DNA of 46,371 bases, from positions 1 to 46,371 of the forward strand of contig JAQWAC010000005.1 of NCBI GenBank assembly GCA_028707875.1. Reading direction: 5' to 3'. The stretch's first letter is position 1; every line of letters begins with the position of its first letter. Position numbers and translations under genes: made by a program. Of the stretch, positions 1 to 46,371 are shown piece after piece. Origin of the DNA: Candidatus Peribacteraceae bacterium. Lineage in GTDB: Bacteria > Patescibacteriota > Gracilibacteria > Peribacterales > Peribacteraceae. The notes under the pieces are model-generated. The model was not told where the DNA came from. It worked only from the letters and a program-made list of their open reading frames with translations, and made no database searches.

Positions 1-291
1 GACGACATTCCGGACTCCATGGAACAGTGTGATGACGGGAATCTGGTGCCCGGAGACGGCTGTAGCCCGTTCTGCATCAAGGAATGGGGGGCTCCGGTCT
101 CTTCCGTGAGTGGCGGCACTCCGGGGACGCCCGGCACGTCCGGAACGACGGAACTGGCGACGCTGGTGCCGCTCCAGCCCTCTTCCGCGCCCCGTGCTCC
201 CGTGGGTAATACGGGACCCGCAACGATTGCCGTGATGGCGGCGGGTGCGGCCGCGGGAATGGCGTGGATGCGGAGGAAGAAGAGAAAATAG
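1..291 (+). CDS. C-terminal end of a cysteine-rich surface protein with membrane anchor (partial)
   Basis: The reading frame is open from the first base, so the gene begins outside the window; the Met codon at 19 is internal. The visible 96 residues start with a CDDGN...GDGCS block, the signature of the DUF4215/Myxococcus cysteine-rich repeat found in secreted bacterial proteins. A Ser/Thr/Gly/Pro-rich linker follows. The tail has the motif NTGP, a ~17-residue hydrophobic segment and a basic end (RRKKRK). This resembles an LPXTG-like wall or membrane anchor, and a similar tail occurs in the protein at 31095-31628. The protein is probably exported and anchored facing outward. Its ligand or role cannot be told from this fragment. 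Confidence 0.8.
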   Translation, partial: DDIPDSMEQCDDGNLVPGDGCSPFCIKEWGAPVSSVSGGTPGTPGTSGTTELATLVPLQPSSAPRAPVGNTGPATIAVMAAGAAAGMAWMRRKKRK

Positions 292-303
292 GAAACTGCC
301 GGA

Positions 304-1590
304 TCATTCCAAAAACTTGTGCTTCAGCCCCATCACATCGCGGAAGGGTACCGCGCCCAATAATTTACGTTCCTCATCGATCACGGGGATCGCGCGGAAG
401 TCGTAGCGGGAGAAGATATCCAGAGCGTCCTTGAGCGTGCTCTTGGGGTTCAGGGTGATCACGTTATCGATCATGACGTCCTTCAGCGTCTTCTCATGCG
501 CCGCCTGCAGAAGCTCCCGCAGATCCATCACACCCAGAAGACGGTCGGCATCATCCGTAATGTAGAGGTACATGATCACCTCGGCATCTTTCCCGTGTAA
601 GTGGAAGTAATCCTGCGCCTCCTGAACGGAAGCGGATACTGTTTGTTTGAGCACTTTCGGCGTGGTGAAGTTTGCGATGCGCTCGTCCTGCTTCCCGATG
701 ATACCTTCGATCTTGTGCGTTGCCTCGTGATTCTGCGAGCGCAGAAGATCCAGAATTTCCTTCGTCTCCGTGTGCGGCAGGACAGAGAGCACGTCCGCGG
801 CCTGTCCGGGCGTCATTTTGCTCAGGAGGTGCGCCACCTGTTCCTTCTTCAGTGCGCCGATGAGTTCGCGTTGAACCGAGGGGTCGATTTCCTCCAGCGT
901 GTCCGAGGCGCGCTCCGTATCCAGCTCCCCGAAGACCGCGAGACGCTGCGTGTGATCGAGTTCCTCGATGATGTCGGCAAGATCCGCGGGATGGATGTCC
1001 GCCAGCGCCTCCTTGAGCACCTTGAGCTTCACATCGCCCTTGAAACTGCCGATGTTCGGCGGCAGCGGCTGGATGTACGTCCACGGAATTTTGCGGTCCT
1101 TCTTCTTTCCCTGAATGCCGTAGAAGAAGTTTGCGAGCGGTTTGAGGCCCAGTCTGCGGAGAAAACGGTAGCGGCTGATATTGGCCTCGGTTACGAGCAG
1201 TTTATTGCTCGTGGCGATCAACTTCACGTCGTAGACGATCTCCACTTCACGATCCTCGATATCCAAAACTTTCTTATCCAGCACGTGATCTTTGAGGAGT
1301 ACATCCGCGTCACTGAGGTCGGTCTTTTCGTACTGCTTCAGATCCTCAACGGAGATGACAATTTCTTTTTCCTGAAACACCTTCACCTTGTCCCACGGAA
1401 TCATGAGCGACGCGTCGCCGTAGGGTCGTCGTATGAATAACTTCGTCACTTCCGGTAGGCGGTTACTCTCCACAATGACGATGTCCGCGAGTCTGCCGAT
1501 GCGCTTGCCATGGTTCAGCACCTTCGCCCCCAGAACATCCGTGAGGTAGTAGACCTGTCCGAGTGCCGATGAGTGGGAAGAGGCGAACAT
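304..1590 (-). CDS. PRC-barrel / MgtE N-domain / CBS-pair regulatory protein
   Basis: A 428-aa soluble protein with two PRC-barrel-like modules (about residues 12-85 and 100-170), a helical MgtE N-terminal superhelix (about 185-295, with HPADLADIIEEL and TPGQAADVL) and a CBS pair (about 300-428). It lacks the five-helix membrane channel of MgtE, so it is the cytosolic Mg-sensing half without the pore. In MgtE, the N and CBS domains bind Mg2+ and gate the channel. Here the gene is last in a tight unit behind an NRAMP-type carrier and a 69-aa membrane protein, so a gating or sensing role for that carrier is a reasonable inference. The ATG has no clear Shine-Dalgarno sequence. Confidence 0.88.
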   Translation of the reverse strand: MFASSHSSALGQVYYLTDVLGAKVLNHGKRIGRLADIVIVESNRLPEVTKLFIRRPYGDASLMIPWDKVKVFQEKEIVISVEDLKQYEKTDLSDADVLLKDHVLDKKVLDIEDREVEIVYDVKLIATSNKLLVTEANISRYRFLRRLGLKPLANFFYGIQGKKKDRKIPWTYIQPLPPNIGSFKGDVKLKVLKEALADIHPADLADIIEELDHTQRLAVFGELDTERASDTLEEIDPSVQRELIGALKKEQVAHLLSKMTPGQAADVLSVLPHTETKEILDLLRSQNHEATHKIEGIIGKQDERIANFTTPKVLKQTVSASVQEAQDYFHLHGKDAEVIMYLYITDDADRLLGVMDLRELLQAAHEKTLKDVMIDNVITLNPKSTLKDALDIFSRYDFRAIPVIDEERKLLGAVPFRDVMGLKHKFLE

Positions 1591-1594
1591 GGGG

Positions 1595-1804
1595 TCAAAG
1601 GAGGGTCAGAAAGCGAAATGCGAGAATGCCGAGAAGCACGAGCAAATACACCAGCAGGACGGAGAGTGCGAATGAAACATATTTCTTCCGCGCATGGGGG
1701 CGGACGGCGTAGCGTGCGTTGATCTCGCGGATTTTGGAGACCAATTGCCCCTGAGTGACGTTCCTGATGCGCATGCCGATAGTGGTGAAGATGCGCAGAG
1801 TCAT
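1595..1804 (-). CDS. Small single-pass membrane protein in the metal-transport unit
   Basis: A 69-aa protein with a basic, soluble N-terminal two thirds (about residues 1-43, rich in Arg/Lys) and one hydrophobic helix near the C-terminus (about 44-66, SFALSVLLVYLLVLLGILAF). It begins 3 nt after the stop of the upstream carrier gene and ends 4 nt before the start of the CBS protein, so it sits in a gene chain with almost no free DNA. That spacing is the main reason to call it real. I do not recognise a family. Its position suggests a subunit or adaptor between carrier and regulator, but nothing in the sequence proves this. Confidence 0.7.
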   Translation of the reverse strand: MTLRIFTTIGMRIRNVTQGQLVSKIREINARYAVRPHARKKYVSFALSVLLVYLLVLLGILAFRFLTLL

Positions 1805-1807
1805 AGG

Positions 1808-3079
1808 TTACGGGAGGAAGAGCGACGGGAACAGGACGCTGACACTGTACAGCGTCGCGAGGACGATGAGACAGGCGGCGATGCCGATTGTGAGAATATT
1901 CTGGAAGAGGGTATTCCGGTACTTTCCCATCAGATCCCCGTCGTTCAGCAGGAGAATCAGGAAGATCAACGTGGCCGAGAGCAGCGTGGTGGCGATCACC
2001 TGCACGAAGAGCGTGATGAGCACCAGCGGGGCCCCGGGAATCAGAACCACCAGCCCCGCCGAGATGAGCATGACGAAGTAGAACGCGTAGAACCACGGGG
2101 CTTCGCGGACTTTGTTATTGAGCGAGTGCGCCCAGCCGAACACCTCCCCGAAGGACCAGGAACTTGCAAGCGAGATGCAGATGGCCCCGAGGAATCCGGC
2201 GTTGAAGAGCCCGATGGCGAGGAGCGCCCCCAGATACCGGTGCAGGTCCATGAGCTTCAGAGCCGCCTGTTCCGCGCTCTGGATCTCCACACCCCGCAGG
2301 AGCGTCCCCGTCATGATGACCACGAAGAACGCAATGAGGATCGTGAAGAGCGATCCCACGGCGGTATCCAGTCTGCCCCACGGGATGTCCTTCTCCTGCA
2401 GTCCCTTATCCACCACGGAACTTTGCTGGAAGAAAACCATCCACGGTGCGATGGTCGTGCCGATATTCGCCATCAGGAAGAAGAAGAGCTCTCCGTTGAA
2501 CCCTCCCGGAAAGTGAGGGACGAATCCTGTTTGCACCACTTCAGAAATGGACGGATGTACGAGGAATGCCGCCGGGATATAGATGATGTTCAGGGCACAG
2601 AAGAAGAAGGAGAGCTTCTCCCATGTCCAGTAGCGGCCGCGCAGCACCATGAATCCCATGACGCAGCAAACGAGCAGAACGGTGATCGCAGGATGAACGC
2701 CGAAGATACTCAGCGCGGCGGTCATGCCGATGAACTCGGTGATGAGCGTCAGCCAGTTGAGGAAGACCAGATCGGTGAGCGCGAACCATCCCCAGAACGG
2801 ACCGAACGCATAGAAGATCGCCTCCGCATGACCGCGCTTGGTGACGGCGCCCAGACGCACGGTCATTTCCTGAATCACGTAGGCGACGGGACCCAGCAGG
2901 GCGAGGAACCAGAGGAGGCCGTAGCCGAACTTCGCCCCCGTCGCCGCGTACGTCGTGATGCCTCCCGCATCGTTGTCCGCGATCATGACGATGATGCCCG
3001 GCCCCGAAATCAGGAAAAAGAGCTGAATGGCTTTCATGACGCGCCGGTACTTGTAATAGATGCGCGAGAAGATATTCAT
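1808..3079 (-). CDS. NRAMP-related divalent metal carrier, magnesium-type site (NRMT-like)
   Basis: A 423-aa polytopic protein of the SLC11/NRAMP fold with about 11 helices. The TM1 signature aligned to DPGN reads D-A-G-G (residues 37-40): the Asp is kept and the metal-binding Asn is replaced by Gly. In TM6 the canonical M-P-H reads A-P-W (residues 211-213), so the soft sulfur ligand of Mn/Fe carriers is gone. Loss of that Met is known from NRAMP-related magnesium transporters, which fits the MgtE_N/CBS gene two positions downstream. Magnesium is therefore the likely substrate (inference). I chose the ATG at 3079; a TTG 54 nt upstream would add 18 residues without family support. Confidence 0.85.
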   Translation of the reverse strand: MNIFSRIYYKYRRVMKAIQLFFLISGPGIIVMIADNDAGGITTYAATGAKFGYGLLWFLALLGPVAYVIQEMTVRLGAVTKRGHAEAIFYAFGPFWGWFALTDLVFLNWLTLITEFIGMTAALSIFGVHPAITVLLVCCVMGFMVLRGRYWTWEKLSFFFCALNIIYIPAAFLVHPSISEVVQTGFVPHFPGGFNGELFFFLMANIGTTIAPWMVFFQQSSVVDKGLQEKDIPWGRLDTAVGSLFTILIAFFVVIMTGTLLRGVEIQSAEQAALKLMDLHRYLGALLAIGLFNAGFLGAICISLASSWSFGEVFGWAHSLNNKVREAPWFYAFYFVMLISAGLVVLIPGAPLVLITLFVQVIATTLLSATLIFLILLLNDGDLMGKYRNTLFQNILTIGIAACLIVLATLYSVSVLFPSLFLP

Positions 3080-3284
3080 GTGTGTGTTTGGGAAATTTTT
3101 TCCGCGAGGTTCTGCTGATGATCCTGCCTGCAAGTGGAGCGCAGTGCCCGCATGATGGATGAGACGGAAGGTCTAGATTTCCATTTCAGAAGTTGTAAAG
3201 AAGGGGTGAAGAATTTTGGAAACCCTAGTCGCGGGGCCGCAAATTTGCAAGGTTTTTACACCTTTCACGGCAAATCGCGCCATA

Positions 3285-4124
3285 TCAATGTATTACGGAT
3301 GCGAGTTCGCTCTTCATATCCTGCGCCGCCTTCTGCGCCGCCTCTTTCCAGTCCTTTCCTTTGGAGGCAAAAATGATGCCGCGCGCGGAGTTCACAATTG
3401 CGCCGATGCCGTTCACGAACCCGTGCGCGATGTCTGCGGCCGTGCCGCCCTGCGCACCGTAACCCGGAATCAGAATGGGGGTATTCGGCATGAGGCTTCT
3501 CAAATATTTCAGTTCTTCCGGATAGGTGGCGCCCACCACGGCTCCCACGCTGGAGTAGTGCGATTCTGCGCCCAGACAGCCAGCGCCCCACCCTGCGACC
3601 AGCTGCGCCATATGCTCATGTACGGCCTCGTCGCCGATGGTGAGATCCTGCAGTTCGCCGGAGCTCGCGTTGCTCGTCTTCACGAGGATAAAGATCCCCT
3701 TTTCATTTTTGTTGCAACGCTCGATGAACGGCTTGATTCCGTCGGAGCCGAGGTACGGGGAGACGGTGAGTGCATCAATGGGGCTCCCCGCATGCAGGTA
3801 CGCATCCGCGTACGCCTCGCACGTCGAGCCGATGTCATTGCGCTTGCCGTCCGCGATGACGAGCAGGTTCTGCAGTTTGGCGTAGGCGCACACATCCCAG
3901 AACACCTTCATCCCCTCCCAGCCGAGCACCTCGAAGTACGCCATCTGCGGCTTCACGCAGCAGGCGACATCCTTCACCGCATCAATGATTCCTTTGCAGA
4001 AGGTGAGGACACCGGTGGGATCCTTCGTCACTCCTTCGGGGAGCTTCTTGAGGTCGGGGTCCAGACCGACACAAACGGGAGACTTGGTCCTGGCGGCTTT
4101 GATGAGTGAGTCGGCGAAGTGCAT
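3285..4124 (-). CDS. pyrF: Orotidine 5'-phosphate decarboxylase, type 2
   Basis: A 279-aa TIM-barrel enzyme that converts orotidine monophosphate to UMP, the last step of de novo pyrimidine synthesis. The start matches the type 2 subfamily (VGLDPDLKKLP near residue 20). The catalytic Asp-Lys-x-x-Asp array is visible as ADGKRNDIGST, and the C-terminal phosphate-binding region reads IPGYGAQGG followed by NSARGI. Length is as expected for type 2. The frame continues upstream into the neighbouring transposase gene, but alignment supports the ATG at 4124. A box TACCAT lies exactly 6 nt before this ATG, compatible with a leaderless message. No other pyr gene is in the window. Confidence 0.93.
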   Translation of the reverse strand: MHFADSLIKAARTKSPVCVGLDPDLKKLPEGVTKDPTGVLTFCKGIIDAVKDVACCVKPQMAYFEVLGWEGMKVFWDVCAYAKLQNLLVIADGKRNDIGSTCEAYADAYLHAGSPIDALTVSPYLGSDGIKPFIERCNKNEKGIFILVKTSNASSGELQDLTIGDEAVHEHMAQLVAGWGAGCLGAESHYSSVGAVVGATYPEELKYLRSLMPNTPILIPGYGAQGGTAADIAHGFVNGIGAIVNSARGIIFASKGKDWKEAAQKAAQDMKSELASVIH

Positions 4125-4150
4125 GGCTCCATGGTACCGCGTTTTTTGTG

Positions 4151-4714
4151 TCAATCCAGCCGGATCTCCGTGGGATCGAGGAGATTGACGAATCGGAGCG
4201 AAGACCACGGCCAATCTTCCGGTGAGGTGCATAATCCGTGACGCCAGGCGTTGTAGTGGACGTAGGTGAGAGCGGTGGAGCGTTGTTCTGTATCTTGAAT
4301 GATTCGACTATGAAAACCGTTTTCCCAGTGAATCTTTTCAACATCTATGGCTGGAATCTGAGGGTCCTGAATACCTACAGCTGGGATTCGCGAATTTAAT
4401 ATTTTCCACAGCTGGGGTTCATGAACCCCAGCTGTAGTAGTAGCAAGGGGGACACGATGAATATGCCAAGAGCTATTTCTTTTGAATGAATGCATGAACG
4501 CGCTGAGTCCTCTTTCTCCCGGACTCACCACCATATGCACATGATCCGTCAGAATACAGAACGCATACACTTTCGCCCCGTGAATATTCCGCGTCATGAT
4601 CAGATTGTTGATCAGGATTTCCGGTACGCCGCGCAAAGTACACCACGGGATTTTTCCTTTGGCGTTGGTTGTGATGTGGAATGTGCCCTCTTGCTGAGAA
4701 TGACTTTGGGCCAT
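4151..4714 (-). CDS. RAYT / IS200-like Y1 (HUH) transposase with an in-frame insert
   Basis: A 187-aa single-strand DNA transposase of the REP-associated (RAYT) branch. The HUH metal site is HVH at residues 58-60, preceded by AFCILTD and followed by MVV. The family block with Y-V-H-x-N and PEDWPWSS stands at 151-172. Between FKRNSSW (78-83) and the WENGFHSRII block (130-139) there are about 35 residues more than usual, encoded by DNA rich in palindromes, including a perfect 28-bp one. RAYTs normally act on REP palindromes outside the gene. It starts 2 nt after the comM stop, so it is probably co-transcribed with comM. Activity is uncertain because of the insert. Confidence 0.85.
   Translation of the reverse strand: MAQSHSQQEGTFHITTNAKGKIPWCTLRGVPEILINNLIMTRNIHGAKVYAFCILTDHVHMVVSPGERGLSAFMHSFKRNSSWHIHRVPLATTTAGVHEPQLWKILNSRIPAVGIQDPQIPAIDVEKIHWENGFHSRIIQDTEQRSTALTYVHYNAWRHGLCTSPEDWPWSSLRFVNLLDPTEIRLD
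4408..4435. repeat. Perfect 28-bp palindrome inside the RAYT gene
   Basis: Each strand reads ACAGCTGGGGTTCA followed by its exact reverse complement, with no spacer. A related half-site (ACAGCTGGGATTC, followed by GCGAAT) lies just left at about 4377-4393. A hairpin of this kind is what RAYT enzymes bind, yet here it is translated as part of the enzyme. I saw no second perfect copy in the window. Confidence 0.9.
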
Positions 4715-4716
4715 GG

Positions 4717-6216
4717 CTACTCATCAATGCTCTGCCTGAACTGCAGCGCCTCCGCCACATGCCCGACTTCAATATTCTTCGCGCCGGACAAATCCGCAAT
4801 CGTCCGCGCCACCTTGATGGTGCGGTGGTAACTCCGCGCGGAGAGTCCCAGCCGGTCCACGGCCTGCAGCAGCAGTTGATGGGCCGTATCGTTCAACGGG
4901 CACAGCGTATCGATGTGCTTCACGCCCATCTCGCGGTTCGCGCGGATTGTCGTTCCCTTAAAGCGTTCCGCCTGCCGTGCGCGAGCCGCCACCACGCGCG
5001 CGAGGACGTCGTTGGAAGATTCGCTTCCGTTCGTGGCCGTGCGCTTAAGGTCTTCGATCGGGACGGGCTGCACGTTGATCGTGAGATCGATGCGGTCGAG
5101 GAGCGGGGCCGAGATGCGGCGGTGGATGCGCTCGGCGGATCCCGCGGAGAAGCGTGGCGGGTTCATCGCGGCGACCATCGTGAAGTCCGCGGGGAACGTG
5201 ACGGACCCCTGTGCGCGGGTGATGGTGATGTGCCGGTCTTCCAACGGTTGGCGCAGGACCTCCAATACCTGCGACGGGAATTCCGCGAGTTCATCGAGGA
5301 AGAGAACCCCCTTGTGCGCCAGACTGATTTCGCCGGGGCCGGGAATCTGTCCGCCTCCCACGATGGAAACTCCGCTCGCCGTGTGGTGCACGATGCGGAA
5401 CGGGCGGTGCGTGATGAGCGGGGTATCGGCGGGGAGCAGATTCGCCACGGAATAAATCTGTGTCACCTCGATGGATTCCTCGCGGGAGAGCGGCGGCAGA
5501 ATTCCGCGGAACGCGCGTGCGAGGAGCGTCTTGCCTGCGCCGGGTGCGCCGCACATGAGGATGTTGTGTCCGCCGGCCGCAGCGATCTCCAGTGCGCGCT
5601 TGGCGTGCTCCTGTCCGCGGACATCCGCAAAGTCGACGAAATCATTGTTCACGGAGCGCGGGCTGCTGGCGGGCGGGGGGATGTTTGACGCTGTTTTCTC
5701 GCCAAGTAAAACGGCGATGACATCCTGTATATGGTCCGCGGCAATGACGGTGAGTCCGGGGATGAGGGCGGCCTCCGGTCCGTTGGCCGAGGGGACGACG
5801 ATCGTCGAAATGCCATGGGCCCGACAGGCGATGGCGGCGGGCAGAACTCCGGTGATGTGACGCAGTCCCCCGTCGAGGGAAAGTTCTCCGAGGAACCCGA
5901 TGTGCCGGAGCTTTTCTTCATCGATTTTGATGGATCCATTCACCATGAGGATCCCGAGAGCGATGGCGAGATCGTAGCGGGGCCCCGCCTTCCGGAGGTC
6001 CGCAGGGGCCAAATTGACCGTAATCGTGCGTCCGGTGGAAACGCGGTACCCGTTACTGCGTAAAGCCAACATGACACGTTGCTTACTTTCCTGCACAGCG
6101 GTGTCCCCGAGTCCGACGATGAAGATCTTGCCCTCGCCGGGCGTGGCACCCACCTCCACGGTGATGCGCTCGCTGATGAGACCGACAGTGGCAAAAGACG
6201 TGAGCTGTGTGAGCAT
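4717..6216 (-). CDS. comM: ComM/YifB-type Mg-chelatase-like AAA+ ATPase
   Basis: A 499-aa AAA+ protein of the ComM (YifB) family, known as a hexameric helicase promoting branch migration during natural transformation. The N-terminal Lon-like domain begins LTSFATVGLISERITVEV and carries the GLGDTAVQES block. Walker A is GAPGAGKT (223-230), Walker B VLFLDE (about 304-309), and the sensor region ends SAPLLDRIDL. The usual NPCPCGY...C.C cysteine block after the AAMNP motif is absent: the text reads AAMNPPRFSAGSAERI. The ATG at 6216 fits the family start; a TTG 45 nt upstream is less likely. It is divergent from yraN, a gene with a putative DNA-processing role. Confidence 0.9.
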   Translation of the reverse strand: MLTQLTSFATVGLISERITVEVGATPGEGKIFIVGLGDTAVQESKQRVMLALRSNGYRVSTGRTITVNLAPADLRKAGPRYDLAIALGILMVNGSIKIDEEKLRHIGFLGELSLDGGLRHITGVLPAAIACRAHGISTIVVPSANGPEAALIPGLTVIAADHIQDVIAVLLGEKTASNIPPPASSPRSVNNDFVDFADVRGQEHAKRALEIAAAGGHNILMCGAPGAGKTLLARAFRGILPPLSREESIEVTQIYSVANLLPADTPLITHRPFRIVHHTASGVSIVGGGQIPGPGEISLAHKGVLFLDELAEFPSQVLEVLRQPLEDRHITITRAQGSVTFPADFTMVAAMNPPRFSAGSAERIHRRISAPLLDRIDLTINVQPVPIEDLKRTATNGSESSNDVLARVVAARARQAERFKGTTIRANREMGVKHIDTLCPLNDTAHQLLLQAVDRLGLSARSYHRTIKVARTIADLSGAKNIEVGHVAEALQFRQSIDE

Positions 6217-6242
6217 AAACGGTATTTGGAAGAACAGGGAAA

Positions 6243-6297
6243 GTGTACTTTCGTACACCAATCAGAGTCGAGCATATTGACTGGACGTTCGTACACC
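6243..6297. promoter_or_regulatory. Putative operator: GTGTAC-N4-GTACAC and direct repeats between comM and yraN
   Basis: An inverted repeat GTGTAC-TTTC-GTACAC sits at 6243-6258. The 10-mer TTCGTACACC occurs at 6250-6259 and again at 6288-6297, 38 bp apart. The sites lie between the divergent comM and yraN starts, where a regulator could control both. No regulator is identified. Similar GTACGAA words occur in the HU-topA intergenic region. Confidence 0.35.
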
Positions 6298-6339
6298 TTT
6301 AGTCTGCATTGGAGCCCTTCACGGACATACAATCGGGTT

Positions 6340-6699
6340 GTGACACTTCGGGCGATTGTCGGCAGGCTCGGGGAAGAGATTGCCGCAGGGCATCTGGAGT
6401 CTTTGGGATATGAAGTTATGGGGCGGAATGTGCGCGTGGGTCCTAAGGATGAGATCGATATCATCGCCCTTGATCGGGAGGAAAATGTCCTCGTGTTTGC
6501 CGAAGTAAAAGCTCGTTCAAAAGACGACAAAGTTTTCCGTCCGGAACTCAATGCGGGGAGCGTGAAAAAAGAGAAGCTGCGAAGGTCGGCGCGCACATGG
6601 ATTGCCGAACATGAATATGACGGCGGTTATCGCATCGACCTCATTTGCGTTGCGAATGGAAAAGTATCGGAACATGTGCGGGAGCTCCCGTGGGAATAA
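6340..6699 (+). CDS. yraN: YraN family (UPF0102) PD-(D/E)XK nuclease-like protein
   Basis: A 119-aa protein of the UPF0102/YraN family, which has a Holliday-junction-resolvase-like restriction-endonuclease fold. Visible family marks are GRLGEEIAAGHLESLGY at the start, the Asp of DEIDIIALD and the E-x-K of FAEVKARSKDD, which together form the nuclease metal site. The cellular role of YraN is not firmly known. The frame is open for 260 nt upstream, but that part is shadow sequence over comM. The GTG at 6340 gives the usual family length and start. No Shine-Dalgarno sequence is seen. Confidence 0.88.
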   Translation: MTLRAIVGRLGEEIAAGHLESLGYEVMGRNVRVGPKDEIDIIALDREENVLVFAEVKARSKDDKVFRPELNAGSVKKEKLRRSARTWIAEHEYDGGYRIDLICVANGKVSEHVRELPWE

Positions 6700-6731
6700 G
6701 AAAAATGCCGGTGTTTGTCTCTTAACCTGAA

Positions 6732-6756
6732 TTCCTCCGGGGATGCCCCCTCGGAA
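6732..6756 (+). terminator. Hairpin after yraN, possible terminator
   Basis: TTCC and GGAA ends enclose a GGGG/CCCC-centred stem with an ATG loop and small mismatches, 33 nt after the yraN stop. It is followed by ATATAATG rather than a clean T-run, so termination is only likely. Confidence 0.4.
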
Positions 6757-6901
6757 ATATAATGAATAGCCGATGTTATGAATAGTTGACGCTCCTTAAG
6801 GATATGACGAAAGGATATGGCATTACTATTTTGGCTTAGATGAGCCAATAATTTGATGGACTTGAAGTGGAAAATTTGTCAACTATGATGAGCGTGCTCT
6901 T

Positions 6902-7183
6902 ATGGTTGAGGATATGCACTCGCCTCAGGGTCACACTCTCGAAGCCAGGATGGCAGCGATACTGCATGCACGACCTGAGTTGATGAATGGGTCCAGGCAG
7001 CTTGCAGTGCGTCAGCATATTTGCCGTCTCGTAAGAGAGACTTCTCATGCAAGTGAACGCATTATGCGCGTCGCTCCTTCTGAGGGGCAAAAGGGTGATG
7101 AGCATGGTCTTGTTGTGGTGTGCAATGAATCAAATTGTGATCGCAGATATCAATGTGAGGAAATGCTGAGAAATGAGGGGTAA
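6902..7183 (+). CDS. Hypothetical 93-aa protein
   Basis: An open frame of 93 codons in an AT-richer stretch between yraN and the metK leader. The predicted protein is hydrophilic, with a central helical-looking part (LAVRQHICRLVRETSH) and two cysteines near the C-terminus (VVCNESNC), and has no signal or membrane segment. I do not recognise it. Base composition differs from the neighbouring genes. There is no Shine-Dalgarno sequence, and a stop lies 39 nt upstream of the ATG, so this is the only ordinary start. It may be a real acquired gene or a chance frame. Confidence 0.35.
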   Translation: MVEDMHSPQGHTLEARMAAILHARPELMNGSRQLAVRQHICRLVRETSHASERIMRVAPSEGQKGDEHGLVVVCNESNCDRRYQCEEMLRNEG

Positions 7184-7243
7184 ATCGTTCGTGATTACTC
7201 TTGCCTCATGAGAGTGAATCGCTACACTGCATCCACATCATCG

Positions 7244-7345
7244 TCCTATCCAGAGAGGCGCCGAGGGATCTGGCCCGCTTGAAGCGCCCCCCAACCATCC
7301 GCAAGGAAACGGTGGGAAATCCAGCCCCTACAGGGGAAGATAGCA
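7244..7345 (+). promoter_or_regulatory. SAM-I (S-box) riboswitch aptamer upstream of metK
   Basis: The leader matches the S-box core in order: CTATC closing P1 at 7246-7250, then AGAGAGG, GAGGGATCTGGCCC, GAAGC, CCAACC, then GGTGGGAAATCCAGC, a CCCC/GGGG P4 hairpin, and GATAG at 7339-7343 closing P1. GGCGC and GCGCC pair as P2. This aptamer binds S-adenosylmethionine and usually turns off methionine/SAM genes, and metK is the next gene. Downstream, 7347-7356 and 7408-7417 are exact 10-bp complements around a small CCC/GGG hairpin, a likely expression platform. Confidence 0.9.
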
Positions 7346-7416
7346 GCGCATCTCCGCTCTTCCCCAAAAGGGAAAAGTGGGATTCGACGATGCACAGTTC
7401 TTTCTTCCGGAGATGC

Positions 7417-7496
7417 GAATGGATAATGGAAAATGGATAATGACTACGAAGAAATTTTCAATTATCCATTGTCCATTATCAATTATTAATTTATTT
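7417..7496. repeat. Head-to-head heptamer array (AATGGAN family), copy 1
   Basis: The left arm reads as heptamers AATGGAT, AATGGAA, AATGGAT, AATGACT. After a short ACGAAGA spacer the right arm reads ATTTTCA, ATTATCC, ATTGTCC, ATTATCA, the reverse complement of the same heptamers. About 19 bp can pair with one mismatch. The array lies between the SAM riboswitch and metK, where its hairpin could act as the regulated terminator. Sister copies are at 26317 and 34536. Confidence 0.8.
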
Positions 7497-7519
7497 CGCA
7501 ATTCATTCCCCCTATTTCT

Positions 7520-8725
7520 ATGTCTCACTTATTTACATCGGAGTCCGTGACGGAAGGGCATCCCGATAAGATCTGCGATCAGATCAGTGACGCCATTCTG
7601 GATGCAGCGTTGAAGCTGGATCCGAATGCGCACGTGGCGTGCGAGTGTCTGGCCACCACCGGCATCGTGGTCGGGGCGGGCGAGATGCGAACCAACGGCT
7701 ATATTCCCATCGCCGATGTGGCGCGCGAGACGATCCGCGAGATCGGCTACGACGACGGCTCCTACGGATTCGATCACAAGGCGTGCGCCGTGCTCGTGGC
7801 GGTCGGTGAACAGAGTGCGGATATCCAGCTGGGCGTGGACAGCGACAAGAACGAAAAAAAAGAACAGGGCGCCGGCGATCAGGGGCTCATGTTCGGCTTT
7901 GCCTGTGATGAGACGCCGGAGCTCATGCCGCTCCCGATTTCACTCTCCCATAAACTGGTGAAGCGTCTGGCGGAAGTTCGCAAGAACGGCACGGTTCCGT
8001 ACCTCCGTCCGGACGGAAAGAGTCAGGTCACGGTGGAATACGGCGATGACGGCAAGCCCGTGCGCGTGCAGTGCGTCGTCATTTCCACGCAACATGCGGA
8101 GTCCGTATCGCATGAGCAGATCTGTATCGATATGAAGAAGCATGTGATCGAGCCGGTGTGCGGCAAGTATCTGGATGCGCGGACGCAGTACCACATCAAC
8201 CCGACGGGACGTTTTGTGGTCGGAGGCCCTCCGGGGGACTGCGGACTGACCGGACGCAAGATCATCGTGGATACGTACGGCGGCTACGGCCGTCACGGCG
8301 GCGGCGCCTTCTCCGGCAAGGATCCGAGCAAGGTGGACCGCTCGGCTGCGTACGCGGCCCGCTGGGTGGCCAAGCACGTGGTGAAGGCGGGACTGGCCAA
8401 GAAGTGCGAGGTGCAGGTGGCGTACGCCATCGGTGTCGCGGCGCCGGTTTCCATTCGCGTGGATACCTTCGGCACGGGATCCTTCGATGATCGCGTCATC
8501 GAGCAGGCCGTCACGGAAGTCTTCGATCTCAAGCCCGCTTCCATCATCCGCGACCTCGACTTGCTCCGCCCGCAGTATCGTAACCTTGCTGCCTACGGAC
8601 ACATGGGTCGCGAGGATCTGAAGGTGAAGTGGGAGGAGACGCCGCGTATCAATGATCTTCTGAAGGCGGTGAGTGCCGCCACGCAGAAGAGCGCCAATGG
8701 AGCGAAGGCCGCAGCGGTGTGCTGA
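7520..8725 (+). CDS. metK: S-adenosylmethionine synthetase
   Basis: A 401-aa enzyme making SAM from methionine and ATP. Family signatures are complete: [16 protein letters not shown] near the N-terminus (ATP and metal binding), GAGDQG in the middle, and [19 protein letters not shown] (P-loop-like phosphate-binding block) before the C-terminal domain. Length is close to the usual 380-400, with an Ala/Lys-rich tail of about 15 residues. The gene stands alone behind a SAM-I riboswitch, so its product probably feeds back on its own mRNA. The ATG is fixed by the family start [15 protein letters not shown]. No Shine-Dalgarno sequence is obvious. Confidence 0.97.
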
Positions 8726-8747
8726 AAATCGTCTTTCCCATTTTTCC

Positions 8748-8957
8748 ATGAACAGGCTGTGTGCATACGACCTCAGTGCCGAGGAAGTACAGCGGGCACA
8801 GGAACTGCTGCAGGCGGGCGGCAAAACATCGGAAGAAATCATCCGTGAATTGCGGGGGGAACAGGCGACGTTGCTGGACCCTCCGCAGTTCCCGGTCAAT
8901 GTGCAGCGGCGTGTGCAGGAGCTGCTGGCACAGAGACGAAAAGAATCGGCGGTGTAG
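8748..8957 (+). CDS. Small helical hypothetical protein downstream of metK
   Basis: A 69-aa hydrophilic protein, probably two or three amphipathic helices (residues 10-40 and 53-66), with many Glu/Gln/Arg/Leu and no membrane segment. It starts 22 nt after the metK stop, likely in the same transcript, and ends 6 nt before the convergent amidase-SpoIID gene. I do not recognise a family. Helix-favouring composition and tight packing support it as real. An in-frame upstream extension into metK has no support. Confidence 0.55.
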   Translation: MNRLCAYDLSAEEVQRAQELLQAGGKTSEEIIRELRGEQATLLDPPQFPVNVQRRVQELLAQRRKESAV

Positions 8958-8963
8958 CGGCAA

Positions 8964-10988
8964 TCATTGCGCCAGCTGTTCCACCTTCGTCCCTGCGTAG
9001 TAGTACTCCAGAATCTGCTCGGCTTTCTTCCCTTCCGTTGCCTGTGCCTTGGCTCCGCAGCCGGACATGCCGACTCCGTGTCCCGCCATCGGGAGGCCTT
9101 TGCACCAAGGGTCATCTTTACTTGAGAAGACTTCCGCGAACGGGAAATTATTCCAGCCGTTTTCGGCCGGTGTGCGGGTTCGCCCGTCATCGGAAGAGAA
9201 GTACGCCGCCTTGATGATGGCGCCGTTCTTGGTAAGGACCTGCCCCGTCGTGCTCGCTACCGCCTTCACCCACTGTGGGTTCGTGCGCTCCGCATATTTC
9301 CCCTGATAGAGCTGGAAGGTGGCGGGGGAATCATCACCGTCGTAGGGCATGCCGGGGAACTTGCGATGCTCGGCATCCAGATAGAACACGGCATAGCTCC
9401 GGGCGGCGATCGCAAAGGCCCGCTGCTTCTCGTACGGCTCCGTATCGGGCTCTTCGCCCAGTCCCGCGATGTAATCCTCGAGCGGCAATTCATCGATGAG
9501 CGCGGCCTTTCCGGCAATCATCTGGCAGGTGATGTCACCGCGGTAGCGGAGTCTGAGATCGGTGAAGTCATAGGATGTGCAGGTTTGTCCGGCCTTCTCG
9601 CGCGAGGTGAGACGGATGCGGATGAGGGGGGAGGCGACCGAAGATGCCGAAGAAACCGAGGAAGCCGAAGAGGAACTTCGCCGCGAGCCGGGCGTGGGGA
9701 TATTGACGCGGTCACTCGCTGAGAAGCTCATGCTCACGGGCTCGCCGGTCGGGGAGCGGGTCCGGCGTCCTTCCGCATTCAGCGTGAAGGTCACGGGTCC
9801 GATATCCACCGTGTACGTTCCCGGTTCGCTCGGCACCTGAAAGCGGAGGCGGATCGTTTCTACTTCCCCCTCGTGGAGCAGGCGCGGCGCGAAGATCTCC
9901 TCGCGGATGCGCTGGTTCTCCTTATCGAGCTGTTGCCAGATGCCGATGCGGTTGGAGCTGCGCATCACCGAAGCGATGCGGGCGCGTCGTTGCACGGCCA
10001 TGCCGCCCGCGCGGAACAGGAGCGAGACGGTCGCCTGTCCGCCGGGCCGGATACTCACTGCGGTATCGCCGATGGGAGTGAGCGTCGGGTCATCGGGCTG
10101 CAGGTTCAATGCTCTCAGCCGCAGAGTCCGCCGGTCATCGGTTTTGTCCGCATAGTTCTTGTCGAGCGACGGCGGGAATTTCACGGAGGCGGAGAGATTG
10201 CCTGTGGCCGTGTTCCTGCGGATTTGATCGAGCACGCCGAAGAGGAAATATCCCGGGCAGGCCGTGGAGACGGTATCGCGGTGGCCCACGACCACCGGCA
10301 TGGATTTGCCGTGGAAGACGGTGTTGTGCTCCAAGTTAAGCCCGTAGCGGTTTGCCAGATCGTCGATCAGCCACTGGAGGCTTCGCGTCTGATCAAGTGT
10401 CGGCTCCTCCTGCTCGAAGTTCCCGATGAGGGCGATGCCGACGGTTCCCACGTTCGCGCAGTACGCATGTCCGCCGACCACCTTGTCTCCGCCTGCACGA
10501 CCTTCGTAAATCTGTCCGTTCTCGTCGATGATGTAGTTGTAGCCGATGTCCCCCCACCCGAGTGATCCGGCGTGGTACTGGTAGAGCGCGCGAACACGTT
10601 CAAGGGGCGTACGGGCATCCCCCTTCAGGAGCTGGGCGGTGTGGTGCACGACGATGAGTCTGATCGAAGAGGAGTAGCTCTGCGGCCAGCGGAGTTTCCT
10701 GCCGCTCGCATCCGTGGTCATCGTACGTGCCGCTTTGAATTCCGTCGGGTATTTCCGCTGTGCTTCCTCACAGTTCTTCACACGCTCGGGAACCACCTTG
10801 TCTTCATCCGCGGGGACGAACGTTTCGGCGGGCTTGGGTTCCTTCGTATCCGTGTAGAGGAGGTTCTCGTCCGCGCCCCACTCCGCGCGCGTGAGAATCC
10901 GCGGCCGCGCACCGGCGGCCCCCGCGTGATCAATCCCGAAAACAAGTGCCGATGAACAGAGGAGCGCAGCTAAAATAATTCGTCGCAT
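8964..10988 (-). CDS. Secreted fusion: N-acetylmuramoyl-L-alanine amidase (PGRP type) + SpoIID-like domain
   Basis: A 674-aa exported protein. Residues 1-25 form a signal peptide ending AGAAG. A PGRP/Amidase_2 domain follows (about 30-265): LTRAEWGAD, VVHHTA, YNYIIDENGQIYEGR and GHRDTVSTACPG supply the His/His/Cys zinc site and catalytic residues. A central beta-rich part and a Ser-rich linker lead to a SpoIID domain (about 480-674) with LPLEDYIAGLGEE, YFSSDDGRTRTPAENGW and HGVGMSGCGAKAQA. Amidases remove stem peptides and SpoIID cuts the resulting bare glycan. The fusion places both steps on one chain. It probably remodels wall at the outer face. Confidence 0.93.
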   Translation of the reverse strand: MRRIILAALLCSSALVFGIDHAGAAGARPRILTRAEWGADENLLYTDTKEPKPAETFVPADEDKVVPERVKNCEEAQRKYPTEFKAARTMTTDASGRKLRWPQSYSSSIRLIVVHHTAQLLKGDARTPLERVRALYQYHAGSLGWGDIGYNYIIDENGQIYEGRAGGDKVVGGHAYCANVGTVGIALIGNFEQEEPTLDQTRSLQWLIDDLANRYGLNLEHNTVFHGKSMPVVVGHRDTVSTACPGYFLFGVLDQIRRNTATGNLSASVKFPPSLDKNYADKTDDRRTLRLRALNLQPDDPTLTPIGDTAVSIRPGGQATVSLLFRAGGMAVQRRARIASVMRSSNRIGIWQQLDKENQRIREEIFAPRLLHEGEVETIRLRFQVPSEPGTYTVDIGPVTFTLNAEGRRTRSPTGEPVSMSFSASDRVNIPTPGSRRSSSSASSVSSASSVASPLIRIRLTSREKAGQTCTSYDFTDLRLRYRGDITCQMIAGKAALIDELPLEDYIAGLGEEPDTEPYEKQRAFAIAARSYAVFYLDAEHRKFPGMPYDGDDSPATFQLYQGKYAERTNPQWVKAVASTTGQVLTKNGAIIKAAYFSSDDGRTRTPAENGWNNFPFAEVFSSKDDPWCKGLPMAGHGVGMSGCGAKAQATEGKKAEQILEYYYAGTKVEQLAQ

Positions 10989-11066
10989 CGTGGAAGAGAG
11001 TATAGCGGAAGAAGACGAATTATTTATAACCCGGAGCAGAAAGCTTCCTGCGCTTGGTTGCGCCGG

Positions 11067-12185
11067 TTAATTCTTCACCAGAATTTCCTCATATGCGTCC
11101 ACCATTTTTTCCAATGAAAACTTCTCTCTCGCCGTGCACTTGCCGCTATGGGCGATGGCCGCACGCTTGTCACGCTGCAGGAGTGCCCGCAGGGCTTCAT
11201 GTAACGCCCCCGAGGAGTCCGGACGCACCACGATGGCATCTTTGCCCGCTTCCAGAAATCGTGCGATGCCGCAGATATCCGTCATGATGGTGGGGATGCC
11301 GAGTGTCATCGCCTCCGCCGCCGCGAGTCCGAAGGGATCATGCGTGCGGGAGGGCAGGATGAATGCGTCGAGGGAACGGTAGAAGGGTCCGATGGAGCTC
11401 ACGGACGGAATGATGCGTACGCGGTCGGTGAGTCCGTTCCCCTCCACGAGCTTGCGGAGGAAATTCTCCTCTCGTCCGCTCCCGACGACGGTGAGCGTCA
11501 CTTGCGGGAGATCGATCACGGCCTCAATGAGAAGGTCGATGCCCTTGTCCTTCGTCAGTCGTGCGATGCATCCCACATGCAACGTGTCCCCGCTCCGCTC
11601 CGTCAGGTCATGCACTTCATCTGTGGGGAGCGATTCCTGCAGACGTTCCAGATCGATGCCGTTGGGGATGCTCTCGACCCGATCGGCGGGCCACCCGAGG
11701 TCGATGTACAGGTCGCGGCTGAGGTCCGAGACGACGACGGTCGTGACGCTCTTCGCCATCTCCTTCAGCTGCGGAAGCCACGGGTTTTTGGTGAGCCACC
11801 GTCCGATGCCGTCGTGCTCCAGCCAGATCACGCGAATGCCGCGCTTGAGGGCGAGCGGAGTCAGGAGAATTTTTTCCGACAGGCTTAACATGACAATCGC
11901 ATCGATGTCGTGGAGTTCGTCGAGTGCCGTTTCGAGCTTCTGTTGCATCTTCTTCTTTCTCCATACAAAACTCAGAGCGTGATATTTGGAGACGGGCGGT
12001 GCGCCGATGAAGAGTTCCGCCGCGGGGATGCCGTTGTCCCAGCAGATGTGGAGCAGGGTCGGGCAGCTCCCGAGGAAGGCCACCGCATGGCGTCGTTTGA
12101 GGAGTCCCTGCATGAGAGACAGAGTCTGCACCTCCGCACCTCCGTAGCGGCTCTCCAATGGAAAACGGGTGAATAGAATTTTCAT
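11067..12185 (-). CDS. Glycosyltransferase family 4
   Basis: A 372-aa GT-B glycosyltransferase. The N-terminal Rossmann domain starts MKILFTRFPLESRYGGAEVQ, with the glycine loop typical of GT4. The donor half has GCIARLTKDKGIDLLIEA, VVGSGREE and DPFGLAAAEAM. The usual E-x7-E donor motif has Asp in the first position (D-x7-E), a small departure. The acceptor is unknown; candidates are envelope glycans or glycolipids. The ATG at 12185 is preferred over an upstream in-frame codon because it matches the family start. A TACAAT box lies about 33 nt upstream, back to back with the promoter of the next gene. Confidence 0.9.
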   Translation of the reverse strand: MKILFTRFPLESRYGGAEVQTLSLMQGLLKRRHAVAFLGSCPTLLHICWDNGIPAAELFIGAPPVSKYHALSFVWRKKKMQQKLETALDELHDIDAIVMLSLSEKILLTPLALKRGIRVIWLEHDGIGRWLTKNPWLPQLKEMAKSVTTVVVSDLSRDLYIDLGWPADRVESIPNGIDLERLQESLPTDEVHDLTERSGDTLHVGCIARLTKDKGIDLLIEAVIDLPQVTLTVVGSGREENFLRKLVEGNGLTDRVRIIPSVSSIGPFYRSLDAFILPSRTHDPFGLAAAEAMTLGIPTIMTDICGIARFLEAGKDAIVVRPDSSGALHEALRALLQRDKRAAIAHSGKCTAREKFSLEKMVDAYEEILVKN

Positions 12186-12219
12186 CGTCCGGACCGGGGA
12201 AATCCCCATGGCAAGTCCA

Positions 12220-12247
12220 TTGTACTCATTAATTTGCCTTGTACACT
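12220..12247 (+). promoter_or_regulatory. Promoter for the 12256 gene, leaderless arrangement
   Basis: TTGTAC at 12220-12225 and TACACT at 12242-12247 are separated by 16 nt, and the ATG follows 8 nt after the -10 box. Transcription would start at or just before the start codon. The boxes are only moderately good. Confidence 0.4.
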
Positions 12248-12255
12248 ACCGCTCC

Positions 12256-12627
12256 ATGAAGAAAATCGGCCGTCAAAAGGCGCATATCTTTCGCGGGGAT
12301 GAAACACCTCCGCCGGATGGAGCACTCCTCCGGACCCTGAATCAAGCGGCTTTCGGGAAACTGGATCCCTTTTTGCAACGTGTTATTCGAGAGCGCATCG
12401 GCGATGCGCTCGGGATGCAGACCGCCATCGAGTCGTATCTCGGCGGGCTCCATCCGAGTGAGCGGGACAACATGCGCCGGCGCGTTTATCGCGTATTCAA
12501 CGTGCACGAAAGAGACTGCATCCAGCCGCACGAATCCGCCCCGTCTATCGGGTGTTGCGCGGAGAATAGTGCTCAGGCTTTCGCCACCAGTTTGTGCAAT
12601 ACGCCGCAGGTTTCTCCGACGGACTGA
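12256..12627 (+). CDS. Hypothetical 123-aa protein
   Basis: A basic, mostly helical protein (MKKIGRQKAHIFRGDE at the start) without signal or membrane segment. The C-terminal third is cysteine-rich (DC, CC, LC within about 30 residues). I do not recognise it. It runs divergent from the GT4 gene and its last 55 bp overlap the end of the convergent gene at 12573, so its true C-terminus may be read differently. A promoter-like pair immediately upstream and the absence of any other gene in this 0.3 kb favour it. Confidence 0.5.
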   Translation: MKKIGRQKAHIFRGDETPPPDGALLRTLNQAAFGKLDPFLQRVIRERIGDALGMQTAIESYLGGLHPSERDNMRRRVYRVFNVHERDCIQPHESAPSIGCCAENSAQAFATSLCNTPQVSPTD

Positions 12628-12968
12628 CGGCGCGTATCGATGGCATGATCGAAGATTTTTTGCGCCTTCAGGCTCCTGCCCAGATAGACGGACTTGAGAT
12701 CCTTGGGGAATGATTCCTGCACCGTGTCGATCATCTCCGCGGCGGGGCAGGTGATCACCACATTGAATCCCTCTTTGAGAGCGTCTTTGGCGCACTCACA
12801 GGCGACCAGCAGCGCGAAGAACGCGCCCATGCCGATGACATCATCGGGATCGTCATTGCCCTGCAAATCTTCCAGCGCCAGATGCCGCCAGTCCGGATGA
12901 TCGGCCAGAAACTGGTCGACGATCACCCCGCGGGACATTTCGGTGGCGCCACAGAGAAGCAAAACCAT
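12573..12968 (-). CDS. Hypothetical 131-aa protein with P-loop-like N-terminus
   Basis: The protein starts MVLLLCGATEMSRGVIVDQFL, a hydrophobic strand followed by a glycine turn placed like a P-loop but without the GKS/T consensus. ALEDLQGNDD and NVVITCPA then resemble strands of a Rossmann-like NTPase or kinase fold. If it binds nucleotide, it does so with an atypical loop. Two methionines upstream are in frame, and the ATG at 12968 gives the best start. It is the last gene of the minus-strand block holding the 1383-aa orphan and the receiver protein. Confidence 0.65.
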   Translation of the reverse strand: MVLLLCGATEMSRGVIVDQFLADHPDWRHLALEDLQGNDDPDDVIGMGAFFALLVACECAKDALKEGFNVVITCPAAEMIDTVQESFPKDLKSVYLGRSLKAQKIFDHAIDTRRQSVGETCGVLHKLVAKA

Positions 12969-13031
12969 AGGAAGAGATTCGGAGTGGGTATCAGAACATA
13001 ATACCACAAATCATTCTCTGTAGGAATGGTC

Positions 13032-13472
13032 TCAGGAGCCCTTCTGTAAGCCAAAAGTTTCGAGGAGTTTGCTTTTTTTCTCCTCCAATTCCATCCAGAG
13101 CAGGTCGAAGCCGTTTCGCGGGTATGTCATGTTGGTGGAGTACGCGGTATTGGCACCGGCGATGGCAGCTTCCGCACGGCGCGTCGAATATTCCGGACTC
13201 CTCTGGGGGTGTGATGTGACCAGTGCGATGAAACAGTCTCTGTTGAGTTCGCGCAGGGCACGGATGAGCTCGATCCCCTTGGTCTGTTCGGCGGGGAAGG
13301 AATAATCGATGAGTGCCGCAATGATGTGTTGCGCCTCAGAACGGATATGAGCCAAGCCTTCTGCCGAACTGCCGAATGCGGCAACGGGGAGTCCGATGGA
13401 TTCATCCAGAATACCCGCCAGTTCTTCGCGCTTCTCCCGCGTGTCATCAACCACGAGCGTGTGATAGTTCAT
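13032..13472 (-). CDS. Single-domain response regulator (receiver), atypical
   Basis: A 146-aa stand-alone receiver domain. LVVDD (acidic pair 9-10), the phospho-acceptor Asp56 in ALIDYSFP, and Thr86 in ALVTS are in place. The conserved Lys of the usual K-P motif is not seen; the corresponding stretch reads STNMTYP. About 30 extra C-terminal residues are charged and helical. No DNA-binding output domain is present, so it probably acts by protein contact. A soluble HATPase protein 7 kb upstream on the same strand is a possible partner (inference). Confidence 0.8.
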   Translation of the reverse strand: MNYHTLVVDDTREKREELAGILDESIGLPVAAFGSSAEGLAHIRSEAQHIIAALIDYSFPAEQTKGIELIRALRELNRDCFIALVTSHPQRSPEYSTRRAEAAIAGANTAYSTNMTYPRNGFDLLWMELEEKKSKLLETFGLQKGS

Positions 13473-13501
13473 GAGGGGAGAGATGATGCGGGTGCTTCCT
13501 T

Positions 13502-14290
13502 CTACCGGCGGAGGAAGCGGGGCCAGAGCGCTTCGTCAATCTTCAACCCGCGAAGGGCATTTGCCAGTGCGGCCTTTGCGATATTCTCCGTCCTGATGCG
13601 CTGCTGCATCGGTGCGTTCGGATTGACCATAGGAGTTCCGAGCAGGTTGACGAACCCGTTAATCGCCTGGTGAAGCGCCATGGGAGTGAGTGATCCCCTT
13701 TTTTCTCTTTCGCAAACGCTTGCGAGCATCTCCATCACTCGCCTGAGTTTGCGTGCCTCCGGCGTTTCCGTCGGCTGAACGGGTGGCCGGTAGACAGGAG
13801 TCTGCGCGGCGGGTGCCAGTTCCGGTTTTTTTGGGGCGGGTGCCGGCTGCGGCAACTTTGCCGGAGCGGCAGGAGTTTTTGGCGGGACTTTGCGTGGAGC
13901 GGTTGTGGGTTTGGGAGGAGTGAAAGCATCGGTCTTCGCCGGGGCAGGCGCCGCAAGCGCGGCCTGCGCGGCGGCTTTGGTTTCTGCTGTCGTCTTTGCC
14001 ACGGGTGCCTGCGGGCCGCCTTCCTCTTTTGGCTGTGATTTCAGACGGCGCTGCGAGGGGTCCTGTTCTTCCGTGACAGGTACGCGGTATTCTTTTCCGC
14101 TTCCGACATGAGAAATGGTGTCCACGCCGGGGGCGATTGCTTGAGCAATATCGAGCATCGTTTTTAATTGTTCCTTGGTCGGAGGATCCTGTGATATAAG
14201 CGGCTGTTTTTTCGGCTTCTGTTTCGGCCGCTCGGCCACGGCTACGCCGCCTTCCTGGGAACTGCGGAATCCGCGATGAGAGTCACACAT
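13502..14290 (-). CDS. Pro/Ala-rich protein with small C-terminal helical domain, unknown
   Basis: A 262-aa protein. Residues 1-50 are basic and polar, about 85-190 form a low-complexity Pro/Ala/Lys linker, and 195-262 form a compact helical domain (ARKLRRVMEMLASVCER and onward) ending WPRFLRR. There is no signal peptide or membrane helix. I do not recognise the domain. Start codons and gaps suggest co-transcription with the 1383-aa orphan just upstream (14 nt) and the receiver gene downstream (29 nt). A tethering or scaffold role would fit the linker but is speculation. Confidence 0.75.
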   Translation of the reverse strand: MCDSHRGFRSSQEGGVAVAERPKQKPKKQPLISQDPPTKEQLKTMLDIAQAIAPGVDTISHVGSGKEYRVPVTEEQDPSQRRLKSQPKEEGGPQAPVAKTTAETKAAAQAALAAPAPAKTDAFTPPKPTTAPRKVPPKTPAAPAKLPQPAPAPKKPELAPAAQTPVYRPPVQPTETPEARKLRRVMEMLASVCEREKRGSLTPMALHQAINGFVNLLGTPMVNPNAPMQQRIRTENIAKAALANALRGLKIDEALWPRFLRR

Positions 14291-14304
14291 GGGAGAGAGG
14301 GGGA

Positions 14305-17300
14305 TTAGACGTGGAGGAGGTAACGCAGATGTTCCCGGTATCGGGGATCGGAATCAATCACCTGTGGCTGCAGAGTCTCCACCTGCTGCCGGAGCCAGTC
14401 AACATTTGAGCGGACATCAAAGATGATACCTTCCCGCGGGGCTTCCGGCCCCAATTGCCGCACGTTTTCCTGATAGTGCTTTGCACAGGCAAAGTACAGA
14501 TCCTGGCAGGGCTTAACGCCTTCATGAAAATGAGCCAGATGGGGGGCATCGCTCTTGTCATACTTTTCGCGGTCACTCCGGAACACCCACGGCGCGTTCA
14601 GAACGCCGGCAATACCGTAGTGATGGAGAATGGCTTCCAGACGCCTGATGTATTCCTCGCCGAGCGCTGCAAACGGCCCGCCCGTCTGCATATCCACCAG
14701 TGCCGTTCCCACCAGCTGAATGGTGCGGGCATCTTCCGGATGGCGGCGTCCCAGCACGTCCGTGCGACCCTGTATGTTCGCATCTCCGCGCCGCATCATG
14801 AACGGCAGTGCGGCATTCGGGGCGCCGGCATCGTATGCCACCATGCGCGCGCCCGTGGCGTGATCATGCGTGCTCATGAAGGCGTCTTCCGTAAAGCGCG
14901 CGCTCCACTGCGTGGTGAGCAGTGAGGAGACGGCCAGATGTCCGCAGTGCTCCGGCACGATGCGCCCCGGCAGCCCGACCTGCAGCTGCGGATGGCGGTC
15001 TTTGATGGCGTTCTGCTGAATGAGCACGGCGATGGCGGTCTCCCACTCTTCCACCGACGGACGCGGCGGGAGCAGGAGAGATCGAGCGGCATGGATGAGG
15101 TGGAATCCGCTGTGGGCGTCGTACTGATTTTCTCCGACCAGCGCACTGAGCAATGTCACACTCTCCTCCTTGAAGGCCTCGTCCACATGCACCTTCCCGC
15201 CTACCGGTAAAAGACCGCGACCTGCCATACGCCAGCTGCGGATCTGTTCGCGCATTTCCGGACCCTGTTCGCGCAGCATTGCTTCGTAGCGACGGACGAG
15301 CGCGAGTACTTTGGGGGAGGGCTTGAGCAGATGTTCTCCGGTTTGCACTTCTTTCAACCGTGCTCGGGAGTAGCGCCGCGTGCGCGAGGAGGCGAGTGCG
15401 GAGTGCACGGGAATGGACAGGAGGGGGAGAGACTTCAGTGATCCGCGGGTGGCCGAGAGGATGTCGGAAATTTGATCCGGCACATGCTGAGTGCTCAGTT
15501 GCCCGCCTTCCGTCTGCGCTCCTGTTGGCACATCACTCTGCAGCAGTGCCGCGGAAGGTTCGGCAGGCAGGAGCTCCTCATTCACCACGCGCATGGCGCT
15601 CTCCAGTTGCATTGCTGCGGGGACCTCGGTTGCGGCGATGAGCCGGTCCACAACGTCCGGCAACACATAGACGACGGGAATGTCTCCTCCCCAGTATTCA
15701 CGCTTGAGTTCCGTGCGGAGCCAGTTGAGTTCCTGACGGATGAGGGCAAAACGGTCGTCGCCGCGGCCCGGTGTGGTGAGCATGTCGAGGCGGTTCGAGA
15801 ACAGCGTGATACGCTCGTTTGTGCGTCGCAGAGCTTCGGCCGCGCCCGGCAGGGAATCGAGCAGGTCCACGATGCTCTGACCGCACTCAATCGCCTGCCG
15901 GATATCCTTGAGGAGCGCCTTGCAATCGATGATGCCTGCATCCAGGCAGATCTGGAGACTATTGATGCGCTCGTTACGCATCCAGCTTTCCATTCCTTCA
16001 TCGTGGAACTCGGGAAGCGCCCCCTGTTTCCACTTGAGAATTCCCGCATGCAGAATGGAGAGAACGTCCTGGCGGGGGACGCCGGCTCTGCCGGAAATTT
16101 GGGTGAGAACCGAGCAGTTCTCCAGCACGCCGTCCAGTGCCTGCAGTCTCTTCTGTCGCGCCGCGCCCTCTATTTCCCCGATGGCATTCCGGATCCGCCA
16201 GTTAAGTTCCATGTCTTCGTCACGCTCTTCCACGTGCGCCACTTCTTTGCCTTCATCATCTTGGGAGTAGTAAATCCGTCCCGTGCGCCACTCGTTCCCG
16301 TTTTCATGCACGTTCCAGCAGCATTCTTTCTGCTCTTCCGGCGCGGCATCCACGGTAAGCCAGCGGAGCGTTTCCACAAGCTCCTCCTCGCTGAGGGCGC
16401 CCATGACCATGGCATCCAGCAAGTGCGAGAGTGTCATAGCCTGGTCGCAGCGGCGCTGCGCGGAGCGGCTGCTCCGGCGCACCTCAAACGGATTCCGGAA
16501 GAGATCGTGATTCATGTCTTCCAGCGTCACCACGGGGATACTGTGGTATTTCTGCAGCAAGCCGAGCAGCTCTTTGGGCGGACGCAGCGGATCGCGCATG
16601 CGCGGAGCGCACACGGAGAGATAGAGCAGCACGGCGTTCTCATAATCCCCTTCGCACTCCTCGCGCAGCTGTTTGTAGAATGCGAGCAGGCCGGTAAACG
16701 GTGCGATCGTGGTACCGCCCAGTAGCTTCTGCTCCTGCGGGGCAGGCAATTTCAGTTTTGGGGTGGGTGCGTTTGCCTGCGGCAGTAACCGGTGCTGCTC
16801 ATATTCGTGCATTGTGCCTGCGGCGAAGGCGATCCTGGCGCATGCACGTTTTTTCTGCGGCGTGGTGTAGAGGAGTGCCGTGAGCTCGCGCACATGGTCG
16901 GGCCTGGTGTTTGCGATGAGGAGTTGATCTTGTTCCGTTCTGGCTTTCCCCAACATGGAATGCAGAAGCGGCAGTAATCCGGGGAAAGTAACGCTTGCAT
17001 CTTCCGGTTCCAGTGCGGCGATGATGGGCGTTCCCGGACGCTCGCGCAGGACGTGTCCCAAAAATAATTCCTCCAGTACTTTCGCGCGCTGTTCCGCAGG
17101 CGTCTCTTCCGCGAGCAGAACCGCGTACTCCAATGTGCGCACGGCACGACGGGGATTCCCGATGCCGTATTCCCACACCACTTCGCTGCAGAGGTCCACG
17201 GCCATGTCCTCCCCCACCCCCTCCATCGCCGCGAGTTTGTGGCCGATCGTGCGGTAGGTTTCCAAAAGATACTCGGCGGAGAAAGACCCCGCCTCCGCGA

Positions 17301-18456
17301 TTTTGAGGAGTAACTCCCTTCCGGGGTCGTCAAAGCGGATGGCGCACTCGCCTTTCTCTTCCCGTTCCTGCGCCTGTTCTTCGGTGTCTTGCATGGCCGT
17401 GAGGTCAATGTTTTCCCTGAACCACCATGGCTTCTGATCAAAGAACGGGCCGCCTTCTTCCGGCTTGAGCGGAATCAATTGTCCTCTGTACATGTGGCAG
17501 ACGAGTTGCGATGCAAAGCGCAGGGCGGCAATAGCATCGAGTCCGCTCCGGCGTTGGGCACGGACAGACTCCGTAAAGCGATCCAACACAAATCCGTTCT
17601 CCAGTATTCGCGGGAGTTCCGTGAAGAAGAGCTTTACCTCCGGCTCATCCAGTGCCGCCTCGGTGAGCGAATCGGCGTTCTCCAGCGCGATGCATGCGGC
17701 ATCGGGGAGCGGGCAGAGGGTTTCGACTTTTTTCAGGAGCGCCTGCCTGCGGTCGTCGAGCGTGTACTTCCGCGGCAGGCGCAGGCAGTCCGAGAGAGGA
17801 TTGCAGGCGCGGGCCGCCATTTCTTTATACGGGTGTTCCATGTAATCCGGCGCATTGTCGTGCCCGCAAAATTCCTCGCCGTACCCGTGCACGATCTTCA
17901 GGCGGTCAAGTGCCCAGCCGAACGGATCCGTGCGGCCGCCTTTGGGAAGGTGCGGCGCGATGCACTCGGGGTAAAAGTTCGGGAACGGTTCGTGCCAATG
18001 CCATGGACTCGGGGACGTGTGCTGATGGTAATAAATCCCCTCGGCAATATCCTGATGGGTGAAGTGCGGGGGATAACGGCGGTTGCCCGGACGAATCACC
18101 ACTTCCCGATGATTCAGATACTTGATGCTGCCCTCGCGCGGTCCGGCGCCCTTCATCATGCGCTGCTCGTACCGCTGCAGCACCTCTTCCAGCTCCTCTC
18201 TTTCCATGAAGGAAAAATGATTGTGCCCTTCTGTCATGTAATCATCCCAGTCGTACCGGCCCACGTGTTGCGGGACGAGCAGCTTGATCTGCGCCCGCGC
18301 CCAGTGGCGGTAGAACGAGGTGATCTCTTCTTGCAGGCGGTAGAGAGGCGTTTCTCCGATTTCACAAGCACGTCTGATCGCACGCTCATGGTGTGTGAGG
18401 CCGTCATTCGGCTCATCTTCGTCTGTTCGGTAGAGGAGGCTATTGAGAAAGCGCAC
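14305..18456 (-). CDS. 1383-aa orphan protein
   Basis: The largest gene of the window. The product is soluble, without signal peptide, membrane helices or obvious repeats, and rich in charged residues and helix-forming segments. The N-terminal part has a His/Trp/Pro-rich stretch (about 115-175, YYHQHTSPSPWHWHEP). The C-terminal quarter (about 1100-1330) looks like a folded domain with many conserved-looking His/Asp/Gly turns (STHDHATGARM, RRGDANIQGRTDVLGRRHPED). I find no Walker, HUH, nuclease or protease motif I trust. The start is a GTG without Shine-Dalgarno sequence. It is followed closely by the Pro/Ala-rich gene, with the receiver behind that. Confidence 0.85.
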   Translation of the reverse strand: MRFLNSLLYRTDEDEPNDGLTHHERAIRRACEIGETPLYRLQEEITSFYRHWARAQIKLLVPQHVGRYDWDDYMTEGHNHFSFMEREELEEVLQRYEQRMMKGAGPREGSIKYLNHREVVIRPGNRRYPPHFTHQDIAEGIYYHQHTSPSPWHWHEPFPNFYPECIAPHLPKGGRTDPFGWALDRLKIVHGYGEEFCGHDNAPDYMEHPYKEMAARACNPLSDCLRLPRKYTLDDRRQALLKKVETLCPLPDAACIALENADSLTEAALDEPEVKLFFTELPRILENGFVLDRFTESVRAQRRSGLDAIAALRFASQLVCHMYRGQLIPLKPEEGGPFFDQKPWWFRENIDLTAMQDTEEQAQEREEKGECAIRFDDPGRELLLKIAEAGSFSAEYLLETYRTIGHKLAAMEGVGEDMAVDLCSEVVWEYGIGNPRRAVRTLEYAVLLAEETPAEQRAKVLEELFLGHVLRERPGTPIIAALEPEDASVTFPGLLPLLHSMLGKARTEQDQLLIANTRPDHVRELTALLYTTPQKKRACARIAFAAGTMHEYEQHRLLPQANAPTPKLKLPAPQEQKLLGGTTIAPFTGLLAFYKQLREECEGDYENAVLLYLSVCAPRMRDPLRPPKELLGLLQKYHSIPVVTLEDMNHDLFRNPFEVRRSSRSAQRRCDQAMTLSHLLDAMVMGALSEEELVETLRWLTVDAAPEEQKECCWNVHENGNEWRTGRIYYSQDDEGKEVAHVEERDEDMELNWRIRNAIGEIEGAARQKRLQALDGVLENCSVLTQISGRAGVPRQDVLSILHAGILKWKQGALPEFHDEGMESWMRNERINSLQICLDAGIIDCKALLKDIRQAIECGQSIVDLLDSLPGAAEALRRTNERITLFSNRLDMLTTPGRGDDRFALIRQELNWLRTELKREYWGGDIPVVYVLPDVVDRLIAATEVPAAMQLESAMRVVNEELLPAEPSAALLQSDVPTGAQTEGGQLSTQHVPDQISDILSATRGSLKSLPLLSIPVHSALASSRTRRYSRARLKEVQTGEHLLKPSPKVLALVRRYEAMLREQGPEMREQIRSWRMAGRGLLPVGGKVHVDEAFKEESVTLLSALVGENQYDAHSGFHLIHAARSLLLPPRPSVEEWETAIAVLIQQNAIKDRHPQLQVGLPGRIVPEHCGHLAVSSLLTTQWSARFTEDAFMSTHDHATGARMVAYDAGAPNAALPFMMRRGDANIQGRTDVLGRRHPEDARTIQLVGTALVDMQTGGPFAALGEEYIRRLEAILHHYGIAGVLNAPWVFRSDREKYDKSDAPHLAHFHEGVKPCQDLYFACAKHYQENVRQLGPEAPREGIIFDVRSNVDWLRQQVETLQPQVIDSDPRYREHLRYLLHV

Positions 18457-18550
18457 GGTTCACAGGAAAGCGTGAAAATCTACCGATGTCATCTATTCTT
18501 GACAAGTCGAAAGAGGTGTTTTGAAAGCAAAATCAGCCTTTTTCGTGCAG

Positions 18551-19846
18551 TCAGCCGATCCTCTCCTGTCCTCCCATGTACAGCCTGAGCGCCTCCGGAA
18601 TCGTGATCGATCCGTCTTCATTCTGATTGATTTCCAGAAGCGGAATCAAAATGCGGGGGCTCGCTACAAGAGTGTTGTTCAACGTGTGCACGAACTTCTT
18701 CCTGCCGTCCTTGTCCTCATACTTGATATTCAATCGTCGCGCCTGAAAGTCGCCGAGGTAGGAACACGAGTGTGTCTCGCCGTACGCATTGCGGCTGGGC
18801 ATCCATGTCTCGATATCCTGCATGTACACCTTGCCCTTGCCCATGTCCCCCGTGCAGATATCCAGAACGCGGTAGGGGAGCTTGAGCAGTTGCAGAAGCT
18901 CTTCGGCGTTCGCTCGGATCTGCTCGAACATCGTCATCGCCTCTTCCTCGTCCGCACGGCAGAGCACCACCTGCTCCACCTTGTCGAACTGATGGATGCG
19001 GTAGAGGCCCTTTGTGTCCTTGCCATAGGTGCCGGACTCGCGGCGGAAGCACGGGGAGAAGCCCGCGTACCGCAAGGGCAGATCTTTCTCCTTCACCACG
19101 TCATCTTTGTGGTAGCTGCAGACGGACACTTCCGAGGTTCCGATCATGTACAGATTGTCCGGTTCGATTTTTTCACCCTTCGCGGCCTGTGCGCCCACGG
19201 CGTACGTCTGCTCCTCGGCACCGGGGAAGAAGCCCGTTCCCATGAGGCAGTCCCAGTTCGCCATGTAGGGCGGCGTGAAGTGGGTCCAGCCCTTCTTTGT
19301 CAGGAGGTCCAGCGCGCATTGCAGGACGGCACGGTGCAGGCGTGCACCGTCCCCTTTCAGAAAGTAACTGCGTGCTCCGGCGAGTTTCACTCCGCGCGGA
19401 ATATCGAGGATGTCGAGCGTCTCGCCGAGCGCCACATGATCCTTGGGCTCAAAACTGAACTTCGGGATGTCGCCCCACTTTTTCACTTCCTTGTTTTCCT
19501 TTTCGGTCTTGCCCACGGGGACGCGCGCATGCGGGAGCGACGGGAGCAGGAGCTGCATCTTCATCCACGATTCTTCCGTCTGATTGAGCTCGTCCTCGCG
19601 GAGCTTCAGTTCCGCGGAGAGCACTTTCATCTCCGCAAGTGCTTCGTCTTTCTCCTTTCCCTTGAGACTCGGAATCCGCTTATTCGCAGAATTCTTCCGC
19701 GCACGCATGTCATCCGTCATTTTCTGCAGCTCCCGGCGGAGCGTGTCGAGCTTCAGGAACGCATCAACATCCACGTTGATGTTCTTCTGCTGTACGGCCT
19801 TTTTGTAGACATCGGGCCGCTTGCGGAGGTCTTCGAGATCGATCAT
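18551..19846 (-). CDS. serS: Seryl-tRNA synthetase
   Basis: A 431-aa class II synthetase that charges tRNA-Ser. An N-terminal antiparallel coiled coil (about 27-105) precedes the catalytic domain with motif 2 FRRESGTYGKDTKGLYRIHQ and HQFDKVEQV. Motif 3 reads LNNTLVASPRILIPLLEIN, where many bacterial enzymes have NGSGLAVGRTLVAILE, a divergent branch of the family. Length is normal. The ATG at 19846 gives the standard start MIDLEDLRKRPD. It stands inside a block of unrecognised genes on the same strand, but gaps of about 90 nt on both sides suggest separate expression. Confidence 0.96.
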   Translation of the reverse strand: MIDLEDLRKRPDVYKKAVQQKNINVDVDAFLKLDTLRRELQKMTDDMRARKNSANKRIPSLKGKEKDEALAEMKVLSAELKLREDELNQTEESWMKMQLLLPSLPHARVPVGKTEKENKEVKKWGDIPKFSFEPKDHVALGETLDILDIPRGVKLAGARSYFLKGDGARLHRAVLQCALDLLTKKGWTHFTPPYMANWDCLMGTGFFPGAEEQTYAVGAQAAKGEKIEPDNLYMIGTSEVSVCSYHKDDVVKEKDLPLRYAGFSPCFRRESGTYGKDTKGLYRIHQFDKVEQVVLCRADEEEAMTMFEQIRANAEELLQLLKLPYRVLDICTGDMGKGKVYMQDIETWMPSRNAYGETHSCSYLGDFQARRLNIKYEDKDGRKKFVHTLNNTLVASPRILIPLLEINQNEDGSITIPEALRLYMGGQERIG

Positions 19847-19932
19847 AGGTCAGTGGGAAGTTGCAGAGGTCGCCTGCCCGCCGTAGCTCCGAGAGGAGCG
19901 GAGGCGGGATCATACGGGGAGAGTGTAGCAAA

Positions 19933-20199
19933 TTACGTCACAACGCGGTCGGCGAATTGTTTGCGGAGTCCGCGGATGGCCCGCTCCACAATATAGTCGT
20001 GGCTCATCCTCGGCTCGGACGGGTCATTCAGTTCCCGCAGGAGCTGACGCATGGCAGGGTGGTCAAAGCTGAAGCTGGTTCCCTGCACGGAGACTCCCAC
20101 ATACTCGGCGCCCCGCATCACCGCCGTATACACATGCTGCCATCCGCAGAGGTCCGGCGGGAGCTCAAATAGTTCCCCGTTGATGCGCAGATGACCCAT
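19933..20199 (-). CDS. Hypothetical 88-aa protein
   Basis: A small soluble protein with an alternating beta-like N-terminal half (GHLRINGELFELPPDLCGW, then GVSVQGTSFSFDHP) and a helical, basic C-terminal third. I do not recognise it. The ATG at 20199 is chosen because a good promoter ends 8 nt before it; upstream in-frame methionines would lie inside that promoter. It is separate from serS by 86 nt. Confidence 0.6.
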   Translation of the reverse strand: MGHLRINGELFELPPDLCGWQHVYTAVMRGAEYVGVSVQGTSFSFDHPAMRQLLRELNDPSEPRMSHDYIVERAIRGLRKQFADRVVT

Positions 20200-20207
20200 G
20201 GAGCGCG

Positions 20208-20235
20208 AATGTACGCCAAAAAATCGACCTGTCAA
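20208..20235 (-). promoter_or_regulatory. Sigma70-type promoter of the 88-aa gene, leaderless
   Basis: On the minus strand TTGACA (20235-20230), a 16-nt spacer and TACATT (20213-20208) precede the ATG by 8 nt. The -35 box is a perfect match. The predicted leader is 0-2 nt. Confidence 0.6.
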
Positions 20236-20267
20236 CAAGCCCGTCTGCTTCCGAAGCATGCTATTTC

Positions 20268-21425
20268 CTATTTCAGTTTCGGAGCGGGGATCGTGCACAT
20301 AAATGTCATTCCCGGCTCGTCATCTTCCTCGTTTTTTGTCGCGCGAATCGTGCCCCCGAAATACTTCCCGAGGTTTTCCCGCAGGTACGCCAGTCCCATT
20401 CCCGTCCCGCCGAATTCCTGCGTGTCGGTAACACGGGGGTCAAAGAGCTCTTCGGGGTCTTCTTTGTCCGTGCCGGGGCCGTCATCGCGCACCATGAGTT
20501 GCACGCTGCGATCGGATTTGAGAATAATGGTGGCGAGTAACTTTGATCCGGTCTTTTTCTTCTCCATCACCTTGAGTGCATTGGTCACGAGTTCCGAGAG
20601 TGCTTCCACGATGAGTCCGCCGTTTGGAATGATATTTCCTACTTGATCCTCCTCGCTTTGATTGGTGGAGAAGTCGATTTGGTACTGATGATGTTCCACC
20701 TGAATCACATCCCGGATGACTTCATGGAAGTGTCGTTCCACCTGTCCGGTGATCGTGGCGTAACTCTGTGGTGCGGTGATCCCATGTTCAGCTTCCGAAA
20801 ATTTTTCAAGCATGCTCGCATCCGTGATGGAATAACGGTTCAGAAGATTCTCGTAGCGCTTGTTTGCGTCCATCATTCCTGCTCCTCCGAGTTCCGCGAG
20901 AATAAGTTCACAGTTTTTTTCAGCCATTGAATGATCACCCGCCTCGATGGCGACGGCAAGGCTCTTGCAGAGAGGCGCAACTTGCATATGAAGGTATTTG
21001 GGGCAGTGATGGGCGATTTCCGCCATGGCGAATGCGCTTGGCGCCCCCAAAAGCTCCCCCGTGGAACGTTGAATGGTGTGGAGGAGACGTGAGGTGCGAA
21101 GCACGATGGAACTCGCACGTTCATACCAGGAGTGCGCCTGCACGGCCGTCGGGAGTTCGTGCTCAAGTGTTTCGGCGATTTCCGTAATGACAGAGCGGGC
21201 ATCGATCAGAGGGCCGCGTTCCAGAGAAGGGAGAAGAACCTCATCCACGAATCGTTTCTGGCTTTTCTCAATCGGTTCATCCGGAATGCGGACGAATGTT
21301 GCGAGGAGGGAAGCGGTCAGAGTTTCTTCTTGTTCCGCACTGACGGCTGCATGACGCGCATCACTGCCGGAATTTTCCGGAGGAGCGGGATTCTGCGGCT
21401 CGTTGTGTGGAATGTTTGTTGGCAT
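20268..21425 (-). CDS. Soluble histidine-kinase-like ATPase
   Basis: A 385-aa cytoplasmic protein. The C-terminal third is a HATPase domain with N box (EALSELVTNALKV), G1 (DDGPGTD) and G2 (GGTGMGLAYLRENLGKYFGG). The N-terminal 230 residues are helical and include a possible dimerisation region, but no clear H-E-x-x-[NT] phospho-acceptor box, so whether it autophosphorylates is open. There is no transmembrane sensor. It starts 12 nt downstream of a 68-aa gene, probably in one transcript. The stand-alone receiver at 13032-13472 is the only two-component partner in the window. Confidence 0.85.
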   Translation of the reverse strand: MPTNIPHNEPQNPAPPENSGSDARHAAVSAEQEETLTASLLATFVRIPDEPIEKSQKRFVDEVLLPSLERGPLIDARSVITEIAETLEHELPTAVQAHSWYERASSIVLRTSRLLHTIQRSTGELLGAPSAFAMAEIAHHCPKYLHMQVAPLCKSLAVAIEAGDHSMAEKNCELILAELGGAGMMDANKRYENLLNRYSITDASMLEKFSEAEHGITAPQSYATITGQVERHFHEVIRDVIQVEHHQYQIDFSTNQSEEDQVGNIIPNGGLIVEALSELVTNALKVMEKKKTGSKLLATIILKSDRSVQLMVRDDGPGTDKEDPEELFDPRVTDTQEFGGTGMGLAYLRENLGKYFGGTIRATKNEEDDEPGMTFMCTIPAPKLK

Positions 21426-21437
21426 AATTGGTTCTGT

Positions 21438-21644
21438 TTATTGGAAGGGCGGACGGGGCTGCATGAGCTGTCTCAAACGTTCCTGCGCGGTTGCTAAGAG
21501 TGCGAGTTTCATGGGGTCTCGAGGGTAGGCATTGAGCCCTGCGGAGGCGATCTCCACCGCCGTCAGAGCGGCTTTCTGCTCGGGGCTCGGAGGGGGGGCA
21601 TTCCGGGGAATACGCACGGCCCTTGATAATGAGGCTTCATTCAT
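21438..21644 (-). CDS. Small hypothetical protein preceding the HATPase gene
   Basis: A 68-aa soluble protein, with a Pro-rich centre (PRNAPPPSPEQK) then two helices (AALTAVEIASAGLN and MKLALLATAQERLRQLM). It reads like a fragment of a helical repeat or a binding partner. It lies directly upstream of the HATPase gene with 12 nt between, suggesting an operon. An extended -10 (TGGTATAAT) occurs 13 nt before the ATG. I do not recognise a family. Confidence 0.6.
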   Translation of the reverse strand: MNEASLSRAVRIPRNAPPPSPEQKAALTAVEIASAGLNAYPRDPMKLALLATAQERLRQLMQPRPPFQ

Positions 21645-21761
21645 TGGGTAGGCTGATATTATACCATATTTGTTTTTTGAGCTGTAGTGACAGTTATTTT
21701 CCGCTTCTCCATAAAAACCCCTTTCATCGGAGAAATCGTGGAAGCACATCGGGTGAAGAGC

Positions 21762-21767
21762 TACAAT
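21762..21767 (+). promoter_or_regulatory. -10 box of uvrB, near-leaderless
   Basis: TACAAT ends 8 nt before the chosen uvrB ATG. A good -35 is not evident. The placement supports the ATG at 21776 rather than the much earlier in-frame codon and predicts an mRNA with almost no leader. Confidence 0.5.
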
Positions 21768-21775
21768 GTCCCGAC

Positions 21776-23755
21776 ATGCCTTCCTCCCAGCCCTTCCGTC
21801 TTGTCGCGCCCTTCACGCCCACCGGCGATCAACCGAAGGCGATCGAACAGTTGCTCGGCGGAATAAAAAAGGGCGAACGGCACCAGACGCTGCTCGGCGC
21901 CACGGGCACGGGCAAGACGTTCACGATGGCGAACATCATCACGGAACTGCAGCGCCCCGCGCTCGTGCTCGCCCACAACAAGACGCTGGCGGCACAACTC
22001 TGCAGCGAGTTCCGCGCGTTCTTCCCCGACAATGCCGTCAGCTACTTCGTCTCCTACTACGATTACTATCAGCCGGAGGCGTACCTCCCCGCGACGGATA
22101 CGTATATCGAGAAAGACGCCTCCATTAACGAGGAGATCGAGAAGTTCCGTCATGCCGCCACGATGAACCTGCTCACGCGGCGCGACGTCCTCATCGTCGC
22201 ATCCGTCTCCTGCATCTACGGACTCGGCAATGTGGAGGATTACGAGGCGCTGGCGATCACGATCAGGAAGGGCGACCCCGTGCAGCGCGATACCCTTCTT
22301 CGCCGCCTCACGGACATCCAGTACCGCCGGTCCGGCATCGAATTCAAGCAGGGAATGTTCCATGTTCTCGGCGACACGGTGGAGATCTTCCCGCCCGGCG
22401 GCGACACGGCGATCCGCCTCGAACTTCCCTTCAATGAGATCGATTCCATCGAGGAGGTGGACAGCTTCACGGGCGAACTGATTCGCAAGATGGACGAAGT
22501 CACGATCTTTCCCGCGGCGCACAACGTGACGACCAAGGAGAAGATCGACCGCGCGACGGAAGGGATTTTGGAGGAGATGAAAGCGCAGGAGAAAAAATTT
22601 CTGGAGATGGGGGAGATGGCCAAGGCCGAGCGCATCCGCACGCGCACCGAGTACGACGTCGAGATGCTCAAAGAGACGGGCTACTGCTCCGGCATCGAGA
22701 ACTACGTGCGGTATCTGGAGGACAAGGGCGCGGGCAAACCGCCCTCCACGCTCCTCGATTACTTCCCCAAGGATTACCTCCTCTTCGTCGACGAATCCCA
22801 CATCACGATTCCGCAGATCGGCGGGATGCACGAGGGCAACTTCAGTCGCAAGCAGACGCTCGTTGATTTCGGCTTCCGCCTGCCGAGTGCGCACGACAAC
22901 CGCCCGCTCAAGTTCGACGAATTCGAATCGCGCGTGGGGCAGGCCGTCTACGTCTCCGCCACGCCGGGGAAGTACGAGTATAAGAACACCGCCAAGGCAT
23001 ACCTTGCGGAACAGATCATTCGCCCGACTGGCCTGCTCGATCCGCCCGTCACGGTGAAGTCCAGCAGGCATCAGATCGACGACATCACGAATGAGATCGC
23101 CGCCGCGATCAAGCGGAAGGAGCGCGTGCTCCTCACCACGCTCACCAAGAAAATGGCGGAGGATCTCACACAGTATCTGCAGGATGCGGATTACAAGGTG
23201 CGCTACCTCCACAGCGATATCGAGACGATGGAACGCATCGAGATCCTGCGGCAGCTGCGCGTGGGCGAGATCGATATCGTGGTCGGCATCAACCTTCTGC
23301 GCGAGGGGCTGGATCTTCCCGAAGTGAGCTACATCGGGATTCTGGATGCGGACAAGCAGGGGTTCCTCCGCTCGCGCGACGCGCTCATTCAGACGATCGG
23401 ACGCTGCGCCCGCAACGTGCACGGTCACGTGACGCTCTACGGCGACAAAATGACGGATGCGATGACGCAGGCGGTGGACGAGACGAACCGCCGCCGTGCG
23501 ATTCAGGAAGCATATAACAAGGAGCACGGCATCACGCCGAAGACGATTGAGAAGGCGGTGCACGACATCGCAGAGGCGCACACGAAGCTGGAGCTCAAAC
23601 GCCCGCACCACGATCACACGAAGATGCCGAAGGACGAGAAGAAGCGCCTTCTGGAAGAGCTCGCGTTGCAGATGGAACTGGCTTCGGCGAATCTGGAGTT
23701 TGAAAAGGCCGCGGATCTGCGTGATGAGATCGAGCTGCTGAAGAAAGGAAAATAG
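21776..23755 (+). CDS. uvrB: Excinuclease ABC subunit B
   Basis: A 659-aa helicase-like damage-verification subunit of nucleotide excision repair. Walker A GATGTGKT is at 41-48. The DNA-clamping beta-hairpin region reads YYDYYQPEAYLPATDTYIEK. DESHITIPQIGGM contains Walker B, and helicase motif VI appears as QTIGRCARNVHG. A C-terminal UVR motif (ANLEFEKAADLRDEIELL) binds UvrC. Length equals typical UvrB. The frame is open for 153 nt upstream, but family alignment and the -10 box favour the ATG at 21776. uvrA and uvrC are not in the window. Confidence 0.97.
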   Translation: MPSSQPFRLVAPFTPTGDQPKAIEQLLGGIKKGERHQTLLGATGTGKTFTMANIITELQRPALVLAHNKTLAAQLCSEFRAFFPDNAVSYFVSYYDYYQPEAYLPATDTYIEKDASINEEIEKFRHAATMNLLTRRDVLIVASVSCIYGLGNVEDYEALAITIRKGDPVQRDTLLRRLTDIQYRRSGIEFKQGMFHVLGDTVEIFPPGGDTAIRLELPFNEIDSIEEVDSFTGELIRKMDEVTIFPAAHNVTTKEKIDRATEGILEEMKAQEKKFLEMGEMAKAERIRTRTEYDVEMLKETGYCSGIENYVRYLEDKGAGKPPSTLLDYFPKDYLLFVDESHITIPQIGGMHEGNFSRKQTLVDFGFRLPSAHDNRPLKFDEFESRVGQAVYVSATPGKYEYKNTAKAYLAEQIIRPTGLLDPPVTVKSSRHQIDDITNEIAAAIKRKERVLLTTLTKKMAEDLTQYLQDADYKVRYLHSDIETMERIEILRQLRVGEIDIVVGINLLREGLDLPEVSYIGILDADKQGFLRSRDALIQTIGRCARNVHGHVTLYGDKMTDAMTQAVDETNRRRAIQEAYNKEHGITPKTIEKAVHDIAEAHTKLELKRPHHDHTKMPKDEKKRLLEELALQMELASANLEFEKAADLRDEIELLKKGK

Positions 23756-23772
23756 GGCGTAGGGGGTAGGGA
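23752..23772 (+). repeat. Short TAGGG heptamer run after uvrB
   Basis: Three consecutive heptamers ATAGGGC, GTAGGGG and GTAGGGA start at the uvrB stop codon. It is too short to be compelling alone, but it follows the 7-nt period seen at other loci. Confidence 0.45.
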
Positions 23773-23814
23773 TGTCATTTGTGAGATGGCCGAAGCTGGC
23801 AGATACTCTCCCCG

Positions 23815-24318
23815 ATGGATCTTCGCTTTGCAGTTGGCCTCATCGGCTCCGTCATCCTTGTGGCAGGCGTTATCATTCCCGCTCTTCGCTGGAAGGATCT
23901 TCTCTTCGCGACCGGGAATGCCTGCATGTTCACCTACGCGCTCATCGGCTACCTCACGGGCGGGTCGATCTTCTTTCTGATTCTGCAAATCTACATCGCC
24001 CTCTCCACGCTCTGCATGCTCCTCAAAGTTCCGGATGCGTACGACACGCCGCTCCTCATTATTGCGGGAGTCGGTCTTGTGGCATGGTCCCTCTCGCTTT
24101 TTGAGGGATATTCCACCGCGCTGTTCGTCATAGGTCTCGCGATGCTCGGCATCGGATTCGCCATGAACGGCGGCACGCGTCGCCGGGAGATTTTTCTCAT
24201 GCTCGGGAGCGCCGTGATCGCGGTCTTCAGTTATCTGATGAAGGATTGGGTCTTTGTCGGGCTCAATATGGCGTTCGCATTTTTCTCGTTCCTCAATATT
24301 CTGCGGAAAGGAAAATAA
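23815..24318 (+). CDS. Small polytopic membrane protein (about six helices)
   Basis: A 167-aa integral membrane protein with about six hydrophobic segments and short loops (first helix AVGLIGSVILVAGVIIPAL, last NMAFAFFSFLNIL) and a basic tail RKGK. The W-x-x-x-x-x-N-x-x-F-x-x-x-S-x-x-N pattern in the last helix recalls YgjV/PnuC-like small transporters, but I would not assign one. It starts 59 nt after uvrB on the same strand and could be co-transcribed. Function unknown. Confidence 0.75.
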   Translation: MDLRFAVGLIGSVILVAGVIIPALRWKDLLFATGNACMFTYALIGYLTGGSIFFLILQIYIALSTLCMLLKVPDAYDTPLLIIAGVGLVAWSLSLFEGYSTALFVIGLAMLGIGFAMNGGTRRREIFLMLGSAVIAVFSYLMKDWVFVGLNMAFAFFSFLNILRKGK

Positions 24319-24364
24319 GAAGAGAAAGTGGGTATTGGGCTTAAAGAAAGGGCTGCGGAGTATA

Positions 24365-24392
24365 TTGACATAATCAAATATTAATATAGTAT
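24365..24392 (+). promoter_or_regulatory. Promoter of the secreted Tyr-rich protein gene
   Basis: A perfect TTGACA (24365-24370) is followed after 16 nt by TAGTAT (24387-24392) in an AT-rich stretch. The ATG comes 11 nt later, so the leader would be very short. Confidence 0.5.
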
Positions 24393-24403
24393 GGTACTTC
24401 CCT

Positions 24404-24799
24404 ATGACGAACCCCCTCCCCCTCGCATTCCGTATCGGCGCCGCTGCTGCGGCAGTGGCTGCACAATTTTTTGTCGTGATGCCGGTTCATGCCGCGCACA
24501 TCGACATCTCGGAACTTCAGGAGTGGCAGAGGGACAATGCGTGGCTCCGGCAATCGAATGGCGGGTTCGCCTCCGATTATCCGTACGATGCAGGACTCTT
24601 CTATTACACGTTGCCTTCCCGCAGCAGGAGCTTCGCGCTGCACTCTTACACACGCAACAACTACTACAAGTACTACCACACTCTTCCGCCTCCCCAGGGA
24701 TATAAGCCGCAAATGACGCCGCAGGAAGCGCACGATTGCGGGAACTACAGCTTCATGCGCCCGAACAACGTGCCGCCGTACGGTTATAAGTGTAATTAA
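24404..24799 (+). CDS. Small secreted Tyr-rich protein
   Basis: A 131-aa protein with a clear signal peptide (hydrophobic residues 9-27, cleavage after VHA at about 30). The mature part of about 100 residues is rich in Tyr, Asn, Pro and Ser (YTRNNYYKYYHTLPPP) and has two cysteines near the C-terminus (HDCGN and YKCN) that could form a disulfide. I do not recognise a family. It is probably exported; a surface or extracellular matrix role is possible. It has its own promoter and ends at a structured repeat lying on the other strand. Confidence 0.7.
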   Translation: MTNPLPLAFRIGAAAAAVAAQFFVVMPVHAAHIDISELQEWQRDNAWLRQSNGGFASDYPYDAGLFYYTLPSRSRSFALHSYTRNNYYKYYHTLPPPQGYKPQMTPQEAHDCGNYSFMRPNNVPPYGYKCN

Positions 24800-24898
24800 C
24801 GCGGAAGAGCAACCTGCGGTTTCTCTCCCACGAGCCCTCTTTTCCCTAAGCGGTGTCGCTCCAGCGTTGGGGCCCACGAGACCCAACGCTTCGCGAAG
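24798..24898 (-). repeat. Structured three-hairpin repeat, copy B
   Basis: Read on the minus strand, this is a second copy of the element at 33862. Stem 1 is AGCGTTGGG/CCCAACGCT (9 bp) around the loop TCTCGTGGGC, flanked by TCGC/GCGA. A weaker second hairpin has an AGGG loop. A third hairpin has outer arms at 24800-24809 and 24823-24832 and an inner AACC-GCA-GGTT. Two base pairs of stem 1 differ from copy A on both sides. It lies 3' of galU in the same orientation and could also terminate that transcript. Confidence 0.75.
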
Positions 24899-24947
24899 TT
24901 ATTACAAATATTGCGAGAGATAATTGAGATTTCACGAATCAATCAGC

Positions 24948-25778
24948 TCATTCTCCGTCCAGAATTCCGAGCATCTCGACTGCTTTCAGGTACCCCTCGG
25001 GCGTGCCGGTATCGATGCGCTTGCCCTCGCACTCCACGGCGTAGATCGGGAGCTTCTTCAACTGGGCGATGAGCGCATCAATGAGACGGATCTCCCCGTC
25101 CTTGCCCATCTGCACGCGCGGCAACACATCAAAGGTTGAGCGCGGGATCAGATAACGGCCGACGATGCCGAGCGTGGAGGGCGCCTTCGACGGATCCGGC
25201 TTCTCCACAAGCCCCTGTACTCTTCGGATATTCTTGTTGATATTGTCGGCGGGATCGATGATCCCGTATCGTCTGGTCATCTCGCGCGGAATGTTCTCCG
25301 TAGCGATAAATGCAGATTCTTTCTTCGGGACTTTCCCGGCGGCGTTGATCAATTGCCGGATGCCGGAATCCGCACCCACAAAGAGATCATCGCCGAAGAG
25401 CACGGCGATCATGGGGCTGTTCACCCACGACTTCGCCTGCAGCAGCGCATGGCCGTCGCCGAGCATCTCCTCCTGATAGACGACGTGGAAATTCGCCTTC
25501 CGGTATTTCTTGAGCGAATTCAGGAGAGAGAGCTTTCCGCGTTCCCTGAGCTCTTCATTGAGCCGCGCGTTTTCCCGGAAGTACGCGGGGATGGATTCCT
25601 TGCCGTGATTGATCACGAAGCAGATGTCTTTGATGCCCGCCTCCAGACATTCATCAACGATGTACGAGATGATCGGTCGATTCCCCATCGGCAGGAGTTC
25701 CTTTGGCACCACTTTTGTCCACGGGAGGAAGCGCGTGCCGAGTCCGGCGACGGGGAGGATGGCTTGGGTGATTTTCAT
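24948..25778 (-). CDS. galU: UTP-glucose-1-phosphate uridylyltransferase
   Basis: A 276-aa nucleotidyltransferase that makes UDP-glucose for envelope glycans and glycolipids. The start has the canonical PVAGLGTRFLPWTK followed by PKELLP (UTP binding and the catalytic lysine region). QEEMLGDGHALL, FGDDLF and LVEKPDPSKAPS are further family blocks, and GKRIDTGTPEGYLKA closes the domain. Length is normal. A TACACT box lies 8 nt before the ATG with a T-rich tract (minus strand) upstream, so a leaderless mRNA is possible. A structured repeat follows the gene. Confidence 0.95.
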   Translation of the reverse strand: MKITQAILPVAGLGTRFLPWTKVVPKELLPMGNRPIISYIVDECLEAGIKDICFVINHGKESIPAYFRENARLNEELRERGKLSLLNSLKKYRKANFHVVYQEEMLGDGHALLQAKSWVNSPMIAVLFGDDLFVGADSGIRQLINAAGKVPKKESAFIATENIPREMTRRYGIIDPADNINKNIRRVQGLVEKPDPSKAPSTLGIVGRYLIPRSTFDVLPRVQMGKDGEIRLIDALIAQLKKLPIYAVECEGKRIDTGTPEGYLKAVEMLGILDGE

Positions 25779-25933
25779 CGGTGACGAGTGTAAATGCTAA
25801 TGGAGTGAGAAGAAAAGAAAGAAAACAAAACAAAGAAAGAATGGAAAGCAAAGATTTCAGAGAAAGCGGTGCTCCTCATTGCTTTCCTTGATTCCCCTGA
25901 TTTCATCGCGTGCCCCGTTCACAAGGCCTCAAA

Positions 25934-25962
25934 TTGACCCGGGAGATGAAAACCGCTACAAT
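25934..25962 (+). promoter_or_regulatory. Sigma70-type promoter of the 107-aa gene
   Basis: TTGACC (25934-25939), a 17-nt spacer and TACAAT (25957-25962) make a near-consensus pair. A 20-nt leader to the ATG at 25989 is predicted. Confidence 0.65.
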
Positions 25963-25988
25963 GTCTCGAAACATTCCCCACAAACATC

Positions 25989-26312
25989 ATGACTGTCTCG
26001 CAGTCCGCACTCTCGAAGGTTCAGGATCTCTACCTGATGCAGATCGAACTCTGGAAGCATCTTCGCGAAGGAAATTTTCAGAAGGCTGATCAACGCAAGC
26101 AAACCCAGAAGTGTCTGCGGCAATTCTCGCGCCTCCTCGATCAGGTCGACTGGCATTACATGGGAGGCGAGGACGTACTCGCGTCTCTCCAGGCCATGCG
26201 TGGAGAAGTTTCGGCACGACTCAGGAATATCCGCCGCCGCAAATTGACCGCCAAGCGCGTGACGGTGAAGCGTGTCGTGGCGACGAAGAAGACGAAGGCA
26301 AAGAGAAAGTAA
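25989..26312 (+). CDS. Small basic helical protein, unknown
   Basis: A 107-aa soluble protein. Residues 1-80 are helical and mixed-charge (SKVQDLYLMQIELWKHLREG, QCLRQFSRLLDQVDW-like pattern). The last 30 residues are very basic (RRRKLTAKRVTVKRVV then KKTKAKRK), like tails that bind nucleic acid. I do not recognise a family. A good promoter directly upstream supports it. A DNA- or RNA-associated role is a guess from charge alone. Confidence 0.65.
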   Translation: MTVSQSALSKVQDLYLMQIELWKHLREGNFQKADQRKQTQKCLRQFSRLLDQVDWHYMGGEDVLASLQAMRGEVSARLRNIRRRKLTAKRVTVKRVVATKKTKAKRK

Positions 26313-26316
26313 AATG

Positions 26317-26379
26317 AGCAATGGATAATGGACAATGGAAAATGATTCATTGTCCATTTTCAATTATCAATTTTCCATT
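26317..26379. repeat. Head-to-head heptamer array (AATGGAN family), copy 2
   Basis: The left arm reads AATGGAT, AATGGAC, AATGGAA, AATGATT and the right arm CATTGTC, CATTTTC, AATTATC, AATTTTC, which are reverse-complement heptamers. It sits between two convergent genes (the 107-aa gene and the heat-shock gene), where the hairpin could serve as a two-way terminator. Confidence 0.8.
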
Positions 26380-26384
26380 CGTTC

Positions 26385-26861
26385 TTATCCCCCCTCGCTG
26401 ATTCTCACCACCTTCACTCTCTCCTCCTTCGGGACGAGGACTTTCAGGATGCAGTCTTTGTTGAATGTGGCCTTCACCTTCTTCGGATCGATTGCGCAGG
26501 GAAGGGTGATGCTCCGGGCGAATTCCCCCCAAAAACATTCCTGCAAATAGTACTGATTGGCGGGGATCGATTCCGGCATGGCGCGCTTGCCGCGGATGGT
26601 GAGCACCTTGTCATCCACCTCGATATCGAGTTCGGAAAGCTTCACACCCGCGAGCGGCGCGCGGATGATGTAGTAGTTCTCCTGTTCGTAAATATCCACC
26701 GCGATCTGCCCCACACCCGCCGCTTTGGGAAGCGCTTCCTCCTCACCCTTCAACTGAACCGTTGCCGGGGTGCGGGAGGCGACTGCCGGAGTGGAATCGG
26801 TATCCCATGAAGGGCTCGAACCGAAGGAACTGAAGATGCCGTGAAACGGAGAGGGACCCAT
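26385..26861 (-). CDS. Small heat-shock protein (Hsp20/alpha-crystallin)
   Basis: A 158-aa ATP-independent chaperone that holds unfolding proteins. A flexible N-terminal arm (1-50) precedes the alpha-crystallin domain (about 52-148) with VDIYEQENYYIIRAPLAGV, LTIRGKR and ECFWGEFARSITLP, and the C-terminal tail contains a V-x-I-like contact (KVVRI). The ATG at 26861 gives the usual arm length; the longer frame adds 21 residues without support. TAGGAT stands 8 nt before the ATG, again allowing a leaderless start. It ends next to a heptamer hairpin. Confidence 0.92.
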   Translation of the reverse strand: MGPSPFHGIFSSFGSSPSWDTDSTPAVASRTPATVQLKGEEEALPKAAGVGQIAVDIYEQENYYIIRAPLAGVKLSELDIEVDDKVLTIRGKRAMPESIPANQYYLQECFWGEFARSITLPCAIDPKKVKATFNKDCILKVLVPKEERVKVVRISEGG

Positions 26862-26990
26862 TTCACGTAATCCTACCGAACACACGTGCCTTTCTGCAAA
26901 GAGGATCCATGGCGCAGGAGCCAAGATGTGATGAATTGACAGGACGACCGGTACGGGTTTTGAAAGAAATTCAAAGAATGGATTTCCTTT

Positions 26991-27635
26991 TCAGCCCCTG
27001 CGTGAACGCTTTTTATGATTCCACCATTCGATGGTCATGGGCAGGAGCGAGAGCACGACAATGGCCAGAATCACCAGTTCGAAATTGTTGCGGACGACGG
27101 GGACATTGCCGAAGAGGTACCCTCCGGTGACGAATGGAATCACCCAGAGCAGGGCTCCCAAAACATTGTAGATCGCAAAGTGTCGGTACCGCATGCCGCC
27201 GATTCCTGCGACGAACGGAGCAAAGGTGCGCACGATGGGAACAAAGCGCGCGAGGACGATGGCTTTTCCTCCGTGTCTTTCAAAAAAGGCGTGCGTTCGG
27301 AGCAGATGTTCGTGCTTGAAAAAACGGCTGCGAGCCGTGAATGCCCGCGGGCCGATGAAACGACCCACGGCAAAATTCACCGCATCGCCGACAATGGCGG
27401 CCGTGGCACAGAGCACAATGAGAAGATCCAGACGCAGCGAGCCCAGTGCGGCAAATGTTCCTGCGGCGAACAGGAGGGAGTCTCCCGGAAGGAATGGCAT
27501 GACCACCAGTCCGGTTTCGCAGAAGAGAATGACAAAGAGAATGCCGTACGTGAGCGGGCCGTACGCTGTGATCAGCGCCCCCAAAGAGGAATCAATGTGC
27601 AGGATGAAATTGAAGAGCGAGAGGATCGGCTGCAT
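26991..27635 (-). CDS. DedA family membrane protein
   Basis: A 214-aa polytopic protein of the DedA/SNARE-associated (VTT) family, members of which help recycle undecaprenyl phosphate or flip phospholipids. Marks include FCETGLVVMPFLPGDSLLFAAG, the GRFIGPRAF loop and LARFVPIVRTFAPFVAGIGGM, with the functionally important Glu and Arg residues in place. A basic C-terminal tail (HKKRSRRG) is cytosolic. The gene is divergent from uppP, the undecaprenyl pyrophosphatase, which fits a shared role in carrier-lipid turnover. The ATG at 27635 matches the family; upstream codons run into the uppP promoter. Confidence 0.92.
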   Translation of the reverse strand: MQPILSLFNFILHIDSSLGALITAYGPLTYGILFVILFCETGLVVMPFLPGDSLLFAAGTFAALGSLRLDLLIVLCATAAIVGDAVNFAVGRFIGPRAFTARSRFFKHEHLLRTHAFFERHGGKAIVLARFVPIVRTFAPFVAGIGGMRYRHFAIYNVLGALLWVIPFVTGGYLFGNVPVVRNNFELVILAIVVLSLLPMTIEWWNHKKRSRRG

Positions 27636-27718
27636 GCGGGGTGAAACCGTACAGGAAATCAGGTGCTCTCTCAATGAGAGCCCGAGACTCCTCCCCCCGC
27701 TTGCGCTATGCTGGATGC

Positions 27719-28501
27719 ATGTCCGTTCTGCAAGCCGCATTCCTCGGCATCCTTCAGGGGTTCACCGAGCTCCTTCCGATCTCGAGCAGCGGTCACCTCG
27801 TCATCGCGGAAACTTTTTTCCACATCGGGATTCCCTCCGAGATGCAGGCATTCGATATCATTCTCCACGGCGGATCGCTTCTCGCTCTCCTCGTCTGCTT
27901 CCCGTTCCTGTGGTGGCGCATGGCGATCTCCCCCTTCATGCGTGATCGGGCACATGGGAAGCTGCTCCTCTTCCTGATCATCGCGACCGTCCCCGCGGCG
28001 ATCGCGGGAGTCTTCCTGAAGGACATCATCGAACAGGCGACGCGTTCCGTCACATTCGTGGCGAGCGGATTCCTCTTCACGGGGGTCATTCTCATCGCCA
28101 GCGAGAGAATGAAGGAGAGGAAGGATACCGCTTCCATCAAATTTCTCGATGTGCTCCTCATCGGTTTCGCACAGGCACTGGCGCTTCCCCCCGGCATCTC
28201 CCGTTCGGGGCTCACGATCAGTGCGGGGCGATCACGCGGACTCACGCGTCGTGCTGCGGTGGATTTTTCTTTTCTCATGGCGGTCCCCGTGATCGCGGGA
28301 GCCACGCTCGTCACGTGCGTCGATCTCTTCAAAGATACCATCGCGCTTCCGCCGCCCGTCATCATGCTCACGGGCGTGTGTTCCTCCTTCGGTGCGAGTG
28401 TGATTGCGATATTGCTGCTTCGGAAGTTCATCGAGAAACACAGTCTCGCGTGGTTCGCACTTTACCTCTTCCCAGTTGCGCTGATTTTACTTGCGCAATG
28501 A
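27719..28501 (+). CDS. uppP: Undecaprenyl-diphosphatase
   Basis: A 260-aa membrane enzyme (UppP/BacA) that dephosphorylates undecaprenyl pyrophosphate so that the carrier lipid can be reused for peptidoglycan and glycan synthesis. Both family signatures are present: LQGFTELLPISSSGH near the N-terminus and PPGISRSGLTISAG in the middle, which hold the catalytic Glu, Ser and Arg. About eight hydrophobic segments are seen. The ATG at 27719 gives the standard start. TATGCT precedes it by 6 nt. The divergent DedA gene probably works on the same lipid. Confidence 0.95.
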   Translation: MSVLQAAFLGILQGFTELLPISSSGHLVIAETFFHIGIPSEMQAFDIILHGGSLLALLVCFPFLWWRMAISPFMRDRAHGKLLLFLIIATVPAAIAGVFLKDIIEQATRSVTFVASGFLFTGVILIASERMKERKDTASIKFLDVLLIGFAQALALPPGISRSGLTISAGRSRGLTRRAAVDFSFLMAVPVIAGATLVTCVDLFKDTIALPPPVIMLTGVCSSFGASVIAILLLRKFIEKHSLAWFALYLFPVALILLAQ

Positions 28502-28505
28502 GTCC

Positions 28506-28540
28506 CACTTCACTTACTTTGAGTGGGCAAGTGAAGTTTC
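28506..28540 (+). terminator. Stem-loop after uppP, probable terminator
   Basis: CACTTCACTT pairs with AAGTGAAG(T) around a 13-nt loop, 5 nt after the uppP stop. Only a short TTTC follows, so strength is uncertain. Confidence 0.45.
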
Positions 28541-28550
28541 AAAGTCAGCC

Positions 28551-28578
28551 TTGATCTTGAAACATCCTTCAGTACAAT
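28551..28578 (+). promoter_or_regulatory. Promoter of the XRE regulator
   Basis: TTGATC (28551-28556) and TACAAT (28573-28578) are 16 nt apart. A leader of about 25 nt rich in C and T, without Shine-Dalgarno sequence, leads to the ATG at 28610. Confidence 0.55.
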
Positions 28579-28609
28579 GCGCCCCTACAACAGTTCCTCC
28601 TCTTCCCTT

Positions 28610-28834
28610 ATGTCTTCCGTCGCCCTGAAAAATTGCATCCGACGCCTGCGGTTCGAAAAGAACATGACACAGGAGGAATTGGCGTTGCGAACAGGCGTCA
28701 GCCGCCAGACCATCATGTCGATTGAGCGCGGACAGACGAATCCCTCCGTACTCCTTGCGTACAAAATCGCTGCGGCACTTTCCTCTTCCGTTGTGGACGT
28801 GTTTCAGATGGAGGGAGCGTTGGCACCTGTATAA
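28610..28834 (+). CDS. XRE-family HTH regulator, small
   Basis: A 74-aa single-domain Cro/CI-type helix-turn-helix protein: IRRLRFEKNMTQEELALRTGVSRQTIMSIERG, with recognition helix SRQTIMSIERG, then NPSVLLAYKIAAAL and a short tail. Such minimal regulators bind as dimers and often regulate their own gene. Targets are not evident; no inverted repeat stands out in its own promoter. The ATG at 28610 fits the domain start. Confidence 0.88.
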   Translation: MSSVALKNCIRRLRFEKNMTQEELALRTGVSRQTIMSIERGQTNPSVLLAYKIAAALSSSVVDVFQMEGALAPV

Positions 28835-28862
28835 GGTATTCAGTATTTGGTATTACGTATGG
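28835..28862 (+). repeat. Heptamer run (GTATTNN type) after the XRE gene
   Basis: Four consecutive heptamers GGTATTC, AGTATTT, GGTATTA and CGTATGG begin directly after the stop codon. The repeat shares the 7-nt period of the other arrays but not their sequence. Confidence 0.55.
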
Positions 28863-29035
28863 GCTGCTGAGTACGCGGCTCTTTCAATGCGCACATCATG
28901 GCCTCTGGCATCGCATTGCTGCTGTATAGTGCAGAAGTGCCCGGTTTCGAGCGGCTGCGAAGGGGCGCATCTATGCGTGATGAATATTGTTTTACGTATC
29001 CAGCAGCGTCCCTTCGCGGGCGCGGCTCATCTGAT

Positions 29036-29227
29036 TCAGTAGTGCCAACTCTCTCTGTCGCCTGAGTACGTCGGACTCGTGACGATGCCTTCGTGGCGTA
29101 CGCGGAAACCATTCACTTGATTGCGTAGCCACTGATCAAATGCTCCGGTCCGTTGTCCGTTGTCGAATGCAATGAGAGCCTTCAGGCGCGCATCAGGGGC
29201 CGGTGATTTTCGGTCAGGCTGTTCCAT
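29036..29227 (-). CDS. Small hypothetical protein overlapping the recJ end
   Basis: A 63-aa basic, soluble protein. Its ATG lies 14 nt inside the 3' end of recJ, an overlap typical of translational coupling. It contains LKALIAFDNGQRTGAF and ends in a Tyr/Ser/Trp-rich tail (SPTYSGDRESWHY). I do not recognise it. The rest of the 28863-29035 interval shows no convincing gene. Confidence 0.4.
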   Translation of the reverse strand: MEQPDRKSPAPDARLKALIAFDNGQRTGAFDQWLRNQVNGFRVRHEGIVTSPTYSGDRESWHY

Positions 29228-30893
29228 GGCGAGCGATTATAGCACGCTCGGCTCGACGAGCCGTGCACACGTCCTCAACGATCAGCTGCGGCGCCCTGTT
29301 CCCGTTCCACGTATCGATGGAGAGTTTGCAGATCACATCGAGCGGATGCGTCGCTTCCTCCGCCAGATGTCCGAGCCGGAATCCGATCACTTTGAATCCC
29401 GCGATGCGTCCCTGCAGGTGCGCGCCTTCCTTGCCCACGCGCCGCGGCTGTTCGAGGCGGATATTTTTCAGAAGGAAGAACGGTTCGGGATTCCCCTGCC
29501 CGAACGGTTCCAGATGCCGGAGCTGTTCGCAGAAGGAAAGCGAGATGTCGTTGGGACTGAGAATGGCATCGATTTCCAGAGCCGGACGGAGATCTACGGG
29601 ATTGACGTGTGCGGCGACATCTTCCGTGAGCCGGTGCTTCAGCTCTTCCAGATTTTTCAGTGCGAATGTGCAACCCGCCGCCTGCGCGTGCCCGCCAAAG
29701 GTGGAGAGCAGATCGCTCACGCGCTCCAGTCCCTGCGTGATGTGATACGCGCGGACGGAGCGCAACGAGGCGGTGCATTCGCCGTTACTGACGGAAGCGA
29801 CGAAGCTCGGACGGCCGTACATTTCCGTGAGTCTCCCCGCGATGAGACCGATGATGCCTTCGGGAAACGCGGGACTTGCGGAGAAGAGAAGCGGCGGAAG
29901 AGTTGCGAGAACCGACGGATCGAATTGCTCGGGCAGTCCGAGCAGGCGATACGATTCCTCGAGGAGCTTCACGGTGGACTCCTGGCGGAGCGTATTGAGT
30001 GAGGAGAGTTCTTTGAGCGCTTCCCCGCCCTCCAACAGGGCTGTGAGGGCAATGGAGGGGTCCTCCATGCGTCCGGCGGCATTGATGCGTGGTGCAAGAC
30101 GGAAGGCGATATCCGTGCTCGTGAGAGCGTTCTTTCCCGATCGGACGGAATCGGCAAAGAGTGCGAGCGGACCCGAGGTGAGTTCATTGAGAGCGGCGAG
30201 CCCTCGCTGTACCAGCGTGCGGTTCGTTCCTTTCAGCTCCACAAGGTCTCCGATCGTACCGATCATCGCGAGCGCATGATCCGTTGCGTCCCCTTCCCAT
30301 CGCTTCCCTTCCAACCCGCGGATCAGTGAGTGGGCGACCCCCGCTCCGGACGGATGAGGCGGCGGAAATGCGGGGGCGAGGAGGGGATGCAGGATCGCGA
30401 AGGCGGGCGGGAGTTCCTCCTGCAGATGATGGTGATCGGTGATGATGACGTCGATGCCCCACTTCTTCTTCGCCTCGCCGATTTCCGCGACGGCCGTGAT
30501 CCCCGTATCCACGGTGATGAGCAGGGTGATTCCGTGCACGCCGAACGCTTCCACCGCGTGGCGCCTGAGTCCGTACCCATCGTGCACGCGGTGCGGCAGA
30601 ATGACGTGCGGATGAACGGAGTGTCGCCGAAAGAAACGCACGAGCTGTGCCACGCCCGTGATGCCGTCACAATCGTAATCCCCGAAGATGCCGATCGTCT
30701 CCCCGCGCTCCATCGCCAGGCGGATGCGCGCAACGGCGCGCTCCATGTCCGGATAGACCGAAGGTGCAGGGAGTTCCGTCGCGTTCCCCACATTCCGGTG
30801 TGCAAGGAGGGTTGCGATGAGGGCATGCGAACTCACGTGTTCCGTCTGCGGGATGATCCATCGCTTGCCTGTCAGAGAGAGCGTATGCGGCAC
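29214..30893 (-). CDS. recJ: Single-stranded-DNA-specific exonuclease RecJ
   Basis: A 559-aa 5'-3' exonuclease of the DHH family used in recombination and mismatch/base repair. Metal-binding motifs are visible: GDYDCDGITG (71-80), TVDTG (Asp129) and TDHH (152-155), then GTIGDLVEL and RINAAGRM. The DHHA1 block GGHAQAAG follows, and a C-terminal OB-like domain ends the protein (from about 450). Length is typical. The start is a GTG; no better ATG is near. A small gene overlaps its end. Confidence 0.95.
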   Translation of the reverse strand: MPHTLSLTGKRWIIPQTEHVSSHALIATLLAHRNVGNATELPAPSVYPDMERAVARIRLAMERGETIGIFGDYDCDGITGVAQLVRFFRRHSVHPHVILPHRVHDGYGLRRHAVEAFGVHGITLLITVDTGITAVAEIGEAKKKWGIDVIITDHHHLQEELPPAFAILHPLLAPAFPPPHPSGAGVAHSLIRGLEGKRWEGDATDHALAMIGTIGDLVELKGTNRTLVQRGLAALNELTSGPLALFADSVRSGKNALTSTDIAFRLAPRINAAGRMEDPSIALTALLEGGEALKELSSLNTLRQESTVKLLEESYRLLGLPEQFDPSVLATLPPLLFSASPAFPEGIIGLIAGRLTEMYGRPSFVASVSNGECTASLRSVRAYHITQGLERVSDLLSTFGGHAQAAGCTFALKNLEELKHRLTEDVAAHVNPVDLRPALEIDAILSPNDISLSFCEQLRHLEPFGQGNPEPFFLLKNIRLEQPRRVGKEGAHLQGRIAGFKVIGFRLGHLAEEATHPLDVICKLSIDTWNGNRAPQLIVEDVCTARRAERAIIARHGTA

Positions 30894-30937
30894 AGGGAAA
30901 CGAGCCTAGCAGGGATAGGTACTCCGAAGCCAGACGA

Positions 30938-30965
30938 GCCGTGAGCCTTAAGCCGTAAGCAAACT
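30938..30965 (+). repeat. Heptamer run (GCCGTAA type)
   Basis: Four heptamers GCCGTGA, GCCTTAA, GCCGTAA and GCAAACT lie in the intergenic space upstream of recJ (minus strand). They have the same 7-nt period as the other arrays and a different sequence. Confidence 0.55.
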
Positions 30966-31094
30966 GCATTCATTGCTTGTATATCGCGACAAAAACGATG
31001 CAGAAATCAGTTCTTGGGCTTCGTGGAACCACCGCTACAACAGAAGACAAGAAGCGGGCGGGAATATTCCTGTCCGGCTTCCGAGATCAGAAGG

Positions 31095-31628
31095 TCATCT
31101 CCTTGTCATTGCACGCATTTTCTTCGCCCTCCAGAGAGTCCATCCCATGGCACCTGTCATTGTGGTTGCCAGCAGAATGCTTCCGGCGCCCGTGGGTGCG
31201 AGAGGCGCTCCCGCATGAAGAACCGTTCCGTCCTGCAGCGTGCGACTGCCGTACTGAAGGACGCGCTGGCTCTGTTCCACTCTGTTGAGGAGCCGGATGG
31301 TTCCGAGGAGCTTCAAGTCGCTTGGGGAAAGGGATCCCGGATCAATCGCCGTTGCGCTTCCGTCATCCGCGCTCGGATGTGCGGAAGACGTCTCCGCAAC
31401 CGATTCGGAAGATTGTGATTTAAAGAGGATCTCCTGCTCACGCGCACGGCGTTCCGCACTTTCACGGTTCTGCTGATTGACGCGATCCGTGGCGCCGCGG
31501 GTTGTCGGTGGCAGATAGAGATTCTGGTTAAGCAGGACATCCTCGGGGCTGGTATAGGCGAGTGCCGCCGGGGCGGAGAGCACTCCCAGAAGGAGGATGG
31601 CCGAGGTGAGGATCTTTGTGGGTGTCAT
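31095..31628 (-). CDS. Exported protein with C-terminal TG-type membrane anchor
   Basis: A 177-aa protein with a signal peptide (residues 1-25, ending ALAYT), a hydrophilic, Ser/Glu/Arg-rich middle that is probably helical around 45-75, and a C-terminal sorting-like tail: APTGAG, a hydrophobic stretch and a basic end (RAKKMRAMTRR). The tail resembles that of the protein at 1-291. No enzyme motif is visible. It lies 28 nt downstream of the TSP3-repeat protein, but has its own perfect TATAAT 6 nt before the ATG, so it can be transcribed independently. Confidence 0.8.
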   Translation of the reverse strand: MTPTKILTSAILLLGVLSAPAALAYTSPEDVLLNQNLYLPPTTRGATDRVNQQNRESAERRAREQEILFKSQSSESVAETSSAHPSADDGSATAIDPGSLSPSDLKLLGTIRLLNRVEQSQRVLQYGSRTLQDGTVLHAGAPLAPTGAGSILLATTMTGAMGWTLWRAKKMRAMTRR

Positions 31629-31634
31629 CGGATC

Positions 31635-31640
31635 ATTATA
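31635..31640 (-). promoter_or_regulatory. Perfect -10 box, leaderless start of the anchored protein gene
   Basis: On the minus strand TATAAT is followed by 6 nt and then ATG at 31628. The predicted transcription start is the A of the ATG. Confidence 0.6.
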
Positions 31641-31656
31641 CCTGAAAACTGGTTTA

Positions 31657-32667
31657 TTAGCAATCCGTGCCTCCTTCGAGGATACATTGATAATATTTCT
31701 GTCCGTCGGAAATGCCATCCATGCTCGTAGACCACATGCGGGGATCCGATTCCCCCTCATCGACCGTGCCGTTGAGGTTCTTGTCCTCACCCTTGATGAC
31801 GGTGTTGCGGGCATTTCCCATCTTCATGAGTCCGTCGGGAAGGCCGTCGCGGTCGGTGTCCCATGCGAGGGGATCCGTTTCCGTTTCCGCGAAATAGTGA
31901 CAATCGGAATTCGCATCCTCGATGCTGTCGATGAGCCCGTCGCCGTCCGTATCGCGCTTGACGGGGGACGAGCGCAATTGCACCTCGCAGCCGTCGATGA
32001 GCCCGTCGCCGTCCGTATCGGGGGCATAGGAGTCTGTTCGGTGATCCTTCTCCTGCTGGTTGTTGAGACCGTCATCATCGGGATCGGTTCCGATGGGCAG
32101 AGGTTTCTCCGTCATGATGTAGCAGGTGCTTCCCGGATCGAATGTTTCGAATTGATGGTAAATGGTCCCCTGCGGTGCTTTCTTCAGGCCGTTGAGTGCA
32201 TCTTCCGACAGTCCGGGGCGCAGGGAGAGTCGCTTCCTCTCCTCCTGTTCATATTTCAACTGTCGTGCTTTGCGCTCGGCCTCGGAAAGGAACATCTTTC
32301 CCGGAAGCTTGCTCACTTTCATCGCATCGGTTTTGTCGTAGTTCTCCGGCAGGCAGTATCCCCAATAGCGAATCTCTTCCCCCATGATACTCAGGAGTGT
32401 CTTGCGCAGGATCGGAGGGGAATCCTTCGGGAGTTCAAAGATGACGTTGGTGTCCGCGGGTATCGTCGCCCCCGTCATGATTTCCGGAGCGGTGATGATC
32501 CGCCACGGCACTTGTTTGGGGGCTCCGGAACGGAGAACGTATCCGGGGAGGGTCGTATCGCCCGCATCGTATCCGGTGAATGCATAGGTCACGATGACAG
32601 CACAGAAGACGCCGAGTGTCAGCGTCGTCCAGCCGAGAATGTGCGCGGAGAACGTGCGTGAAAGCAT
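31657..32667 (-). CDS. Membrane-anchored protein with thrombospondin type 3 calcium-binding repeats
   Basis: A 336-aa protein with an N-terminal hydrophobic helix (about 11-33) acting as signal anchor and an outward-facing domain (about 40-175) of unknown fold. A chain of TSP3-like acidic repeats (about 190-320) reads DPDDDGLNNQQE, DTDGDGLIDGCEV, DTDGDGLIDSIED, DTDRDGLPDGL and DKNLNGTVDEGE. Such repeats bind calcium and stiffen surface proteins. Four or more cysteines in the C-terminal part may form disulfides. The ATG at 32667 is supported by a perfect TATAAT 6 nt upstream. Confidence 0.88.
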   Translation of the reverse strand: MLSRTFSAHILGWTTLTLGVFCAVIVTYAFTGYDAGDTTLPGYVLRSGAPKQVPWRIITAPEIMTGATIPADTNVIFELPKDSPPILRKTLLSIMGEEIRYWGYCLPENYDKTDAMKVSKLPGKMFLSEAERKARQLKYEQEERKRLSLRPGLSEDALNGLKKAPQGTIYHQFETFDPGSTCYIMTEKPLPIGTDPDDDGLNNQQEKDHRTDSYAPDTDGDGLIDGCEVQLRSSPVKRDTDGDGLIDSIEDANSDCHYFAETETDPLAWDTDRDGLPDGLMKMGNARNTVIKGEDKNLNGTVDEGESDPRMWSTSMDGISDGQKYYQCILEGGTDC

Positions 32668-32673
32668 CAAAGT

Positions 32674-32679
32674 ATTATA
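32674..32679 (-). promoter_or_regulatory. Perfect -10 box, leaderless start of the TSP3 protein gene
   Basis: On the minus strand TATAAT, then 6 nt, then ATG at 32667, the same geometry as the downstream gene. A weak -35 (TGGCAA) lies 17 nt upstream. Confidence 0.6.
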
Positions 32680-32742
32680 TCATGAAGGGCGAGGTCTTGC
32701 CATGTTCCTGATTCGGCATTTTGACCCCATATTCCTCATCCC

Positions 32743-33849
32743 ATGCCCAAGGATCTCTACGACATTCTCGGTCTTCCGCGTTCCGCTTCCAAGGAGGATA
32801 TCAAGAAGGCGTACCGGAAGCTCAGCAAGGAACTGCATCCGGATCGCAACAAGGGCAAGAAGGACGCGGAGCAGAAGTTCAAAGAAGTGAATGAAGCCTA
32901 CGAAGTGTTGCACGATGACAAGAAGCGCCAGATGTACGATCAGTTCGGGACGACCGGCGGTCCGGGCGGGGCGACCGGAAACGGGGGCGCGGGTGCGGGG
33001 GGACCCTTCGGCGGATTTAATTTTTCGGGATTTCAGGGCGGGGACATGGGTGGCTTCAGCGATCTCTTCGAAACGTTCTTCGGCGGCGGACAGGCGGGGG
33101 GCGGACGGAGAAAGTCCGAGCGCGGGCGTGATCTGGAAGTGGAGATGACAGTGGAACTCATGGAGGTGGTGACGGGCGTGACGCGTTCCTTCGAACTGCG
33201 CAGGCAACGGACATGCAATGCGTGCGGGGGATCGGGAGCGGAGAAAGGGGGGAAACTTGTGACCTGTTCCGAGTGCAAAGGAACGGGGCAGGTGACGAAG
33301 ACATCACAATCCTTCTTTGGAACCTTCAAGCAGGCATTCGTCTGTCCCGTCTGTGACGGAGCGGGGAAAATTCCGGAGCATCCCTGCAAGGAATGCAAGG
33401 GCGAGGGCCACAGAGAAGAGCGTGGCACCGTCACCGTGAACATTCCCGCGGGGGTGCAGGACGGCCAGACGCTCCGCGTGAAGGGGGAGGGCGAGGCGGG
33501 GCGACGCGGTGCTCCCGCAGGCGAGCTTTATGTCCTCATTCGCGTGCGTCCCGACAGACGCTTCGAGCGCGACGGCGATGACGTGCGGACGGTGATCGCC
33601 GTTTCCGTCACGGATGCGATTCTCGGTGCGGAGGTTCCGGTGGAGACGGTTCACGGGTCCGTCACGCTGAAAGTCGCCGCCGGCACGCAGCCGGGACAGA
33701 TCTTCCGTCTCAAGGGCAAGGGGCTCCCCGTTCTCAACAGCAGTCGCACGGGGGATCACTACGTCACGGTGACCGTCGATATTCCTGCGAAGCTCTCCCA
33801 CGAAGAAAAGAAGCTTCTGGAGGAGTGGAGGAGAATACGCGAGATGTAA
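32743..33849 (+). CDS. dnaJ: Chaperone DnaJ (type I Hsp40)
   Basis: A 368-aa co-chaperone that stimulates DnaK ATPase. The J domain (3-68) has HPD at 32-34. A Gly/Phe-rich linker follows (about 75-125), then the zinc-finger region with four CxxCxGxG motifs ([32 protein letters not shown]), and two C-terminal beta domains. All type I parts are present. grpE and dnaK are not in the window. The ATG gives [10 protein letters not shown], the family start. A structured repeat begins 13 nt after the stop on the same strand. Confidence 0.97.
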
Positions 33850-33861
33850 TTCTGGTAAATT

Positions 33862-33960
33862 GTCGCGAAGCAATGGGTCTCGTGGGCCCCATTGCTGGAG
33901 CGACTCCTTTCAGGGAAAGGATTGCTCATGAAAGGAAAACCGTAGGTTTGCCTTTCATGC
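33862..33960 (+). repeat. Structured three-hairpin repeat, copy A
   Basis: Stem 1 is AGCAATGGG/CCCATTGCT (33869-33877 with 33888-33896) around the loop TCTCGTGGGC, closed by GTCGC/GCGAC. Stem 2 is TCCTTT/AAAGGA with loop CAGGG. Stem 3 is CATGAAAGG/CCTTTCATG with inner AAACC-GTA-GGTTT. It fills the whole gap between dnaJ and the convergent jag gene and probably forms the dnaJ 3' UTR. Sequence and paired substitutions are shared with copies B and C. Confidence 0.8.
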
Positions 33961-34517
33961 TAAACGTCCAGATTCTCAAATCCCTCGCCCTTCGGGGTCG
34001 CATCCGCCATCACCGGCGAGAGCTCTTCGCCCACTGCGGGGCCCTTCCCCGACTTCATCTTGAGGACGACCTGACGGTAATCCCCTTCGCCGATGCTCTC
34101 GCTCGTGAGGTCCTGCATGGCGGGGGACGAGGCGATGTGGAGGTGCACGATGCGGCGGAAGTACGGGCTCATCGGAGCGAGCGCGACGCGGCTGCCCGTC
34201 CGCCGCACGAAGTCGGCCTTCTGTTCCGCCATGCGGCGCACCTTGTCCTCCTGTTCGCGGCGGTAGCCGTCCACGTCCACGACAAGGAACGGACTCTTTT
34301 CCAATTTCTCCTTCGCGCGGAGGATGGACTTCAACAGATGCTGGAGTGAGTTCAGGGTCTCGCCGTGCCATCCGATGATGCGGCTCGCATTGGAGGACGT
34401 GATATCCACGCGTGTGAATCCCTCCGTCGGATCTTCGTGCACGGCAATCGAGTCGAACGGAAGATTGAGCTGGGTGAGCAGCGCGCCGAGGATTTCCTTG
34501 ATCACGGTGTCCTTCAT
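33960..34517 (-). CDS. khpB: Jag/KhpB-type RNA-binding protein (KH + R3H)
   Basis: A 185-aa protein. An N-terminal piece (1-45) is followed by a KH-like domain with ASRIIGWHGETLNSLQHLL (GxxG-type loop IGWHGE) and an R3H domain (about 100-165) including RMAEQKADFVRRTG, LAPMSPYFRRIVH and SESIGEGDYRQVVL. Jag/KhpB proteins bind RNA and influence cell elongation and envelope genes. The usual jag N-terminal domain is short here. The ATG at 34517 is chosen; the upstream frame runs through a heptamer repeat and is not coding. The neighbours yidC and rnpA, often found with jag, are absent. Confidence 0.92.
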   Translation of the reverse strand: MKDTVIKEILGALLTQLNLPFDSIAVHEDPTEGFTRVDITSSNASRIIGWHGETLNSLQHLLKSILRAKEKLEKSPFLVVDVDGYRREQEDKVRRMAEQKADFVRRTGSRVALAPMSPYFRRIVHLHIASSPAMQDLTSESIGEGDYRQVVLKMKSGKGPAVGEELSPVMADATPKGEGFENLDV

Positions 34518-34535
34518 GGTGGAGCGAGGATAGCG

Positions 34536-34613
34536 CGAATAATGAAAAATGGAAAATGGGTAATGGATAATGAAACCGAAGAATTTTCCATTGTCCATTA
34601 TCAATTATCCACT
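34536..34613. repeat. Head-to-head heptamer array (AATGGAN family), copy 3
   Basis: The left arm reads AATGAAA, AATGGAA, AATGGGT, AATGGAT, AATGAAA; the spacer is CCGAAGA (compare ACGAAGA in copy 1); the right arm reads ATTTTCC, ATTGTCC, ATTATCA, ATTATCC. It lies in the leader or promoter region of jag, downstream of the HU terminator. Confidence 0.8.
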
Positions 34614-34652
34614 ACACATTTCCTGCCAATACTCTGTCGCATCGATTTTGAT

Positions 34653-34686
34653 GCTCAAAAAGAAAGCCTCCATGCTATGGAGGCTC
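34653..34686 (-). terminator. Rho-independent terminator of the HU gene
   Basis: On the minus strand AGCCTCCAT and ATGGAGGCT form a perfect 9-bp stem with a 3-nt loop (34665-34685), followed by TTCTTTTT. It lies 24 nt beyond the HU stop codon. This is a strong, classical terminator. Confidence 0.9.
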
Positions 34687-34710
34687 TCTTGTCGAAAGAA
34701 AAATTCGATA

Positions 34711-34986
34711 TTATCGGACCGCGTCCTTGAGGGTCTTTCCGGCCTTGAAGGACGGGACCTTCATGGCGGGGATGGAAATGCGCTGCGTCGGATTCCTCGG
34801 GTTGACGCCCATGCGTGCCGCACGCTTGCTGACACGGAAGGTGCCGAAGCCCGTGATCGTCACGGTGTTGCCCCTCTTGAGCTCCTTGGTCACGAGCGTG
34901 ATGAGGGAATCGAGCGAGGAAGCGGCGGCACGCTTGGTGATGCCGGCTGCATCCGCGATCGCATTGATGAGGTCCTGCTTGGACAT
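34711..34986 (-). CDS. hup: HU-family DNA-binding protein
   Basis: A 91-aa histone-like protein that bends and compacts DNA. The helical dimerisation part starts MSKQDLINAIADAAGITKRAA, followed by the beta-arm region GNTVTITGFGTFRVSKRAARMGVNPRNP and the C-terminal KVPSFKAGKTLKDAV, all matching HU/IHF. The arm tip has the usual Asn-Pro (NPRNP). Length is typical. The ATG at 34986 is the family start. A clean terminator follows, so it is transcribed alone. Confidence 0.95.
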   Translation of the reverse strand: MSKQDLINAIADAAGITKRAAASSLDSLITLVTKELKRGNTVTITGFGTFRVSKRAARMGVNPRNPTQRISIPAMKVPSFKAGKTLKDAVR

Positions 34987-35302
34987 AACAATGGGGGGGG
35001 AAGAAATAAATCTCCTCAAGTGTACGAAGGGAAAGGGCTTACGCAAGCCAAAAATATTCATCCGACACGTACTTCTCCGCTTATCTTCGTGGGAATGGCT
35101 TCAAAGAGCCAAAATAACTGAGCACGAAAGGTACTCAGATTGAGTGGAAAGTACGAATGACGAGGGAACAATTTTCATGCGAAAGCAATGCGTCGCACAT
35201 TCCTTGCACAAGGAGACCATCAGAGGTTTCTCTTTGACACCTTCCCACATTCATCACTAGTCTCTCGCACTGTTCTCCTTATAAGCAGTCTCAAAATCTC
35301 TC
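34987..35302. promoter_or_regulatory. Divergent HU-topA regulatory region
   Basis: A 316-bp gene-free stretch between two divergent genes. On the plus strand a perfect TTGACA at 35234-35239 is followed at 18 nt by TAGTCT, and TATAAG at 35280-35285 is closer to the topA ATG; either could serve topA. Four GTAC words (35022, 35069, 35131, 35151), two of them in GTACGAA, resemble the comM-yraN operator words. I see no ORF or riboswitch here. Confidence 0.45.
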
Positions 35303-37672
35303 ATGCCCAATCATCTCGTCATCGTGGAGAGCCCCACGAAGGCCAAGACCATCAAGCGCTTCCTCGGGAAAGATTTCACCGTGGAAGCGAGCATGGGACA
35401 CGTGCGCGATCTGCCGAGCGAGAATCTGGCCGTCGATACGAAGTCATTCGAAGCGTCGTATGAGATCCCCAAAGAGAAGCAGGCCGTGGTGAAGAAGTTG
35501 CAGAAGGAATTGAATGATGCCGATGATCTGTGGATCGCGACTGACGAGGATCGCGAAGGGGAAGCCATCGGCTGGCATCTCATCGAGGTGCTCAAGCGCA
35601 AGAAAAAGCAGCCGGTGCAGCGCATTGTCTTCCACGAAATCACACGACCCGCGATTGAAGAGGCCGTGGCGCATCCGCGTCAGATCGATGAGAAGCTCGT
35701 GGACGCCCAGCAGGCGCGCCGCATTCTGGATCGTCTGGTCGGCTACACACTCTCGCCGTTTCTCTGGAAAAAGGTGTACCGCGGACTCTCCGCGGGGCGC
35801 GTGCAATCCGTCGCCGTGCGCATCATCGTGGACCGCGAGCGCGAGATCCGCGCTTTCAAGGCGGAAGAGTACTGGACCATCCGCGCGGATTTACTCTCCG
35901 AAGAGAAGGCGGCTTTCTCCGCGAATTTGAAACTGAAGGACGGGAAGAAGTTCGTTCCGGTGAGCGAACACGAATCATCGCAGGTTCTGAACGATCTCAA
36001 AGGCGCCGCGTTCACGGTTGCCGCAATCGAAGAGAAGGATCTGAAGAAATCCCCTCCTCCGCCATTCACCACGTCCACGCTCCAGCAGGAGGCGGGTCGC
36101 AAGCTGGGATTCAGCGTGAAGCAGACGATGATGGTGGCGCAGCAGCTCTACGAAGGCATCGATCTGGGGAAGGGCGAGGGGGCGGCGGGTCTCATCACCT
36201 ACATGCGTACGGACTCCGTCACGCTCAGCGAGAAGGCGCTCAAAGACGCCAAAGAGACGATTGAGAAGCAGTTCGGTCGCGAGTACATCCTGAGCGAGCC
36301 GCGCACCTTTAAGACGAAGAGTAAGGGCGCACAGGAGGCGCACGAAGCCATCCGCCCGACGGAGATGAATCGCACCCCCGAGTCGCTCAAGGACGATCTG
36401 GATCAGCAGCAACTCAAGCTCTACACCCTCATCTGGAACCGCACGATGGCGACGCAGATGGCGACGGCGGAGATCAAGCGTGTGGGTGCGGACATCAGTG
36501 CGGACAAGTACGTCTTCCGCGCCACCGGCCAGACCATCGCCTTCGACGGATATTTGCGTGTCTATGCCGAGGGGCGTGATGAGCCGGAGACGGGCGGCGC
36601 GAAGGAAGAAGAGGAGGAAGAGGGCGCGAGCATTCTGCCGCCGCTCCATCAGGGCGAATCACTCGATTGCAAAGGGCTCAATCCGGAACAGCACTTCACC
36701 AAGCCGCCTCCCCGCTACACGGAAGCGAGCCTCGTGAAGAAGATGGAAGAGGAGGGCATCGGACGTCCGAGCACCTATGCGCCGACGATCTCCACCATCC
36801 AGCAGCGCGGCTACATCAAGAAAGAAGGCAGGCAGTTGCAGCCTGAGGAAGTGGCGTTCACCGTCACCGATCTTCTTGCGGAGCACTTCAGTGACATCGT
36901 GGATCTGGCCTTCACGGCAAAGATGGAGCAGTCGCTGGACGACATTGCGGAAGCCAAGACGAGTTCTGTGAAGTTCCTGAAGGGGTTTTTCGTTCCGTTC
37001 GAAAAGCTCGTCGCGTCCAAGACGAAAGAGATCAAGAAGGATGACGTCATGAAGGAGCGCGTGCTCGGCACCGATCCGGAATCGGGGCTGGAAGTCATCG
37101 TGAGAATCGGGCGGTTCGGCCCCTATGTGCAGCTCGGCAGAATGGATGTCGCGAAAGATGACAAAAAGAAGAAGAAAGGCCCCAAACCCAAGAGCGCTTC
37201 CGTTCCGAAAAATCTCACCAAAGATTCCATCACGCTTGAGCAGGCGCTGCCGCTCCTCCGCTTCCCGCGGGTGCTCGGCGAGAAGGAAGGCAATTCGGTG
37301 GAGGTGCATCTCGGGCGCTTCGGTCCGTACATCAAGTGGGGCGAGGTGACCGTCTCGGTTCCCAAAGAGCAGGAACCGTCGACGATCGATCTCAACGGGG
37401 CGCTCACGATCGTGACCGAGGCGAAGGATCGCAAAACGAAGAGTGCGGAGCCGCTCCGGACACTCGGAAAAGATGCCGCTACCGGAGGGGAAATCACGGT
37501 GAAGTCCGGTCGCTACGGGCCGTATGTGACGGACGGCAAAACGAATTGCTCTCTCCCCAAAAAGTTCATGCCGGAAACGGTCACTCTTGAAGAGGCGACC
37601 GATCTTTTGGCGAAGAAGCGCGCACGGGGGCCGGGGAAGAGGTGGGGGAATTGGAAGAAGAAGGGGGCGTAG
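35303..37672 (+). CDS. topA: DNA topoisomerase I
   Basis: A 789-aa type IA topoisomerase that relaxes negative supercoils. The Toprim domain opens LVIVESPTKAKTIKRFLG and has the acidic triad in TDEDREGEAIG (81-90). The catalytic tyrosine is Tyr300 in GLITYMRTDS. The gate domains run to about 600. The C-terminal region has no cysteine zinc fingers but carries three repeats with G-R-[FY]-G-P-Y (RIGRFGPYVQLG, LGRFGPYIKWG, KSGRYGPYVTDG), the C-terminal repeat form of many bacteria. It ends in a basic tail. Heptamer repeats begin 6 nt after the stop. Confidence 0.97.
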   Translation: MPNHLVIVESPTKAKTIKRFLGKDFTVEASMGHVRDLPSENLAVDTKSFEASYEIPKEKQAVVKKLQKELNDADDLWIATDEDREGEAIGWHLIEVLKRKKKQPVQRIVFHEITRPAIEEAVAHPRQIDEKLVDAQQARRILDRLVGYTLSPFLWKKVYRGLSAGRVQSVAVRIIVDREREIRAFKAEEYWTIRADLLSEEKAAFSANLKLKDGKKFVPVSEHESSQVLNDLKGAAFTVAAIEEKDLKKSPPPPFTTSTLQQEAGRKLGFSVKQTMMVAQQLYEGIDLGKGEGAAGLITYMRTDSVTLSEKALKDAKETIEKQFGREYILSEPRTFKTKSKGAQEAHEAIRPTEMNRTPESLKDDLDQQQLKLYTLIWNRTMATQMATAEIKRVGADISADKYVFRATGQTIAFDGYLRVYAEGRDEPETGGAKEEEEEEGASILPPLHQGESLDCKGLNPEQHFTKPPPRYTEASLVKKMEEEGIGRPSTYAPTISTIQQRGYIKKEGRQLQPEEVAFTVTDLLAEHFSDIVDLAFTAKMEQSLDDIAEAKTSSVKFLKGFFVPFEKLVASKTKEIKKDDVMKERVLGTDPESGLEVIVRIGRFGPYVQLGRMDVAKDDKKKKKGPKPKSASVPKNLTKDSITLEQALPLLRFPRVLGEKEGNSVEVHLGRFGPYIKWGEVTVSVPKEQEPSTIDLNGALTIVTEAKDRKTKSAEPLRTLGKDAATGGEITVKSGRYGPYVTDGKTNCSLPKKFMPETVTLEEATDLLAKKRARGPGKRWGNWKKKGA

Positions 37673-37677
37673 TACTC

Positions 37678-37803
37678 AGTATGAAGTATGAAGTATGCAG
37701 TATGAAGTATGCAGTATGCAGTATGAAGTATGCAGTATGCAGTATGCAGAAGAAGCCATTATCTTCCGTGTTTCTTGGTGCTGCATACTGTGTACTTTGT
37801 ACT
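37678..37803. repeat. Heptamer array AGTATG(A/C) x10 with inverted right arm
   Basis: Ten tandem heptamers AGTATGA or AGTATGC run from 37678 to 37747 in the order A A C A C C A C C C for the last base. About 35 nt later three reverse-complement heptamers (GCATACT, GTGTACT, TTGTACT) stand at 37783-37803, so the arms can pair. The architecture equals that of the AATGGAN arrays. Confidence 0.9.
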
Positions 37804-37852
37804 TCAAATCTATTTTCCTGGTGAGAAAAACGATAAGATAGGGATGGTTCTT

Positions 37853-38090
37853 AGGCGCTTAGCTTCCGTCTTCGCTGCGCTGCGCCGAGACAGGCAGTTG
37901 CCACGCCGAGCGCAGCGAGGCGCAATAAAGAAGATGCGCTCGATCCCCGATCATTCTTTCCACCATCGTCCGGTCATAGGCGCTTAGCTCAGTTGCCACG
38001 CCGAGCGCAGCGAGGCGCAATAAAGAAGATGCGCTCGATCCCCGATCATTCTTTCCACCATCGTCCGGTCATAGGCGCTTAGCTCAGTTG
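37853..38090 (+). repeat. 95-bp tandem duplication carrying the tRNA-Trp 5' end
   Basis: A 95-bp unit is repeated exactly at 37895-37989 and 37990-38084. Each unit ends in the first 12 nt of the tRNA gene, and the next begins with the following CAGTTG. A more distant partial copy of the tRNA start (AGGCGCTTAGCT) is at 37853-37864, separated from CAGTTG by a 30-bp insert that pairs with GAGCGCAGCGA in the unit. The result is two tRNA 5' fragments upstream of the intact gene. Confidence 0.9.
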
Positions 38091-38148
38091 GTAGAGCGTC
38101 GGTCTCCAAAACCGAAGGTCGTAGGTTCGATCCCTACAGCGCCTGCCA
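38073..38148 (+). tRNA. trnW: tRNA-Trp (anticodon CCA)
   Basis: A full cloverleaf is present: acceptor AGGCGCT/AGCGCCT, D arm GCTC/GAGC with AGTTGGTA loop, anticodon stem TCGGT/ACCGA with loop CTCCAAA (anticodon CCA), and T arm GTAGG/CCTAC with loop TTCGATC. The discriminator is G and the 3' CCA is encoded (38146-38148). The upstream DNA is a duplicated copy of its own 5' flank and first 18 nt. Confidence 0.95.
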
Positions 38149-38178
38149 ATCACAATTTTGGATTATTTTATATGAAAA

Positions 38179-38211
38179 CCGCCGCCCCTCTACAAGGAGA
38201 TGGGGCAGCGG
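38179..38211. terminator. Stem-loop between tRNA-Trp and the LEPR protein gene
   Basis: CCGC-C-GCCCC pairs with GGGGC-A-GCGG (nine pairs, one mismatch) around a 13-nt loop. On the minus strand it follows the LEPR gene and leads into GGTTTTCAT, so it may terminate that gene. It may also end the tRNA transcript. Confidence 0.45.
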
Positions 38212-38248
38212 TAAGTGCTCGATTTTCACAAGCTCTCAGTGTGGATTG

Positions 38249-39250
38249 TTATCCGACCACCACCACCACGTTGATGGTGTAACCGGCGGAGTAGATGTCC
38301 GCCAGCAAGCCGGGATCGATGGAGAAGGCGCTCAGGCTGGGCACCTCCACCCGGATACTGGAGTTCGTCAGGTGGACCCCCAGTCGGACGCCGTTCAGCC
38401 AGGGTTCGAATTGAACCCGGTTGAGCGGGTCCACCACGGGGCAGAACGGCCGTTCCATGCGAACGGTGTTCGCACGGAGCAACCACCACTGACCCAGTGT
38501 GTCATATTGCTCGTCCGCGAAGGGGAGGGTGACCGGTCCGTCATCATCATCACCGTCGCCGTAGAACTCGACGGTGTCGAAGTACTTGTCCAGACAGTAT
38601 TTGTCTGTGATGCGTCCATGGGCCACATCGTGGTTGCCCTTGTCTCCCTGGAGCCAAAACTTAGTTTGGGCACCGTCGAGACTCCCAAAAACGGTATCGA
38701 CGCCCCGCTGCGCGTTCAGCGTGGCCTTTCCTTGCCACGTCCGGGCATCAATCCAGTCGTTCCCTCCGTCGCCGCCGACGTAGAGGGATCCGCTCCCCCG
38801 TCCGGTCGTCAGAAAGCAATCGTTGCCATCGCCAAGGTATACCTTGGCTTTGGCATTCGTCGCCCCCAGACATACGGGGTCATCATCACCGTCCGTCTGG
38901 ACGGTGAGACTCTTCAATTCGGCCCAGACAAGGTTGCCAATTTTAACCTCATCCGGCCCGCCGAGAGTCCTGACGGAAATATTCTTGACCTGATGGGTCG
39001 GGAATACCGCACTGGACCCCTTGATGGTCACGACTACCTGATCGGAGATAGTCGACTGCTGCCGGGAAACCTCGACACAGTCGGGACCGTCCGTGCCACG
39101 GATGGTCAGGTTTCCGCATCGGAATTTCAGCTCTGCGTTCGCCACGGCAGACAGCATCATTCGCTGTTCGAGGCGCTCAGGGCCTCCTATGTTATTCGTG
39201 GGCCGCAAGCAGCCCGGTGTTCTCCTTTGCATCTGAAGATTCGCGAACAT
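38249..39250 (-). CDS. Exported protein with Planctomycetes-type LEPR signal and bacterial beta-repeat body
   Basis: A 333-aa protein. Near residues 25-35 it carries PERLEQRMMLSA, matching the LEPR-x-LL export motif that marks extracellular proteins of Planctomycetes. The body reads as repeated beta strands with G-x-D turns (NLTIRGTDGPDCVEV, GDGNDCFL, GGDGGNDWIDA), like planctomycetal RTX/hemolysin-type surface proteins. It ends in a hydrophobic VVVVVG. Nothing else in the window looks planctomycetal, so transfer or a misassembled piece must be considered. The ATG at 39250 is chosen; a GTG at 39280 is also possible. A tRNA gene lies directly beyond its 3' end. Confidence 0.8.
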   Translation of the reverse strand: MFANLQMQRRTPGCLRPTNNIGGPERLEQRMMLSAVANAELKFRCGNLTIRGTDGPDCVEVSRQQSTISDQVVVTIKGSSAVFPTHQVKNISVRTLGGPDEVKIGNLVWAELKSLTVQTDGDDDPVCLGATNAKAKVYLGDGNDCFLTTGRGSGSLYVGGDGGNDWIDARTWQGKATLNAQRGVDTVFGSLDGAQTKFWLQGDKGNHDVAHGRITDKYCLDKYFDTVEFYGDGDDDDGPVTLPFADEQYDTLGQWWLLRANTVRMERPFCPVVDPLNRVQFEPWLNGVRLGVHLTNSSIRVEVPSLSAFSIDPGLLADIYSAGYTINVVVVVG

Positions 39251-39599
39251 GGTCCAAGCCTTTCGAAAACTTTTAAACACTCAAACGAAATAGCACGCAT
39301 GTTTTTCCACGGACCAACCGGTAGAACTATTCTCCTTTCACTGAAAGCCGGTGTAGTGAATGACCGAGCTGCCACGAGCTCAAAAAAATCAGACACAGAA
39401 GCCCGTAGATATAGTAAAATACTCTAAAATCGAATATAGTCAATAGGCAGAATCCTGCATGAATGAGGCTCAAACATTCAAATTCTGTTATCCGGAATCG
39501 GAGTGATCGGGGCACCTCATGACGTCACCCCGAAAGAGTCGTCTGGCACTCGGGAACGGCACAGCGTACGATGAGCGAAATTCCTTCCCCCGCTCTCTT
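39251..39599. other. Gene-free AT-rich interval
   Basis: No convincing gene. A minus-strand promoter-like pair, TTGACT (39443-39438), 16 nt, TATTTT (39421-39416), could drive the LEPR gene with a leader of about 160 nt. Short frames here lack coding character. Confidence 0.4.
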
Positions 39600-39899
39600 A
39601 TGGATCTGAGCAGCATCACTTCCCTCCTCCAGGTTCTGCCGGAGGTCGTCTTCACACCGGACTTCGCGATGGCGTGCGTCATCGTCTTCTTCCTCTGTGA
39701 GGCGCTCTTCAAAATCCCCTACCTTAATGATATGGCGTGGGGCAAGCAGGCAACCGCCCTCATCGTCGGCGCTCTCATCGGCGTCGCCAAGTGGGGCATC
39801 TCCGTGGATGCCATCATCCTCGGCGTGATCGCAGGCGGCGTCTCCACGTTGGCCGTCGCACGCATCGATCGATGGTTGACCGCCAAGAAAAAGAAGTAG
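39600..39899 (+). CDS. Small membrane protein (holin-like size), unknown
   Basis: A 99-aa protein with hydrophobic segments at about 22-38 (AMACVIVFFLCEALFKI) and 50-90 (ATALIVGALIGVAKWGI, AIILGVIAGGVSTLAVA) and a basic tail RWLTAKKKK. Two or three helices, basic tail and size recall phage holins or small transport subunits, but no phage gene surrounds it. The longer frame adds 27 residues without support. A strong terminator follows. It precedes two M23 peptidase genes on the same strand. Confidence 0.65.
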   Translation: MDLSSITSLLQVLPEVVFTPDFAMACVIVFFLCEALFKIPYLNDMAWGKQATALIVGALIGVAKWGISVDAIILGVIAGGVSTLAVARIDRWLTAKKKK

Positions 39900-39921
39900 T
39901 CTTCATTTCATCGTAATTTAG

Positions 39922-39954
39922 AAAGAGGCTGCAGGCTTGTGGCCTCTTTTTTTT
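39922..39954 (+). terminator. Rho-independent terminator
   Basis: AAAGAGGC pairs with GCCTCTTT around an ~11-nt loop, and the T-run continues to eight T residues. It lies 22 nt after the small membrane protein gene. Confidence 0.9.
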
Positions 39955-40009
39955 GATTGAATCATCCCGAAGATGAGGAATCCTGATAGTATACAATTAT
40001 TAAAGTAGG

Positions 40010-40018
40010 TGTTATAAT
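40010..40018 (+). promoter_or_regulatory. Extended -10 promoter for the first M23 peptidase
   Basis: TGTTATAAT has a perfect -10 with the upstream TG, about 58 nt before the TTG start. No clear -35 is seen, which is usual for extended -10 promoters. Confidence 0.5.
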
Positions 40019-40075
40019 ATAAAGAATTCTACACAAAAACATATAAAGAAAATTCATCAAGTACTGGGCGGAAAG

Positions 40076-41155
40076 TTGAGCCGACGCGAAAGCCGGCTCG
40101 GCACTTATGCGAGCACTCTCCTTCTCCTTCTCGTTTTTCTGATCGGAATAGAGCGCTATCAGGCGAAGGAGGTGGCGGGGTTTGTCTTGAGTTCTCATAC
40201 GAGAGACGAGGCATCATCGTGGACGGCCTACCTCACGTCCGCGCAAAAAATCGAGAGGAACAGACAGCGGCTCCTGAATGCCGTACAGGAAAGACGGGCG
40301 AATCGTCTGACTCTTCGGGAATCCGCCTATCCGCCTCCGGCGCGTGATGCTTCTTCGGGAACCGCAACGATGAAATCTCCGGTAAGAACGGATGTCTCCC
40401 TGCATTTCGCCCCGCCGTTCCTTCCTCCTTCGGATTCTCCGCTCGCATCCGCGGTTGCTTCCGAAGACGGCAGGCAAAGCAGCTTCCCGGCATTTGAGCG
40501 CGTGGTCTTTCCCGTTTCCCAAGTGCCAGATTGGGGGGCCATGCGCACACCCGGGGAGTGGGATCGCAGCTTCCGGCAGATGAGCGAACAGGACATGGTT
40601 CCGTTGCCGCGTTACGACATCACCGCGCTCACCGTTCCCATACAATCCCTCTCCAATCCGATCACGGCAAAGACCATTCCCCTCATCACTGCGAAACTTG
40701 TGTATTCCACGCGCTACTACGGTGCGTATGACATTGATGCCGGCGAGTTCACGGGCATGCATCCCGGCATCGATCTCAAACTCGCCTTCGGGACGCCCGT
40801 CGGTGTTCTCGCAGGGGGAAGGGTTCAGACCGTTGCGAAGGATCAGAACATGGGGCTTCATGTGATTGTCGAGCATCGTCTGGCGAACGGTGAAACGTTC
40901 TTCTCGATCTACGGGCACTTTGATACCGTGTGGGTGCAGGAGGGCGTTGATGTGCGTCCGGGGCAGACGCTCGGAATTGTGGGGATGACCGGAGCTACAA
41001 CCGCTCCGCATGTTCACCTGCAGGTTGATCGTGATGACGGAATTCGTCCGCATCGGCGTTTCTGGCCTGCGGCCATGCCGAGCAGGGAGGAGGCGGGCAA
41101 ATACACAATCAATCCGATTGTGTTCATCGAAAAATATCAGAACGAAGCAGAATGA
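40076..41155 (+). CDS. M23 (LytM-type) peptidase, membrane-anchored
   Basis: A 359-aa protein with one N-terminal hydrophobic helix (about 12-24) and a long polar, Pro/Ser-rich spacer. The C-terminal M23 domain (about 215-355) has zinc ligands HPGID (His and Asp) and HVHLQV, with GHFD between. All catalytic positions are present, so it is probably an active endopeptidase cutting peptide cross-bridges in the wall. The start is uncertain: TTG at 40076 is the first usual start codon after an in-frame stop at 40001, but rarer codons upstream are possible. A GAGCCG/CGGCTC hairpin overlaps the first codons. Confidence 0.88.
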   Translation: MSRRESRLGTYASTLLLLLVFLIGIERYQAKEVAGFVLSSHTRDEASSWTAYLTSAQKIERNRQRLLNAVQERRANRLTLRESAYPPPARDASSGTATMKSPVRTDVSLHFAPPFLPPSDSPLASAVASEDGRQSSFPAFERVVFPVSQVPDWGAMRTPGEWDRSFRQMSEQDMVPLPRYDITALTVPIQSLSNPITAKTIPLITAKLVYSTRYYGAYDIDAGEFTGMHPGIDLKLAFGTPVGVLAGGRVQTVAKDQNMGLHVIVEHRLANGETFFSIYGHFDTVWVQEGVDVRPGQTLGIVGMTGATTAPHVHLQVDRDDGIRPHRRFWPAAMPSREEAGKYTINPIVFIEKYQNEAE

Positions 41156-41194
41156 TGCCGTTGGCGGGGAGTGGTTCTGAGAGCCGATTTCTGC

Positions 41195-41200
41195 TACAAT
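41195..41200 (+). promoter_or_regulatory. -10 box, leaderless start of the second M23 gene
   Basis: TACAAT is followed by 6 nt and the ATG at 41207. The geometry equals that of the genes starting at 31628 and 32667. Confidence 0.55.
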
Positions 41201-41206
41201 ACTGTG

Positions 41207-42157
41207 ATGCTCCGGATTGAGATAGACATCCCCCGCCCGCTCGAAACGCTCTTCACGATCGTGGGGATCGGCGCGGTTGTTGCATGGCTGCTGTGGGGAG
41301 GAACTTCAGGACGACAAGGTGTCCGGGCTCAGGTGACTTCTTCCGCTTCTTCACAAGTGGAGCGTCCGTTTGCAAACTGGGAGCGCGGAGGAGGCGGACC
41401 GGACAGGCAGGCGCGCGCCATCGAGGTTCGCGATGCTGTGAGCGATGCGCAACGCCTCCGGCAGGAGCAGGCGGTGTTGGGGCGGCGCGAGGAAATTCTT
41501 CGTTATCAGTTGAATGTTCTGGAGCATGAATCTCTGTCTCTGGGGGTGAGCGGTCCGGAGGAAATTCAGCGACAGATCCGCGAGGCGGAACAACGTCTCG
41601 TCGAACTCATCGATAACCAACGCTCGGCCGAAACGCAGCTCCTCGCGACACTCCGTCAGATGTGGGAGGCGGAAGGGATTTCCGCGACGGTGGCGGTCGG
41701 GAATCACGGGGGCGTGCGTGTCCTGTGGCCCGTGGAACCGACGGAAGGTCTCTCCGCCGGATTCCTCGACGAGGCGTATGAGGAACGGTTCGGCATCCCG
41801 CACCATGCGATCGATATTCCCGTGAGTCAGGGGTCCGATATCCGTGCGGCGGCGGACGGCACGGTCGAGAAAATCGTGGATAACGGACTCGGATACAGTT
41901 ACGTGATTCTCAAACATAAGGGATTCACGTCGCTCTACGGTCACGTCAGTGCGACGTACGTGAAGGAAGGGGATACGGTGCGTCAGGGCGATGTGGTCGC
42001 GGCGTCCGGAGGCAGGCCGGGCACCAGAGGCGCGGGGGCGCTCACCACCGGACCGCACCTGCACTTTGAAATCGGCATCGACGGGGCGCAGGTCGATCCG
42101 CTCACGGCTCTTCCCGAACGTCCGGATGCCGTTCTCCCAGAGTCTTCTGCTTCGTGA
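41207..42157 (+). CDS. Coiled-coil M23 peptidase (EnvC/NlpD-like)
   Basis: A 316-aa protein: membrane helix (about 15-33), a coiled-coil region rich in Glu/Gln/Arg/Leu (about 65-145), and a C-terminal M23 domain with HHAIDIPVSQGSDIRAAADG, YGHVSATYVKEGD and HLHFE. The zinc ligands (H-x-x-x-D and H-x-H) are present, unlike inactive EnvC-type activators, so catalysis is possible. A coiled coil plus M23 is the layout of division-linked wall hydrolases. The ATG at 41207 follows its own -10 box. Its last 56 bp overlap the end of the convergent dgt gene. Confidence 0.9.
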   Translation: MLRIEIDIPRPLETLFTIVGIGAVVAWLLWGGTSGRQGVRAQVTSSASSQVERPFANWERGGGGPDRQARAIEVRDAVSDAQRLRQEQAVLGRREEILRYQLNVLEHESLSLGVSGPEEIQRQIREAEQRLVELIDNQRSAETQLLATLRQMWEAEGISATVAVGNHGGVRVLWPVEPTEGLSAGFLDEAYEERFGIPHHAIDIPVSQGSDIRAAADGTVEKIVDNGLGYSYVILKHKGFTSLYGHVSATYVKEGDTVRQGDVVAASGGRPGTRGAGALTTGPHLHFEIGIDGAQVDPLTALPERPDAVLPESSAS

Positions 42158-43256
42158 GGCCGCGCACGCGAGCCTGATGCAGGGCATAGGCGTCCGTCAT
42201 ACCGGAGACATAGTCACAAATGGCTTCAATGAGGGCTCCCTGCATTTTCTTCATCAGCTCGGAAACCTTGGCAGGCGGATCTTTTTCGTACGAAGTACAG
42301 AGGGCGAGAACGATGGTCTTCCCCTGATCATTGCAGGTCTGCACGCGCGGATGGAGGTAGAGATGTTTCCAGAGGAAGTCGTGGAGTTCCCCGAGGGATC
42401 GGGACATTTCCGGAGAGAAGCGCACGATCGGCTCCCGCGCGTTGAGGACATCGGCCAATGATGAGACATGACGGGAAGAAAGAATCTTCTCCGTTTCCTG
42501 ATAGAGGTCCGTAACAAGGAGATGGATAAGCGCTCCCCGGAGCGACGTTCCACGTGCCTTTGCACGCTCGGCCGCGGCCCGGCCGAGAGGATTTGTCAGG
42601 AGGTCATTCTTCGTGAAGAGGCGGGATTGCAGTCCGTCGTCGCAGTCGTGTGCGCTGTAGGCGATCTCGTCCGCGAGGTTCACGATCTGCGCCTCCAGCG
42701 TGTGGCCGTGCGGCGAGTGATTTCCTTCGGGGGCGTCGTGCGGCGTGGTGTGCTTCTGCAATCCCTCCAGTATCTCACGATTGAGGTTCAGCCCGTGGTG
42801 AAGCGATGAATGCTCTTCCAGCACCGTGACGATCCGGAGCGATTGCCGGTTGTGTTCAAAAGAGCTTCTCTGCCCCTCCATCCACGAATTGAGCACCTCC
42901 TCGCCCGCGTGTCCGAAGGGCGGGTGGCCGAGGTCGTGCGCCAGTGCGATGCACTCCGCGAGATCTTCGTTGAGTTGCAGCGTCCGCGCGATATCGCGGC
43001 TGACCTGCGCCACTTCCATCGTATGCGTGAGGCGCGTGCGCACGTGGTCGCTCCCCCCCGCGACAAAGACCTGTGTCTTTCCCTTGAGTCGCCGGAATGC
43101 CTGCGTATGAATGATGCGGTCGCGGTCGCGTTGGAAGGGGAAGCGCGTCTCATCCTCGGCTTCCGCAATCACGCGTCCCAGCGTTCCCTGATGCGGCACC
43201 GCGTACGGGGCGAGGAGCGTGTTGGCCTGTGTGATGCGGTCGGCGAGAGGAAGCAC
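42102..43256 (-). CDS. dgt: dGTPase-like HD-domain triphosphohydrolase
   Basis: A 384-aa HD-domain enzyme of the dGTP triphosphohydrolase (dNTPase) family, which cleaves dNTPs to nucleoside and tripolyphosphate and so tunes the dNTP pool. Metal ligands are visible: His78 (THTMEVAQ), His107-Asp108 (ALAHDLGHPPFGHAGEE) and Asp196 (NLADEIAY). RDRDRIIHTQAFRRLKGKTQV is the family N-terminal block. The start is GTG with AAAGGAG about 20 nt upstream, a long spacing. The C-terminal 18 codons overlap the convergent M23 gene. Confidence 0.93.
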   Translation of the reverse strand: MLPLADRITQANTLLAPYAVPHQGTLGRVIAEAEDETRFPFQRDRDRIIHTQAFRRLKGKTQVFVAGGSDHVRTRLTHTMEVAQVSRDIARTLQLNEDLAECIALAHDLGHPPFGHAGEEVLNSWMEGQRSSFEHNRQSLRIVTVLEEHSSLHHGLNLNREILEGLQKHTTPHDAPEGNHSPHGHTLEAQIVNLADEIAYSAHDCDDGLQSRLFTKNDLLTNPLGRAAAERAKARGTSLRGALIHLLVTDLYQETEKILSSRHVSSLADVLNAREPIVRFSPEMSRSLGELHDFLWKHLYLHPRVQTCNDQGKTIVLALCTSYEKDPPAKVSELMKKMQGALIEAICDYVSGMTDAYALHQARVRGLTKQKTLGERHPDVREEP

Positions 43257-43350
43257 GGGAGAGCACAGTGTACTCCTTTCTTGTTGTATTCCCCCACCCT
43301 GCCCTCCCCCGAGAGGGGAGGATTTTCATGCGAAGAATCTGTAAATAACC

Positions 43351-43464
43351 GTCGCGAAGCAATTCAAATAAATTTGTGCCGAAGGCAAGCTTTGCTTGCC
43401 TGGAGGCACTCCTCTTAGGGAAGGGTGGGTTCATGGGAGGGACACCGCAGGTGGCCCTTCCATG
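43351..43464 (+). repeat. Structured repeat, copy C (diverged stem 1)
   Basis: It shares GTCGCGAAGC at the left, the CTTAGGGAA loop of hairpin 2, and hairpin 3 (CATGGGAGGG/CCCTTCCATG with inner CACC-GCA-GGTG). Stem 1 is replaced by a different hairpin (AGGCAAGC/GCTTGCCT). Compared with copies A and B, the outer and inner stems of hairpin 3 change on both sides. It lies upstream of dgt on the opposite strand. Confidence 0.7.
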
Positions 43465-43620
43465 CATATGCCAAACGGCCGTTGAGCAGGGACGCTATGC
43501 TCCTGGGTAACCAGGTGGGTGACCGCATCCCCGGACCTCGATCCGGAGAGAGTAGGTCTCCCCTAAAGCACTTGAGGAGAAACGTACCAGCTCTGACGTG
43601 CCGTCCAGACGGAGTCAGCG
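43465..43620 (+). ncRNA. Highly structured sequence next to repeat copy C, possible RNA
   Basis: Several strong hairpins follow each other: GAGCA/TGCTC, CCTGG-GTAA-CCAGG (a GNRA tetraloop), CCGGA/TCCGG, and CTGAC-gtg-CCGT-CCAG-ACGG-a-GTCAG, whose right arm overlaps the pgeF stop codon. There is no reading frame of note. Consensus words of RNase P, tmRNA, SRP RNA and 6S RNA are not seen. Whether it is an RNA gene or an extension of the repeat is open. Confidence 0.35.
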
Positions 43621-44301
43621 TAGCACCGGCAGGAGCGTGCATGCGAGCAAGTTTACGTTGCCCGCTTTCACAGCTTCCCGATCGCCGCCCCGCCACGTCC
43701 AGTACTTTTCGGGATGGCAGCAGGTGCAGTCGGGATGACGTTCGAAATGATTTTTTAGAACGCCCGCCTCGAAGAGTTGTCGATCAGCTTCGCCGCGTAA
43801 ATCGACATGACGGTCATGGATGAATTTCGCGTCGATGTTCGGCAATTCCGCGTGCGGTCGGGAAAACTCGGCGCAATCGGGGCATAACGACGGTCCTGCG
43901 AAGACGTATAGAGAACTTGTCTTCGTGTTCCAAAGACTTTGCATCTTTGAAAAAAAATTCGGAATGGCGCCTCCGGTGAGCCCGCGCCAACCCGCGTGGA
44001 GAGTGCCTATAACGTTCTTTTCGGGATCATAGACCACGAACATCTGGCAATCCGCGGCGCGGACAATGAGAGCGAGCCCTGTTTGATCGGTGATCATGCC
44101 GTCCGCCTCTTCGGTACGATCGAAGCCTCCGCGCACAACGATCGTACGGTTTCCGTGCACTTGATTGAGTGTTGCAAAATCTGCAGCACCGATGCCCTGC
44201 GCGGCTTGCAGGCACGAAAGTTCACCATCTTCTTTCGTGAAGAGCCGGAGAGGGAATCGATCGGCAAACGGCTGCGCAGGAAAGAACGGATCGGGAGTCA
44301 T
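43615..44301 (-). CDS. pgeF: Peptidoglycan editing factor PgeF / laccase-domain protein
   Basis: A 228-aa protein of the YfiH/PgeF family (Cu-oxidase_4), purine nucleoside phosphorylase-like enzymes also reported to remove wrong residues from muropeptide precursors. Family marks are NQVHGN (His49), EADGMITDQ, RAADCQ (Cys85), GTLHAGWRG (His102) and GPSLCPDC. The C-terminal part has CTCCHPEKYWTWR, a variant of the usual C-x-x-R ending. Its ATG overlaps the TGA of the upstream nnrD (ATGA), so translation is coupled. Confidence 0.92.
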   Translation of the reverse strand: MTPDPFFPAQPFADRFPLRLFTKEDGELSCLQAAQGIGAADFATLNQVHGNRTIVVRGGFDRTEEADGMITDQTGLALIVRAADCQMFVVYDPEKNVIGTLHAGWRGLTGGAIPNFFSKMQSLWNTKTSSLYVFAGPSLCPDCAEFSRPHAELPNIDAKFIHDRHVDLRGEADRQLFEAGVLKNHFERHPDCTCCHPEKYWTWRGGDREAVKAGNVNLLACTLLPVLR

Positions 44302-45086
44302 TCGTTTGTAAGAGTGCGCAGAAGATGCGGAATGCAGTCGATCACGCGCAGCGCCCCGAAGGAGAATCCGAACTCGGGTTCCAGTTCCTCGGCCGCATGC
44401 TTGATGATCGTGCCGGCGAGCAGCGCCGCATCGGGACCTTCCATTTTTTGCGCCATCAAACCGGCGATCAATCCAGCGAGCACATCGCCCGTACCGCCGG
44501 CCGTGAGGCCGGGATTGCCGCCGATAAGTTCAGATACTTCCCCGTCGGGCGTGGCCACGGAGTCCATCGGACCCTTCGCAAAGATCGTTACGCCGGCATC
44601 CTCCGCACACGAGCCGATGTCATCCAGTGAAATTTCCATTCGTTCCAGTTCCGCCATGTGCGGAGTGAGAACGACGCTCTTCCCTTTCACCAGAGAGAGC
44701 GTGTACGGCTGCAGTGCGCTGGCGTCCAGCACCAGGCCGCAGGGAGCTTCCGCGATGATATCCTTCAGCGCTTTCAGCGCCTGTGTATCGCCATGGGTGA
44801 TTCCGGGGCCCAGCACCGCGCTGTCCATGGTGGCGAGGAGTTCCAGAATCGATTCCGTATCGGCGGGGCGCAAATCATTTCCTGAAAACGGATGCACTTG
44901 GAAGTTCAGCGAAGTCGTCTTTGCAACTTCCGCATGGCAGGCGGGTAAACAGACAAAGACCAAATCTGCTCCACTCGCTTCCGCCGCGAGTGCACTGAAG
45001 AGCGGGGCGCCGTGCATGTGCAATGAACCGCCGATGACGGCGACCTTTCCATTCTCTCCCTTGTGGGAATCGGATGAGCGTTCCAT
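44298..45086 (-). CDS. nnrD: ADP-dependent NAD(P)H-hydrate dehydratase
   Basis: A 262-aa ribokinase-like enzyme (YjeF C-terminal type) that repairs hydrated NAD(P)H with ADP. Visible are GKVAVIGGS near the start, VLGPGITHGD, VLTPHMAELERM, and the catalytic NPGLTAGGTGDVLAG with its Asp. The epimerase (YjeF N) half found in fused bacterial NnrD is absent. The ATG at 45086 matches the domain start; the longer frame has no support. It follows the GT4 gene by 31 nt and is translationally coupled to pgeF. Confidence 0.92.
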   Translation of the reverse strand: MERSSDSHKGENGKVAVIGGSLHMHGAPLFSALAAEASGADLVFVCLPACHAEVAKTTSLNFQVHPFSGNDLRPADTESILELLATMDSAVLGPGITHGDTQALKALKDIIAEAPCGLVLDASALQPYTLSLVKGKSVVLTPHMAELERMEISLDDIGSCAEDAGVTIFAKGPMDSVATPDGEVSELIGGNPGLTAGGTGDVLAGLIAGLMAQKMEGPDAALLAGTIIKHAAEELEPEFGFSFGALRVIDCIPHLLRTLTNE

Positions 45087-45117
45087 CGGTATGGATTGTA
45101 CACCACCGGGATGCTTC

Positions 45118-46221
45118 TCATCGCTGCTTGTGGTGTGCAGCTTTTTCCACCACACGCCCCACTTGTTCGCGGAATCGTATCGATGAAAATTTCCGCGCGT
45201 GTTCACGGAGCGAGGCCGGATCGAATGATAACCGTTCAAATTGATGCAATGCATCCGACAGTGATGCCACGGTTTGCTCCGCAAAAAAGATGCCTGTCAC
45301 GCCGTCCTGCACCGTATCGCGCACACCGCCGATCCCGAGTGCGATCACGGGCGTTCCGCAGGCCTGCGCTTCCAGCGGCACCACGCCGGCATCCTCCACC
45401 TGCGGGAAGAGAACGGCCTTCGCCCGGGCGTAGAGCGACGGCAGGCGATCATCCGGCACGTAGCCGAGCACTTCCACGGTGGGTCCGGCGAGTTTCCGGA
45501 GCCGGCTCTCATCGTGTCCCGTTCCGGCGATCTTGAGCGGGAGGGCGAGGCGGTTTGCGGTTTCGATCAGGAGGTCAAAACGCTTGTACGGAACGAGACG
45601 TCCGATGGCGAGGAAGTACTTCTTCTGTTCATGCGAAAGGAGCGGATGAGAGAAGAACGAGTCGCCCACCGGCGGACGGATGACCGTACTTTCCCGTCCG
45701 TACGTTCGTGTGATGCGCTCCTGCGTGGTCGAAGAGTTCGCGATGAAGACATCCACGCGCTTGCTCGTCGTGAGATCCCATCGCCGGATCGATTTCAGGA
45801 ATTGCTTCGCCGTCCGACGCAGGATCTTCGGCACCCGGAAATCGCGGAGGTACTCGTCCTCCATCTCCCAGGCGTAGCGCATGGGGGTGTGGCAGTAGCA
45901 GATGTGCACGGCGGTGCTTGGCGGGATCACACCTTTTGCGACGGCATGGGACGAACTCACGATCACATCAAACCCCCGCAGATCCATCCGTTCCACGGCC
46001 CGCGGCATCCACGGGAGCAGGAGTTCGTGACGGCGGAGAATCCGATACAACTTCTGCAAACCGCTTGTACGGATGTCCGTTCGGTCGAGGGGCCCCAGCC
46101 GTCCGTGACGCGCCACCGTGGTGAAAATGGGGGCCTGAGGCCAGAGCATTTTCAGCTCCGCGATGACGTGCTCGGCGCCTCCGTAGGTCGGCAGCCAGTC
46201 GGCGATGAGAGCGACGTTCAT
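45118..46221 (-). CDS. Glycosyltransferase family 4
   Basis: A 367-aa GT-B enzyme. MNVALIADWLPTYGGAEHVI is the GT4 N-terminal glycine loop. The middle has CYCHTPMRYAWEMEDEYLR, common in mannosyl/rhamnosyl transferases of exopolysaccharide clusters. The donor domain has AIGRLVPYKRFDLLIE, GTGHDE and the complete E-x7-E motif (EDAGVVPLE). It probably adds a sugar to an envelope glycan; donor unknown. The ATG at 46221 fits the family, and another ATG 21 nt upstream is possible. First gene of the GT4-nnrD-pgeF unit. Confidence 0.92.
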   Translation of the reverse strand: MNVALIADWLPTYGGAEHVIAELKMLWPQAPIFTTVARHGRLGPLDRTDIRTSGLQKLYRILRRHELLLPWMPRAVERMDLRGFDVIVSSSHAVAKGVIPPSTAVHICYCHTPMRYAWEMEDEYLRDFRVPKILRRTAKQFLKSIRRWDLTTSKRVDVFIANSSTTQERITRTYGRESTVIRPPVGDSFFSHPLLSHEQKKYFLAIGRLVPYKRFDLLIETANRLALPLKIAGTGHDESRLRKLAGPTVEVLGYVPDDRLPSLYARAKAVLFPQVEDAGVVPLEAQACGTPVIALGIGGVRDTVQDGVTGIFFAEQTVASLSDALHQFERLSFDPASLREHARKFSSIRFREQVGRVVEKAAHHKQR

Positions 46222-46294
46222 AGGGGCAAAGGATAGCCCCATTGTTGACGCACTTTCCTAAGAACTCAACAAAGTGGCATTGGTGCAATGCAAC

Positions 46295-46371
46295 AATGAG
46301 CGGAAGTACGATTAAGATGTCGGCTATGCCCCTGAGGCCCGCCCATCGGATCCCCCGTCGGTTCGTGCGTC
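46295..46371 (+). CDS. Possible 5' end of a gene leaving the window
   Basis: An ATG opens a frame that runs to the right edge without stop (start MSGSTIKMSAMPLRPAHRIP). The visible 25 residues are basic and carry no family signal. TTGACG lies about 45 nt upstream. It is divergent from the GT4 gene. Too short to judge. Confidence 0.3.

Follow-up and report, generated by a model that had tools for sequence, protein, structure and literature searches.

The approximately 105-nt hairpin element located beside a khpB-like gene in a Candidatus Peribacteraceae genome belongs to a dispersed family of sequences that has been gained and lost at orthologous sites, conserves its structure, is asymmetric between its two strands, and abuts functional boundaries with its 3′ end. 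We assign a probability of about 0.5 to the reading that these sequences form an old Patescibacteria family of mobile palindromic elements, non-autonomous and expanded in Ca. Peribacteraceae. An initial annotation had proposed a structured RNA or mobile hairpin family, which was right in outline: intergenic copies are many, stems covary, and Rfam contains no match. A streamlined genome carries here one uncharacterized structured family whose copies mark where genes end with nearly single-base precision. Its hundreds of natural copies are a rare set for testing hairpin covariation as the result of selection, mobility, or replication error, and the family matters for annotating noncoding RNAs, terminators, rRNA introns, and gene ends in Peribacteraceae genomes.

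Three copies were located in the window (the whole 46,371-nucleotide stretch analyzed here) with R1, a covariance model trained on 20 full-length copies. Copy A occupies positions 33854-33965 on the plus strand, including an AT-rich 5′ leader (88.6 bits; E = 3.6e-18, E values from this model being rough). Copy B lies at 24794-24905 on the minus strand (82.0 bits), and copy C at 43368-43470 on the plus strand (107.2 bits). These are about the places first reported, and the motifs described as common to the three copies were confirmed. The start of copy C, however, had been set at 43351 and is corrected to near 43368; TCGCGAAGC at 43351, taken as that start, is not the element's own stem. All three copies folded better than shuffled sequences (z = −5.3, −3.3, and −3.1). 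Sequence, fold, and covariation together defined the parts of copy A. P1 pairs GTCGC (33862-33866) with GCGAC (33900-33904) and encloses hairpin 1, formed by AGCAATGGG (33869-33877) and CCCATTGCT (33888-33896), the whole unit (33862-33904, plus strand) containing a conserved GA/GGA internal loop. A linker carrying the conserved AGGGAAA follows (33905-33926, plus strand), and then hairpin 3, CATGAAAGGAAAACC-GTA-GGTTTGCCTTTCATG (33927-33959, plus strand). In copy C, P1 is GTGCC/GGCAC and hairpin 1 is of another class, GGCAAGC-TTT-GCTTGCC.

Each of the three copies meets a boundary at its 3′ end. The last base of copy A, 33959, adjoins the stop codon (33960-33962) of its antisense neighbor, the khpB-like gene at 33960-34598 on the minus strand, recognized by R3H and KH domains (Pfam) and by its orthologues. 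The 3′ end of copy B is 3 nt from the stop of an unnamed plus-strand gene (24404-24799), and that of copy C adjoins the 3′ end of a minus-strand sequence at 43464-43614 that is probably 6S RNA (Rfam match of 32.3 bits, E = 8.1e-5, under the gathering score of 46.4). The same 6S sequence was also seen beside an element in two other genomes, G027 (L171) and G082 (L183). Copies A and B do follow dnaJ and galU immediately on their 3′ side, in sense orientation, as first noticed, but this does not hold generally. Genes converge at both sites, and it is the side opposite dnaJ and galU that carries the sharp boundary. Hairpins 3′ of both genes could be read as an intrinsic terminator or 3′-UTR element of dnaJ and galU. 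We consider that role highly improbable, given that the plus strand has no T-run after the element (downstream lie antisense stops, A-runs of opposite terminators, or tRNA ends) and that a sense gene immediately upstream is missing from most copies (68 of the 127 with both neighbors called).

Across the family, the element begins with an A/T-rich 5′ leader of ∼12 nt (column profile), followed by a 5-bp P1, the GA/GGA internal loop, hairpin 1, a linker of the form CC-N(4-7)-AGGGAAA, and hairpin 3, whose tip is ACC-GTA-GGT or ACC-GCA-GGT and which is followed by an A/T-rich end. The element ends read AAATAAT... and ...CATGNN. The column profile contained no -35-like conservation upstream of the element that would indicate a promoter of its own. 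Hairpin 1 comes in exchangeable classes, namely the triloop GC-NNN-GC (95), GGGTCTCGYGGG (60), GGGTGGCT..GGGACCC (28), and others (36), and some copies carry additional hairpins nested within hairpin 1, the linker, or hairpin 3. For example, five copies from the window's own genome (L016, L012, L031, L033, and L034) carry a nested insert of ∼60 nt in hairpin 1, CCTGCACGCCGAAGTGCCG...TCGGCGTTCCGGCACGCAGG, the arms of which could form a pseudoknot. Only two hairpins are conserved. The middle hairpin that had been drawn with an AGGG loop was rejected: 12 of 183 copies have 4 bp or more of it, where shuffling the arms gives an expectation of 9.2. AGGGAAA is a conserved linker.

The compensatory changes first seen in hairpins 1 and 3 proved massive in a larger alignment, which supports a maintained hairpin structure. 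In alignment A4 (134 copies), 26 of 28 base pairs changed on both sides, with 787 double-change cells versus 236 ± 26 in shuffles; 94.8% of cells were paired, and the covariation score was 0.52 compared to 0.16 in shuffles. Sliding the partners destroyed the signal. A4 was fitted to the model and thus leans to structure, and related copies are not independent of one another; a MAFFT alignment that was not model-fitted (A3) agreed with the A4 covariation. Copies diverge by ∼34% in stem columns with only 2.8% of pairs broken. This favors an alternative in which the element is a host-adapted structured RNA or DNA hairpin that functions at the ends of transcription units, for example, in transcript 3′-end protection, intercistronic processing, or as a translation signal, and is kept in place by selection. 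We regard this alternative as possible though unlikely, and the evidence on it is taken up below with the placement and age of the copies.

The strand on which the hairpins form could be read from the pairs themselves. On the plus strand of the element, G·T pairs outnumbered A·C mismatches by 91 to 43, although a single column pair supplied 34 of the 91 G·T cells and a different one 15 of the 43 A·C cells, and both the GA/GGA internal loop and the frequent A·G mismatch of hairpin 3 are purine-rich on the plus strand only. The plus strand is therefore the folding strand, an observation that does not tell RNA from DNA. G·T pairs made up 2.7% of paired cells (1.7% without the column that supplied those 34) versus 4.6% in tRNA acceptor stems from the same loci. 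This low share mildly favors DNA or maintenance by template switching, a process proposed to maintain hairpins (PMC8794818). On the latter explanation, the element would consist of old inverted-repeat arms that replication template switching keeps complementary, in otherwise dead DNA free of selection. The nearly exclusive Watson-Crick pairing and the common C-G/G-C flips without G-U intermediates in P1 are in its favor. However, correction of this kind would erase the asymmetric GA/GGA loop, which is conserved (3% divergence); the linker, which has no partner, is also conserved; and dispersal and 3′ abutment are left unexplained. We consider template switching alone a rather doubtful account. 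Copies tend mildly to be oriented against the local GC skew (118 of 185; P = 2e-4), a bias that persisted after gene-strand normalization (89 of 145; P = 0.008) and was seen in 24 of 32 copies of the complete genome G027 (replichore signs as read here). This bias is weak and consistent with single-strand insertion at replication forks.

Copies are far more numerous than the three noted at the outset. BLAST with copy A returned 42 matches in the window's own genome, and R1 detected 77 copies at E < 1e-4 in these 1.32 Mb (a count of the listed forward matches). Densities in Peribacteraceae reach about 6 copies per 100 kb. R1 found the element in 51 of 74 genomes and 31 of 40 genera of the family at E ≤ 1e-4, with 0 to at least 54 copies per genome (stricter filters make that last count an undercount). 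The absence of a copy at this threshold from 23 of the 74 genomes argues against a host-adapted RNA. An exact-pattern scan of 84,980 species genomes returned 69 stretches, nearly all labeled Peribacteria, Peribacteraceae, or Peregrinibacteria, with one short contig labeled WOR-1. We first inferred a family-restricted distribution and dropped it after finding matches in other Patescibacteria families: R1 detected 2 copies each in genomes G186, G173, and G188, and a second model built with those relatives, R2, detected 4 to 6 in each and weaker matches in families f36 and f61. Diverged relatives are few but convincing in at least four other Patescibacteria families. Their architecture is the same (a hairpin, an AGGGAAA-type linker, and an AACCG..AGGTT hairpin), their stem sequences are wholly different, and the GA/GGA loop is missing from the copies of family f74. 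The element pattern was absent from viral contigs. Rfam searches at the gathering score and at E ≤ 10 gave no match to the element, so that the initial statement that no named family has this layout holds as regards Rfam. Of the other refuting conditions named at the outset, neither a lack of additional copies nor a lack of covariation occurred, and IS ends were addressed indirectly, through the missing correlation between copy number and Y1 transposases.

The 3′ ends of the elements were regular in placement. Among 219 copies with distinct flanks (fetched by similarity, with orthologues kept in, and with genes called by our own hexamer ORF finder, whose calls are unreviewed), 151 had the 3′ end at a functional boundary, mostly on the opposite strand. 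These boundaries were antisense stop codons (91), T-runs of antisense terminators (24), antisense tRNA or tmRNA 3′ ends (21), sense tRNA 5′ ends (11), and sense start codons (4). The 68 copies in other contexts include those at 6S RNA 3′ ends (copy C and two more by sequence identity), 5S ends, 23S rRNA exons beside group I introns, and the first codons of metG, a mevalonate-kinase-like gene, and an "SPYWKEPHRW" gene (named from translated starts). Antisense stops were observed 85 times, compared to 27.5 expected by uniform placement in the same gaps, and the 5′ side of the element followed no such rule (14). Outside the family, two copies in f60 adjoin the stops of an antisense ftsZ-like gene and of one other gene, and copies in f74 lie between genes, ending just before the Shine-Dalgarno sequence or start of infA, rplF, and others, or at a terminator. 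The common rule is that the 3′ side is flush with the next functional boundary, rather than at one sequence target. Elements were also seen inside or beside 23S rRNA group I introns in several genomes (L091, L135, L108, L172, L068, and L130), and one beside a 16S rRNA-like stretch at L277.

Much of this placement sits poorly with a structured RNA. Position relative to transcription varies (convergent, 41; co-antisense, 46; divergent, 22; co-sense, 18, among the 127 copies with both neighbors called), the folding strand is antisense to the adjoining gene, and the many copies that lie beyond the T-run of the opposite gene's existing terminator would fall outside that transcript. One setting points the other way. 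In another family, two genera have relatives of the element in the map-infA interval (L234:2464-2565 and L235:6875-6974), conserved between the genera with stems that have changed and yet remain paired. These infA-leader copies look functional, which counts against the mobile reading, and are candidate intercistronic RNAs. More speculatively, the elements could form a Patescibacteria-wide, structure-defined class placed by transcription-unit ends, with a mover outside the tested Y1 transposases and reverse transcriptases; in one family they might have been recruited as intercistronic RNAs of ribosomal-protein operons. We hold this broader view only tentatively.

Comparison of orthologous sites provided evidence of movement. 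Downstream of khpB, G000 and G082 carry the element, whereas the site is empty in G027, with an unrelated 35-bp spacer in its place. Since KhpB ends in the same FENLDV* in all three genomes, with or without the element, the element follows the natural stop and replaces an unrelated spacer. Directional comparisons among these three genomes yielded 31 empty and 15 filled orthologous sites. In-frame elements were present in tpiA (L055, versus L186 without) and in a dGTPase gene (L183, versus the window without), with the reading frame open throughout; such copies within genes also speak against a structured RNA. Beginning at the 3′ end of the element, direct duplications 38 to 139 bp long flank a minority of copies (nine scored at least 47, where the 99% point of the null was 31). 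Together, the empty orthologous site, the tpiA and dGTPase insertions, and the long flanking duplications show that the element has moved. Against the mobile reading, terminal inverted repeats and short target duplications were looked for in the copies, and none were found.

The junctions also bear on a proposal in which a reverse transcriptase copies the element RNA and then jumps onto a host RNA at its 3′ end, the cDNA integrating at the host locus and duplicating the flanks. Such a route would account for 3′ junctions at stop codons, tRNA CCA ends, terminator T-runs, and 5S and 6S 3′ ends, and for long duplications that begin at the 3′ junction. It would not account for the 11 copies at tRNA 5′ ends or for others at 23S 3′ exons or Shine-Dalgarno sites, and duplications are confined to a minority of copies. 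Across 74 family genomes, the RVT_1 count was uncorrelated with element copy number (Spearman −0.07), and this very improbable hypothesis was set aside. A RAYT as the current driver was likewise rejected, as copy number does not track Y1_Tnp (Spearman −0.15 in the same 74 genomes). Five genomes with at least 8 copies, including the complete G027 with its 32, have neither Y1_Tnp nor RVT_1. The window itself contains its genome's only Y1_Tnp gene (4151-4714, minus strand), which is RAYT-like with an HVHMVV motif and has apparent in-frame repeats mid-gene (...GVHEPQLW...IPAVGIQDPQIPAI...).

Whatever movement occurred appears to be old. No pair of copies within a genome was at least 95% identical (134 copies from the window's own genome, G027, and G082), which indicates that the copies are old; identity to the nearest paralogue had medians of 0.82, 0.81, and 0.83, respectively, and was at most 92%. 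Recent movement therefore lacks support from paralogue identities, and the structure has outlived insertion. Orthologous filled pairs were 0.76 identical compared to 0.67 for random pairs, and 26 of 27 kept the same orientation; in some pairs (L136/L071 and L172/L135), one hairpin 1 has been exchanged entirely for another. The lack of recent copies and the kept orientation favor the functional-RNA alternative, and since structure outlives insertion, that alternative keeps its standing as possible but unlikely. Near-identical flanking duplications were discarded as proof of recency, the same target being duplicated lineage-specifically in several species. For example, the element at L090 has a 51/51 identical flanking duplication, yet its nearest paralogue is only 82% identical; gene conversion between direct repeats would explain such duplications around old copies.

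For the mobile reading, we propose that a recombinase or transposase probably recognizes the folded plus strand, most likely as single-stranded DNA. The 3′ end would then come to lie flush with the nearest functional boundary, either on insertion or by a later deletion. Such a route would involve a single-stranded DNA intermediate and a protein acting in trans, with the stems afterwards kept in place by selection, by template-switch correction, or by both.

By the features tested, and with reference to the open-access literature, this is a new family of dispersed palindromic elements that belongs to neither REP, MITE, nor any Rfam family, and probably to neither RPE nor attC; it is best read as REP-like or RPE-like in behavior without being a member of REP or, probably, of RPE. 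Group IIC introns have target sites just after terminators or stop codons, and they and integron attC sites resemble the present family as folded elements in that position. However, the elements have no intron core (no Rfam match), and unlike attC, which is marked by R/L boxes (GTTRRRY) and cassette arrays with an integrase, they form no cassette arrays: they are singletons beside core genes, with no conserved flanking box in the column profile. We know of no mover for the Rickettsia palindromic elements (RPEs). REP/BIME sequences with RAYTs are likewise high-copy, extragenic palindromes often near stop codons, 446 of 4,072 E. coli REPs lying within 15 nt of one (PMC12306157), and their Y1 transposase recognizes a single strand (PMC3733652). 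REPs are, however, 20 to 40 bp with a GTAG or CGTC tag, whereas the element here is ∼105 nt with two hairpins and no tag (no conserved tetranucleotide was found at either element foot in 46 copies), adjoins a gene antisense to its folding strand, and does not track Y1 transposases in copy number. RPEs are palindromic repeats of 100 to 150 bp, some in frame in protein genes (PMC10969869); here, in-frame copies were seen in tpiA and dGTPase and are a minority. In contrast to RPEs, most copies here lie at gene ends rather than within genes, and covariation is much stronger; this separation is by described features, and the exact-pattern scan found Peribacteria and one WOR-1 contig only. The pneumococcal BOX, RUP, and SPRITE elements are modular, dispersed, ∼100 bp long, and insert into one another (PMC10969869), and hairpin modules are swapped or nested here too, but the present elements lack RUP-type terminal inverted repeats and short target duplications, and the lineage is Patescibacteria. 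MITE features of DDE transposons were also absent, with no terminal inverted repeats or short constant target duplication, the duplications being 38 to 139 bp and in a minority.

Several further features were observed in these loci. At L010:4990-5200, L111:6300-6550, L027:2700-2950, and L096:3150-3400, an element lies between duplicated first 15 to 25 codons and the intact gene, the genes being mevalonate-kinase-like or metG. The differences within the duplicate pairs of L010 and L027 are mostly or exclusively synonymous, and a short ORF appears to continue through the element in a single frame until close to the true start codon. In the window, a perfect 95-bp tandem duplication (37895-38084) runs into the start of a tRNA gene (38073-38145), and a SAM riboswitch lies at 7243-7346 (50.1 bits). 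A second dispersed repeat, at 7418-7496, 26306-26377, and 34534-34611, consists of short AATGGATAATGGAAAATGG / TTATCCATTGTCCA units with inverted halves.
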